Below are positions 1 to 64,000 of a stretch of 64,000 nucleotides of DNA, piece after piece. Origin of the DNA: Phaffia rhodozyma. Its lineage: Eukaryota > Basidiomycota > Tremellomycetes > Cystofilobasidiales > Mrakiaceae. The stretch spans positions 1,495,501 to 1,559,500 of the forward strand of contig JACGZH010000007.1 in assembly GCA_014706385.1 (NCBI GenBank), given 5' to 3'. The notes beneath the pieces were generated by a model that did not search any database, had not been told where the DNA came from, and saw only the letters and a list, made by a program, of their open reading frames with translations. The position numbers and the translations under genes are program-made. Each line of letters starts with the position of its first letter. The first letter of the stretch is position 1.

Positions 1-1894
1 ATCTTTTTGTTCATCATCACTCGGGTCAATGAACTCGTCCTTATCGGATGACCGGCTATGATCTTGTAAGAAATCCCCTCGGTTGGCTGCATCGAACCAA
101 CCTCGTCCCTCTCCGCTGGACAGACCTGATCTCGACGCGCCCGACACACCATATTTGTGAAATCTTGAACCGAGATTGGACGTGGTAAATACCTGCGTTG
201 GCGCAAGAACTTTTCCTATCTCATCGTCCTCGCCAAAAGCTTCCGTCTCACTCTCCCGTTTCTCACTTTGGGCTTCGAGTGGTATTGGAGTTCGGCTATC
301 AGCAACGTGTTCTTCTCTCTCCATCTCATCATCCGAACTGGCGAGTACCTTCTCGATTCGCATTTTCATCCTCTCTCTCCCTTCCTCGGTCGCTACTGAA
401 ACGACTGTCGTTTCTTTGATGGCCTTTCTGCCTCCAGACCGTTGCTTGGTCGTCAGAGATTGAAGGAGCGACTTTGGCTCAGAAGCCGTCGCTTTCTGGA
501 TATGCGCGATAATCATATCTTTCAGAGACTCGACAGTGGTATCATGTGAAAGGCGTGTGGAACAAGCATAGATGTGTTTCTATGGATCATATGACCCCAG
601 GAGCATCTACGATCAGGCGATGTATGCGAGGAAGAGTGTGAGAACAGACGCATTCACATACCCATTTCGTCTTCCATACTTTTCTATCCTTCGACCAGTC
701 TTCAGAACAAACCAAGCACTTCACAAGTTTCTTCATCTCGCTTCCTTCGATCGGACAATCCGGGACGACCATGAATGGCTTCGACGACGTCCGTTTAGAG
801 ATCAGGGCTGCCTTTTTCTTTTGATGGAGCGCGTCCGTGGATGGAACAACAGCCTCAGGTCCACTCGTTGAGCAACCATATGCAAACTTGGCGAATGCGG
901 ACGGCTTTTCGGCATGTTTTTCATCGACAGACAGCTTATTGTCTTCGGAAGGCGTCCGACAAGGTGAAAACAGAGAATGTGGCTGATCTTTGAGGATGAT
1001 AGGAGATCGTGGTCGAGGCGTGGTGATGATGTTGGTTCGAGAGGAATTAGATCCTATTGATGATAATCTTTGATCCTGGTTCGCTATAGGCGGACTTTTC
1101 TTGTTGATCGCGTTGGCGTTGTCCTTTGTCTGAAAGTAGTGGGAGTCGATCGTCCCTGTGAGGTCGATAGTTGCTGTTGACCCTGAGGTGGGAAAGCCGA
1201 TGTCATTGGCTTGGGTAGGGAGTGACCGACGTTTTCTAGCTACTGTATTGGCCTTTCTCAACGACTTGATCGAGTCAAGTTGAGCCCTAACCATGTCGAT
1301 AAGCAGAGGATGAGGAATCGAGGGATCACACCTCAAGAGGTGTGTCTTGCGGAAGGGAAGAGCGGTTTGCGGTCAGGTCTATATACATCAATCGACACAG
1401 GTCTTTGCTTGGGAAAGAGGCCTGTCAAGAGATCAACTCACCCATTTAGTTTTGATTTTCTTTCCAGGCTCTGACCAGTCCTCCGCGCAGATCACGCACT
1501 CTTTCAGCTTTCTCATTTCCATTTTGAAAGGGCATTCAGGTGAAAGAGAATCTTGAAGAGAGGGATCCACCTTGGTGGGTGACGGGATCGATTGAAGACG
1601 CGAGCTAGGTTGTGCGGAAGGAGGCGTGGGCGTAGGTGACCCGTGGGGTTCCGGTAGGATAGGTATGTCTGTTGTTGAACTGGATACGGTTGCAGGGAGT
1701 GGGATCTCTGGAAGCAATACAATTGGGATCAAGTCATGGCCCTCCTCTTCACTTTCGTCTCGATCGTCGTCATCGCCCGTGACGACATACGGACTAGAAC
1801 CGGACCTGTCGTAAAAATCGCTCGCTTTCCGAGTCCGCTCCCTTTCAGGTTCAGAGTCTTCCACTATATCATCTGAAGAGAGACCTGGGTTCAT
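1..1894 (-). CDS. SLX4-like protein with two C2HC zinc fingers (3' end beyond window)
   Basis: Start ATG at 1894-1892. Exons read 1894-1442, 1345-662 and 579 to the window edge, all phase 0 and open throughout, so at least 572 residues are present and the C terminus lies outside. The sequence shows two related units of the form C-x2-C, acidic residue, Trp-Ser, basic run ending K-T-K-W, then His-x3-Cys. The first ends exon 1 and opens exon 2; the second ends exon 2 and opens exon 3. Each finger is cut by an intron directly after the Trp codon, so the pair probably arose by duplication of exon ends. The rest is acidic and Ser/Pro-rich. Such UBZ-like fingers followed by long disordered sequence suggest SLX4, the scaffold for structure-specific nucleases in DNA repair, but the diagnostic C-terminal SLX4 domain is not in the window. 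Another ubiquitin-binding repair protein is possible. The exon 2 acceptor is an AAG. Confidence 0.5.
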
Positions 1895-2246
1895 AAGATC
1901 TGGCTTGAACGACAGCACGGTAAGCTTGTAAGGGAGCAGGTTGAAGGAATGGATAGACAAAGCAATTGTCTTTATGTGAGAGGTGATCGAATGTGTGGAG
2001 AGAATCGTAACCCTAACAGAAGTCGCGCGACAACTGTGGAGAATCCTATACTCAAGCTTTGACGAGGAATTTTGCTTTAAATCGTCATATTCTGTTTTGA
2101 CTTGCAAGAGTGTGCTTAGTTTGTGCAAGAGTCATGGCGTACAACAGAAAGGGAACAACAATACATATTCTATTGGATGCAATGGTAGTGAGATAGCGAT
2201 GTATAGAAATCTCCGACGAGAGTGAGAAGAGTGGAACGAAGAAGCC

Positions 2247-3444
2247 TCAAGCCGATTTCGAACGTTCTTTGGCAGTCTTGTTGGCTGAATCTATTCGGTC
2301 AAGCCATCCCTAGAGTACGGAGAGTAGAATGTAGCAGATGAATGAACAAAGTTAACGTGGTATCCGAAGCGTATTGAAAATCGAACAGAGATGAACAGAT
2401 GGTAGTCTCCCTGCTGGTTGAAAGAGAAAGAAGAGCACGAACCTGAACACTCTTGACGCCTTCTTTTCGTTCTTTTCTTGCCTCTTCATAAGACGAAGGA
2501 CAATCGATTCCATCTCTGGGGAGGCGGAATTTAACATGAAGACAAGGATTGGTTAACGTTAAAGATGGTAAGCGTCTGCCTCCGACATAAGGCGAGAGTT
2601 TACATACAGCCACAGGAGGGTTTGAAGAAGCATTTCACTCAAAACTGTGAACTCTTTGCTGTACTGGGCGTGTTCTGGAGATTCGGGAATGAGGACGGGA
2701 CCCTCGATAGACTAGAAGACAACGGATGGAAGAGTGAGAATCGATGTATTTGACATGCTGCCTGTTGATCCTTCACGATCTGACCGGTACTCGACACACG
2801 CAAGAGCAGAAAGGGAAAGAAATGAAAGGAAAAAAAAGCCAAGACTCACGGCCTTCTCAAAATCGATGACTCGGTTTCCGAGCGTGTCTCTGGTATCTCC
2901 AACCTTCATCTTGATCCTCCTGACCAGGTCACTTTCACTCTCTTCCCCGCCCTTTTTACTCTTTCCTGCGCTTCGCCCCTTCTCCTTCTGAACCTTGCCG
3001 ACCTCACTCTCTGCGTTCTTTCCATTACCAACGATGGCCAGAACAGAGCCATGCTTTATACCGTACGTGGAGAGTGAGAGAGCGTCCTCGGACATGATCC
3101 CGCCTGCAAAGATGATTTTGAACGATTTGGGAGGCAAATGGGTCTGATGGGCCAGGTGTGCTCGAAGGGTTGACAACGTTGTTTTCGAAGGAGGGGTTGG
3201 AAGGGTGATCTGAAGTCTAGTTCGAGATCGTCGTCAAACAAACCAGGTTGGCTTCACTTGATGAGTCGAGGTGTGGGACACAACAGATCACCTAAGGCTT
3301 GAAAGCGGAAAGTAAAAAAAAAATATATATAGTAAGGACGAACTTTTCTCTTCCCCATTTGACCACTACGAAAGTGGTAGATTCTTCAGAGCGAGAAGGA
3401 TGATGCGACCTAAAAGCTCGCTGCATGGTATCGAGGAAGGACAT
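2247..3444 (-). CDS. BAG-domain Hsp70 co-chaperone with N-terminal ubiquitin-like domain
   Basis: Five exons: 3444-3340, 3209-2850, 2711-2608, 2515-2443, 2309-2247, giving 234 residues. Residues about 25-80 form a ubiquitin-like domain: a K-W-G-R-E strand, then leucine-rich helix positions, a K-I-I-F-A-G-G turn and an H-G-S-V-L segment. A charged linker follows. The C-terminal half is a BAG helix bundle, recognisable from the L-L-Q-T-L-L helix, the R-K-E-R-K-E-G-V-K-S-V-Q helix and the closing G-W-L-D-R-I-D. In this family (BAG1, fungal Snl1/Bag101 relatives) the BAG domain binds the Hsp70 ATPase domain as a nucleotide-exchange factor, and the ubiquitin-like domain can dock on the proteasome. 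No membrane segment is visible, so it is probably cytosolic. The exon 1 donor (GTCCTT) is weak; the junction was chosen because it restores the conserved ubiquitin-like start. Both exon 3 boundaries keep BAG helix 2 intact. Confidence 0.87.
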
Positions 3445-4562
3445 GGTTGACCGGTGGGTTGTAAAGCTGAGATACTAATGATCTGATGGCTGATATTCGG
3501 TTAAACGACAATCCGAAAGTCGTCGGCTGGAACAGTCAGGGCGTTGTGTCGTGTAGCCATGACGAAGCTCTCAAAGTGGTTACACACCAGTGTCACAGCG
3601 CATGGTTACACATAACTCTCGAGCGAGCGTCCTTTACTCAATGTTGCCGCTGGATGTGCAAGCTACACGCCCACATGCATACAGCTAGTTCGATAAGGTT
3701 GTTCAAAACAGGCATGCTAGTTTGAGTCCTCTCTTGGTTGACTGACGACACTACTTGTAACAAACAAAGAGAAAGACGAAGACCTATACAAAGAAAGATG
3801 AAGTTGTAAAGATATCTCGGCTTCACGAAAGAAAGGGCCGAGTCAACAAGACAAGAGACAAGGCCAGCGAGAAGAATCACACCCTTCGGTTCCGATGCGT
3901 GCGTTCGTTAAGGAGAGCCTTCTGGATAGAGCAAACCGACGCACGCGCTGGAGGAAACCATATGTTTACAGGCGTATGTATGCTGTCTCCTCTCGATACA
4001 AACACGTACGACAGACGGATGGCAAACACTGACTCTGATAATCATCCCAACCTGGCTAGGACTAATAGCAAAAAGTGAGACAAACCCATGGCGGCATAGA
4101 GGATGAAGCTTAGAGCGTGGGGAAGATGCGCAGTAAGCACGACTCGTAGTGAGTGTTCCAGTCGTTCCGATACCAACAAGGAAATCTTGTACTGCTAACT
4201 CGTGTGAGAAACATTCCCTTCTTGATCTTCTCTCGCCTGTCTCGCTTTAATCTTTTATCTCTGTTCTCATTCATCGTCATCGTCTCCTTCTTCTTCTTCT
4301 TCTTCTTGCAAGCTCAATCCTAGGGTCCCTTCTACTCTTCCGTGCTCTCCTAATCTCGGTCAATTTACAATCTTAGCGACTGTCCCAATAGGATCGACAG
4401 TATTTAGTTGGAAATTCCAGACTGCCTTTCGACCTTTCAACATCCTGTGACATCCTAACGGACACCGCCCCCTTCATCTATTTTCTTCAACCTCTTTGTG
4501 TGTCACTCAAGTCCTTTCGTCGCATCCCCTTCTCTCTCTCTCTTTCTCTTTCTTTTCTCAAG
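3445..4562. promoter_or_regulatory. Divergent intergenic region (BAG gene / CRZ1-like gene)
   Basis: This 1.1-kb stretch separates two divergently transcribed genes. I see no convincing coding exon. Its right side, from about 4200 to 4560, is rich in C and T, with a CTT triplet tract near 4290-4306 and CT runs just before the start codon at 4563, as is common in fungal core promoters and 5' leaders. The CT-rich segment directly upstream of the ATG could also hide a leader intron. Confidence 0.4.
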
Positions 4563-7500
4563 ATGGATGCATTCAATGACGATGACGCAGAGTTGAATTC
4601 CTTCTTGAGGACACTCTCACCCGTCCATATTCAACAATCTACAACATCACCTTCCCTCGATCAAAGGTCCCCATCCTTAGGTGTTTCAACCTCAACCTTC
4701 CAGCCAAATCAACAGCACTCTCAGTCTCAGTCTCAACAGTCAGCTTCACCCTTTGGGTTCTTGGATCCAGACAGCTACCAACTTGCACAAGGTCAGCTGC
4801 AAAACCAGGATTGGTGGGCTTCCTCGTCTGCAATGGGATCAGCGGATCGTCCGGTAGTCGGCAGGGATGGAGGAGCTGGAGAAGCAGGAGGAGCAAGATC
4901 TGTTCCCAGACCTGGATACACCATGGAGGAATACGCAAGCTTGATCGCAGAACGGATACAGAATATCTCTCAAAATAGTAATAGCAACGACAGCCACAAT
5001 CACACATTCAGATCAAGTCTTTCTGCTTCGGGAGACTACCGAGAAGCTGGATCGGGATACGCAACACCATCCTACGCGTCCAGCTACGGTAGCTATCAGG
5101 ACGATCTCGGCGCGTTTGATGGCGCGAGCTCAAACGGAGACCTTACAGCCGACAGTGGATACAACTTGTTCGTTTCTCTTTCTGCTCTTTTGTCTCAAGA
5201 GCCGTGATAAGCGACTCTTCGAAACTTATCCTTCCTACATTCAACCTTCGTTCCGGTTACTGGATATACACAGGAACGGAGACGATCACGACTCTAAAGG
5301 GGATGTCGCCAATGCAGACTTTTTTTCCTCCTTTGATAACTTCAACTGCCAATCTCTTGCGCAAGATCCTGCCGAATTAGACGTTCCTCTACCATCTGAT
5401 TCCGATAGCCATCAACCAGGATGGCCCTTCAATCGGTCGCTCACCGGGCAGTCCAGTGCGAGCCACCTGGCCGTCAATCTTCATCTATCAGCACCGAAGA
5501 GGACGTCAACGATGGAGACCGACGCGACGATTTGTCCAGAGCCACCTGCTCCTCGGATCCGGATGCCACCAGCCCATCAATCCTCCCTTCCATCCTCCCA
5601 CCTGTCCTCGTTCGACTTTGCTTCTGATACCTTGTCTGCTGCCTCGCCCGAGAACTTGTCCGAGGAACCTGTTGCTTGGCCGGAAAGTCCGAAGGGGATG
5701 AGTGAGAAGAGCTTCTTTGAGGGGGATATCTTGTCTGCCCATTCAGGGTCCAGTTATGATCAACCAATACCTTCTCCTCGTCTTGTCTCTAGTAAAGTTT
5801 CTTCTACCGCTGCTCCTCTTCAATCCCAGAGTCACACTTCCGATTCTAAGGCTTCGCCTCAGAACTCTGCCAACTACGATTCCCAACCTAAACCCTCCGT
5901 CCCATGTGCATCCGGGTCGTCCTCGTCCTCGCCGTCCCGGTTCAACATCCAGCAATTATCTCTATCGAACTCTGCCCCCCCCCCGATATCCATCACGCCA
6001 TCCCAATCACCCTCGTCGACATCATCTCCGTCGAACTCCAATCAGTGGTCCTCCCCAATCCTTCAAAACTCGTCTGGAAACTTAAACCTTTCGCCTACTG
6101 AGCCGGATGAGCAACTCTTTCGCAACGCGGGGTCGCTTCCGCCTACCAATCCGAGGCTCATCAGTCTCGGTCAGATGCCGCAAGCGGGTGGGTCACAAGG
6201 GCTGAGCGACCAACTGCAAATCAACATCGTTCCTAGTACGCCCACGATGGGGCTTGCTGGAACAAAAACGCAGTCCTCAAACGAGTTTGCATATGCTATC
6301 TCAAGAGCAGTAAGGAGCCCTGTTCATGGAAGTAGCTCAACGGGCTCGTCTCCTAGAGCCAGATCGTCTCCGACCACACAGAACGTACCCTCGCAGTCTC
6401 GACTTGTGTCATCGAGTCCAGTCCAGCAGCCTCAAACTTTCGGCTCATTTAACGGTCACCCTTCAACGTCTCCAACGAGCCCCGCGCCAGAGACCCCTTC
6501 GTTCTTCCCTCAGACTGTTACCTTGGCGTCCAACGGATCAGAAGAGATGAGCTGGTTGTCGAGCTTGGGGAATGCAGCGACTGAACCGAACATTCAAAGT
6601 CAAATAACTGTCTCTCCTCCTCAAGCTGGTCCGTCATCTCTTGAATTTTCACCGGGTAACCCTCGGCCAACATCAATCCCGTATACGTTCTTCTCTTTTA
6701 ATTCATCGTTCCCACAAAGACAAGACCTTGCTACCCAACCTGATCGAACCGGATCGAATCTACCTGTAACAAATCAAGTCTCTCCTTTCCTCAAGGCGCC
6801 ACCTCAACGTCAGCGGTCTAGATCGGAAGCATCGCTTGTTCCTTACGATTTCGGCCCAGTTCCGGTCCCACCCACAATGAACCCAAATCATTTGGCCAAG
6901 CCTGGAAGCAATCAACCTTCTCTGAATTTATCGGCATCACTGATGCAGCAACAGCAACGACACCGGATCTCATCCCAGCAACAACAGCAAGAACATCAGC
7001 TCTTGCTATTGCAGCAACAGATACAACATCAACTCCAGCAACAGCGACAACTCCAGCAACAGCAACAGCAACAACAACAACAGCAACAACAGCAGCAGCA
7101 GCAGCAGTTCTCACAGCAGTTCCAGTTTCAAATCCAGCCCCCTCAATCTGACGCCCAAAACGCGAGCACTTTTTCAACGTCCTTTGCCGGGAACCCGTTT
7201 CTCCCTCTGAACGCGCTTCAAAAACTTCAGATGCAACAACAGATGCAACAACAGATGCAACCAGTTGATTTCTATCAGTCCCAGTCTCAACTATCCACAT
7301 TGTCTCCGTCTTTGAATCCTTCGAGTTCAGTTCATCACCAATCTCTTGACGGGAAACCAAGAAGAACGAGTTTTGGAGGAGGAACATTCGGAGCCGGAAC
7401 TCCAAATTACGGGCAAGGCCTATTGAATCCTTGGGCCGGGATGTCTGGATTACCGGCTGGCGAACACGTGGCGCTCGGTATGCCTGGGCCAGGAGTACAG

Positions 7501-8953
7501 CGAAGCTTGAGTGATGCTGGTTCGAACAGAATAAGTCATCGAAAGGTCAGTTCCGGTGGTTCCGTACATTCTTTCTCTCCCCCCAAAAAAAATATTTCAA
7601 GCTGATGCCTATCCCTATGTCCATTCTCAGGTGAAGTCGGTAGATCTGAGTTCCTCGCCATATTGTCAGTATCATTCTCACGCTATATAGTGTTAGCTAT
7701 ATGCGCACGTATCTTCGTTCTCTGTCCCCTTGGCTAATCAATAGTTCACTGATCACTTTTTCCTTTACCTTCAATTCATTGAAATAGTGGGCGTTCCGAA
7801 CAACCCTTCTCGATCACCCCGTCATCGATCGCCATCCCGTCCTACCTCAACCGCCTCGTCTTCATCCACGGTACCCGTCTCTAATTCTAGTTCGGATGTA
7901 AAGTCCCTGCCTATGTCTTCCTATGCCGGCTTAAATTCGCATTCCGGCTTGTCGCCCACTCAGGACCTGGTCCAAATGGACATGAACATGTTTGACTCTG
8001 ACGAAGATGATGGAGATACTGATCCTGATGGGCCGTCGATCATGTTGACCCCACTTTCAGAGGTTTCAGCATCCGGTGGGGCTGGAGGGTCGGAGGAATT
8101 GAATGTGAGAAAGCAGAGCGTGACGACGAACAAGACGGCGAACGCAAGCAAGAGTAGAAGAAAGGTCGTCGCACATTTCATCTGTCCGATCCCGGGGTGT
8201 GGAACTACGTTCACTAGGTGAGTTATCGCGCATGAGCCAGGGGAATCTTCTTTCTCTTCTTCCGCAAACTGCACTTACGCTGACATCATATTAAATGTCC
8301 AAAGGTCATTCAACTTGAAAGGGCATCTAAGGTCTCATACCGACGAAAGGTTTGCATTATGCTTCTTCATAGTTTTGTGGTCAATCATTTCCTGATCTCA
8401 ACACTTATATTTTTACATAAACACAGACCATTCAAATGCGAGACTTGCGGCAAAGGGTTTGCCCGTCAACACGATTGCAAACGAGTGAGTTATCCCGTGC
8501 TCGCTACAAGATACGATCACCTTTGTCGTCTACGTTTCTTACTCGCTTTGCTATATCTCTTGTTCAAAAAAGCACATGGCTCTTCATGTTGGTTACCGTC
8601 CACATTCTTGTGTGGGTTGCAAAAAGAAGTTTGCCCGTTTAGATGCACTCAGTCGACATCGTACGTTTTTTTCTGCATCCTAAATGTGTTTATCGCCCGA
8701 AAGTGACAAGTATGGTCCTTCCTATTCCTAACCTCTTCTTTGCGTCTGGCCCTATCCAGTCAAATCCGACGCCGGTCAAGAATGCCTACGAGTAGCCGAG
8801 ACATCAGCTCTGGCAAGTGACACCGATCCTGAGGCGGATATTGAAGAGACATTGGAGAAGGCTGATTCGTTAGGCGGCAGTGAAAGTAGTAGTCCTCCTG
8901 CTGAAAGAGATCGTCGAATGCCAACTCGAGGGATGAGTGGGGTGCTTCTCTGA
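4563..8953 (+). CDS. CRZ1: C2H2 zinc-finger transcription factor, CRZ1/Sp1 type
   Basis: Eight exons: 4563-5167, 5274-7545, 7631-7664, 7788-8217, 8305-8349, 8427-8484, 8573-8660, 8760-8953; 1241 residues. The first 1000 residues are Ser/Pro/Gln-rich and disordered, with a polyglutamine tract (about 7050-7110, mixed CAA/CAG). The C terminus has three C2H2 fingers (about residues 1102-1180), each split by introns. Finger 1 contains T-F-T-R-S-F-N-L-K-G-H-L, followed by the linker H-T-D-E-R-P-F-K-C. Finger 2 contains G-F-A-R-Q-H-D-C-K-R-H. Finger 3 contains K-K-F-A-R-L-D-A-L-S-R-H. This combination is specific to Crz1 and the Cryptococcus Sp1/Crz1 orthologue, which calcineurin dephosphorylates so that they enter the nucleus under calcium, cell-wall or heat stress. 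A perfect PxIxIT docking motif, P-P-I-S-I-T, lies at residues 438-443 (5980-5997). Exon 3 is only 34 nt. Confidence 0.9.
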
Positions 8954-9494
8954 ACTGATCTTCCGGATGATGGCTGAATGCAAAGTCCTGACGCGTCGGG
9001 AAATTGTCCGACATTTCTTTTGATATCTGAATGATACCGATCAGTGTCCTTCTTTCTGTCAAAATAGTGGATTAGGAAACTATATTATAATTTCATCCAT
9101 ACGACGTATAGATTTTGTTTTATATATGTACAATAAGCTTTTTTCTCTTTTCCTCTTTAACGATGTTTGAACGACTGCCATGTAGGCGTGTGCACGGTGA
9201 TACCTAACCAGGTATGATACTGTCGTATGTCATTTACGAAACAAGGATAGATAGATTTGAGAGGAAATTTGAGCTAACACGATGTTTCGATCTAGCATAC
9301 CGCATCCAGCGTACGTCTGCGGGAGATACGCCAGAAATGCGGTTTTGAGTGCGATTTACTTGGGGACTGACGTCATTGTGATCTCATCGTGTGTGTTCCC
9401 GTCGTTTTTTTTACCTTTCCTTCCAGCTCATCGATACCGAACTCTATAAAGCTACCGAACTCTGTTCTCCATTCAAAACACTACTACAACCAAC
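8954..9494 (+). promoter_or_regulatory. Promoter region of CsbD-like gene: CRE and TATA box
   Basis: A perfect palindromic cAMP-response/ATF element, TGACGTCA, lies at 9368-9375. A TATAAA box lies at 9445-9450, 45 nt before the start codon at 9495. In fungi CRE sites bind Atf1/Sko1-type bZIP proteins downstream of stress-activated MAP kinases, which suits a stress gene. The remainder of the interval is the 3' flank of the CRZ1-like gene, with an AT-rich stretch at about 9075-9150. Confidence 0.6.
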
Positions 9495-10598
9495 ATGTCT
9501 GCTCCCTCCGCTATCGCCGTCACCGACGCTCCTGCTGCCCACTTGGGCCGACCTTTGACCTCTAGGTAAGCTTCTTCGCCTTTCTCCTTCTCGTTCTTCC
9601 ACCTTTTCTCCAAGTTCCTCCTTAATTCTCCTCATTCTTTTCCTTGTTGTCTATAATCTAACCTTTCACTTTGTTTTAAATTTACACAGTGATACCATCT
9701 CTGCCGGTATTCCTGATTCAATTGTTACCTCTCAGACCACCACAGGACACGTCCATGACGCGTGAGTTCACCCGCTATACTAACTTGCTCCAGCTCGATG
9801 TATGTGTTTGCTTACCCTTTTAATCCTCCTCTCAACCTAGTACCAACACTGCTACTGGTAACAACACCGGGAAGGCCCCCATTGGAGACAAAATCTCTGG
9901 TGAGGTTGACAAGGTATGTTCTCAGTTGTCATACTATCCTTTCTATGTGATTAGTATTGGTACTTATCTTGGCTGCCTCTTACTCCACCCGGTATTCCCA
10001 TCCTAGCTCACTGGAAAGGCCCAGAAGAACCCCGAGCTGGTTGCTCAGGGTGTCGAGAAGAAGGGTCACGCCGATGAGGCCGAGGCCGTTCGAGCCACTC
10101 AGAACACCGACACGTCTCGAGCCGCCAAGGAGACTGGAGCTGGCGACTCAACCGACGTTAAGCACACCAATGTCATCAGTCCCACTTCCGCCGGTGCCTC
10201 CCACTCTGCTGTCAGCTCGGTTGACCCAACATTGAACAATATCGGCAAGGCACCCATCGGACAGAAGATCTCTGGTGAAATCAACAGGGTGAGTCAGCTT
10301 ACCAGGTTTTTTTTAGAGATTTAATACCTTGGGTTGTGTCTGACCATCTCGAATCCTTATGATTATCAGCTCGTCGGCAAGTTGACCGGAAACGTTGAGA
10401 AAGTTGCCCAGGGTACCGAGCAGAAGGGGTGAGTCGGAGGCTACTTTATCTTGGTTACGTGGAACAACAGCTGATGAGCACTCTTCAAACACTTCCTTCA
10501 ATAGACACGCTGCCAAAGCCCAGGCCGCTCGGGATTTGAACACAGTCGATGTCTCTAAGGCTGCCAAGGAGACTGGCGCCTCGGATTCCAAGGCTTGA
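9495..10598 (+). CDS. CsbD-like general stress protein with two repeats
   Basis: Six exons: 9495-9565, 9690-9761, 9841-9913, 10007-10288, 10370-10428, 10505-10598; 216 residues. The protein is very hydrophilic, rich in Ala, Thr, Gly and Lys, and has no signal peptide or membrane segment. It carries a duplicated unit: I-G-x-K-I-S-G-E-(V/I)-(D/N)-(K/R)-L, then G-K, then a V-A-Q-G-x-E-x-K-G-H-A segment, then S-(R/K)-A-A-K-E-T-G-A. The first copy spans exons 3-4, the second exons 4-6, and the intron after the acidic-basic pair is in the same place in both, so exons duplicated with the repeat. The unit resembles CsbD (pfam05532) proteins, which are small, mostly unfolded stress-induced proteins of bacteria and fungi with unclear biochemistry. 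The CRE and TATA box upstream fit inducible expression. Confidence 0.78.
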
Positions 10599-10787
10599 GC
10601 TAAATCTGATTCTCCTTAATCATACTGAAATATCTATATCCCTAATACTCTACTGTATCAATGATCTACAAACTACAACTATTCCATACCTATCAAGAGC
10701 AGACATAGGCAAGGATACACCACCCTCTAAACATCGTAAAAACTGTCAACTATTTGGACAAGAAAGAGAAACTAGCATAGACTGGAC

Positions 10788-11314
10788 TTAGAACACCCTG
10801 CTTCCAATCTTTGCTCTAGGGTCCGGTCTGACAAGCACTGTTCCTCCCTCCTCACTCTTAACCCCGAGGGTGAGACACTCGGAATAAACTCTACCCAATC
10901 TAAGTCTCTCTACGTTGATCACACAACATACTTTGGTACCGATCAAGCCTTCGATGTCCGGGTTTTGTTCAACGATTTGGGTGGATGAGTTTCGCACTCC
11001 AATTTCGGGGCCAAAGTCAATAGTGAGGAAATAAGCTGGGCGAAGAGCCTTTGGCGTTGGTTTAGCAGCAGTGATGATACCCACTCTGATTACGGAGACC
11101 AACAAGAAATAAAATAAAAAGGCGTAAACCAACGGATCAAGGAATGGTGACGGTTGTTCAAGTCGGAGGGAGGAAAGACTCACCTGATATCTTGGTTGGG
11201 TGGCGCAGTATTGAGAGGAAGGAAAGCCTCCTTGAGGGGATGAAGCTCTTTAGCCGGGGGAGGAACGACTGTCATGACCTCAGGCTGAGGATCTGATGTT
11301 GCAGCGGCAGACAT
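10788..11314 (-). CDS. tRNA-binding OB-fold domain protein (CsaA/Met-tRNA synthetase C-terminal type)
   Basis: Two exons: 11314-11184 and 11085-10788; 142 residues. After a 40-residue Pro/Ala-rich N terminus comes one OB-fold domain: D-I-R-V-G at the intron junction, K-P-A-Y-type turn (R-P-A-Y-F-L-T-I-D-F-G-P), then G-V-R-N-S-S-T-Q-I, an L-I-G-T-K-V strand and a late S-E-C-L-T-L-G-V strand. This is the tRNA_bind fold (pfam01588) found in CsaA, Arc1p/EMAPII and at the end of some methionyl- and tyrosyl-tRNA synthetases. The bacterial stand-alone form is often called an export chaperone; the fungal copy more likely binds tRNA or forms homodimers. It faces the neighbouring gene across a 365-bp divergent promoter. 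Because of its size it is a free-standing domain, not part of a synthetase. Confidence 0.83.
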
Positions 11315-11679
11315 TACGGGCTGACTGGATGGTCGGTTGATACTGTTATAGCTCTGGAGAGTTCGCTGTAGAAGACTAAGTAACCGGGGGTCGGATATAA
11401 ACTCGACAAAAGCTGTACTCAGGTCACAAACCAAGTGACCAGACCACGTGAGTAGCGCCACATATCACAACCGCTCACAAACCACGACCAGGTTTTCCGT
11501 TCCTGGTTACTGTTCCTGGTATCCATCTGCTCACCTCGTTTCCTTCACCTTTCTCCTTCCCCATACCGACTCCCACTCTTTCTGAGCACTCTTGCTAGTG
11601 TCCTTTCGGTCGAAGATATTGATACAGGACTGGACACAACTACCAGTTCGACTTTGTTCTGTTCTGTTTGAGAGGTCTC

Positions 11680-14600
11680 ATGAGTTCTCCGACGCCACCG
11701 GTCGAGAAGGACCCTGGCTCTTCACCGTTCCCTTCAACAGAGGATTCGGCCTTTCCTGAGTCTTATACTAGCCATACCTACACCTCGTCGCCGACCGACC
11801 TCAAGCTTGATCTTGGATTCAATCCGCTTTCCAATTTTGAAGAGTTTCTGGATACAGATTATCAACATAGTCTCCAGAGTCGGCCGATAAGACCACTTCC
11901 CACATCCGCACGAAAGACCACGTCGACTGTCTCCTCGGGCGCCCGAGTAACATATGACCAACTCTCGACAGGAGATGGATTTATGAGTGGGAAAAAGAGG
12001 ATGACACTCGACTCTTCGCCAGAAGTTCCTAGCGGTGCTATTTCTGCCAAATCCGCATCTGCTTCTATCACCGAGCTAGATGAAAATTCGTCCTTATTTG
12101 AAGCAGGCCAGACCAAGGCAGAGGGGAATGGACGGCTTTTGTCCATGTTTGAAGAAGATGAAGAGGAAAAGAAACGAGGCGGTCCAAGATTTCTAGAAGG
12201 CACCGGTGCTCAGTGCTACAGCTTTCAGGTCGGAGGAGGTTATGATGATCATGATTGCGATGACAGGTTCGTACATTGACCCTTACCAATCCTCCGTAAA
12301 GAAATATCACTTGTTGTAGTCAAGTTCCTGACGGATAGCATGGTTTTTGTCGACGGCTCTAGCTTCACCATGCCGACGAGCCTTCCCAAAAAGTAAGTTC
12401 TCATGATTGCAAAGACTGCTGTTCTGTTACTGTTCTGATTTTGGTTGCCTTCATCTCATCAGACGGAAGATCCCTGTCAACTCGGCTATACTAGCATCAG
12501 ATCAACCCCTTCATGACAATCCTCAAAACCGTACCTCTACATCAACCCCGTCCGACACCATCTCTCCAGAAGATGATGTAGAGTCTTACCTTCCATCACC
12601 ATCTACTGCTCCAAACATTCATGGAGCGTACTACTTTGACTTTCCTTCGTTTCCTTACCTGCCTCGAGGTTACACTCGTCAAATTCCGCAGCTTCCCCCC
12701 AAGATTCGGACGAATCTTCAAATCGTCAGACTAAGTCCGGCTTGTAGGGCGAACATGTGGGCCAAGACGGTCTGGAGCCAACGTAGAAAGATCCTCGCCT
12801 TGGCTCTAGGTGTCGAAGGGATTGATGCCGATGGTATGCCAATTCCTTCCGAGGAGCCTATGACATTGACGAAGGCAGAAGAGAGGGCAGTTGAGTACTC
12901 CGGGGTCGTTTGGGGTAAAGTTTTTGACGCCCCCTCGCTCGTCAAAGGTGGGAAGGACGGACTGAAGAAGGGCGAAGACGGGAAGAGAAAGAAGCAAGAA
13001 AAATTGGAACAGGCTTCTTCAGGAATGAATGGTATCAAGGAGATCTTGACCAAGGATGGGCTGAGTATCACATCAATCGTGAGAGAGGAGGTCGTCTGGT
13101 TGGGCAAGAAATCGAAACCAATCTTGGAGCTTGCCAATTCAAAGTTCACTTACCAGTGTGAGAGTGCCGGTAAGTCCTAGTTTCAGGAGACCAATCAACT
13201 GCTCATCATACTTACATGTTACTAAATGTCTTCCTTTTATCTCTTTTTCGACAGCTACGACCTTCTTATACAACATCAATCAAAACCTTGTCTCCCTTCG
13301 CAAACGGCTCACAACTCTCATTACTCGATCTAAGTTATTCACTTCTAAAGGCAAAAAGGGCAGCAGGGTCAACCGATCAACCAAACGACCAGGGTCGACT
13401 ACCACCTCTCGATCGTTGAAGCCAGCGCTTTCGAGTGCATCCACTTTGTCCAAAGAGCAAAAGCTTTTGTCTGCAAACGACCCGAACTTATTAGCTGAGT
13501 TCAGGATCAATGTTGCCACGCACACAGTGACCGAGACATTCAATTCAAATGACAGATCAGCTCTCGCTCGGAAAGGAGGGCCGACTCGAGCCAATCTGAT
13601 GAACAAGACTATTTCGGGTGCTCCTACGGCGGTTGTCAAGGCAACTTCTCCAGAAATCCTGGCGAGTAAGTCGAGAGAGGCATTCACTCTGGGCGGAGGA
13701 TTCCAGGCTTCAGACAACTCCCCCTCGGCAATTGGAGCTGGGTCACCTCCTGCTTCTACAAAGAAGAAGCCCGGAAAAAAGAAGAGAAGTGCATTAGCAA
13801 ATGCAGGAAATCCACATCACATGAAGAATTGTTAGTTTTCAATCCATTCGTTTTGTTCTCTTCGACATTCCCTTTAGACGCTTACGGTTTCAACATCTAT
13901 CTATACAGACGTACCGACTCGATTGGTATCTGATCAGACTGTCAACCATGTTTCGGGCAATGCGCCTTTCATGTCAAGTTTGCTGTTCCCTACGTCTTCA
14001 AGATTTTTAGCTGCCAAACCAAATAGATATCGTTCGTCAGCTTACATGACGGACGAGGCAGCGTCAGAGGAGTATATCTGCATATTCTGTGATTATTCGC
14101 TCTTCGTACGTCTTCTTTCTTGCTTCTACAAGCCATAATGGCCGTCATTTTCTATTGAAAACGGACTGCTGGTCCGAAAATTGGATCACTAACAGTCATC
14201 TATTTGTTCGATACCATCACAGTATGGTTCAACAGAGGCCAGCAAAAAAGCCGTTGCCAAGAGGAAGAAGACGCTTGCTCGGCGGAGGCGCGCAAAAGAG
14301 CGAGCGAGTGGTGTGGCTAACGGACTGGCGAAGAAAAGTGTAGAAAGAGTACATGATGATGACGAAGATGATTGGGATTGTGATGAAGAATTGGTAGGTC
14401 CTAGTGCTCTGCCGTCTTATTTTTGTTGCATATCATGATTCGATTGATCTCGAGTCCTTCGTTGTTAATCGTTTATTTGATTCTCTTGTATCGTCATCAG
14501 CTTCCCAATGGCCAATGTCGGTTAGTAGCTATTCTTGTTAATGTTTTGGCCTTTCGATTAGAATCTCGACTGATGTTTGTCTATGTTGATTATGTTTCCA

Positions 14601-14752
14601 GACGATGTGCTGAGCGCCGAACAAGAGAGCTACGGATACAGAATCGAGCGAAGAAAAAGAAAGACAGAGACAGACCACTAAGGGATTTGGATCGGTACCA
14701 CCATACTCATCATTCAGCACATTGCAGTGCTGATGACGGTTCCTATGCTTAA
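11680..14752 (+). CDS. Unrecognised conserved-looking fungal protein with C-terminal CxxC motifs
   Basis: Eight exons: 11680-12266, 12339-12392, 12463-13169, 13255-13830, 13909-14105, 14223-14393, 14501-14520, 14602-14752; 820 residues. I do not recognise the family. The N-terminal 200 residues are Ser/Pro-rich and disordered. A middle block (from the F-P-Y-L-P-R-G-Y segment to the W-L-G-K-K-S segment) is well structured, with a Trp-rich helix, V-W-S-Q-R-R-K-I-L-A. The C terminus has a short Cys motif, E-Y-I-C-I-F-C-D-Y-S-L-F-Y-G, split by an intron, then a very basic helix (K-R-K-K-T-L-A-R-R-R-R-A-K), an acidic patch, and a second pair, G-Q-C-R-R-C. The two CxxC pairs could make one zinc ribbon. 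The basic helix suggests nucleic-acid binding, which is inference only. Exon 7 is 20 nt and is needed to join the second CxxC. The start was chosen at the first ATG in a long open exon. Confidence 0.72.
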
Positions 14753-15293
14753 TACACTATCCTTTCCTGTTTCTGTTTCTTCTTTTCTTTCTCTTTTCTT
14801 TCTCTTTTCTTTCTCCTCCTTCTTCTCTTTTTTTCTTCTTCTTCCTCTTTGCGATTGTTCGTGTCTTGTGCTATATCTTTCTGTCTTTATGAGTTCTTCG
14901 TCTTTTCCTCTTTCCTCGCATTGTTTTCTTTTCCTCCTATTTCTATCCTCTGGCATCTCTTCATCATCGTCGTTTGTCCAAACATCTAAGGAAGCTTCCC
15001 TCAATGTTCCTTGTTTCTTGCATATTCACTTTTCCCTTTGCATATCGCTGTTCATCCCATCTTCAATCTCTCCTCGTCTTTCTTTTCCCTCACTGCCTTT
15101 CGACTTTCTCTTATTCAACCTTTATCTGTGGTAAACTTTGCAGAACAGGTGTAGATCTCCATACTCATGACTCACATTGTTATAACCATTCAAGTCCAAT
15201 TGTCTTTTAGGACGTGTCACCTCTTATCTACTTTGTTCAAACTACTTGATCGTCTCTTGAAGATCTTAGAGTACACATCGATCCATGATATAT
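14753..15293. other. Convergent intergenic region, pyrimidine-rich
   Basis: This interval lies between the stop codons of two converging genes. The first 200 nt form a long C/T-biased tract with TTTCT repeats (about 14761-14850). No coding exon or RNA gene is recognisable. It probably holds both 3' untranslated regions. Confidence 0.4.
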
Positions 15294-18200
15294 CTACTCT
15301 TCCAATCTTGGTCCTAATTCACCCACGGCTGATGCACTTTTCAAACTTGCTCTGGCTGCTATCTGACCTGTCTCAATCATGCTTTCCCACCGGACGTCAT
15401 CCATTGGCTCCCAGATCGGCCGAGTGATAAGCTGAGCTACAAGCGCGCCGACCATAGAGTCACCCGCACCAGTCGTACTTATCACCGAACCCGCACTAAG
15501 TGATTGCGGTGCGTGGTACATCAGACGGATCGTTCGACTACGTTCATTCGCTTGATAGACAAGTTGGTGAGGGATTGACGCGACTGGGTTAGAGAAGTTG
15601 TTAGAAGGATGAACTCTGCAGGAGAGAACGCCGAGGGGGCCAAGTTTAAGTATTTGATTAGGGAAGAAGGGAGACGTATCGACGAGTAGGCCGATAACTT
15701 TGGGAATGAATGAAGAAATACAAAATCTCATTGAATGTTTACAAGTGCTGTACCGAAGAAGAAAAAGAGGATGGCCGATCTGAAAGGTGATAATGCACTC
15801 ACTTTCTTTGGCTTTCTGCGCCCAGTCAATCTTCAACCCAACAAGCCAAGCGTCCACGGCCGATGTCCACTCTTTTCCAATTTGATATTCACTTGAACGT
15901 CTTGACCAAAACTCCCCATGAATCAAACGCCTTTTGGTCGCCTCAGCATGCCATTTCTCCAGTTCAAGCAAGTTTGGGGAGAAGAACGAGACCTCGACCT
16001 CGGATCCGATCGACCGGGCTCGCTCGAACGTATCGAGCACTCGGAGGGATTTTGCACTCGATGTAGGCTCGAAGAATGTTCTGATAGATCGCTCGAAACA
16101 GTGATGCGCTAGACTGGCGATGGCATCGGAATGGAGGTTGCCGTCAAACGCAACCAGACTCGGTTGGTGTTCCTCGACTCCACGAATGATCTGATGGCAA
16201 GACAGGCCAATATGATGGGGAGTCAGGATCCTTGACCTGATGTAATTTTAGGGGGACTGAATTAAAGATATATGATCAACTCAACCTGTTCGCCGGTCCA
16301 ATGCTCCACAAGCTTCATATCTGCTACTCCCCCTTCTAATCCTCCCTCTGAATCCAACAATAACCCACAAACCGGCGTAACTCCTACTGTATCGTCTTTC
16401 AGGCTGATCAAACCTTCCTGTCTCATCCCTAGCACTTCAAGCTCGGCTCGAAGTACCCGACCAGCTGCATCGCTCCCTGTAGGCGCGAGAAGGAGAATAT
16501 CCTCAGCACGAGGACTCAATTTTGAAGCGGCTAATGCGATGTTGAGGGCGACGCCTCCTGGGGAGAGTCGAATCGAACCGGGAAGGGTCGTTTGCGAATG
16601 AAGATAGTCGTGTGGAGATTGAAGGGTGATGTCTAGCGCAGCAGAACCAATCACCAGTGCTTTTGTCCTGATGTTCTCATTGGCTGATGTACATTCCACG
16701 TCGGATTTCTGACTGGAGATAACGGGTGGGATTGTGACTGAAGAATATGTTTTCTGTTCAAGAGCGCAAAGACCAAAACCAGGTGGTCAACCTTACGAAT
16801 CTGTATCTTTCCGTCCTGAATTGAATCAGGTAGGGAGGAGCAAAACATCCATTGCATATAAGAGAGAAAACAAGTTCATACGGTCGTTCCTTTAGACATT
16901 CGTTTCAATTGAGCAAGCTTGACTGCAATCTCCGCTCCCTTTCGAGCATTGTTCTCAATCAATGCGATGTCTGTATCAGAGATGAGTTAGATCAGTCGAT
17001 GCAAATTCTATCATCCCTGCTTATTGATCTGACCAAGACAGAAGATTGGAATCATTGACTTACTACTCTTGACGGCGCTGCCTTGGGTCAGCTGAGAGAC
17101 TCGGCTCAGCAGCCAAGGGCTACAGGCGAGGTAACAAGATGAGCAGTTTTTCAGTCAAGAAGACAGACAGATGCAAAGTAGCTCAACGACACTCACGTAG
17201 CTTCCTTTCCTCGAACACCGGATTGGGCTAGATCGGCTACAGCTGTTTCAACGGCCTTCTGAATTTTTTGGCCCGAGGCTTCCCATTCCTGGGGAATCGG
17301 CACAGTGATCAAGGTTGCCAAAGGACTGGGAAGGGAAAGACCAGCATCTACAAGAGCAACATCATGAGAAACATTGATGTCAAAGATTATTGGTGGTGGG
17401 TCTTGGATAGATTTATCTCGAATAAAAGAGCAAACGAACAGATGATGGATGCTGCCTCAGACGCAGTGGTCACTGACCAGGGGCTCTGTTTAGATACAAG
17501 TCGAGTAGATGGATGAACCGTCAAACAAGATGACAAATGGATCAGAAAGATGGATTTCGCAAATAAAAGATAGCTTCAGAAAAGGAGCTTACCTTAAACC
17601 CAGAGTCTGGTGTGTAGAACGCAGGGAACGCATTAGTCGGTCCTAAGTTTGCAACTGTAACTCCTTGGGTTTCCTATGAGATATTATACACGAAAAAGAC
17701 TTAGTCATATTTCATAGTCACTCTCGTTAGATGAGTGCAGAGTTCACGAACAAGATATTCTATCGTTCGTCCGATGTCTAGGATAGATTTACAACCAGCG
17801 CAGACGACTCCAAGAGGGGTCCTACCGAGCTCGGTTAGGTCGGCTGAAACATCCATGGTGTGCTCGCCTCCTCGGTGAACGCCGCCTGTTGCGAAGACGC
17901 TTTAAGTGTCAGTGTCTGCCGGAAAATGCAAGGTTCTCGAGTAAAACCAAGAGAGCTAACCAATACCCCCGGTGACACTGATAGATGAACCAATATGAAG
18001 ATTTCAGTGATATTTCTATTCACGAAATTGATTGCAAGTGACTCTTAAAGAGATGGACTACGAACAACATATCGATCCCAGCTTGATGGGCCAGCCACAT
18101 AGTACCGGCTACAGTTGTTCCCCCATCTCTGCGCAGTGCCATAGTAGGCGCGAGATCTCTTCTGGAGACCTTGACCGCTGAATTTGCTGGGTCTGCGAGC

Positions 18201-18749
18201 CTCTCAAGCTGTTCCCTGGTGAGTCCAACGGTGGGGACTCCATCAAGCAAGGCAATGGTCGCAGGGACAGCGCCTTGGTCTCTGATGATCTTGGACAGGC
18301 CAAGAGTGACGTCCAAGTTGGTAGGATAGACCATACCATGGGTAACTGATGAAATTCGGAGAAAGAAGAACGTAAAGTTTAACGCCAAAAAAAGATAGAG
18401 TCGACAACGGCCCGGTGAGCCGGCTTGGGAGATTATGAAGATAGGGTGAGAAGACTCACCTATGGCAGTCTCCAGAGCAACGATGGGTTTATGACTTTGA
18501 AGAGCCTCCTCAACCTCTGGATGGTACCTAATTTTATCCTGCCAAGGAAGTTGTAGAAGAAAGAATATGCCATCGGAGGAGTCGGACAATAGAGCAAAGG
18601 AGAGAAGGCATCAGGCTCGCCCAACAATCAAGAAAGAAGATGGTCCATATGAGAAGGCAACTTACCCATCTATTGAGAGTAGAGCAAACAGAGAACGCTC
18701 TAGAAGAGGGTAATCTGATAGAAGATTTCGATACCAGCCGAGGGAGCAT
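15294..18749 (-). CDS. Bifunctional pseudouridine-5'-phosphate glycosidase / PfkB pseudouridine kinase
   Basis: Fourteen exons: 18749-18666, 18538-18460, 18345-18066, 17977-17961, 17885-17752, 17673-17593, 17485-17440, 17347-17197, 17119-17064, 16970-16882, 16815-16797, 16737-16286, 16190-15803, 15697-15294; 759 residues. Residues up to about 340 are the PsuG glycosidase (pfam04227): [25 protein letters not shown] and [10 protein letters not shown], the last with the catalytic-site Lys. Residues from about 365 are a PfkB sugar kinase with an [10 protein letters not shown]-terminal signature and the anion-hole/catalytic T-G-A-G-D-S near the end. Together they phosphorylate pseudouridine and cleave it to uracil plus ribose 5-phosphate. 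The N terminus is basic and Ser-rich without acidic residues, compatible with mitochondrial import. A 17-nt microexon (17977-17961) supplies part of the G-G-I-G-G loop. The last intron (105 nt) has no in-frame stop. Confidence 0.92.
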
Positions 18750-18920
18750 TCTCAAAACGAGATGTAGATGGCTGATGGCTGAAGGTTGACGGTTGATGGC
18801 CGGATGTTGATGGCAAGAGAAGGTTTAAATATGAAATTCCAGTCTTGGGATTTACACCCACACTAAGATTCCCCACGTGGCTCAAAGCGGATAATCATCA
18901 GCGTCGACCACCACCACACC

Positions 18921-19783
18921 ATGTTCTCTTTATTTGGATCGAAGACAACTCCTCCGCCTGTACCAGACACACCAGCAGAGCAGGAACAGGCCCATGCAGC
19001 TCCAGTGACACCTTCAGAGACGCCTCTGCCTATAGTTGACTCTGGAGCACCACCGACACCGCTCAAGGAGTCGCCGGAGGAACGATTGAAGAGAACGTAC
19101 AAACAGGAAATCGAGCTTCAGAATGCACTCTACCCAAAGCCTGAGGATGTGCCTTCATGTATGGATTTGTTGTACGTCTTTCTCTTCAGGATTATTTCCA
19201 CAGAGATCACCATCGAAGCAGGTGCTGACGTTCAAGATTAAATAGCGACGCTCGTATGAAATGCATGATCGGTTCGTTCACTCTTCATCCCTTTCCTTCT
19301 TCCTCTTCGTTCATCAGGCCTATATACGTCTTCTCTAATCACCCTGTGCACGATCGTTCCTGAATCACAGGCGGTACAAACCAAGGTCGACATATCTATC
19401 AGTATGGCGCTCTCGACGGTTGTCGAGATCAGGAAAATGATTTTTGGTTCTGCTGGAGTAATCTCCGAGCTTCATCTGATGCAGAGCAAAAGCGAGAGCT
19501 TTGGGTTAACCGGAGAGCCGAGTGGTGGACGAGCAGAAGGCTAGGAGCGAGTTCCGAGGATGTATGGGATGCTCGACCGTATGTCTTTTCTTCCGACTTG
19601 CAATGTAGTGTTTTGCCTATGATGAAAAGGACCGATTCTGACTTGCCGCTGGTTGAGTTCAAAAGAGAGCGATTGACAGACTTTCCTCCAATGCTGAAAG
19701 AAGGTGACGAACAGGTGATCGTAGACATGGCTAACCCGAGTACAGAATATAGTACGTATCTGCTAGTAGCATACGTTCATTGA
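18921..19783 (+). CDS. EMI1: Emi1-like (DUF3128) twin CX9C protein
   Basis: Four exons: 18921-19171, 19246-19271, 19371-19578, 19609-19783; 219 residues. The N terminus is Pro-rich and disordered. The core has two C-x9-C motifs, the first at the exon 1/2 boundary (C-M-D-L-F-D-A-R-M-K-C) and the second in exon 3 (C-R-D-Q-E-N-D-F-W-F-C), linked by G-R-H-I-Y-Q-Y-G. This arrangement and the W-F-C end match the early meiotic induction protein 1 family, named from yeast EMI1, needed for induction of IME1. Twin CX9C pairs are typical of mitochondrial intermembrane-space proteins folded through Mia40, so a mitochondrial role is plausible by inference. The last exon runs past the usual family end; an intron at 19753 (GTACGT) is an alternative. 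Exon 2 is 26 nt. Confidence 0.83.
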
Positions 19784-19982
19784 CTCAAACAGTTCCTCGG
19801 CTGATGGTTTGTACTCTATCTCGCGGTCAGATTAATGCGAGATATGATGTTTCCATTTTTAAAAGCATAGAAGTTTGAGCACAACAGAATATCTATCTCT
19901 CCGTGCTTTACATGACCATATGACACAACAACCGACCTTAACCCCCCAAACGGTCCTCATACCTTCCTACTTGCCAACGCAT

Positions 19983-22900
19983 TCAACTGCCTTCTCTCCA
20001 GGCTGGATCGTACGCTTTGCGGACAAACTCATCCAGCCCCAGCGTCTCATCCTGCAACGGTACCGGTATGATTCCGGCTGCCCTACCCAGGAAGACCAAG
20101 GTTGGCTGGAACAGAACTGATACATTGTTGACATCGGGCGGGACAAGCAGCCGATGAACTGCAGTCGAGCCGCTCAGAACATCGTCGTATGCTCCGGCTC
20201 CTCTGAGAGTTCCGGAAGGGCCAGCAGAAGTGGACGCGTTGACGTTAACGACAGCGGAAGGATCGTTTAGGTTTACAAGCCCGGGCACAGAGGATTGCAG
20301 GGCTCGTTGGAGCTCATCTTCGTGAGGCTTTAGTAGTCGTTTGGTCACTTTAGAATCCGAATCAATAAACCGGTACACAGACTGCTCCAATCATAAAGCA
20401 AGAGAATGAAGTGTCGCCGACGAACAAGAAGAACGGTTAGAGGAACAAGAAAACTAAGATCTAAAACACATACGGATCCAAAAACTCACCTTAGACTTAT
20501 TCCGCTGGGTCTTGCCTCCGCCATTGCGCAGAACATCGTTCACCGAAGCGATTGGGTGCCTGATAGAAGACGAGCCAGCGCCTTTGTTTGAGAGATACTC
20601 GCGGATCATGATTTTGATCTACGTGACGTCAAAAAAAAACAGCCCATCAGCAATTTATTAAATATACGGAAACCTATTGCCGGCAAAAGAGATCACGCTT
20701 GACTTACCTCGGCCTGTACAGGCTTCCAAAGTTCAAGAATATCGCCTGCCAGAGCACCTTTTGGAAGCGGGCCAGCATCATCCTTGAAATCTTTCCGCTG
20801 ATCGGTTTTCAATATTCACATAGATATCGCTATTAGAATCGCAAAATTCCTACAAAGCACAGATATGTTCAGAGATAGAGAGTAGAAAAGGGAAGATTAC
20901 TCACCACTTCGATGGCGGAGGTGACCTCCCACACGACTCGTAAGCCCTGGAGGACGGCGTCGAATTTCGAGAATACTGACCAAAACAGATCTCTCAACGT
21001 CTCTCCATTCTCATCCGTCTCTCGTTTCTTTGCCGCCCCTTTCCCTTGTGCGCCTTCACCATCGATAGCTCCTCTTAGTCCGTCTGGATCGGTAGGATCG
21101 ACCATAAGACTTGGCTCCGACGAAGGCGGTGGGGGAAGCAACGAGTTCATCGGGATCAACCCTGTGAGAGTCTGTCTTTTTCGATCAAGACTTCGTTCTT
21201 CAACCTCTTGAATCGTTCCTTCTACGAGTGCGAACAACTCGGAGGCCTCTCTCTGAGCAAGCACATCCATCGCCCACCGGAGTTTTCCCAGAGCGGCCAA
21301 CGCTTCGAGGAGATGTTCGATATACATGAACGAATCGACCTCTGGGTTAACCATCTTGTCTGTCAGGTTTAAACCAGCCCCGAGTAAGCCCCCGTTGAGA
21401 ACTGTTGTGGGTCCAGGCGATCTCATTAGAGGGGTGGCAAGCATGGTCGAGAGTGTTTGAGAGGTGAAATCATCAGGTAGGTTCAGTGAAGGGTCATGCG
21501 CAAGTCTAAAAGGTAGATCTTGAAGAAACCGGGTTAGATATTTTGGAGCAGGGTTGTGAGACGTAGGTGATGGCCCGGCAAATGTTGAAGGGGACGGGTT
21601 GGGTTTCGAGTTGGTGGCAAAGCGCGATGGAGAAGGATCAAGGATATCCAAGTCGGGAACTACAAGACCAGAAGAGAACATCAAACAACATGATCAGTCT
21701 ATGGTATGCCTTCGGTGCGAACGAGTCTAAGAAGGAAATCAATGGAACACGAACGCTCTGTTTGGCCTTTCGTATACGAGCTCCATCTGGAATCGCAATA
21801 GTAGGACTTCAAATACAGATGGTTATGTAGCTCTTCAACCAGGATCTCTTGAAGTGCCTATTGGATCGAGAAGAAAGGAGAAACCTTGAGAAACACGATG
21901 GTAACCTTTGTGACGGCGTGAGGAACGGAAGGAAACGAACTGTCTCTTGAGATACAAGATAACTTCTCAGGTCGGAGAGCGCACCAATCTCAAGCATCTC
22001 TGGCTTGTTGATCTGCTTTAGGGATCGGACTAAAACAAGTGCAGCAAGAAGCAGCCTTTTTTCGATCAAGAGCGTCTCAAACTGGTCTGGTATTGATTTG
22101 AGGTGATCTCTGTTGAGAGAGACGTCCAGAGAATGAACGGGTCTGTCAGTCTTTCTTCGTCCAGGGCACTCTAAGTTTTTGAAAGGTTCAGGAGAGATGG
22201 GAAAGGAAAAGGAAAGAGAGGAGTTTATAACTCACATCACGTCCAGTAACGACAAGGTGTCTCGGACGACCCTACCTCTACTCCAAAGCGCGCCGATCTC
22301 TGCGTTCCGTTCACCCCGAAGAGACTCTTTACTCTCCAGCAAACTGTTTTTTGCGTCTCTGACTTCCTTTTGGGCTTGTGTGAGTTTGTGGAGAAATGTG
22401 TTGTGCGTGGAAAGTGCAGAGGCGAAGGATGAAGAGTGGGAGTGGACAGTGCTCTGGAGGGAATCAAGAAGCGCGTCGGCTAGATTTTGGAATGAACCAA
22501 GTCGTTCGGATGAGGTGTCGGAAAGTAAGTTGAGTGAGAGTGGGATAGGATTGAACTAGAGAACATGGCCTTCAAGGTCAATCAAGAGCTCAAAGAGAAC
22601 GAGAATGGATGGCTGTGAGAACAGCGATGCTTACATCTGGTTCGGTCACCATGGACCATTCTTGTTTGATCTCTCTTAGAATTTCTGATTGCCATCGACA
22701 AAGCCATTTGGGATGCATCAGATGGCTCGGTTTCTCATCATACGATGAGGTATACTGAAAGAGAGAAGAGAAGAGGAAACGCACGGTCAATTCCGGAGAA
22801 CTCTCCTCCTAGATCTTCTTCGGCATGAGCTACCCTTCTCTCTTGTGTCCTATCTTCGGTTCGTAGATCCTTCAACCGTCTATCTTTTCCCGAGTTTGCG

Positions 22901-23427
22901 AACGCCTTTCCGATCAATGCTGTTTTGAAATACGCCTGATCGTGTTCAATCGCGCTACCTGATACCTGCTGAGCTCTCGCACGCTCTCGACGTTCTTCCT
23001 CCCAAGTGGAATGATTCGAGTCGGCCAGAGACGTGGGAAGAGGAACAGAATCTCGAGATGATGAGGTCACTGGCAGAGAGACCTGTGAGGATTGTTGGGC
23101 AAGTGATGAGGAGAAAGAGGAACTAGATGCGGACGCAGCACCAGTTGCAGCAGAGACGGTAGATGTAGAAGTAAAGATGGATGAAGGCGGAGGGTTCACA
23201 GGTCTCCTAGCGGCAGACCGTGTCGGTCGCTGAGGAGTAGCAGATCCGTTCGGAGCTGGAAGAACAAAAGACGTAGATCCCACTGCTGACTGTGGAATAG
23301 TAGAGGATGAAGACGTTGGATACCGAGATTCGTTCGGTTGGTTCAAAAAGTTGGTCGTTGACCCGGATGACATGGCCGGCGGCTGGACAGTAGATGAATT
23401 TGTCGGACGCAGTCGATCTCGAGACAT
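19983..23427 (-). CDS. SEC8: Exocyst complex subunit Sec8
   Basis: Nine exons: 23427-22834, 22754-22635, 22555-22236, 22109-21941, 21857-21755, 21659-20905, 20797-20708, 20618-20490, 20381-19983; 892 residues. A 190-residue Ser/Thr/Pro-rich N terminus precedes the Sec8 domain. That domain is marked by a W-S-M-V-T-E-P-D-F-N-P-I-P-L stretch, coiled-coil helices, L-Q-E-I-L-V-E-E-L-H-N-H-L-Y-L-K-S, and a later E-A-S-E-L-F-A-L-V-E-G-T-I-Q-E-V-E helix. Sec8 tethers secretory vesicles to the plasma membrane with seven partner subunits and is needed for polarised growth. The exon 1/2 junction was set where a polypyrimidine tract and branch-like sequence precede the CAG at 22757-22755. The C terminus ends somewhat early compared with the family, shortly after F-Q-P-T-L-V-F-L, at 19983; a missed 3' exon between 19784 and 19982 cannot be excluded. 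Confidence 0.88.
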
Positions 23428-23812
23428 GATCTAGTGGGCCAGGTCTAGTTGTCTGACCAAGGTTTGAGAGGATCTATTCAGACTTGACCGGTTTCCTCTA
23501 GAGAGATCAAAGAGACGATCGGCGGGAAGAGGTGGGGGAAGGTGAAGGAAACGGTATAGGATGGTTGGATAGAACGAGATGGTGATCGTTCGTTCTGATT
23601 GTCGATGTTGTGATCGTCTTTGTGTACGAGGACTTTCTCTATTGTTTCATTCTCGTCTCGCTTTCTGATCTGTATGCCCTTCATGTACCGGTCTCTAAAC
23701 TATCATAACATGTTGTGATGATGATGATGATGATGACGATGACGATGAGAAAGAAAACATGTGTCTATTTGGATTTAGTCATTTTTATTACTGAACGGAA
23801 GATTGTCCGATT
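23428..23812. promoter_or_regulatory. SEC8 upstream region with ATG/GAT trinucleotide repeat
   Basis: No gene is seen in this 385-nt gap between the SEC8 start and the stop codon of the following gene on the same strand. It includes a GAT/GAC triplet run at about 23713-23745. Confidence 0.4.
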
Positions 23813-25250
23813 TTAGAACTTGTATGGCTTGTTTCCGACCTCGAACCCATACCGTCCTCTCTCAAGCTCAACCTCCCTGATGTGCCTCAACCCACGACCC
23901 TTATCCTGCGATCGAGCGGAACCTCCCAAACCATCTCCCAAACCAGGCGCCCGAGCCTGATGAAGCAATGACGGAAAGATTATGAACCACAAAGAAAAAA
24001 ACGAAAGCGTCAGCTACCAGGTCCTTTTTTCCCGTATTTGGTGAATCACTATGAGAAGAAAAACATCAAAGAAGAAACGCACCCCTCCCTGAAGAAGTAA
24101 AGCAGCGGCCTTGATGGTCTGCATCTGATTCGTACTTCCGTAGAGCTTAGCGGATACATCTTTGATACCACAGGCGGTGAATATCCTGTGCAGCACGGGG
24201 GAACATCGAAGTCCAAAGCCTGATGGAAAGAAACGGACGAAAAGTTGGAGGAAGAATGACGATGAGTTATTCAAGCTAAGAAGGACGATCTTGATCGGAA
24301 AAGATGAGGAGAGAGGAGAGAGAGAGAAAACGAACCAGGCGGACGAGCCCTCATCTGGATTCTCACACCTCCGAGCTTGATGGACATGTCCTGGCCGTCA
24401 CCCCAGACGGTCCTGTTTTGGTATCTGCATACAGTGTCCAAGTTTTTTAAAGCTGGAAGGTCGATCGAAGAATGATGGTCAGTGAATACGAGAGACAAGA
24501 ACCTTTCTCCATTTTATCCTTCCTTTCTATGGCTGCAAGATGATGAACGAGACATACCGGCTGCATAGGACTGTTCAACGGCTTTCGCACTGATGGGGCT
24601 CTTTCCCTGACCAACTCCAAGAAGACCGGTATCAGGGCAGCCGACGACAGTCATGACAAAGTGCTTGGCTACTCGACCACCTTTGGTCATGTTGACGACT
24701 CGCTTCTGGGACATTGTGAACCTGCATAGGTTATCGATTCGCTTGAAATCCAATCCGACCATCTTGGAAAGGACTTCCTTCTGGACGAGCTTGTCATCGG
24801 CTGCCGAGCCCTGTTTGGGGAATCGTTGAGGGATGATCGGTGGGTCGTTGGCGATGACCTGACCTTGTTGAAGGGACGGATCTTGGGCTGTATAAAGATT
24901 TGGGGAAAAAAGACAGCAGAACGAAGCAGGTTGAGTTGACATGGCAGAGAGAAGAGAGGGGAGCCAGAACTCGCACAACATCGTTCGTGATCTTCCTAAA
25001 GATCTCTATCAAGGTGAACAAACTCACGGATATCAAGGAAGTTGTCCCACTTCGCCAACGGATGCACGTAGTTCGAAGGAAGGTCGGCCGGGTGCTGATC
25101 CGAGAGCGGTCTCAGCGGCTCGTACGGCAGAACAGGAAACGGCTGGGCTGATTTGGCTCGAACAGAATGCTTTATGATCGAACTAGCCGACCGGGACTTG
25201 ATAGCTGCCGATCTGAGAGCCTGGAAAGGAAGAAACGACGACGGTCGCAT
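23813..25250 (-). CDS. MRPS5: Mitochondrial small-subunit ribosomal protein uS5m
   Basis: Five exons: 25250-25028, 24887-24558, 24452-24336, 24219-24083, 23956-23813; 316 residues. The first 35 residues are rich in Arg, Ser and Ala without acidic residues, a typical mitochondrial presequence. The S5 N-terminal double-stranded-RNA-binding fold follows (R-V-V-N-M-T-K-G-G-R-V and T-V-V-G-C-P-D-T-G-L-L-G-V-G-Q-G-K), then the S5 C-terminal domain (G-I-K-D-V-S-A-K-L-Y-G-S-T-N). uS5 sits at the mRNA entry side of the small subunit. A mitochondrial rather than cytosolic assignment follows from the presequence and the bacterial-type spacing. Divergent from VPS53 across a 424-bp gap. Confidence 0.92.
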
Positions 25251-25674
25251 GGTCTATGTCGGTGAGTGTGAGTGGTGGATGGAAGGGAAAAGAAAAAAGA
25301 GTCTATACGGCGATCAGCAAAAAGACTACAAACGGTCACTATGAAATTGTCCGAATTCTGTAGTAGCTTTCACAATCAACATCTTATGGCCTCGCCCACG
25401 AAAGCGCATCGTCCGGATCGAATAGATACACATCCTCAGTACACCCAGGTGAAGCCTTCAAACAGGCTTCGTCTCTTGGCATCCTCGCTTGTTCTCTCGC
25501 CTGAATTAAGGAGCAGAAATCAGGCAAACAAAGAGGGATAGCGTGTGATCGAGGATGGCTCTGTATCAGGATGTCCGGTTTTGTAGTCTTTTTGGCTCAA
25601 AGTCCTAATGCGGATCGTAATACCAAATCCTAGTGTTTCCTCGACGAGCGTTCTACCTTGCTTCCTCCATCCAC

Positions 25675-26714
25675 ATGGACCATACACACATCATGAGTGA
25701 CGACCAGGATCTCATCAACACACTCAATCAGCTGCTTCCTAATGGCAAGTCCAGGTCTGCTTCTGATGTCTTGGTGGACTTTGTTCCGGTGTCTGCTTCC
25801 TTCCGGGTCTCTCCTTTATAGTCAAAAGCTCGGTTCATCGTTCAGAAAAGCTAACCATCTCGTTCTTTTACTTTGGTTTCCCGCTCGATCCGTTCACTCG
25901 TCTTCCTTCTCTCTCTCCCTCTCTCTTTTGCTGGAGGACTCTCTTTTGCCTTTTGCTGTTGATTCAGAACAAGCACTCCAAAAGGCTCACCTCATCCAAG
26001 CTTCACTCAGAACCCAGCTCCGACAGACCAGAGATGAGATCGCTCATCTGTTGACCGAGCTCAAAAAGGACCAGAGCAAGGAGCGCATTCAGATCGTCCA
26101 ATCTCTCATCGCCGTGAGCCTCGTTCTTTTCCATCTCTTCTTACAGTTCTTCTGTCTCGATAGACCAACTCGGTTGTCTAAACATGTATCTCACGTTTCT
26201 GTTCTCATCTTTGGCTTCTCTTCCGTTCCTCTACCGCAGGAACTGTTGCTTCAGACGAGTCGGATCAAAGAGAAGGCGCTCGAGTCAGAGACCATCGTTC
26301 GAGATATCACACGCGACATCCAGAGTCTCGATCGTGGCAAGAAGAACCTCGTCCAGACCGTCACCGTTCTCAGGCAGCTCGGACATCTCGTCAAAGCGCT
26401 CGACCGGTTGGACGCGTTGATCCCGACCAAACGCTACAAGGACATCGCCGACGCGCTTTCTGTTCGCTCGCTTTCTTATTTCTCTCGTTTCTGCTTCCAC
26501 TTACGCACTTCCATGCTTATTGCTTGGCATATCTTCATACACGCATACAAACGCACAATCCTCTTTTCATCGCAGACGGTCAAAGAATACGCAAGCTCGT
26601 TCAGACCATATGCGACCGTTGATGAAGTGGCTAAACTCCAGAAGGCTGCAGCAGAGAAGCAGGCCATCTGCAGAACGATGGTCTCTGAAGAGTTCGAGAA
26701 CTTGTAAGTCACCT

Positions 26715-26771
<57 letters not shown>

Positions 26772-29700
26772 CCTCTCTCTCTTTCTCCCTCTCTGATGCT
26801 CGACCTGACCTCCTGATATAATCTTGCCTCCATCATGTTCCTTCCACAGCTTCGTACCACCTCCCTCGTCAACAACTGATCCCAGCTCGGTCCCACCGAG
26901 CGCAACCATTGCTGTAGTCGCCTCGGCGTGCCATGTGGTGGACGTTCTGGGGAGTGATGTCAGAAGCATGCTGCTAGACAGATACTGTACTCTTGAGCTA
27001 AGAGAATACAGACGCATATTCAGATCCACCGATGAGGTCTGTATATCTCTCTTCTTTACAAGTACTGCACATCGTCTGACCATCGAAAAACACGGCAATC
27101 AACAAACAGGCAGGTCAACTCGACAACATCAATCGCCGATACGCCTATCTCCGGCGCATTCTCAAATCTCACGAAGAAGAACGCGAGCCTGCGTTCCCCA
27201 AAGAATGGAAAGTCGGAGCTTACTTGGTCGCTCGATTTGCAGAAGTTACCAGGTGACTTTCTTTTTCTCGTCTCCCACACATATCGTACCTTGACAATTC
27301 GAGGCTTCCGATCACTTCAGCTGATGTGTCTATCCGCCACATCGTTCTCCTTCCGAAAATCAGCCAGGATCTCCGAAACGTACTATCCAAAAAGACGCCT
27401 GGTTCTGTCACCCTTCTCCTCGAGGCCCTTCAGTTTACCCTAGATTTCGAGGCACAAATGAGTTCGAAATTCAACATGACAGTAAGCATATTCGGACTTT
27501 TACTCTCCTTGGACACACAACCTGTCTTGCTAAATATCAAACCATATTCACCCAACCCTTAGTTTCAACAGATTGTCTCAGACGTCCTCCCCAGCTCAAC
27601 ATACCAAGTCACGAGCGAGCCAATATCCAAAGTTTTCGATCCATACCTATCACTCTTCATCGAAGCACAAGACAAGTAGGTGTTCTGATCACCTCCATTC
27701 ATCCATCCTCTAATCCATCACACGCCTCTCATTTTTGTATTTGATCCTTCCGCGACCCAAATAGAGCTATTTCAGACCTTCTTCAGCCCTCTCGAGGACC
27801 TAGATCTCGAGCTTCCCTTGAGCTCGCTAATCCGAGGGCATCAACATCTTCCAGAGATGGTCAAGGTGATAAAGAAGCAGACGAAGAGCACAAGCCTAAA
27901 GTGCTTGGATCATCCACCGAGCTCTTCTACTTTTATGGAAAAACACTCGAGCAATTTGCTCGTTTCAGGTATGTTCCTCTAATCTCTCTATGCTTTTCTT
28001 CACTTAAACACGTGTGCTTGTCTAAAATGTCGTTGGAATCGCTTGGGGCCATGATATCTATAGTTGTGGTGCACCCATGAGAGATCTTGTCAACGTCTTC
28101 AAGAAATATCTCAAAATCTACGCTGGTTCGTATGTTTTCTCATCACTGCAGAGTACATGAATTGTGACATACTAACATGGATATCAACTTTCGTTTACCC
28201 CAATCAATCAGAGGACGTCCTTCTTGCCAGTTTGAAAAGGTATCTTGTCCCTTCCTCTGATTCTCGATGAAAATGTGAAGCCTTACGACACCCCCTTTTT
28301 TTTCCCTAAAGAGAGCCCATGTCACGTCGATCAGCTGATCGAAAGTCTATGGAAGGGCGATTCAATGCGTATGAATTCAAGAATATCTGTCTTGTACTCA
28401 ACACTGCAGAATACTGCCATACCACAGCGGCGCAGGTAATGTTCTTTACTTTTCTTTTGCTTTTTGCATACATCATCAGTCGGTATAGAAAAGTTTAATT
28501 CATTCCCTTTCTTTATTCATTCCCCCTTTTCTGTTATTGGGAATTGCATTAGTTGGAAGAGATGAGTCGAGACAAGATCGAGGTTGGTCTTAGGGATGAA
28601 GTTTCGTTTCAAGAAGAGAAAGACCTATTCATCTCGTGAGTCATTTTTACATTCAGAACTCACCTTCAATCTCTGACCATCATCACCCATCCACCGTGTC
28701 TGCGCTATAGAGTGATTACCACTTCTCTTCTCTCACTCTTACGAGAGGTCGAGACCACGATCGACCCAATCACCTCTCAGATTGCCAGGCTGCCTTCTTG
28801 GAACACAATGGAGAACGTTTCTGGACCGTCAAATTATGTTCAGGATCTATGTAACGCAGTGGATGATGTTGGAGACGTCGTTAGAGAAGGACTCGAGGGA
28901 AAGAAATACCTTCGAAACTTTTGCGATAAGGCTGTTGGGTAAGCGCTTTTCTTTTCTTTTTCTTTAAAAGCAGGGTATGGATCTACTTGAACAACGTCAT
29001 TGGGTGTCATCGAACAGGGTCGTCATGATTCGATTGGTAGCTGCTGTTGTGAGAAGTCGGCCAATTAAAAAGATCGGTGCCGAACAAGTAGGTCATTTGT
29101 CATCTGAAGATCATACTTAAGATCGTGTCTTACGTTGAGGTCCTTTGCCATGTCTGTTTCAAGCTTCTACTCGATTTCTCATTGATAAAGAAAAGTCTGA
29201 TGGACCTACCCAAATTTCTACGCGATGATGCTCGTAGTATCTCGTATGTTCCACCTTGACCCTTTTCTTGGCTATGAATTTAATCACGTTGACAAAGACA
29301 TACCTCTCCTCTGTTATATTTTCAAATTTTGTAGGTCTTACCAAAGACATGTTCAGAATATCACAAGCCCTTTTGAAACGCTTCTCAAGGTGATCTTGGC
29401 CCCTGAATCGCCGCCGGAAGGATTCGTTCAAAACTTCCTCCTTCTGGTCGGCAGCTCATCTTTCAACGACTTCCAAAAGGTAAGCGATCCCTCTTTGTTC
29501 GACTTCAACATGTATGTCTTATGGACCATAACCGGGCGTGCCTCTCGATCACATATAGATTCTGGATCTCAAAGGGACATCTAGGAAAGATCAGAGCCAC
29601 TTGCTCGATATCTTTGTCTCGGTAGTATCGGTCAAAGATGATCTTCAGGATTCATCGTTCTTGACAACGATGGACATGGATATCTCGGCGCCTGTACCTT

Positions 29701-29996
29701 CGATACTTTCCAATGCTTCTGCTGCCGGTTAGTCTTGCTTACCTTTCTTCTTTCTTCTCTCCCTTTTCTGTTTCGCTATGTGCCTATTCAAATACCCTGG
29801 TTATCGCCTGATCACGTCTTCTTTCATTTCTGGATGGATGTACTTAGATCGCGCTCTGTTGTTCCCGACAGGAAATTCCTCTGCCTTTGGTGATTCTCGA
29901 GGATCATCAAATGGGAACGATGGTGGGCCGGGTACGGGTGTTGGTGGTCGATCATTTGCATTTTTTAGGAGTCTGACTGCCAGACGGGATAACTAG
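25675..29996 (+). CDS. VPS53: GARP/EARP complex subunit Vps53
   Basis: Nineteen exons: 25675-25744, 25968-26113, 26240-26461, 26576-26703, 26850-27036, 27110-27252, 27304-27481, 27572-27675, 27765-27968, 28064-28125, 28212-28239, 28312-28435, 28553-28635, 28711-28938, 29018-29087, 29164-29243, 29335-29479, 29559-29727, 29872-29996; 831 residues. The N terminus contains the family signature L-L-P-N-E-Q-A-L, then long coiled-coil helices (Q-A-S-L-R-T-Q-L and L-D-R-G-K-K-N-L). The middle has F-Y-F-Y-G-K-T-L-E-Q and C-L-V-L-N-T-A-E-Y-C. Vps53 with Vps51, Vps52 and Vps54 tethers endosome-derived vesicles at the trans-Golgi. Exon 1 ends in a GC donor (GCAAGT) instead of GT; the join is forced by the conserved N-E-Q. 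Several acceptors are AAG or GAG. The last exon could instead start at 29848, adding 8 residues. An alternative start is the second ATG at 25693. Confidence 0.92.
26718..26770. repeat. (CT)n microsatellite in VPS53 intron 4
   Basis: About 23 CT units followed by a T run, inside the intron 26704-26849. It lies between the donor and branch region, not at the acceptor. Confidence 0.9.
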
Positions 29997-30401
29997 ATTG
30001 TCCTTCAAGAGACGGCGATGTGATTCGTCTTGGAGGACTGACCGTATCTCGTGTGTTGTATCATAGTCTGTGCATATACCATCCTACTTGCCGATCTACG
30101 AGATCGTTTCATAACATGAGCCTAGCAGACACATAAAATATATATATATACGATATATACGATATATACGATATATACGACAAGAGAGAGAAGAGTGGAA
30201 AGACAGGATGACGAATGAATAGAAGAATAAAGAATGAAAGGAAACGCTACAATAGATAAACACAAGGATTCAGACGTATTTAAAAGGATAGAGATAGCAG
30301 AACGTCACGGTCTCGATAACTAACTAACTAACTAATTAGGACGAAGATACAGAAAGCCGATAGGTAGAAAAGGCAATACCAGAAAGAATGCGATCGTTTA
30401 A
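29997..30401. repeat. Convergent 3' flanks with TATATACGA repeat
   Basis: This gap separates the stop codons of VPS53 and RAD21. At about 30139-30181 a TATA-rich tract passes into four near-perfect copies of a 9-nt unit, TATATACGA. A CTAA tetranucleotide run follows at about 30320-30336. No gene is seen. Confidence 0.7.
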
Positions 30402-33170
30402 TCAAGCTACGCTGGCGCTGGCACTGATGCGCGATTGGGCGGCACGAGAAACGTTCTGGAACAGCGCTTCCTTCCCTTGTATCGAGATGTCGCCGTATGG
30501 TTCAGATTGACTGAGCTTGACTTTATCCTTTGTGCCAAGTACGAGGAGCTCAAAGAAGAACGCAGAGGCAACTCGGCGAGATACCTGTTATGTCCATCCA
30601 ATTGGAAAGGATGATAGCCAGGGTTGAGACGCGCCGTGTCAGTTTCAACCTCATGATATGGAATATGAGAAGTCTATCAGACAGAGAATAAAGATTTACG
30701 AACCCGTTCATTTGCAGCTTGGAAGCTAACGACCTTGTTTTCATCCAACCGATTGTTATCATCCGAAACTTTCAGTTGTTGTAATAACAGCTCGACTGCT
30801 CTTCCTTTCTCCCTCTCCCTCGCGCTCGTACTCTCTCCTTCCTCCGTCTCCGGGACACCTAGACTTCGAGTCAGACTGCCACCCCTGGAGCTTCGAGCTC
30901 TTCTCGCACCCCTGGCCAAGTCGGCCTCATCCACATCGGAGAACGCAACGGAACGAGCTCTCGACCCTGCTCTCGATCGATCATTTCTTAAAACTTCTTC
31001 CTCCTCGAAATCTCGTCCGAGAGATGATCCTCGAAGAGGGGCGAGATCATCGAACTGATCCAACGGGATCTCTTCGTCGTCCGCAAATGGAGGCCTTCCG
31101 TCGTCCTGCTGACCACCTCCAAAGTCCTGGAACATGAACTCGTCAGGAGCAACGTAGGGAGCTCGCTCGCCAGCAGCAAATATGCTGCTCGCTCGACCAC
31201 CTCGAGAGACCGAAGGAGCTCGGGATGAATCCCTTCTTCGACCGAGTTCGACCTCATCATCATCCTCACCTTCGGTAGTTCGCGCCCGTTTGGCGCCTTC
31301 GTCTCTTCCTTCTACTCCAGATCCTTCTCGCCTCCTCGTCAAGCCGCCCACAGAGAACATGAATAAACCTTCAAGTTGTCCGCCGAGGCCTTTGGGCCCA
31401 GCGTAAAAGAATGGCTCTCCGCCTTGGACTTGTCGAACAGGAAGGAAGTAGCCAGCCGGGTCTTTTCGAATAGATTGTAATGCGAGAACAGCGCTCGAAG
31501 CCGGGATGAACTTTTGGGGTCGGAGGATGGTGGAAAGGTCTCTGAGGGAAGCTCGAGCAGATTGAGAAGCGGTCGTCTGTGAACCAATTGGGAGACTCTC
31601 TGATTCGAGCTCGGTTGTGGCATCGACGATGATTCGAACAGTTTTCCTGCGCCTTACATCGTCGGCCGCTGTGTCCTGTCTGTTGGCAGCAGCAGCGATT
31701 TGAGCGGCTGTTCGAGGGGTCAAGTTACCTGCTATCGATGAGGTATGAAGCGAGCTCTCGAGAGTAGGAGTGGACAAGCGGGAGGCTGTATCAAGATGTA
31801 GAACAAAATATTGAGCAGTTAGAATGTCTCCTGCTTCCCGATTTGATGTTTAATGAGCAGGTAAGGCAAAAACACTCACAAGCTCTGCCCTCTCGTCCCA
31901 AACCAAGTTCGTTGAGCTCGTCCAGTCCTACCCCGAGACCCTCTCCATAATCATAATCCAACCCCTCGCCCATCAGCTGATCGTCTCCGCCCCGTCCGAG
32001 CCCGAACGGATCTTCCAGCTCTTCTCTGGGTGAACCAATATCCAATCCAAGGTCCATCGGTTCTGCCTCGAAATCCAATGGGTCCAACCCACTACCAAAC
32101 GGATCACGAATGATATCGCCCTCTCCACCAAGGATAGAAATATCTCCTCTTTGGCCACCGGTGACTGAACCACCGAACCGTGATCCCAATGACTCTCGAG
32201 CAGAACGGAGAGGCGCGGCGTCTCGGCCGTATTCAACGGCAGAAAGCGTCTCATCGGCATCATCGCCAACATCCAACTCTAGGTCGATATCGAAATCATG
32301 TGAGTTGAACCCATCGGAGGGTCCGACATCGAATGAGTAGTGCGATCGACGCGGGCCGGAGAAGGAGGAAACGGACAATGCGCCGGGTTCAGAGAGGTTA
32401 TTTAGAGGCGCAAAGAGGTCTGGGAGGGGAACGTTCCTATCAGGTTACGTTCGAGGTTCACAGATCAGACTTGTTGAGATGGATGAGAGAGAAAGCGGGT
32501 AGATTTGAGATGATGGAAGAGACGTACCAATCAAGGTCGAACCCAAACTCTGCTCCGCCATCTACCGTGATGTCGATGTTAGAAGCTGCGAGTTGGTCTT
32601 CTGGCAAGTCCACTAAGGACGGTCGAATTTGCTACACGACACGAAACTTGGCGTTAGTGGTTGTTTCTGCACTGGTCTGAGAACAGAAAACGCGTCCAAA
32701 CAGGAAGGAGGCGCGTACCATTTTCAGGGTGACCAAAGCCTCGGTGCAGTCATCCAACAGATACTTGGCTTTTCGAGAGTAAATTCTGCATACTCCGAGG
32801 AGTAGCTGGCCGGACAATCGAAGAGCCATAGGCTCCACCTGATCTCGAAGGATATCGTCTAGAAAGCATACATCACGAGGCAAGACGCGTAGCCAAGAAG
32901 CAGAACGGATAGTAAGTCTCGTTGAGCCATATCTTGACGAGATTCTTCATGTTGTCCCACTCATTCACTCGTGCACCGTCTCCAAACCCTGGCAAAGAGC
33001 AGACATGATGATATTTAGGGAAATCAAATAACATGCAGGTACTTACTGACACTCTGCTCAACATCTACACTCCCGACTTGCAGCTTCGTTAGCTTGGACT
33101 CCATATGGGCGGCCAGCCAAACCTTAGCCAGGGCCCCCTTCTTGTTGAGGATGAAATCCGAGTAGATCAT
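30402..33170 (-). CDS. RAD21: Cohesin kleisin subunit Rad21/Scc1/Mcd1
   Basis: Six exons: 33170-33047, 32858-32719, 32631-32528, 32436-31880, 31785-30704, 30584-30402; 729 residues. The N-terminal kleisin domain is unmistakable: [12 protein letters not shown], then [19 protein letters not shown] and [14 protein letters not shown]. The C-terminal winged helix (last 60 residues) has [14 protein letters not shown] and the closing Y-G-D-I-S-I. The acidic, Ser/Arg-rich centre is typical of the linker cut by separase; the best candidate site is V-E-Y-G-R at about residues 190-194 (32223-32237). Rad21 closes the Smc1-Smc3 ring. Length and N terminus favour mitotic Rad21 over Rec8, and the MCB elements upstream fit G1/S expression. 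An unused open stretch in intron 1 (about 32880-33010) was left out because it ends in a stop. Confidence 0.93.
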
Positions 33171-33504
33171 GTTCTCTCGGTCGGCTCGATACGTTCACAG
33201 AGATTTGTTGTGGTGTGATGTGGTGTGGTGTGGTGTAGTGTGTAGAGCGATAGTGATAAGAATATGTTCTAGCTGATAAAAAGAGACCTCTAAGCAAAGA
33301 AGGCAAGGGAAGGTCAAGAATGAGGGAAGGGGGAGGAAAAAGGGCTGGACTACTAGGAAGGCGATCAGTCCGTCAACCAAATCCGGAACGCGACGCGTCG
33401 TGTCTCTTTTCTGTTCGCGTGTCTTGACGCGTCGCGTGTACGCGTCCAGAGCCTGTCTCGGATGACGCGTCATCGGTTGGATACGTTCTCTTATAATTTA
33501 AACA
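33171..33504. promoter_or_regulatory. Bidirectional promoter with four MCB (ACGCGT) elements
   Basis: This 334-bp interval separates the start codons of RAD21 (minus) and the RCC1-like gene (plus). Perfect ACGCGT sites lie at 33393-33398, 33427-33432, 33440-33445 and 33465-33470. MCB elements bind MBF (Mbp1/Swi6) and drive G1/S transcription; RAD21/MCD1 is a classic MBF target. A GTGTG-type simple repeat lies at about 33212-33243. Confidence 0.75.
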
Positions 33505-34817
33505 ATGATCCTCGGACTGGGACTCAACACTGCTTTCACACTCAACGCTTCTCCATCTTCGTTCTTTTCTGTACCTACAGATCTTGGGCTGGAAGCCTAC
33601 GGTATACATGAGATAATTTGGACATCTTGGGGTGCTACCGTTGGCTTCGGTTCGCAAGCTTTTTATTTCATCAAATCGTTTCAGGAATTTTTCGTACTCA
33701 CTTTGGTTTCCTCCATCACGACACAGACCGATCGAGTCAAACGTACAAGATATGGGGCTACTCTCCTGTTGTGCACTACCATGGTCTCACCAAACCTCAG
33801 CGGATCGTTCTTCCTTCGGGCGTTCATCCAAAGACTTTCATAGGAACAGATAATCTTGAGGGCATCCTGGGCGAAGACGGTTACATCTACCTGCCATTAG
33901 AAAAAGAGGACAAAGAAGGATTTCTTTGGCAAAAACGAACTCAAGATAGTGGAGGATGGTTGGATATTGGGATGCTAGGTAGTGGTATATTGATCGGTCT
34001 TCATAGTTAGTGTCATCACGTCAAAGATCCGCCGTGAGGAGGTGCTCCATACGATCTGACTCCTGGCCCAACTTCAGGCTATGATACTAGTACCCCTATA
34101 TATTCCTCATCTCTGTCGACCCTGTGTAGCTCTGCCCCCTCGGCTTCGACTTCTTGTCAACCTGCCCATGTCCCAACGTTCAACCACGTACACCCCTCGC
34201 TATCTCATGCTCTACTGACGCCTTGTCTGCCGACTATCCATCCTCCCTACGCCCAAGGTTCGAACCTATACGCCCAACTTTCTCTATCGGGGTTGACCTA
34301 TTCGCATACACCCGTTCGACTTGAACAGTTCGACGGTCTCGGTCTAATCAAACTCTCCTCGGCAGGAGTCTACTCGAGTGGACTCACAGAGGCCGGATCG
34401 ATCTATGTCTGGGGAGGACGTTACGGCTGTTTAGATGACGCACTTGATGTCCCGCTTATCCAAAGTTTGCTTCATACCCAGCTTGCCGAGTCGACATCGA
34501 TAGGGAAGTCAAATGGGGCCTCAAAGCAAGAACTAGGTGCAGCAACACCGGCAGAGGAGGAGGAGGAAGAGATTGTAGATCATCTGATAACACCGTTTGG
34601 GGGAGTCCTTCTTGCACTCAGAAATGGGTTCGTCTTGGGATACAACTTTGACAAGGCGGACCTCATGCCAGCCTCCGGACAGGAAGTCTTTCGTGATACG
34701 AGAGGTGAATACGGTCGATCGGTTTGGAGTATCGTTTGGGACCCTAAGGATGGTCTAGAGGTAAAAAATATCCGAGTCGGCAGTGGTGGAAGTGCTATCT
34801 TCTTTGCAACGAGATAG
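33505..34817 (+). CDS. RCC1-repeat (beta-propeller) protein
   Basis: Three exons: 33505-33649, 33685-34005, 34078-34817; 401 residues. Several RCC1-like blades can be seen. The best is G-S-N-L-Y-A-Q-L, then S-H-T-P-V, then L-T-E-A-G-S-I-Y-V-W-G-G. An N-terminal blade begins at the start codon with G-L-G-L-N, and another includes K-I-W-G-Y. At this size it resembles small RCC1-like proteins such as yeast Ats1/Kti13, which works with Kti11 in wobble-uridine modification and diphthamide synthesis. That match rests on length and fold only. The blades are degenerate and it is too short for a full seven-bladed RCC1 exchange factor. Intron 1 is only 35 nt, the shortest in the window, so an alternative exon 1/2 junction is possible. 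It shares the MCB-containing promoter with RAD21. Confidence 0.7.
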
Positions 34818-35404
34818 CTACGAGATCTTGTTCTACTTCGTCACACAAATTAATTATCAATTAGATGTCTGAACAGAGTCAACTAAGCATGATGAACTAT
34901 CATGAAGAAAAAGACGAAGTGAGCAAAAGCATTGGAAATTCAAACAGTATCAAGTCAGAGTCAAAAAGGATTAAAGCGGAAGAAGAGAAGAAGACGTCAA
35001 AATGAACATGAAACCATTGCAGATAAGAAAAGAAAGAAAGAAAAAGGGAAAATAAGAAGAAGTAGGATGATTATAAGCACAGGGGATGAGGGGTACACGA
35101 TAAATCGAAACGAATAAGATGAGAAAGATGAAAGAAGAAACTCTCGGAAAAGACGGAAACTGTAGAGGGTTTTGTGTTTTCAATTCTGGAGAGGAGAAGA
35201 GGAACAGGACGCTCTGCTTCCGATCCGCACGTTCTGATGAATACAAGATACAGTTCTGTGACATTTGTTTTGAGCACAACAAGACGGTACAAAAAGAGAA
35301 GGAGTCTTTGCATCAGCCCAAGCTTGAAGAAAGGCGGATGTTACTCGATAACGTCCATACGAGCGAAGAACGATGTACGCACCTGAAACCCAAACAGGGG
35401 CTAC
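34818..35404. other. Convergent intergenic region, A/G-rich
   Basis: This lies between converging stop codons. The plus strand is strongly purine-rich from about 34900 to 35150. Short open frames here lack a coding look. No RNA gene is recognised. Confidence 0.35.
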
Positions 35405-36778
35405 TCAAGCGGTAAGCGCCGAGGATCCTCTTGTGCTCTGAGAGCTCGTGAGATATTCTTCTGGAACTCGAGGGCAGGAAGCCACTTGTGAAATTGTATG
35501 AAAAGTCATCAGAGAAGGCTTGCCCATGATCGGCTTGTACGCCTTCTCTGCTCCTGTTGGTGACCGGTTAAGTACTGTTGTGTCTGACGTGGATGCATTA
35601 ATAGCTGGAGAAAGGGTAGAAGAAGCGGCGGCTGGAGGTGAGGAAGACGGTTGGGGCAGCAACGAATTGGATAAAGGGGATGGAACCCAAGACTTGAACT
35701 TCTCTCGGTGCTTAGCGATATGAGGATTGTTTCCGTTTAGTATCACAACATGGGGAGGACCGGGCAAAGAGCCAGTCGATGCATCGGTGCTTGTCGTCAC
35801 TGACGGAGCACCAGGCTCAGTCGAGAAGGTGGAAGTAGTGGGGGGACACGGCGCCTGTTGTGAATGATCTAACGGTGAGCTGTCGTTTGAGACAGAAGGA
35901 GCTATCGGTTCGATGGAAGGCGAAATCGGCCGAAAAGTAGCCTGGGAAAAGCCAGCGGTGGACATTGACTTGCGCATCTTTTTGTTCGACGTGGCAGGAG
36001 AAAACGTCGGTGCCAAACTTGAAGGTTTGACTATGGGCAAGGAAGCCGATACCAGCGCTTTGGAAGGTCGTGGACGGGGCTGAGAAGTGGCAAATAAAGT
36101 TTGATCCGTACTCTTTCTGCGTCGCTTCCGGTCCACTGTTGATGAACTAGATTCATCGACAGTCAAGGCTACCGAGTTGGATCGACTTCCGCTAGCAGAA
36201 GCCCTTCGGAAAGGTCCTGCTGTCGGCTGTTCCCTCTCGGGAGAGAAAGAGCCTGATTTTCGCTTGTGCGCCTTGGACCTTCTTGTCTCTCGAGCGGTAT
36301 TGGAGAAAGCTCCGAGCGGTCCTGAGTGGGAGGTTTCCTTTCCGATGACGAGCTGGACGGCAGGGCCGGAGGGGAAAAGCTTTGGTTGGGGGAGAGGTGC
36401 ATAGGGTATATAGGAAGGCGGAATATGCCTATTGTTCTCCAGGTCGGCTTTTGCTGTTTTCAATAGACATTGGGAAAGGATGAGGTGTAAGTTTGACGTG
36501 CCTCCGAGAGAGGATGGCGGAGTAGAAGAGGCTGAGGATGAAGCTGAAGATGAGGATGAGGGTGTTGTACGAGCCTGATTGGTTGTGATGAGAGGGGTCG
36601 GGTGTTGGGCGGACAATGGTCGAACAGGGAGGGTGACAGGGATGGCGTGGGTCACACAGGCCGGAATATCAAGACTGACATGACTGGCAGGGTTGAAAAC
36701 CGAGGGATCGAACGGAGAACCTTTGGGTGGAAGGACAACAGGAAACCTGAATCGATTGGGCACCAAAGTATTCGGCAT
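35405..36778 (-). CDS. Unrecognised Ser/Pro-rich protein, apparently single exon
   Basis: One open frame of 457 residues from an ATG at 36778. I do not recognise it. Composition is dominated by Ser, Pro, Thr and Ala, with basic patches (R-K-R-R-R-K-S and K-A-H-K-R-K-S) that look like nuclear localisation signals, and no membrane segment. One ordered-looking stretch is near the N terminus, V-P-N-R-F-R-F-P-V-V-L-P-P-K-G-S-P-F-D. In an intron-dense window a 1.4-kb exon is unusual. Near the C terminus another frame (about 35490-35408) reads W-L-P-A-L-E-F-Q-K-N-I and onward with a helical, conserved look, so the true 3' end may be reached through a small intron near 35490-35540, replacing the last 30 or so residues given here. 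A nuclear regulator is a guess. Confidence 0.6.
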   Translation of the reverse strand: MPNTLVPNRFRFPVVLPPKGSPFDPSVFNPASHVSLDIPACVTHAIPVTLPVRPLSAQHPTPLITTNQARTTPSSSSSASSSASSTPPSSLGGTSNLHLILSQCLLKTAKADLENNRHIPPSYIPYAPLPQPKLFPSGPAVQLVIGKETSHSGPLGAFSNTARETRRSKAHKRKSGSFSPEREQPTAGPFRRASASGSRSNSVALTVDESSSSTVDRKRRRKSTDQTLFATSQPRPRPSKALVSASLPIVKPSSLAPTFSPATSNKKMRKSMSTAGFSQATFRPISPSIEPIAPSVSNDSSPLDHSQQAPCPPTTSTFSTEPGAPSVTTSTDASTGSLPGPPHVVILNGNNPHIAKHREKFKSWVPSPLSNSLLPQPSSSPPAAASSTLSPAINASTSDTTVLNRSPTGAEKAYKPIMGKPSLMTFHTISQVASCPRVPEEYLTSSQSTRGSSALTA

Positions 36779-37408
36779 TGATGTATATATCGAAGAGAAG
36801 CCAAACGATATGGGTGTGCAAGTGGGTATGTGTTGTTTGTAGGTTGGCTTTTTTTTCTTTCACAAACGAGTTGCTTTGTTCTCGACAACACGATCCAGAC
36901 AGAAAGCGAACGGAGCGGGAGAAAAAGGAATAGAGAGAACGACGACCGATGGGCTTCAACAGAGGAACGTTCGACCGATGAGGTGGGAGAGAGAAGAGCG
37001 AGCAATGTAAAAGAAACAAAGTGGAAAGTGAAAGAAAGAAGGAAGAAGGAGGAAAGAAAGAGAAAAAAAGGGCGGTCCGGGCGTGAGGTCAAAGCGTGCG
37101 GCCCATGTTTGTCCGGTGGGTGCCTGGCGGCGACAGAGAAACGGGCGGGGCCCAGGCGGTTGCTTCGGCCCGTGCGGGTGCCTGTGTCTCTATGACAACG
37201 CCCGATCCGAATTCTTATCAATTGGCCTTTTGCTTGTCTGATTAAACTTTCAATGCTGTGCTCAACGAGCATTGTGATCACGCCACGGCTCAGCCCGTAT
37301 CTGACGCCACATCCACGCCACACCCACCCACACAATACATCGCATACAATGGAATCAAGTGCTACATTCAATGTGGAGTTGTACAGTACTCTAGAGTCGA
37401 TTTGGAAC
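36779..37408. promoter_or_regulatory. Upstream region of the Ser/Pro-rich gene
   Basis: No exon is recognised. In the minus (transcription) direction it is C/T-rich from about 37070 down to 36850, a usual fungal core-promoter and leader character. A CCACGCCACACCCACCC tract sits at about 37313-37330. Confidence 0.35.
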
Positions 37409-37977
37409 TCAGTTTCCGGGAATAGGGTTAACCTTGACCTCTTGGTCCTCCTCTGTGATGGTTGGATGCGTTCCGTGTCAGCGATGATTCTTCATACATG
37501 CGCAACAAGAGTACATGTGTCTTACCGATAGATTCAATCAGATCGTGGCTCTTCAAGTCGCTGGCAAGATTCTCGGGAAGAGACGCAGAGGCATACTTCA
37601 GAATAGCTGTTGTGTATAGAGAGAATAGAATGTAATTGAGTCACGTAATCGGAGCAGATATCACCCCTTTTCGGTTTTACATGTAGAACGAACAGGAGTC
37701 ATGCTTCTTCTTGTGAACAGTCGAACCTAGGGAGCATGTCATCCAGGTTAGTCCGGAACAAAGCCAAATACCGAGATGTCAAACTACAGCAAAGGAAAAC
37801 TTACCCTGGCCCTCAATGTCCTTGTAAAAAGCCTCGATATCCTCGGTCTTGGCGGAATCCTTGAAGGTAACGATGTAGTTCTGGGCTGTATGCGTCAAGT
37901 CCAGGACGAAACAAAGAGTAGGACATGAGATCCCAGTTCGTCCACACCATACGGATCTATCTGTACGAACCAGGCAT
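37409..37977 (-). CDS. Small I9-family proteinase inhibitor (proteinase B inhibitor-like)
   Basis: Five exons: 37977-37971, 37885-37805, 37726-37694, 37606-37526, 37452-37409; 81 residues. The protein is a free-standing inhibitor-I9/propeptide fold: N-Y-I-V-T-F-K-D-S-A, a helix, a G-S-T-V-H turn, then Y-A-S-A-S-L-P-E-N-L and D-L-I-E-S-I-E. It lacks any protease domain and has no signal peptide, matching the Pbi2/IB2 and oyster-mushroom POIA1 group, which inhibit vacuolar subtilisins and, in yeast, assist vacuole fusion. The first coding exon is only 7 nt (ATG plus four bases); it was accepted because the phase, donor and 85-nt intron all agree and no other in-frame ATG precedes the I9 strand. 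Confidence 0.8.
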
Positions 37978-38277
37978 GGCAGCAAACGATTGAAATAAGA
38001 ATAAGTTGAAGAGAAGGAAGACGGGGAAGAGAGATCTTTTGATTGACAGAATGGCGGGCAAAGTAGCGAGATGGACGGGACTGTTGAGGTGGAAGTTTGG
38101 GAGAACTGCTTTCTCATTCTTATCGCACGGCACATGGCGAGCAACTCGAACGAAGCGGACGTCATATATAATTTAACCCTAACCTTCACTTACGTAATGC
38201 TTAAACTTCCCCACCTTCTTATTCATTTCACCACACGATCTACTCAGCCACTGCTCTACTTTCTAAACCTCAGCCAG

Positions 38278-41039
38278 ATGGATGTATCATCTCCGATCTA
38301 CATTCTACGTATACCTCCAGAGGTTAGCACAACATTCCTCATCGAAATGGTATTTATTCTGTGCTAAGCTCACTCCGTGTTCACCGCTCTTGCGATCTTC
38401 AATTACAGCTATGGGACTATATTCTTTCTTTCATCCCTGAGCCTCACCTACAAAGGACCGCACTCTCCCTACTCTCCGTGTTTCCGAACGTCTCAATCTC
38501 TGACCGACATCTCTGGAAAAACCTGGTGGTTGCCAGGTCAGAACAACTACCAGCGCTCTATCTGATTATTAGAGAACTCGATAAACGTCGGCAGTTCAGA
38601 CCCGGTCTGATCGATGATGATTCTGAAACAGAGGATGAGGACACGTGGATAAATTTCGGTCCTGCTTTGTCGACAAGTTTCGAGATGCGAAGCTGGTGAG
38701 CCTTCTATCTTCCGTGCTTCTGACTTCTATTCTTCTCCTCCTTGCCTTAAACTTCTCGAGGAACTTTTTCTCTTTGGAGTAAAGTTGTTCAATTGGAAGC
38801 TCAACCCTTCTTCTGTCATGCTGCTTTCGGTATGATCTATAGGAAAGGCAACGCCGACGCGCTAGTCAACATTCTTCATCTGCTTCCAAACCTGGAGGCT
38901 ATACGATTGCGCATAGGAACGAACTTTAATCCGGAAGTGAGTGTCTCTGTTCCAGGCTCAATCATAATTCGTTGAACAGAAGTTCATTCTTTCAACTGCC
39001 CACCATCCTCAAATCCGTCGTCCGGAGCAGCATCTTGAAGATATATTTTTGACCCCTCGGCCGAAACTGCAGTCCATCAACCTTCGGTTCCGACCTTATG
39101 TCAACACGGTCTCGTATCATCAATTTCTTTCTGGCATCTATTACGATACTTTCATCGATCTTCTCGCCTCTTGGACTGTCACACCTGCAAATCAACCTCT
39201 TCGGTCGCTCAGCCTTGTTCAGGATGTTCCACCTCGACATCTAGTCGATCCAAGAGCTCCACGACCGGCAGAAAACAACGCTTCCAAGGAGGACGCAAAG
39301 GAAAAGGAGAGAGTACAAGGAAAAGGAGGCTATACTGGCCATGGTCCGTTCAACTATTTGAGTGAGGCTTTGCAAAGCTTTCAACCAAAGATATTTGCCC
39401 AACCGTGAGTAGATATGATCATCTCGGGCGCTCGGCCTCTGGGCATATGTATCGTACATTCACTCCTACACTGCCCTTCACTGATCTTAATTTTCATTTT
39501 ATTTTATACATCTCATCCTCCTTCTATAGAATCGTTTTTTTCAACACAATGTGTATCACCAGACTATCCCTTTCACTTCTCACTAAAATGACTACTCATT
39601 TGCGACTTCGGATTCCCCAAAAGGATATTATCTCACCCATCACCACCTCGGCCTTAAGTTTTCCATCGCTACAATTTCTTGATGTGTCCACCTCCAACAT
39701 CCGGCTGCATACCAATATACCCACCTTACTTAGGACGTATCCAAATCTTCAACATCTCATCATGGATCATACAAATCTGTTTGGTTTTTTGGGAAACGAC
39801 AAGGAAAGAGGAAAAGAATGTTGCCATGAGCTCGGCAGGCTGTTGGTGATGAGCGGAATGAACCGAGGGAAAGAGGTCGAGCGTTCGATCGGAAACTGGG
39901 AAAAGGAGGAATCGTTTAGAGCAACTAGAAGGCGAGACCAAGATGTAACTGAAACGTCAAACACAAACGGCCCACAGACCACACCAGAAAGATCTGTCTC
40001 CAATGATATCGATCGCATGGCCGATCGACTAGAAGCTCTCACCACTATGGACTACAATCTCAACGCATCGTCTCGGGAACGAAGACGAGGGGTCCGACCG
40101 ATGGGAATCTCTTCATTCTCTATCCGTTCATCCAATTCGAGCTCTTCGACGAACAATCTTGCCCGAACGGCTCTCTCGAACGCCACAACATCTTCTCATC
40201 ACGACAATTCGCTTTCTACTCCAACTTCGATCAACTACGTTCTTCCCTCAATCCCTGTCCTCCGGTCAGTTTCTCTCGGAGGCGAAGCCATACTGACATC
40301 ATCTCAGAGAAAAGAATGGACAAGCGAGTTCAAGCGAGGTTGGAAGGAAGGTCTAGAAAAAATCGTGGAGTGGGCTCTTGGCGGAGTAGGTGAGAGGTAC
40401 GAACGTAGTCGGAGGAAAGCCGAGAAGGACAGAGTGGAATGGGAGAAGTGGCTGACCACCCAGGCCACCGGTGGGAGGCAAACAGACAGTCCACTAGAAG
40501 ATCGTTCTACAGGGGCTCCTGTAACGAACGGGAAGGGTAAAGGGAAAGCGCACACAATATCTTCATCCAAGATATCTGGTTCTGCAGTACCAAAGCCGCC
40601 TCCTCAAGTCAATCTGTATCGATTCCCAACCCCTGCCGAACGAGCGTCCCTTCCTCCGTTCGACCCTTCGGCCAATCCGACATCTCAACTGGTTCTCATA
40701 TCGGGTGATTCAACTGAAGACTGGCGATCCACCTATGCCGATCTTCTTTCGAGGGATGTAAGCTGCGTATTTTGTACAGTCCCGGAGGATCCGACCGGTG
40801 GTCCTCTTCGACGCGGAGGGGAGAATCTCGTCAGGCTTTCTCATGGGGGCACCGAGTCTGCTGGTAGTGGGAGCGTTTCGGGAAGTACTCTACCTAGTGG
40901 AGTGGGAACCCCCAGAAGTTGGGTAGGAGGATATCAGTTCGAAGAAGAAGATCAAGTGGAAGACAATGTTGTAGATAGACATCCTAACGGCTGTGGCCAT
41001 GCGATAGGAAAAGACGTCTGGGAAGATTGGGGCGACTGA
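38278..41039 (+). CDS. F-box-like domain protein
   Basis: Five exons: 38278-38322, 38409-38695, 38780-38936, 38980-39404, 39530-41039; 807 residues. The N terminus reads I-L-R-I-P-P-E-L-W-D-Y-I-L-S-F-I-P across the first intron, followed by L-S-V-F-P-N-V-S and H-L-W-K-N-L, the usual shape of an F-box. The middle contains degenerate leucine-rich segments (N-I-L-H-L-L-P-N-L-E-A-I-R-L, S-L-Q-F-L-D-V-S, L-L-R-T-Y-P-N-L-Q-H-L-I). The final 300 residues are Ser- and Arg-rich and then acidic. F-box proteins recruit substrates to SCF ubiquitin ligases through Skp1, and LRRs often bind the substrate. The exon 3 acceptor is a GAG, chosen to keep the frame; that junction is the least certain. Confidence 0.72.
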
Positions 41040-41563
41040 GATGATCTGTTTTCATTTAGCCTCATCTCACAAGTACCTATGGTTGAGCGCGTGATGACCT
41101 TATTATACAGTCATCCATCTATAAGATTCCGGTGGTCGACGATGGAAGATACGGGCCCACCATCCTTTTTGTTTTTGCTCATCAATGAATGAATCGCTGT
41201 CTGCACAGCATGCGCGTTAACGATAAACAGGGTGAATAGAGAGGCAAGTCATGCATATATCACCAATGGCGAGAGCTGGTATCTGAACGACGAATTTTTC
41301 TGGCTACTGAGAGAGAAAGAAGAGAAAAAGGAAGGAGGGGAGATATGGCAACTCTGTAGTCCCACTATGTCTCTGGTTTGCAAAGAAACAAGAAATAAGT
41401 AAAGCTGGAAATGGTATGAATCGAGGGAAAGCTGACGAGCTTATGTGTATTGATGCGATACAATCGTCCATTTAAAAAAGAGGGGAATGGATGATCCTGA
41501 AGAAGAAGAAAACTGGAGAGAAGAGAGAGAAGAAGTGTCCAACAGGAGATGCTAAAATTCAAC
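41040..41563. other. Convergent intergenic region
   Basis: This lies between the stop codons of the F-box-like gene and the glycoprotein gene on the opposite strand. No exon or RNA gene is recognised. It probably contains both 3' untranslated regions. Confidence 0.35.
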
Positions 41564-43989
41564 TTAGAGAGCGACGGCGCCAGCACCAACCACAACGGCT
41601 CCGAGGACAAGGAGACCAGCTTGGAAGGAGAAGGCAGAGCCCTGTCGAAGAGAAGCTCCTGATACAGCAGAGGAGACAGAGGCTGTGGAGACGATTCGTT
41701 GAGAGTGTGATACATCACATGTATTTGTGAGAGACTGGCAATGTGAACTAAAACGCAGAGAATTACTTACAAGCAGCAGTAGAGGCTTTGGTAGAAGCAG
41801 AAGCTACCACGGAACCAGATGAGGCTCGGGCAGAGCTGGCAGCAGATGATGCGGAGGCGACAGCCGATCCAGAGGACGAGGCTAATTGGAAGATAGATGC
41901 AAAAAAAGACGAACATAATTAGTCTCTTATCAAGTTTAGAGAAGCATAATGTGATCGATTTTCTTACCCTTAGATGTAGAAGACGCTGAAGCGGTGGCGG
42001 CAGCGACAAGACCGGTAATTCCGTTGGAAATCGACGAGACGGTTCGGCAGTTAGACACCGAAGGGGTGGAGTAGGCGGCAGAAGGGGTTTCGGTTCTTTA
42101 GAGACGTAGATAGATAAGCAAGAAGATTCCACCAAAATCAGCACCGCTCTAGGGTTTCGAAAAAGTTTCTAAAAGACTCACACTCCGATAGTGATGGGCG
42201 TTCCAGTCCCGGTGATGGTGAACTATAAACATTTGAATGATCCATCAGCTGACGAAGCTACACCTAGAACTGAACAAGTCTATGACTTACTCGCTGGTGG
42301 AACGTGGAAGTGGTGGTGGCAGGCGATCCGACAGGGTAGACACCAGGGGGCTGGGGTACATCAGAGTCACACTCGGTAAAGGTCCCATTGATGGTCCCGT
42401 AATCGGCGGGCTGAGAAAGTTGTGAATGTTCGGACATTGATTATTTATAGTCTTTGCGTATAACTAGTCGCGATTCAACATACCATGATCCAGTAGCATC
42501 CCATCAAGTCAAGTTCGTGCTGGCACATGATAGCAGCAGAGATGGTGTCATTCTGTCCAATACACTCTCGGATGCAGAACTGATCGAAACTCATGAAAGC
42601 CATCCACTCCTCGTAATTGACGTCTTGTCCGGTAACGTTGCTAGTGAGGTTACCACCCACAGGGTTTCCTGAATGCAAGAACACGATATTCAGTCATCAA
42701 CAGAATAGCCTCTGCAAAACAAGGTTCCGGACAATCAACCTACCTTCTCCGGTGGCACCGTGGGGATCAAGCTCTCCTCCAGCGTCTCCATCCCTAATGA
42801 TCAATAAGAAGCGATGATCAAAAACTGACTGAAAAGGTAAAGTTTCTGAATGGGCTCTCACATGATATTGATCTTCGTTCCGTCGAGGAAACCGACGACC
42901 TGGACATAGAAGTCGTTCTTGGTGAATTGAGCTCCGTAGATGGTACCCTGTGACGATATTAAGGATCGAGGTCGGTAGCAGAAACCATGTCAGATTGAGA
43001 AGAACATCAAACTTGACGAAAGATCGTGTCGATCAACACGAAACGTACGTCAGGGATAACTCGAGCGTTGTTTCGAGGCTCTGGAAGGACATGAAACGGG
43101 GCGAGTCATCAGACGATAAACATAGAGAGAAGCACGAGATGTTGTGATCTTTCTTACTGGTACACCTGTTATGAAAGTATTCAAGGGGGAAGAATCATTA
43201 GACAAGGCCTTGTTTTTGAGAGGAACACGGTGTGAATTCAAGTTACTGACCAAGCTACGACCTCGGCCTCCTGGTCGCCGATGGTTCCTCCAGGTCTGTA
43301 TCACGAGCAAAGAAGTCTTTGTTAGAAAATATCAACAAGGGGCAAAGGCATACAAAAAGACACACTCACTCGGCAGGCGCAAAGAGACAGAAATCATCAA
43401 CCGAGTTGATAGAAGCCAATCGGGACACAGAGGTCTGGTTGACAGCGGTACCCAAAGTAGGAGTAGCAGCTGAAAGAAAACGGCGAACAGAGATGGATGA
43501 CGGTTAGTCACCTCGAGAAGAGTGATCGACGGGCTCAGATTCAAGGGCGCGCCCGTTTCTTCTTCTCGGGAACAGGAGATTCTGGACTCACGGTTGGTAA
43601 CTCCCATGGTTCCTGAGACGCGTGGAAAATCAACAAAGTATCATCACAATTATGTGCGCGTGCATCGCATACACATGTTACGAGTTTGAGAGACACAGAC
43701 AGCAGAAAACGACATCGGTTTTTCTAGTTAGCAAAAAGCTATCACCAAGACGAGAATGAAAAAGAGAGAGGAACAGCGACAAGAAATCAAAGAAAAAAGA
43801 AAAAGAAAAAGAAAAAGAAAAGAGAGTGGAGGAAAACAAGAGAATGTGAAGAGAAGGTGAAGAGAAACGATGAAAGTAAGAGAAATGATGGGAAAGAAAT
43901 CAGGGCGAACCGGTAGCGGTAACCTGAGCAGAGACCATCTTGGCGGCGATAGCTCCAGAGAGCACGAGGGAGGACGCGATGGAGAGCAT
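41564..43989 (-). CDS. Secreted, probably GPI-anchored glycoprotein (macrophage-activating-glycoprotein-like)
   Basis: Fourteen exons: 43989-43911, 43612-43592, 43469-43370, 43295-43251, 43165-43158, 43080-43049, 42947-42862, 42793-42744, 42668-42484, 42410-42291, 42222-42182, 42095-41968, 41881-41771, 41682-41564; 374 residues. An N-terminal signal peptide (about 20 residues) is followed by a conserved Cys-bearing domain: D-D-F-C-L-F-A-P, E-V-V-A-W-C-T-K, R-V-I-P-D-G-T, G-D-A-G-G-E-L-D-P-H-G-A and L-M-G-C-Y-W-I-M. Then comes a Ser/Ala/Thr-rich stalk and a final hydrophobic stretch with no charged tail, as in GPI signals. I recall this family as the basidiomycete macrophage-activating glycoprotein group, common in many non-pathogens too; molecular function is unknown and a cell-wall role is likely. 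An 8-nt microexon (43165-43158) is required to complete W-C-T-K. Start chosen at the ATG opening the signal peptide. Confidence 0.82.
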
Positions 43990-44737
43990 GACTGAGAGAA
44001 ACGAGAGTTGAGGAGAGACGAGTGTGGATAGAGCCAAGAGAGTGGAGAGGAAGAGGAGAAAGTCGATGGGGAAGAAAAACAAGGAGAGGAGAGAAAGGAT
44101 GAACGCAAAAGAAAGAGGAAAGAGTGATTAGTTTGAAAAAGGCCAAGGTGACATATTTATTTAAAAATAGAACAAGTCTTGGCGAGGACTTGTTTCGATC
44201 CTTGAATCACGATCGTGATAGTGTGTTACAAAGTGGGTGACTGGTACAGAGTTGAGCGCAAAAATGGATGTTTAGGCTTCTATCCGGTTTACTGAAGACA
44301 AGGAGAACGAGGTGAACGGACGACAGGATACAAGAAACAAAACCGATAGAACGTAAACGACTAGAACGCATTTCTCTAAAGGAGTATACAAGGAGAGAAT
44401 TAACAAAGCCTCAGCCTCAAGTTTCTATGCTAGATTGGATGAGGAAGCGTCCCTTCACATACTATCCTAAAGCTTCGACAGCGATATATGAAAATCCGAT
44501 AGCGAGGCATATGGTCCTCCCGCAAAAGACTGTGTCTACGAAAAACATAGCCACATAAAAGGGTCGAGTTCCGCAACCCGATGTGCCACACACAGTAAAC
44601 ACGCCAAGTTCAGTTTGCACCATTGATGAAACTCTTGTTGATTAGTCAGCTATGGCACGTTCCTATGTGTGTTTCTCAATTACGATATAACATGATTATA
44701 GAGTTGTAAAGCTATCAAACACAATTAAAAAATCCCT
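43990..44737. promoter_or_regulatory. Upstream region of glycoprotein gene and DUR3 3' flank
   Basis: From 43990 to 44140 the minus strand is very C/T-rich, the probable leader of the glycoprotein mRNA. The rest is AT-rich and contains no recognisable exon. Confidence 0.35.
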
Positions 44738-47700
44738 TCAGCTCGCTCGGGCCAAAGCACCGGTTCCGTTATGGAAAATATCCTGGGTCCCCAGAAGAAA
44801 TCATGAACACAAGAGAGAGCGAATCGATTCAACCCGCCATTCTCTAGTCAACAAATAAACGAAAGTGAAAGCTCACCTTGTAAATTCCTCTGAAGATCCT
44901 TGCCAGTTCTTGCCTGCTTTCGTAGAGGGGATAAAGAACCACGATGAAAGCCGCGACCTGAAGTGGAGGGCACTCGTATCAGCTTACGAGACACCAAACG
45001 AAAGACGTGGACACTTATCAGAATAAGTTACTTACGAACGACCAGGTCACACTAACGGCAACCCAAGCGGTGAAACCTTTAACAGGATATACGTATCCAC
45101 TTGCAAAAAGCGGGATCGGGACGAGCTAAATTTCGACGTGCGACACAAAGTGATAAGATATAAGTGCATGATTGGGTCACACACTTGAACTGGAAGTAAT
45201 ACACTAGATACTTACAATAATGAAGACCAAGAACAAAGTGACCGATGCGTAGACAGCAAACTTAAAGGCTTTGTTCAGTCCATGGAAGTCAATCTCTGGT
45301 AGTTCAACCCTCAAATCCTTCGCATTCTTCACCGTCGATATACTCTCTACCACTTTTTCATCGTTCTCTCCAAAAGACTCTTTCTCGGCATTTTCCTCAA
45401 CCAACGGTTCAGAAACAATCTCCTCGTTCTTCGAATCCATCGCTGCCACGGTGGAGTGAAGAACGATGTCATAGTTCAGCGCCCTGGTGATGTCAAAGTC
45501 GAAGTCCTCCGGGTCCACGAGGGACCAGACCAGACTGACGACCGCCCCAACTCCAAGAGCCACGCAGTTTCCTGCCAACATCGGGTAATCTTGACCAGTC
45601 GTGTCAATCGTGACTACACCTCCATTCAGCTTCGCAGCGGTCACGAGCCAGGCAACGAGACCAAGAGCGAGACCCGCAATCGATCCGACCGTGCAACCCG
45701 TTCGGTTAGCCTTCTTCCAACTCGTGGCTAAGGCGACTGGAACGACAGAAGATCCAATGATCGTTCCCATCACTTTTGAAAACGAGCGTAGACACAACAT
45801 GGCAAACGATAAGAACACGATGATCTTGCTATGTTAAGACTTCCGCGGATAGTCAAGCAAATTCACACTCACATTCGTACAAGTAGCCTGTGTAGCGATT
45901 TTGTTGAAATATTAGCAACTATTTTTTCTCCTCAAGCAAACATCAAAAACGAAGAGAACAAGACTACTCACCCATAGAAATACCAATGTAGTAAAAAGCG
46001 ACACCAAGTACACCCATCATGATAGCCGCAAATGCGACCATCGCCTGTGAGAACCTAAGGATCTGCGCCTCATTGGCATTCTTGTTAATGTGACGTTTAT
46101 AAATGTCGTATGTCAGGACAGAAGAAACAGCAACCAATTCTCCAGCAGTAGCGGATGTGACGGCAAGCTGAAAGGATATAGGCACAAGATGTATGAGATC
46201 AGTACTGTTCCAGAAGAGCCCAACAGGAAAGCAACTACTAAACATAAAAGAAAGAGGTTCATGACATACGAAAAGAAGGATCAACATTGCTACCGCACCT
46301 CCTTTTCCAAGTAGCGCAGCAGCGGCAGTGGGAGCAGGAAGTCCAGCAGAGACCTGGGCGGCGGTAAGAGGAACTTCAAGCGCGACCGCAGCCAATCCGA
46401 GAGTTGTCGACAGAGTAAACGGAATGGCAAACCAGGCAAGACCACCCAATAGATACGCCTTCACAGCGGTCTGTGGGGTACTGGCGATGGCTCGTTGCCA
46501 ATATGCTTGATCATTAAAGACAGTACCAAAGTTTCCGACAATGTTGAGAACGCCGAAGATGATACCGCCCGTACTCCTCATAGTCACGTACGAGCCGCCG
46601 GCGTTTCGAGCTACCGGAGTTTTGGCGGAAACGTTCGCCAGCATCTCGTACATCTTGGCGGGCGAACCTAGATCGATCGTACGTAAATGGATGGGTATAC
46701 ATCAGGCCTCGCCTTTGATTTCTTGATGTCGATCAAGAGAGCGATATCTCACCAATCTTATCAGATGTTCCATAGGTCACGAAGACAAAGAGCAAAAGAA
46801 TGATATAGAGGATGGCAGTGTGGGTGTAGTCCGCGATCAACGTAGCTTTGGGTTGAATTATGACGCGTACGCAGAAAGGGTCGTTAGAATATGATGTCTC
46901 AACATTGATGAAAATGAGAAAAAGAGAGTGTGGGCAATACATACATCTCATGCCTCCAATCCAGACATAAAGAGCAACACCCAAGGGGATCAAGAAGCAA
47001 GCGGCCTGGGTCGACATTCCAGTCAAATCGCTTACGGTTGCGCTTCCTCCCAAAACAAGCATGGTCCTGAGAGAGCGAGAAAACGTAACAACTTAAGAAC
47101 TGTAAGTGACGAGGAGGAAATATTTAGAGCAAAGAATCTACTCACGAGACGATGATGTTACAAGCGAGAGCAAAAAATAAGAAGATAGAGTGGACGAAGG
47201 ACCCCTTCCATCGACAACCAATGATCTATAAGAAAAAGAGAATATTTGTTTTCAGCACTTAGTCCTCTATTGAGATAGTCGGTTGATCATCTCAGTAAGA
47301 GATACCAACCTCAAGGAAGGTGTGGGCGTAGGGCGCGTTGAGCTTAAGCTTAGCAGCTAGCTGAGCAAACAGCAAAACTTGCACAGTGGCTCCAGAAGCG
47401 TACCAGTATGTGCCGGAGATACCAAACTTGTAAGCGACAGCACTGCTCTGAAGCAGAGTGGCAGCCCACTATGTGCGACATTCCAAGACAAGATATTCAT
47501 ATCAGCGCGAGCAAAATAGAAAGAAGGACAAGAAAAGTTGAGTGTTTTTAAAACACGTCATGACTCACAGTCCAGGCGGAGACGATACCCTGCGCATAGA
47601 TCAATGAGTCGATCGTGTAAAATCAGTGACGCCCGAAAGCTAGACGAAGAGAACAGTGAGATGTACGGACCGTAGCAATCAGTCCCGGCTTTACGGATCT

Positions 47701-48026
47701 AGAAGCAGATGAGAATTCTTCGGCACTTTCAGAGGCTGTAGACGTGTATCGCCGTTGCTGTAGGATATAAAGGATGCATGAGTACAATGAAGAGCGTTCC
47801 GCAAAGATACACTCTGAGTTGTCCGCTTACCATGAAAGTGATGCCCATCTAAGAGTTGAAACATCCAGAGATCAGTATAGTTACCCTGACTGGCGATTAT
47901 GATGTGCATAATATAACATTGAAACTATAGCTACTCGATACTTACCATGCAAGCTGAGAAGAAGAGACCCATGCCACAAACGATCCCATAGCCCACTCCT
48001 TGGGAGAGAACAGGCGTGTCAGACAT
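44738..48026 (-). CDS. DUR3: DUR3-type urea/polyamine:cation symporter
   Basis: Fifteen exons: 48026-47946, 47848-47831, 47757-47671, 47589-47569, 47468-47310, 47225-47146, 47066-46945, 46845-46753, 46667-46270, 46167-45972, 45897-45883, 45772-45216, 45125-45036, 44957-44877, 44782-44738; 680 residues. Dur3 landmarks: [68 protein letters not shown] and D-I-Y-K. It belongs to the sodium:solute symporter family, with about 15 membrane helices expected at the plasma membrane. Its cytosolic loop before the last helices is acidic. Three exons of 15, 18 and 21 nt encode parts of membrane helices. Several HGATAA sites lie upstream, suggesting GATA-factor control by nitrogen source. A nitrilase remnant 8 kb away is also nitrogen-related, but the two are not adjacent. 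Confidence 0.93.
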
Positions 48027-50641
48027 TCAAAGAACTGATGAAAGGAGAAGAAGGTAAGAATAGAAGGAGAGACAAGATCTAGTTCGGAAAGTAAAGAGAA
48101 AAGCTATCCAGATGTAAAGCTGACCGAAGCAACCCTTCTTGTAAGAAATCAGCCCATTGAATGGATAAGACTGAGCTTCCTCCAAATATCGAAAAAGCAT
48201 GAAGAAAAGAAGTGACCACATTGATACAATGCTAAAAAGTGGTAGAGATAAGAATTGATAAGGGAAGCTTCGACTGCGCGATAGTTAAAATCAAATCAAT
48301 CCAAAGCAACGCCTGCTTAAACCGAGGATTTCCTAACGTAAGCAAAGTGGCTTATGGTCTCGTGAGCATATGCGATAGACACGGACTACTGAGATAGGCC
48401 AACCGTTTGAGCATGAAAGATACAGATGATAAAAACAGGATGATAACAACAGGATAGAAGGTAGAGGAAGATCAAGACCTGCAAGGCAGAATAAGACTTT
48501 TTTTTCATTGATTTAAAAATCAGAGCGAACCTTCAGTTTGAGCCACATCGAACGCCCCGAGGTGGATCGTTCGGATCGATGGTCTCGACAATAGTTCATG
48601 AGCATCTCTCGCTCAAAAATCCTTTGAAGAATGGGCCTATTAACTGAACATAGCATGTAATGAATGGGTCGATGGATCGATGTCTGGGGCAATGGACAAC
48701 GGACTGATAGAACACGAAGACAGTGATGCGTCGTGAGATGAACTGCACGTTCTTGTTTTTTGAGCTGTAAATTCGTGTTTCTTCCTTCAGATCCTTTCTC
48801 ATTCAGATCTGCCAGTCTCGACGGTCTTCACGCTGCTCTCACCTCGCATTCTCGGGGGTTCTCTTGGCTTCTCCCGTTCTTTACCGTCCGACGCAGAAAC
48901 GTCTCCACTGGGGTGCGCACATCAGCCAAAAGCAAGTGTACCACAAGCTGGCACTTCGTTTATCACAACGACGTCCACGTATTTTTCTGGCCTTCGGGGA
49001 CGGCGTATTCCCATCGTCTTCTCGTGGGAATGATCCTGGCCCGGTAAAGGTGCTGTTGGCCAAGCCGAGAGCCCCTCCGCTGCTCCAGCTTCGTAACGTC
49101 CGGGGGTACTGGATGTCGAGGGCGTGCTTCAAGTGCCATGGCGAGTTCTCTGGAAGAAGCAAAACGTGGGCGCTGAAAGAGTGTCGAAGCATCTGTCGAG
49201 TAAATCGCGTTCTTCTTAATTCTCAAGCTAGTTTCTCAGAATGATGTCTCGGGATAGTGTCTCGAATATTGATCGTTTTCTCTGCTCTTTGTGCTTGCTC
49301 TCAGATTTGGTGAAATGGAAATGCCCATCTGTCTCGCACCATACTCCACCTAGCCGTTCATCAGAAAGATGAGAAGCGAGTATGCTTGTATTCGGCACTG
49401 CTACCACTGCTCCGGTCGCTAAGGCTGAGACTGTTCCATCGATGGGACGAACTAGACCCATGGCCCATGACATCTTGGTGGTCTGTGGTCTGAGGGCACT
49501 TAAGTTCGGAAGGGCCAAGTATCGACCATTATTGGTTGAAGTCGATCTCACTGGACCTAAGGCTCAAAGCTGTCAAACGTCTTACGAAGCCTTCGCTTCT
49601 GTCAAGGATTGACCTGAGCTGGCCTTCTGAAGTAAAGCTGAGATCAGAATGATCCTCTTTTCATCATCGATGGGTCTGTACTAATATTCCTTTTTCTTCT
49701 GTAATAACGGTATTTCTCTACTCCCCTTCTCTCCTTCCTTTCTCTTCCTCCCTTAAGCTAGAATTTCATCATCTTTTCCCCTTCTTTCGTGAAATCTTCT
49801 TTTCCACTTGCCATACAACTATTACGTCATCTATCACTGAACGGAAACCTGAGCAATTTCTATACCTTTCAATAGCCTTTTGTAGCTCAGAGTCTTCCCG
49901 CCATAACATTTCAGCAAACGCGGTTCATAGGGGCTTCAGACTATACAATACATTCTCAGATAACAGAGACAGTAACGGTGAAAGCTGAGGGGGAAAGAAA
50001 AGGCGCGAAGGTAGAGAGAAAGATTTCACAGATAGTTGACGAGAAGAAAAGCTAACTAAGTAAGAGATAGGTACTGATGCTACACAAATCAAATATCTCC
50101 AACACCTTCTCCTCCCAAACCTCTTCAGAACGAGAGTTGGTATTGTAGATCTCAGCCCATCACCGATCCTCGTCTGTTGTTTTCAAGGCGTCTTGTTTGC
50201 TTGGGCCATTCATTTACTTTGCCGAAACACAAAACTCTTAACTTCAAAACTTGAAAGGCGATACTTCCCGAGGAAAGCAGCCTGTTCTCCCCTCGTTCCC
50301 CTAGCCTATTCAACATCTTCATCTTCATCCGTCGAAACAAGTTCGACTATTTGCACCTGAGGGTCACCCATCCGCCTCTTGGGGACCATAGTCATGCCCC
50401 AAAGCTCAAGACAGGCGAACAAAGTGGAAACCAAAGTCGGTTCATCATTCATGCTCTTCTGTCAACATATATCGTTCTCAAAAGCTGATAATCATAAATA
50501 TTGCTCATCTGTCTGTGATCCAGTACAATGTTACTACAGATTGTAGGCCTTCTTTCTTTCTGTTAACTTGGATAGAATTCTTTCACTCACTCTCGTCTGA
50601 ATCTTCCGCTCATAACTCAATCTGATCAGTTCCTGACCTAG
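48027..50641. other. 2.6-kb gap with no recognised gene; GATA motifs near DUR3
   Basis: The proximal 450 nt hold HGATAA sites at 48246-48252, 48256-48262, 48427-48432 and 48441-48446. Between 48,760 and 49,620 base composition turns more GC-rich and carries overlapping open frames: 126 codons on plus, 48864-49244; 107 codons on minus, 49228-49551; 76 codons on plus, 49382-49612. None matches a family I know and none is clearly spliced. This could be a decayed gene, a fast-evolving small gene or a long noncoding RNA. From 49,620 to 50,600 the sequence is AT-rich. The missing 5' exons of the ankyrin gene should lie at its right edge. Confidence 0.4.
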
Positions 50642-53600
50642 GCCTTCATGCGGCAGCCATCTCGGGCAACTATGGCCTCGCTCACTACGCTCTTACTAAC
50701 GGACAGCCAGTACGCCCAACTTCACTTTCTTCCTTTCTCATCCTACAACCAAGGTCTCTTTAGATCGAGAGCGAAGTGCTAAGCTTCTATTATTTCCCAT
50801 TAAAGGAAAATTCTGTTCTTCACGGGTTGCTTCCTCTGCATGCAGCTTGCTCGGGAGGTTCTGAGCCTGTAGTTCGATTGCTGCTCGATAGGGGGGCTGA
50901 CGTCAACGCGCCAAGGTTGGTATAGCTTATTGATAACTTTCTACTACTCCGGACACTGACCGAATGTATATCCTTATGTTTTCCAACCTTAGGCTGCCTC
51001 GTAGGTACAGTAATGAAACGAGGAAAGCACCTAGCGTAGGAGTATCTGGTAAGATTAGCTTCCTTGTAGCAGTATTTTAGTCACTTGTTGAGATGCACTG
51101 TCTAATCTGGCATCATTCAGGATCCGGCCCCCTTCATTTCGCAGCTGCAAACGGCCACTTTGAAATTGTTAAGCTACTTCTCTCCAAGGGTGCAATCTAC
51201 AACAAACTCGATAAGCATGGCCTTACGCCAGAGGATCTTGCCTATGCCAACGGACATGACGATATCGTCTCTGCCCTCCGAGCCTGGGAAACTCTTCAAA
51301 ACAGTATGCGGGAAAGAGATGATTCAGATGGGACACCTGCTATAGCAGAAGAGGGCTCGTTGTTTACTCACGCTGCTCCTCGGCCGAAGTCACGGGTCGG
51401 TTCTGTTGGGAGTGTGAAGAGAGGAATCGAGAACATCGTCCACAGAAGCTCACGAAGAGCTAGCTCGGGCACTTTCACCTCGGATATACATCTACCTAAC
51501 TCTCCCTCCGACCTGCTGTCCCTCCGAAACTTATCCAAATTGTCAATCACCTCTCTCTCCCCCTCTGAATCAGCTCTGTCTACCCACTCTCCTACTGACC
51601 CTCCATCCCGCCGACTAGCCACTGACCCTCCGCCGACTCCTCTGCCTGCACATATCATTCAGCCCCGTCAGCGTAGACCTTCTCTGCCATCTATCATTGA
51701 GAAGGCGGCCTTCCACGTGTCTCACTCGAAACAGCACGGGTATGATCCTACTCCGTCCATTGGTAGATCAAGATCAAAGAGATCGATTGTGTCCGATACA
51801 GATTCTCGGTCGGCCAGCAGCTCTAAAAAAACCACCAGCCATAAATCTCTCCTTCATCTTTTCTCTCATCGCTCTAGTCAGGTCGTTCCTCATGTCGAAG
51901 ATGAGTTCCAGTCGGACGGTTCACAATCCTCCTTACCTTCCAATGCCCCATCTCGAACGGATGATGACAGAAGCCTGTTCAATACAATCAACGCTTTCAC
52001 CAAGAAAAGTTTTCAGCCAGCATCTCCCCGGGGAGGCTCTCTTGATTTGCCCCAAGCCGCTCGAATCGATGAAGAGGATCTTGCAGAAGGCAGACACTGG
52101 ATCTCAAACCCTCCCCCCTCGGCTCCGGCTGTACGAACCACATTCTTCCCATCCTCTCCTATCATCCCTCAATCTGCATCCTCTTCTTTGTCTTCCACTG
52201 CTCCGGGCATAAATTTCAGAATGGATAGGACTACGTCCCGGAGATCCAGTTTTTCCGCACCTTCGCCGGACCCTTCTGACTACGAAAGTGGCTTAGGAGA
52301 ACGTTCCTGGAATCAAAACACCAGTGGAGGAGCTATAAAGTTCAGTGAGGCTGCCTCGAGGTCTCCATTAGGATTAGGGTGGTCCACTACAGATTTAAAC
52401 CGACATTCTCATGTTGACAATAGTTTTGCTGGATACCGTCGATCGATCTCGGGAGAGTCGGCGCCCCGTCGAGGCGATGCCAAAGGAAAAGGACGAGCTA
52501 GCTCGTACAGCGATGGAGATAGTCAAAAATACCTTTCATCTTCTTCGGCCAATGAAGGCTCTTATTATCACGCCTCTCCAATCTCTTCCGAACCTCACTT
52601 TCACTTTGTCAAGCCAACATCACCCTGGCTATCATTGTCCTCCCGAAACCATGAGTACGACTCCGATCGGGGAACGCCGGTCCGATCCGTCTTGGAACGG
52701 TCCTTCACAGCAAACAGTGGCTTCAGTTCGGATGGCTCTTCCCTTCGGAGAGTAGCATCAGCCAATCTCAGACGAAACTCTTTCCACGAATCATCAAAAA
52801 CTTACAGCCTGTCCACAACCAGTCTCGGCGACGCTGCTTCTGGATTCACAGCAATATCAAGCGGACCCTCTCATCATACAAGTAGGGGAGTGAAGAGCCC
52901 AAGATCAAGTTTTTATGGTCCTAAACGCCCGAAAAGTCTCACACTTACTGATTTGAGGGATGGTGACTCAGGTGTCAGGGGCTTTGAATCCCCTTTGACC
53001 TTAAATCACTCTCCAAGCTTGTCCAAAGATACCTCTGCGTCAGAAGACTATGCAGCTCCCATCATACTTGTTTCGGATACATCTACAAGAACTGGACGGC
53101 CCCGCAACATCAGCATTTCCTCAGTTTCCTCCGTTGGATCTACGAAGGGAGGGCCTACATATTCACCTTCATCCAGTGCCACAAATTTTACCAACCCGTC
53201 ATTTCTCTCGTCCGGAGCACCCAGCACCTCATCTGGAGGAGCTCCCTCTATCCCTTCCGTTCCCGAGAATCCTCTTACGTCTCCCACAGATTTCTTGCAA
53301 CAACTATACACATCTAGATCAGAAGCTTCGCTTGCCATTTCCAGAGAGGAGGCTCATCAATTGGTCGAGCAAGCGGAGAGAGCAATCCTTGCTGTGAACC
53401 GTAACTCGGTCGACGGGGCGACCGTGTCACTCTCAGCTCAGCTAGCAGCATACGGAGAGAAGCTTGCTCTGGAACGATCTCTTGCGCAAGGCGAACTGCA
53501 CGAGACGCGAGATCCGAAAGAGGCTTCAGATCGTAGAGACGAGACAGTTCCTACTAGAAGCTTCAAATCCACTTTCATATCGCCATCAGGCTCGGTCACG

Positions 53601-54814
53601 GTTGATTCCCCACACGGATCGGAGAACGAGGACCCAATCCGTTCAGGCAGAAATGACACTGATGATACTCTCAAGGCCGAGAGAATTTCTTCTGATACCG
53701 AGTTGGAGGGGTCTTCTTCATTTGTTTCGACAAAACTGCCATCTGTTTTCACACCAGCAATTTCCAACACCATGCCAACGGCTCTGAATTCACCAGCCTC
53801 TAGTTTGAGTTCGAACTTTGTATCTCGAGCAAAGATGAGCCAACAAACAAAAGATCGAAGAGCATCCAACAAATGTAAGTAGCCACTTTGTTTGAATTTC
53901 GATCAGCAAACTAAACTAACGGGCCGTGTTCATTGGTTTTCTGCATTGTAATGTAAGCTCACAAGAAGCAATCAGCTTCTACCCCTCTGACCCATGTCGC
54001 TTCCACCTCTCTCTCTCCGTCCTCGGTACCGGGCCTGCCCAATGTCTCCCAAATCTATGTGAATCGTGCTGAGGCTTTGCGAAAGAAAGGAATAGAGATT
54101 ACATCTGCTGTCTCTTCTCCCTTGGCGTATCCAATATCCCCTTCCATCCGGAAGGGAACTAGCTCCTCAAATTCAAAACCTTTCGATGACGACAATCAAG
54201 TATGGATTATCTCTGGACACAAACCGAGCACCTTTATCTCAACGGTGCCATCCAAGTGGGGTATACCACCAGGATCCAAATCTAACACTCGAGGACAATT
54301 GCCGTTTTCCAAGCCCTTCAATGGAAGTCCCACTAAAGATTTGAAGACCCATCGTAAATTGAGTGACTCCACAACTTCGAACAGACCTCTTTCAGGCACC
54401 GGTTCATCAGTCACGGCTGTATCGTCTATTCATCCAAATCAACTTTCTTCCAACACCCCCTCTGTATTAAAATTCGCGAGCAATCAACACCGTGGTTCGC
54501 CTCGGTCTTCGCCTCTACACTCTCCGATTCCTTCTCCTCGTAGTACACCTCGACAATCCCCCAGGAATTCTATCTCGCTCTCTATACCTTCCGGATCAAA
54601 TCGTACTTCCTCTGAGCTGATGAGCCAAGAGAAGGATCATAAGCTAGATCAACTGAGAAGCTCTAATGATGAGGGGAACACAGTCGGCAATCGAAATGTT
54701 GGGTTGCATCATGATCTCGAAAACGATAATGGGATGGGTCTGCCCGACGGATCATCTCGAAAGAAACATGGTTGGGGGTCGCGATTCTTCGGAATAAACC
54801 GCAAGAGTTCTTAA
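50642..54814 (+). CDS. Ankyrin-repeat protein with long disordered tail (5' exon not found)
   Basis: Recognised exons: 50642-50709, 50806-50915, 50993-51048, 51121-53874, 53958-54814, about 1280 residues. The first visible exon begins in mid-repeat in phase 1, so at least one 5' exon is missing; no start was convincing between 50330 and 50640. Three ankyrin units are seen: G-L-H-A-A-A-I-S-G-N-Y; G-L-L-P-L-H-A-A-C-S-G-G with L-L-L-D-R-G-A-D-V-N-A-P; and G-P-L-H-F-A-A-A-N-G-H-F-E-I-V-K-L-L-L-S-K-G-A. They are followed by more than 1100 residues rich in Ser, Pro, Thr and Arg. The R-L-P-R-R-Y-S-N-E insert between repeats is, from memory, a conserved feature of a fungal ankyrin family. A helix with E-E-A-H-Q-L-V-E-Q-A-E near residue 750 is the only other ordered-looking part. 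The tail carries many S-P and S-x-R sites, so phosphorylation control is likely. A role in signalling or polarity is inference. Confidence 0.75.
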
Positions 54815-55135
54815 ACTGTTTGTTGTTCAGCATGTATTTCTCTTCAGGCTGTTGCATGATCTACCTCAACACTCCCAACAAGATAATTTTTGCATTATAA
54901 AAAAATAACATTGCCGCACTCTTCTCGTTTTGTTTCGATCGTATATATCGATGTCCCTGCTTTAAGAAGACCTATCTTCTGATTAGCGTTAACGGCACTG
55001 ATCCGAGTTCCTGACATAAATCGACAATAATATCCAACTTGCTAAATCCTGCTTCCTTGAATCAATTCAGTTCTGAGAACAGTATGAAGTCATGAGACGA
55101 TGATAGAGTAAAAAAAGAGAAGAAAAAGAAAAAGT
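54815..55135. other. 3' flank of ankyrin gene
   Basis: AT-rich sequence with no recognised exon. The adenine-rich stretch next to the minus-strand tRNA provides the T run expected for Pol III termination. Confidence 0.35.
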
Positions 55136-55230
55136 TGATGAAGACGAGATTCGAACTCGCGCCACGAATGACTGCGAAACACGGTCGATAAACCTGAACA
55201 CAGCGCCTTAGACCACTCGGCCACTTCACC
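55136..55230 (-). tRNA. tRNA-Leu(CAG), intron-containing
   Basis: Class II tRNA. Acceptor GGTGAAG pairs with CTTCATC, and anticodon stem CTGTG with CGCAG. The anticodon loop starts TTCAGG, anticodon CAG. An intron of about 15 nt follows base 37. The gene lies 2.4 kb from the main tRNA array and closely resembles the Leu(AAG) and Leu(TAG) genes inside it. Confidence 0.92.
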
Positions 55231-55803
55231 TGATGTCTTTATACAAGCAAACATAACTCGGTTTGGAAGACAAACCTTACCTCACAGTTTCAATCTTACA
55301 GACACCATGTTATTTTGTTTGATCTCAAGATGGCGATGAACATCATTCTGCAGTACAAGAGAATGTGTCATCATCGTAGTAGAAGTGCGGAGGTTCACAA
55401 GGAATAAATTCCCCGGGATCGACAAATAGACTCATATCAGCGTCCGATTCCAAGATTGATGTAGAGCGATTGCGGTGAAGGCAAGGGATCAATACTGCTT
55501 TCCATCATGATCACTGTTGAACATCTTTAGATAGTTCGGAGGTCTTAACGCCGTCTCGGTGTTACTTTCTCCGAGCCTTCTTCTGTCCCTCCTTGTCCTC
55601 TCTCTTCAGTCTCCCTTGGCACTTTCCCTCATACAACATAGGGAACAGCCATGCTGTCTTCGTTTCCCTCAACTTCTCTTATCAGCATGGACGGACGTTG
55701 ATCAACGGGTTAAAAAAAACAGGATGTAACCTATCTTTTCCTCCATTCATTTCCCTTATCCCCTTTCTACGATAACCACTCTTTACTTTTCTCCCTATCG
55801 CAC

Positions 55804-57388
55804 ATGACTTCTTTTACTCACACCACCACCCGCATGGCTGCAGTTCAGGCTGAGCCCGTGAGTTAATAGACCGCTCGGTAGATGTTGCGATTAATGTGCC
55901 TGACTGCGTTCCATTCCTTCATCTAATTATTTAGGTCTGGGGCGACCTTCAGGGATCTGTTCGTAAGACGGTTGCCCTCATTGAAGAGGCAGCATCCAAG
56001 GGCATCAAAGTTCTCGTCTTCCCCGAACTCTGGCTGCCTGGATATCCGTTCTGAATCTGGTTCCTTGCTCCTTCCCTGTGGGGTGACTTGTGGAAAAACT
56101 ACCTTGCAAACGGCCTCAAGACAGACTCCGAAGAGATGAACACGATCCGACGAGCGTGTGCTGCGAACGACATCTGGGTGAGTAATGATTAGTCCACTCT
56201 GGACCTTACTTATATAATCATTGACACCTTCGGAATACATAACAACCATTTCTACAGGTCCTTGTCGGTTATGCCGAGAAGAAGGGTTCAAGCATGTGGA
56301 TGTCAACGAGCTGGATCAACAACCAGGTAAGCTTCCGTGTGTTGCCCTCTGTTGTCCTATCGATCATCTTTCTAACTCTGCTTTCTCGCCTATTCATCTA
56401 CTTATCTTCACTTGTCTCTGCTGGTCTCTCATGACTTCCTCTTTTCAGGGCGAGGTCGTCGGTCATCGACGCAAACTGCAGCCCACGGGTGTCGAGCGTG
56501 TCATCTTTGGCAATGCTTCGGGCGATACGGTCAACAATGTCATTGAATCTCCCTTCGGTCGTTTAGGTTCACTGCAGTGCTGGTGAGTCGTCTACTGATT
56601 AGCTGCCTATCGATAATTTTCAAGCTAAGCTAGAGTTTAATTGCACGCAACAGGGAGCATGCTCAGCCGCTACTGAAGTACCACACGGCCTCTCTCCGTA
56701 TGTACAGACTTCTTCTTTGTTAGCCGAACTGCAGTAAATTGATTTCTCTTAATCTACACACACAGATGAGCAAATCCACGCTGCATCATGGCCATGTCTC
56801 TTTCCACACATGGGCCCAGAGCATTCTGGCATGTCGAAGGAGGGAACACTTGCTTTGAATCAAGCATATAGCATGGAGACTGGCGCCTTCTCGCTTGTTG
56901 CAACCTGTGTAATGACAGAGGCAGGAGCCAAGTCGATGGGTTTTACACCTGAGATGTTGGCGGTCTCGTTTCTTGCCTTGCCGGGTGGAGGTGCCAGTCG
57001 TATCATTGGACCGGACGGAAGAGTGCTTGCAGGAGCGGACCTGCCTGGTGATACTGAGACCCTTCTCACTTACGACATCGATCTGGCTGAGATCGAGGTT
57101 GCAAAGCAGCTCATGGACTGTGTAGGACACTATTCTCGACCGGATGTGTTCCGGTAAGTCGCACTGATCATTCTCTATTCTTTGTGATTGTCTGCTGATT
57201 CTGACTCTGCATATTGTAGACTTCAAGTTGCCAACCAACACAATGCGCCGGTCCACTATCATTCTATCAATTCAAAGAATCTTCCCTTGCCGGCTCCGAT
57301 TCAGGGGTTTCCAACTCTCGTTCAGAAGTCCTCCACTGAGAGTTCATTCGACTTGGTCGATGCAACTAGCTTGATGGCTGACGCATAA
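55804..57388 (+). pseudogene. Nitrilase/cyanide-hydratase-type gene with one in-frame UGA
   Basis: Seven exons: 55804-55857, 55935-56177, 56258-56326, 56449-56582, 56654-56697, 56766-57153, 57220-57388; 366 codons. All family hallmarks remain: catalytic Glu in V-F-P-E-L-W-L-P-G-Y-P-F, Lys in H-R-R-K-L-Q-P-T, and nucleophile Cys in G-S-L-Q-C-W-E-H. Splice sites and frame are intact. The only defect is TGA at 56052-56054, straight after G-Y-P-F and just before I-W, where nitrilases carry Trp (G-Y-P-x-W-I-W), so a TGG-to-TGA change explains it. Explanations are a very recent pseudogene, an assembly error, or UGA read-through. If translated it would hydrolyse nitriles or cyanide in the cytosol. 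There is no further decay, which argues for a young event. Confidence 0.85.
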
Positions 57389-57626
57389 TCTGGGTACTAT
57401 TCCTTCCTCACTCTATTTTGTGCTTTTCTTGTTGTAGTTTGATGTATGTACGGATTTCTTAATCACCAAAGCCATGCATACTACAGGCAGATTGCAACAT
57501 AGACACTGGATTAAATAAAATATGAATAGGGAAGATCGACGGTCATCTCGAACTGATGCCCACGCCTCGCGAGGAAACAACAGTAAAAAATGAACAAAAG
57601 AGAATGGACAAAAGAGAGTAATAAAG

Positions 57627-57698
57627 TGGACCCAGCAGGGATTGAACCCGCGGCCTTTCGCATGCAAAGCGAATGTGATACCACTACACCATAAGCCC
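57627..57698 (-). tRNA. tRNA-Ala(TGC)
   Basis: No intron. Anticodon stem TTCGC/GCGAA, loop TTTGCAT. The acceptor GGGCTTA keeps the G3:U70 wobble pair that specifies alanine. First gene of the array. Confidence 0.93.
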
Positions 57699-57738
57699 GT
57701 GTGGGATGGAGGCGTGGTGTGTCGGCCGGTGGGGCGAA

Positions 57739-57818
57739 GTGCGGTGCGGTGCGGTGAGGTGCGGTGCGGTGAGGTGCGGTAAGGTGCGGTGCGGTGAGGT
57801 GCGGCGAGGTGAGGTCTG
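57739..57818. repeat. GCGGT/GAGGT minisatellite between tRNA genes
   Basis: About 16 tandem 5-nt units alternating GCGGT and GAGGT, in the spacer between tRNA-Ala(TGC) and tRNA-Leu(CAA). The strand is strongly purine/G-biased. Confidence 0.9.
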
Positions 57819-57887
57819 GTATGATGCTATCAGAAACAGAGTCTTGGTTGCAAAACCACACGGAATCTCTCGGCGGGGGGCAAAAGA

Positions 57888-57969
57888 TGAACAGAGGGGG
57901 ATTCGAACCCCCGCATCTTGCGATATCAGAACTTGAGTCTGACGCCTTAGACCGCTCGGCCATCTGTCC
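57888..57969 (-). tRNA. tRNA-Leu(CAA)
   Basis: Class II, no intron. Acceptor GGACAGA pairs with TCTGTTC, anticodon stem TCAGA/TCTGA, loop CTCAAGT. The other three Leu genes here all have introns. Confidence 0.93.
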
Positions 57970-58058
57970 GGATGGGGTGCGTGAGGTGTGTGTGGGTGCG
58001 GGAGTGTGCGGGAGTGTGGGCCGGGTAGAGCGAGTGCACCCTGCCCGGGCACACACAC

Positions 58059-58144
58059 GCCCCGTTGGCAGAATGGTAACGCGTCTCCTTCCTACTGTCT
58101 GGTGAGAGAGGTGAAGATTCTGGGTTCAATCCCCAGGCGGGGTT
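58059..58144 (+). tRNA. tRNA-Arg(CCT), intron-containing
   Basis: Acceptor GCCCCGT/GCGGGGT. The D arm and the TCTCC anticodon stem resemble yeast tRNA-Arg(CCU). Loop starts TTCCTA. An intron of about 14 nt follows base 37. The 3' anticodon-stem strand GGTGA leaves one T-T mismatch. Confidence 0.85.
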
Positions 58145-58159
58145 TCTCTTTTTTTGCGG

Positions 58160-58285
58160 CGGGCGTGGTTGGGGTGTGGTTGGGGCGTGGTTGGGGTGTG
58201 AGTGGGGCGTGGTTGGGGTGTGAGTGGGGTGTGAGTGGGGTGTGAGTGAGAATGTGAGTGAGAAGGTGGGTGAGAATGTGGGTGT
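58160..58285. repeat. GGGGYGTGRTT/GTGAGTGG minisatellite
   Basis: Imperfect tandem units of about 10 nt built from GTGGTTGGGGTGT and GTGAGTGGGGTGT, changing gradually to GTGAGAAT units. The minus strand would be C-rich. It lies in the spacer between tRNA-Arg(CCT) and tRNA-Gly(TCC). Confidence 0.85.
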
Positions 58286-58376
58286 ACACGTGAGACGCTT
58301 GGTATGCTGGCGGGCTGTAGAGTGTGGACTGTATGCGCAGGGTATAGGACTGATGTATGTGGACCCTCCCATCAAC

Positions 58377-58448
58377 GGGATGTTCGTATAATGGTTATTA
58401 TTCCAGATTTCCATTCTGGAGACAGGTGTTCGATTCACCTACATCTCA
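58377..58448 (+). tRNA. tRNA-Gly(TCC)
   Basis: No intron. Acceptor GGGATGT/ACATCTC, anticodon stem CCAGA/TCTGG, loop TTTCCAT. A T run suited to Pol III termination follows. Confidence 0.93.
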
Positions 58449-58615
58449 TTTTTGTCATTTTTTTTTGTGCGCGTGGCGGGGGCGGAGGCGGTGGCAGTAC
58501 AAGACACTGTGCGGACGGCGGCAAGACTCTGAGGCACACGACCGGGGCGTGGGAGGGGCTAGTTGGGTGGCGGCGTTGGTGTCTAGGGGTACGGGCCGGG
58601 CTGGGGACTATAACC

Positions 58616-58709
58616 GCCCTGTTAGCTCAATCGGTAGAGCGTCAGACTCTTACCCAGTCTCTTGACAGTTGGCATCTGAAGGCTGGGGGTTCGACCCCCC
58701 CATGGGGCT
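58616..58709 (+). tRNA. tRNA-Lys(CTT), intron-containing
   Basis: Acceptor GCCCTGT/ATGGGGC, D stem GCTC/GAGC, anticodon stem TCAGA/TCTGA, loop starts CTCTTA. An intron of about 21 nt follows base 37. Confidence 0.94.
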
Positions 58710-58927
58710 AGCTTCGTTTTTGTGTGTCGGTGTGATTTTTTGTTTCTGTTTCTGTTTCTGTTTTCGTTCTTTGTGTTTTTGTTTGCTGGCTTGGTGTGCG
58801 CTTGGTGGGCCGTCGACGGTGGAAGGGTGCATGGAGGGTTGAACAGAGGTGAGAGGTGGGTCGGCTGGTGGGTCGCGCGGGCATGTCTGACGATCTGGGC
58901 TGGTAGCACGGACAGACAGACACACAC

Positions 58928-59000
58928 GGGGATTTAGCTCAGTTGGCAGAGCGCAATCTTAGCATGGTTGAGGTCGTGAGTTCGATTCTTACAATCTCCA
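58928..59000 (+). tRNA. tRNA-Ala(AGC)
   Basis: No intron. Acceptor GGGGATT/AATCTCC with G3:U70, anticodon stem CAATC/GGTTG, loop TTAGCAT. Followed by a T run. Confidence 0.94.
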
Positions 59001-59216
59001 CTTTTTTGTGTCGTTTTTGTGTGTTTTTTTGTGTTTTTTGGTAGTCTTTTTTTTTTTTTTTTTTTCCGCCCGCTGCCTTTTTTGCACTCTCTTCTTTCGC
59101 TCTGCTCCTCTCGGTCATGCTCCGTCCTGCCCACCACATCACACACCATGTGTTGCACCGAGACAGGCCGGCTGCTGCGAGCACACTGGCCGACCGGCCG
59201 GACAGGCCTTCATCCA

Positions 59217-59309
59217 GGTGAGGTGGCCGAGTGGTCTAAGGCGCTGTGTTAAGGCTCTTTCTATGCCCCGCAGTCAGTAATGGCGCGAGTTCGAATCTCG
59301 CCCTCATCA
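59217..59309 (+). tRNA. tRNA-Leu(AAG), intron-containing
   Basis: Class II. Acceptor GGTGAGG/CCTCATC, anticodon stem CTGTG/CGCAG, loop starts TTAAGG. Intron of about 13 nt. Confidence 0.93.
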
Positions 59310-59480
59310 CTTTTTGTCCGGCCGGCACGGGCCGTGCCTCTCGGGTCTGCCTGGCCGGGCTGTGCTCTCAGGTGCGGTGCCATGGTAGTATGATGCCACG
59401 TTGCAACACTGCCACACCCCCTTGCTGTCTGCCGGTCCGTTTTGGACTGTGGACTGAATGAACAGACCGTACAGCATCCA

Positions 59481-59551
59481 ACAGCTGTGGTGAAATGGTA
59501 TCATTGGTGCTTGCCATGCACTAGGCCGGGGTTCGATTCCCCGCGGTTGTA
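59481..59551 (+). tRNA. tRNA-Gly(GCC) with A1-U72
   Basis: No intron. Anticodon stem GGTGC/GCACT (one weak pair), loop TTGCCAT. The acceptor ACAGCTG pairs fully with CGGTTGT, making the first pair A1-U72 rather than the usual G1-C72. Confidence 0.88.
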
Positions 59552-59742
59552 TCCTTTTTTTTTCTCGTCCCACACACCGATCGGCTCTGTGCTGGCGGGT
59601 GCACATCTGCCGATCGTCCGTGTTCGGTCTCGCCGGCTGGTGCGATGATGGTGTGTGCTGCCGTTCGGACGAGCAGTGCGTCTGTGCCGACACAGGGGCA
59701 GGACACGAAGGACGTACCGACGCGCTCGGTGGACACCAACCG

Positions 59743-59815
59743 TCCTTCTTAGCTCAGTTGGTAGAGCGCGACACTAGTAATGTCGAGGTCAGTCGTTCAA
59801 ATCGGCTAGCAGGAA
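59743..59815 (+). tRNA. tRNA-Thr(AGT)
   Basis: No intron. Acceptor TCCTTCT/AGCAGGA with one mismatch (5-68), D stem GCTC/GAGC, anticodon stem CGACA/TGTCG, loop CTAGTAA. Confidence 0.92.
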
Positions 59816-60014
59816 CATTCTTCTTTTTTTTTATTCTCCGTTCATTTCCGTTCATTTCTTCTTCTTCTTTTTCTGTTGTATCCTTCCCTGTCGCCCCGGC
59901 GGGCGTCTGGTCGACGCGTGCTCGTTAGGGTTCCGCACAAAGCACAGCACCACACCACACCACACACCACAAACGACACCACAAACAACACCACAAACGC
60001 AGGGAAAGCATGCT

Positions 60015-60113
60015 GGTGAAGTGGCCGAGTGGTCTAAGGCGCTGTGTTTAGGTCTCTCTTCCGAGTCCAGACCGCAGTCAGTAATGGCGCGAGTTCAAAT
60101 CTCGTCTTCATCA
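60015..60113 (+). tRNA. tRNA-Leu(TAG), intron-containing
   Basis: Class II. Acceptor GGTGAAG/CTTCATC, anticodon stem CTGTG/CGCAG, loop starts TTTAGG. Intron of about 19 nt. Confidence 0.93.
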
Positions 60114-60147
60114 TTCCTTTTGTCCCGGCCGGGGGGGCAGGGCAGCT

Positions 60148-60229
60148 GGGGATTTAGGCTAGTTGGTAAACTGGACGCTTCGCACTGTCGATCATGTGTC
60201 ATTCCTGGGTTCGATTCCCGGAGTCTCCA
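60148..60229 (+). tRNA. tRNA-Ala(CGC), intron-containing
   Basis: Acceptor GGGGATT/AGTCTCC with G3:U70. Anticodon stem GACGC/GTGTC, loop starts TTCGCA. Intron of about 10 nt. The D stem has one mismatch. The Ala identity pair supports this reading over Arg(TCG). Confidence 0.85.
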
Positions 60230-60386
60230 TCTCTTTTTGGTGTGTTTCGGTGTGTTTTGTTTTATCTTGGCGTATTTGATTTCGTTGCATTTCATATGGC
60301 ATGTTGTGTGTCGTGTTCTGTGTGTCTTCTCTTGGTCTGCTGCCCACCGGCTTGTGCTCACCGCTCACCGAGCGGCGTCCATCCAA

Positions 60387-60496
60387 GGCCGTTTGGCGGA
60401 GTGGTCTAACGCGGTAGCCTCGAACGAGTCCCCTCTGTGGGACGACGCGACAGCTACTCTTCTCTGAAGGCGTAGGTTCAAATCCTACAGCGGTCG
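60387..60496 (+). tRNA. tRNA-Ser(CGA), intron-containing
   Basis: Class II with long variable arm. Acceptor GGCCGTT/AGCGGTC, discriminator G. Anticodon stem GTAGC/GCTAC, loop starts CTCGAA. Intron of about 27 nt. Confidence 0.93.
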
Positions 60497-60638
60497 TCCT
60501 TTCTCTTTTTCTTTTTGCCCACTTCCGTTCTCTCTGCCTTCTGTCGCGTCGATCCTTCCTTGCTGTCTGTGTTTGCTGTCTCCGCATGCTCACACCCCGC
60601 CAGGCAGAGAGACAGACGGGCTGACGGGCTGCCATCGT

Positions 60639-60732
60639 GCGTGATTGGTGTAGTGGTATCACGCCAAGTTTGGGCACACTTTCTGCCGTGCACATCTCTT
60701 GGAGGTCTTCGGTTCAATCCCGGAATCGCGCC
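60639..60732 (+). tRNA. tRNA-Pro(TGG), intron-containing
   Basis: Acceptor GCGTGAT/ATCGCGC, discriminator C. Anticodon stem CCAAG/CTTGG, loop starts TTTGGG. Intron of about 22 nt. Confidence 0.92.
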
Positions 60733-61261
60733 TTTTTGTTCGGCCCGTCTGGGCGGGTGGCGTGGTCGGTGTAGGGTTACTTGCTGTGTCAGTTGCTGTG
60801 TTACTTGCTGTGCTACTCATAGGATTACCCGCCACATAGCGTCCGCTGTTACCCTATGCTGTGTACTCTTTTTTTTTTTCTTTTTTCTTTTTCCTCTCCC
60901 GTTTTTTCTTTGTCCTTTTTCTTTCCTCTTTTTTCCTCTTTTTTCCTTCTTTTTTCCCTTCTTTTTCCCCCTCTTTTTTCCCCTCTTTTCCCTTCTTTTC
61001 CCTCTTTTCCTTTTTTCTTCTTCTTTTTCTTTCTTTTTCTTCTTTCTTTTCTTTTCTTCTTTTTTCTTCTTTTTCTTCTTTTTTTTCTGTCAACGATAGA
61101 TGCATCAATATAGAAAGAGAAAAAGACATATGGCAGAAAGACAACAGCATAACAATGGCAACACAGTAAAAACATAGCGAGAACACAACGAGAACACAAC
61201 CATGCAATGCAATGCACCAGCAACACAGTGTCAACACAACAGAAAGACCAAAACAAAAGAA
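60733..61261. repeat. Long polypyrimidine tract (plus strand) in the largest tRNA spacer
   Basis: From about 60869 to 61089 the plus strand is almost pure C/T, mostly T3-8 runs broken by C or CC, with a sharp change to A-rich sequence after 61100. This is the largest gap in the array. Repeated ACTTGCTGTGTT units lie at 60779-60815. No gene is recognised. Confidence 0.85.
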
Positions 61262-61272
61262 GGCAAAGATCC

Positions 61273-61369
61273 TCGTAGTCAGACGCCTTACCGCTGGGCC
61301 ACTCGGCCAGAGCGAATGGGTGGTGGGACCACTAGACCAAGACGGGGTTCGAACCCGCGATTTCCTGAT
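61273..61369 (-). tRNA. Circularly permuted tRNA-Arg(ACG)
   Basis: Read along the minus strand, the 3' half comes first (61369-61334, tRNA bases 38-73), then a 25-nt intervening sequence (61333-61309), then the 5' half (61308-61273, bases 1-37). Joined at 37/38 they give 72 nt with all arms. Acceptor GGCCGAG/CTTGGTC has seven pairs including two G-U. D stem G-C-C/G-G-C is followed by G18G19. Anticodon stem TCTGA/TCAGG has five pairs including one U-G. The loop is CTACGA plus A38. T stem GCGGG/CCCGT closes a TTCGAAC loop, and C48 is present. Anticodon ACG. No T-arm lies downstream of the 5' half, so an ordinary gene cannot be built. Leader GGCAAAGAT (61417-61409) and trailer ATCTTTGCC (61270-61262) are exactly complementary. 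A decayed tandem pair is the main alternative. The discriminator, read as U73, is uncertain. Confidence 0.78.
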
Positions 61370-61398
61370 GCATACAAGCTGGCAGCCGGCCATGACGA

Positions 61399-61409
61399 CC
61401 GTTCCACCA
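61399..61409 (-). promoter_or_regulatory. A-box-like element in the leader of the permuted tRNA gene
   Basis: TGGTGGAACGG fits the Pol III A-box consensus TRGYNNARNNG. It stands 44 nt ahead of the B box GGTTCGAACCC (61355-61345), restoring the normal A-then-B order that the permuted coding halves have lost. Confidence 0.55.
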
Positions 61410-61602
61410 TCTTTGCCTTTAGCTTTCGTCTGGTTGTGTGGATGTATGGCCAAGTGGATGTGTGGGCGTTGGCTCTGCTAGGGTTATCCGAGGCGGTGGG
61501 CGTCCGGCCGATCCGTCCGATCGCCCATCGGATATCGGACGTCGGACGTCGGACGTCGAGCCCCGGAGTACGGAGCCCGGCGGAGAAAAGGCCGTGTCGA
61601 TC

Positions 61603-61686
61603 GGTCGCCTGGTCTAGTGGTATGACGCTTGCTTCACATCTCACCCGGTGCGCAATAGGTCGCCAGTTCGATCCTGGCGGTGACCA
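61603..61686 (+). tRNA. tRNA-Val(CAC), intron-containing
   Basis: Acceptor GGTCGCC/GGTGACC, anticodon stem CTTGC/GCAAT (outer pair weak), loop starts TTCACA, variable loop AGGTC. Intron of about 12 nt. A GGACGTC direct repeat lies upstream at about 61536-61560. Confidence 0.9.
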
Positions 61687-61906
61687 TGACGTCTTTTTGC
61701 CCTCAGCACACGGCCACGATGGACAGACCGAGAGAAGCCATCGCAAGATAAGATGCATGATAAGATACACAGCCAGCCGACAGAGATGGCAGATAAGATC
61801 GACAGACACGATCGATCGGCAAGAAAGAAAGAAGATAAGATGGCGATAAAGACAAAAGACAAAAGACAAAAGATACAAGATAAAAGCCAGGTCGGCAAAA
61901 AGACAA

Positions 61907-62006
61907 GGCGCGATCCCGGGATTGAACCGAGGACCTCCGTCAGACACGTGTTTCATGCGAGCCAGCAAAGCCCGAAGACGGCGTGATACCACTACACCAA
62001 TCCCGC
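61907..62006 (-). tRNA. tRNA-Pro(CGG), intron-containing
   Basis: Acceptor GCGGGAT/ATCGCGC with one mismatch, discriminator C. Anticodon stem CCGTC/GACGG, loop starts TTCGGG. Intron of about 28 nt. The D arm is identical to that of tRNA-Pro(TGG). Confidence 0.9.
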
Positions 62007-62084
62007 CAGTGATCGCACAGGCCTGGCCGGTCAGTTTGTCGGTCTCCAGCCGGCCGTCCGTCCGTCCGTCCGGGAGGCAAAAGA

Positions 62085-62182
62085 TACTCCATATGAGGTT
62101 CGAACTCATGATCCTTGTTAAGCACTAGAGGCACGGACGGCAACCTATAAGAACAATGCGATAACCACTTCGCCAATGGAGT
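62085..62182 (-). tRNA. tRNA-Ile(TAT), intron-containing
   Basis: Acceptor ACTCCAT/ATGGAGT, anticodon stem TTGTT/AACAA, loop starts CTTATA. Intron of about 25 nt. Ile(UAU) genes are also split in other fungi. Confidence 0.93.
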
Positions 62183-62204
62183 AAAGGTAAGCGTCGGTGG
62201 AAAA

Positions 62205-62240
62205 AGACGAGACAGGACGAGACAGGACGAGACAGGACGA
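62205..62240. repeat. GACGAGACAG tandem repeat
   Basis: Three and a half perfect copies of a 10-nt unit beside tRNA-Ile(TAT). A CCGT tetranucleotide run lies on the other side at about 62054-62072. Confidence 0.85.
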
Positions 62241-62344
62241 GAGAAGGCCGCACCGGACGGCACACGCCAGACCGGGCCGAGTCCGACAGAAGACGGCACA
62301 GGCGGCAGGAGGAAGGACGGGAAAAAGAGGGCAAAAAAAAGGAA

Positions 62345-62427
62345 AGGTCCTACTCAGATTCGAACTGGGGATTCGAGAAGGTGAGTCAATCAGAATCTCG
62401 CGTGATAACCAACTTCACCATAGAACC
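62345..62427 (-). tRNA. tRNA-Gln(CTG), intron-containing
   Basis: Acceptor GGTTCTA/TAGGACC, discriminator T as in yeast Gln. Anticodon stem CGAGA/TCTCG, loop starts TTCTGA. Intron of about 10 nt. The T stem has one mismatch. Confidence 0.9.
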
Positions 62428-62619
62428 GGTCGTTGTCGGCCTATTGCCCTCGCGAGTCTCGTTCCGGCGGTGTGTCCGCTGGCAAGGGTCCGTCGGCGCG
62501 TGTCCGCTGGCAGGTGTGCTTACATCGCTGGCCGACCTGTCCGCCCGCCGCACGTGGCCCGGCCGGCATGACACGCACGGCCGACCCGATACACACAGCG
62601 GACATCGGAGCAAAAAGCA

Positions 62620-62692
62620 AGCCCAAACGCGGATTTGAACCACGGACCTCACCGTTACGAGCGGCGCACTATAACCACTTAGCTATTCGGGC
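62620..62692 (-). tRNA. tRNA-Thr(CGT)
   Basis: No intron. Acceptor GCCCGAA/TTTGGGC, anticodon stem CGCCG/CGGTG, loop CTCGTAA. Confidence 0.93.
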
Positions 62693-62843
62693 CTGGTGCC
62701 CGTCGCCCGGTCGTGTTGTCTCTAACGGTGTTGGTGTGTCGATGTGTTGGTGTACCGGTGTGGTCAGGACCCGGCCCACACCGTCCGCTCGGCCAGACGT
62801 AGCCCATCGAGGTCGACCGCCGGGGCGGCTGGGCAGTCAACGT

Positions 62844-62930
62844 GCCTGGGTAGTTTAGTGGTAAAACGTAGGTCTCATACCGTCACCCGAGTGTGATCCT
62901 CAGCCGCGAGTTCGATTCTCGCTCTGGGCA
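62844..62930 (+). tRNA. tRNA-Met(CAT), probable, intron-containing
   Basis: Acceptor GCCTGGG/TCTGGGC, T stem GCGAG/CTCGC. Loop starts CTCATA, anticodon CAT. An intron of about 16 nt is needed. The anticodon stem TAGGT/ATCCT pairs poorly (three of five, one of them G-U), so the gene may be degenerate or the intron limits differ. The G-C first pair suggests the elongator type. Confidence 0.7.
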
Positions 62931-63178
62931 ACCCTTTTTTTTCCTCTTTTGCTGTGTTTCCCATCCTTCCTGATGGTTGGTGGGCGGCCGGGCTGGGCCA
63001 GGCGGAGGTGCGGTCGGATCCGGCCGTCAGATGGGCTGAGCATGACGGCAGTGGAAGTGGAAGTGGCGGCGGTGGCGGTGGCGGTGGCGTCGGCAGTGCT
63101 GATGACGACGACGACTGCTGCTGCGCAGAGTCCGCTTGGACGAGAATCTATCCGGACAAACGGTGCTGGCACCATACC

Positions 63179-63265
63179 CGCCGCTTAGCTCATCTGGAAG
63201 AGCGTTGGTTTGTAAAGGATACACTTGTTCACCGAAGGCACTCGGTTCGATCCCGAGAGCGGCGA
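63179..63265 (+). tRNA. tRNA-Tyr(GTA), intron-containing
   Basis: Acceptor CGCCGCT/AGCGGCG with the C1-G72 pair specific to eukaryotic Tyr. Anticodon stem TTGGT/ACCGA, loop starts TTGTAA. Intron of about 14 nt. Confidence 0.95.
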
Positions 63266-63487
63266 TCTTGTTTTTTTGCCTTTTGCTTTTTGTTCTTTTT
63301 TGTTCTTTTTTTTCTGCCTTGTGGCTGCTTCCTCTTTGACTGCTAGGGTTCCTGCCTTCGGTCCAGTCCGGTCGCTCTCACGCAGCATGCGCACTGTCTC
63401 GGCCAGACGGGCGATGCGACCGATGACGTTCTCCCAGCTGCTGCTGCCGATGTAGTGGTCACCGGGGCAGGGCAAGCGATCATATCT

Positions 63488-63586
63488 GGCCGATTGGTGT
63501 AGTGGCTATCACAGCAGTTTTCGGTACTCGTCCGCAAGGTCGTCTTCGCTCGCTGCTGGTCGTCGGTTCGATCCCGACATCGGTCT
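63488..63586 (+). tRNA. tRNA-Arg(TCG), intron-containing
   Basis: Acceptor GGCCGAT/ATCGGTC, anticodon stem GCAGT/GCTGC, loop starts TTTCGG. Intron of about 26 nt. The T stem GTCGG/CCGAC is perfect. Confidence 0.85.
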
Positions 63587-63807
63587 AAATGTTCACTTTT
63601 TGTGTCCCCCTTTCTTTGCCTCTTTTTGCCCTCCTTTTTGCCCTTCTTTTTCTCTGCACGCTCTCTCTGCACTCTGTTTCTATCGGCCGTTGTGTGGGTC
63701 ACTGTCTGTCCGACCGGTCTGGCCTGTGTGCGCGTGTCCACCACGGTCGAGCCAGGTCGACACAGCTCCCTGTGGTGGGGCAGGCAGACGGGCGGGAAAA
63801 CAAAAAA

Positions 63808-63881
63808 AGACCCATACCCGACTTGAACGGATGACCTCAAGATTTGGAATCTTGCGCTGCTACCAACTGAGCTAATGGGTC
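63808..63881 (-). tRNA. tRNA-Trp(CCA)
   Basis: No intron. Acceptor GACCCAT/ATGGGTC, anticodon stem CAAGA/TCTTG, loop TTCCAAA. Last tRNA before the window end; the array may continue beyond it. Confidence 0.94.
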
Positions 63882-64000
63882 GCTTGCCCGGAGGCTCCGT
63901 GCCCAGAGGGTATGTCGAGCGCCCGGCTGGCTGGCCGTACAGACGGTGGCACCATGCGGCCGGCTTGCAGGCCTCCAGCACGGACGGCCGGACGGGGGCC

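Follow-up and report, generated by a model that had tools for sequence, protein, structure and literature searches.

The window analysed here, a 64,000-nt stretch of Phaffia rhodozyma DNA, runs at about 57.6 kb into a tandem array of tRNA genes with a unit of ~9.75 kb. The unit contains 33 normally ordered tRNA genes and, as the 34th, a tRNA-Arg(ACG) whose two halves are permuted. On the minus strand this locus reads leader, 3′ half, a 25-nt spacer, 5′ half, trailer, and T-run (table 1); the order of the halves, their coordinates, the strand, and the 25-nt gap had all been given in the initial annotation and are borne out by the sequence. The permuted gene is adjoined by a polypyrimidine/polypurine tract (61120–60841), which is hypervariable, 30 array copies showing substitutions at 149/280 sites. 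A tRNA-Leu(CAG) gene with an intron (55136–55230) lies directly outside the array edge and is missing from the called genes of the unit.

Table 1.—Features of the permuted tRNA-Arg(ACG) locus and its surroundings, in positions of the window.
Feature	Position	Strand	Basis
First ~9.75-kb tRNA array unit, part; runs beyond the window	57626..64000	.	ARAGORN, unit calls
Leader/trailer helix, 5′ strand, AAGGCAAAGAT	61409..61419	-	11 perfect Watson–Crick pairs with 61270–61260
Putative relic of a tRNA 5′ half, from D arm to anticodon loop, in the present leader	61380..61411	-	Similarity to 5′ halves of the unit
A box in leader, TGGTGGAACGG, upstream of B box	61399..61409	-	Score 10.08, rough matrix
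Leader CUUGUA, pairing with U33-A34-C35-G36-A37-G(+1) of the 5′ half	61373..61378	-	Six pairs, one G.U
tRNA-Arg(ACG) 3′ half, positions 38–73, discriminator T73	61334..61369	-	Sequence, ARAGORN, T-arm scan, pair counts
B box within T arm of the 3′ half, GGTTCGAACCC	61345..61355	-	Sequence, T-arm scan
Intervening sequence, 25 nt, between positions 73 and 1, without T-run	61309..61333	-	Sequence
tRNA-Arg(ACG) 5′ half, positions 1–37	61273..61308	-	Sequence, ARAGORN
A box of the 5′ half	61301–61291	-	Score 9.17, rough A-box matrix
Leader/trailer helix, trailer strand, ATCTTTGCCTT	61260..61270	-	Pairing with leader
Pol III terminator-like run after the trailer, TTTTGTTTT	61250..61258	-	Sequence

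Joined at 37/38, the halves form a 72-mer that ARAGORN calls as tRNA-Arg(acg), with 7/7 acceptor pairs, 5/5 pairs in the anticodon stem and 5/5 in the T stem (G.U counted as a pair), and a D stem of three pairs in the ARAGORN drawing. The cloverleaf proposed in the initial annotation is thus upheld; its T stem, described there as perfect, does have all five pairs but includes G49.U65 and is not strictly so. T8, A14, G15 with C48, G18G19, T33, and a TTCGAAC loop can be read directly in the sequence, among them the G18G19, C48, and T-loop that had already been pointed out. The cloverleaf lies 2.8 kcal/mol above the minimum free energy (MFE) structure, and those of 14 other tRNAs of the unit lie 1.1–9.8 kcal/mol above theirs. 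As a control for chance, halves of these 14 tRNAs were combined in mismatched pairs, of which 1/182 reached 7/7 in the acceptor stem and none of the 182 combined this with 5/5 in the anticodon stem. The acceptor end is similar to that of the Arg(TCG) gene of the same unit (GGCCGAG/CTTGGTC+T vs. GGCCGAT/ATCGGTC+T).

Neither ARAGORN, whether or not introns were allowed, nor Rfam at the gathering score called a normally ordered tRNA at the locus. The same holds for a normal-order tRNA assembled from the leader and the 3′ half (ARAGORN with introns of ≤200 nt, Rfam at the gathering score): by eye this has 6/7 acceptor and 3/5 anticodon-stem pairs, and relaxed Rfam settings return solely tRNA-Sec at 18.6 bits. 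When one array unit was scanned for T arms with a TTCRA loop and ≥4/5 stem pairs, only ordinary tRNA genes or their complements were matched, except for 61358–61342 and its complement; no T arm of the scanned form was found shortly 3′ of the 5′ half, as had been claimed.

Across the assembly (19.77 Mb, 15 contigs), the permuted locus is found at 43 places, about one per unit. A pattern for the 5′ half matched 43 places, 42 of them without mismatch and all in arrays (control: 0). The arrays are located on the small contigs C4–C7, which appear to be wholly array, and at one end of each of C9–C13; one unit on C13 (tRNA-Ala at 1325260) has no 5′-half match between 1319 and 1338 kb. By extrapolation, the arrays amount to about 2% of the assembly and may hold roughly 1400 tRNA genes.

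Among 44 first-look candidates 40 were scored, and 36 of these 40 are identical across 201 nt. In 239 other windows of 201 nt the modal fraction has a median of 0.5; 5/239 reach 36/40, and 24/239 reach 36/44, the value obtained when each of the four unscored candidates is counted as imperfect. The eight best comparison windows each contain 102–126 nt of tRNA gene, so that the permuted locus, its spacer included, seems to behave as a tRNA-rich stretch, unlike average filler. Six imperfect copies were seen, three of them altered within a half. Over 30 copies, substituted sites number 0 in the 156-nt locus versus 66/1755 in spacer and 8/1000 in ordinary tRNA genes, a profile biased by the choice of perfectly matching copies; the 201-nt windows give the fair comparison. 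It should be noted that the 43 copies are not independent because of homogenisation within the arrays. The authors of tRNAscan-SE 2.0, in the part of their paper available to us, class as repeats a family of fungal tRNA-like elements that are high in copy number and identically flanked, which they do not see in authentic fungal tRNA genes (PMC8450103); the presence of 34 different tRNA genes per unit speaks against such a repeat-element reading for the array as a whole.

A normally ordered tRNA-Arg(ACG) elsewhere, which the initial annotation had named as the thing to look for, was found neither by BLAST nor by five patterns in the 19.77-Mb assembly; these searches are similarity-based and would overlook a gene that is very divergent or lies in unassembled DNA. 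With the joined sequence as query, BLAST gave 80 half-matches, all in arrays (40 of 44 candidates scored). A pattern from D arm to anticodon matched 43 places, every one of them in an array (control: 0); like the next three patterns, it allowed ≤3 mismatches. Two D-arm patterns for D loops longer than that of the permuted gene, which are unable to find the array copies that the pattern of the right length recovers (43), had no match outside the arrays. An intronless 3′-side pattern, for which this genome offers no positive control, had no match in the assembly, and a short anticodon-arm pattern matched 56 times versus 53 in the control, with no tRNA in any of the 20 matches excised. Two looser patterns from TACG to the B box gave 165 and 187 matches versus 125 and 109 in the controls (counts only); the array matches listed include D arms belonging to Ser(AGA) and Glu(TTC), and the letters of a tRNA-like match at C2:1345438 are similar to those of a Lys gene. 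The Rfam tRNA family search scored 63 of 2082 candidates and is no census. Outside this assembly, the patterns had 0 matches in viral contigs and 19 in other genome contigs, which are bacterial records and were taken as chance.

In eukaryotes, CGU and CGC are decoded by an inosine-34 tRNA. The unit also contains, in normal order, the seven remaining A34 (inosine-type) tRNAs, those for Ala, Thr, Leu, Ser, Pro, Val, and Ile, which makes Arg(ACG) the expected and otherwise missing one. In five long stop-to-stop reading frames (3250 codons, predicted only), CGT, CGC, and CGA occur at 6.8, 3.7, and 20.6 per 1000 codons, about 31 together. The permuted gene is probably the organism's only source of the inosine-34 Arg tRNA for CGU, CGC, and CGA.

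The leader resembles a tRNA 5′ half. Ungapped, it shares 23/32 positions with the 5′ half of the unit's tRNA-Asp(GTC), and its best score against all 34 5′ halves was equalled by 3/1000 shuffles and 0/1356 spacer 40-mers; on the strength of this identity and this rarity we consider it a relic. Asp(GTC) ranks best, followed by Val(AAC) and Gly(GCC), with Arg(ACG) 16th of 34; the lost half may therefore come from another tRNA, and a plain duplication of the Arg gene does not follow from this ranking. The relic includes an A box, scored with a rough matrix built on the 33 tRNAs of the unit (their own scores range from -0.9 to 15.0, median 10.3); its score was equalled in 29/5000 shuffled leaders and 11/760 spacer windows. 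With a putative relic 5′ half and its A box in the leader, the permuted locus is about 1.5 tRNAs. As the leader A box stands upstream of the B box in the 3′ half, A and B boxes occur in normal order. In algal permuted tRNA genes this order is inverted (PMC3978253, section 5). An upstream TATA-like box, common in the algal genes but not defining, was not seen by eye in 61490–61370.

The 11-bp helix between leader and trailer closes the predicted transcript directly ahead of the T-run. Such a helix occurred in 20/20000 shuffles and at 11/20000 random places away from the locus; it is nevertheless weaker evidence than these odds imply, since a similar helix is present at 1/22 ordinary array tRNA genes, and we have downgraded it from decisive proof. 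Its strands GGCAAAG (61417–61411) and CTTTGCC, the second of which leads into T and then the T-run, may be the remains of an outer acceptor stem. They pair 7/7 by Watson–Crick rules, and pair 4 differs in both strands from that of the inner stem. Inverted repeats of 8–11 bp in leader/trailer position also flank ordinary array tRNAs at 59217–59310, 60639–60732, 61603–61686, and 62345–62427.

With respect to splicing, the initial annotation had placed the break exactly at the canonical intron site and considered it suitable for the ordinary tRNA splicing endonuclease. The position of the junction, 37/38, stands, but the 32:-3 anticodon–intron pair is absent. By stem pairing, this pair was modelled in 16/17 ordinary neighbouring introns; the permuted gene has C.U there, with G at -2, and its junction is a non-ideal eukaryotic substrate owing to C32 opposite U at -3. 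Of a BHB-type junction, the leader/trailer helix and the anticodon pairing are possible, but the 32:-3 pair is lacking. The unconstrained MFE structure of the precursor (-65.1) is not the cloverleaf, which, together with a leader hairpin and the anticodon–intron helix, comes to -50.4. The one ordinary intron of the 17 without the modelled pair belongs to an Ala(CGC) gene at 60147–60231. Domains for the processing machinery were matched in the assembly: the splicing endonuclease domain PF01974 at two places, and the tRNA-ligase kinase domain PF08303, typical of fungal Trl1, as two neighbouring pieces on C8. PF08303 is absent from 14 prokaryote controls, and a eukaryotic genome is indicated by matches to the Sec8 and Vps53 domains.

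We interpret the locus, with a probability of about 0.83, as a functional circularly permuted (type II, 37/38) nuclear tRNA-Arg(ACG) gene that would be processed through a circle. The relic A box of the leader and the B box of the 3′ half would recruit Pol III, giving a transcript that extends from the leader through the 3′ half, the 25-nt spacer, and the 5′ half into the trailer as far as the T-run. In this precursor the halves would fold as a cloverleaf, with leader/trailer pairing holding the anticodon end; the tRNA splicing endonuclease would cleave after 37 and before 38, a fungal-type tRNA ligase would seal the circle, RNase P and tRNase Z would excise the spacer from it, and the product would then be charged. 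The gene probably arose through decay of the outer halves of tRNA genes in tandem and owes its spread to the array. Tandem duplication followed by decay of the outer halves is a model discussed by Soma (PMC3978253, section 10, as far as the text is accessible), of which the locus may preserve an intermediate. A more specific history is tentative, and we hold it at slightly less than even odds: an essential Arg(ICG) would derive wholly from a recently born permuted gene, in which the upstream 5′ half decayed to an A box with a promoter role alone and the strands of the outer acceptor stem became a clamp for the circularising precursor, and which a homogenising array fixed throughout the genome. 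Our confidence in this history was lowered by the resemblance of the relic to Asp, Val, and Gly 5′ halves ahead of Arg(ACG).

Decayed tandem tRNA copies could produce a similar arrangement, as a non-functional remnant with the real tRNA-Arg(ACG) elsewhere, divergent or unassembled. The relic 5′ half in the leader and the missing 32:-3 pair would suit such a history, and a gene lost from view is conceivable where C4–C7 are apparently array only and C9–C13 end in arrays, as the assembly probably broke there. Complete acceptor and anticodon stems (7/7 and 5/5) and the retained tRNA hallmarks are, however, unexpected under decay, variation at the locus is at the low end for 201-nt stretches, and no other Arg(ACG) gene was found in the assembly; we regard this explanation as unlikely. 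We consider it very unlikely that the locus encodes a split tRNA, with halves from separate transcripts, or from different array transcripts, joined in trans without a circle. The pairing for splicing would be identical in trans and the arrays would supply many copies, but the gap between the halves is just 25 nt and has no T-run, and the 5′ half has an A box without a B box and no T arm of the scanned form shortly 3′ of it. A third alternative is that the product is no tRNA, being either a tRNA-derived element or a non-coding RNA that carries a permuted tRNA-like module, comparable to the bacterial YrlA. In its favour, relaxed Rfam settings match YrlA at 18.0 bits and, with leader plus 3′ half as query, tRNA-Sec at 18.6 bits. 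Both values fall far below the gathering scores of 69 and 47, and it would be left unexplained why the anticodon arm and the acceptor stem are complete; we find this alternative scarcely credible.

A permuted gene in the sense favoured here has its closest counterparts in the type II (37/38) genes of Cyanidioschyzon merolae, prasinophyte green algae, and the Bigelowiella nucleomorph, as described in the accessible portion of PMC3978253. Shared with these are the 3′ half in first place, the 37/38 junction, a spacer length (25 nt) within their span of 1–74 nt, and a T-run solely after the 5′ half. The Phaffia locus differs from them in its fungal genome, its 43 array copies, its visible relic 5′ half, and its promoter, with a leader A box upstream of the B box where the algae have upstream TATA-like or AT-rich sequence; Arg(ACG) is missing from the 34 permuted genes tabulated in that source (PMC3978253). 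The permuted genes of the archaeon Thermofilum pendens share the order of halves but are joined at 59/60 and encode CCA (PMC3978253, same portion). In the green alga Auxenochlorella, again with the same order, permuted genes were found through an incomplete tRNA set, judging by the available part of PMC12633428. The lack of a normally ordered gene for the same tRNA is usual for permuted tRNA genes, though not strictly defining. Among the papers listed on permuted tRNAs, mostly outside subscription journals, no title or beginning of an abstract reports a fungal case, which within that range supports the remark in the initial annotation that it knew of none in fungi.

Tandem tRNA arrays are known from Entamoeba, with 25 unit types of ≤5 tRNA genes each (PMC2652664), and from the oomycete Phytophthora infestans, with single-gene, dimeric, or trimeric units (PMC9584435), versus 34 genes per unit here; in the parts of the literature available, these are the nearest cases, and no comparable fungal array was found. 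The accessible text on Schizosaccharomyces osmophilus describes small tRNA clusters at centromeres, and that on Cryptococcus goes no further than tRNA prediction.

The papers cited here place permuted tRNA genes in unicellular algae, a nucleomorph, and one archaeon, and a fungal case would carry the phenomenon into a further kingdom, the one to which the yeast used to work out tRNA splicing belongs. The permuted gene would also show a way in which A and B boxes can be retained in working order, and our reading predicts a circular RNA. ARAGORN and Rfam both miss the permuted tRNA, so similar cases may hide in genomes that seemingly lack an essential tRNA.

An orphan T arm with acceptor-like sequence (GCAGGTTCGAATCCTGC CAACTCCA) was seen beside Arg(TCT) genes, 237 nt upstream of the gene start, at three loci (L001, L009, and L010) and is absent at five other Arg(TCT) loci that were read. 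Its letters rule it out as Arg(ACG), and a 5′ half belonging to it was not recognised. The three Arg(TCT) genes concerned lie 8–20 kb from contig ends.
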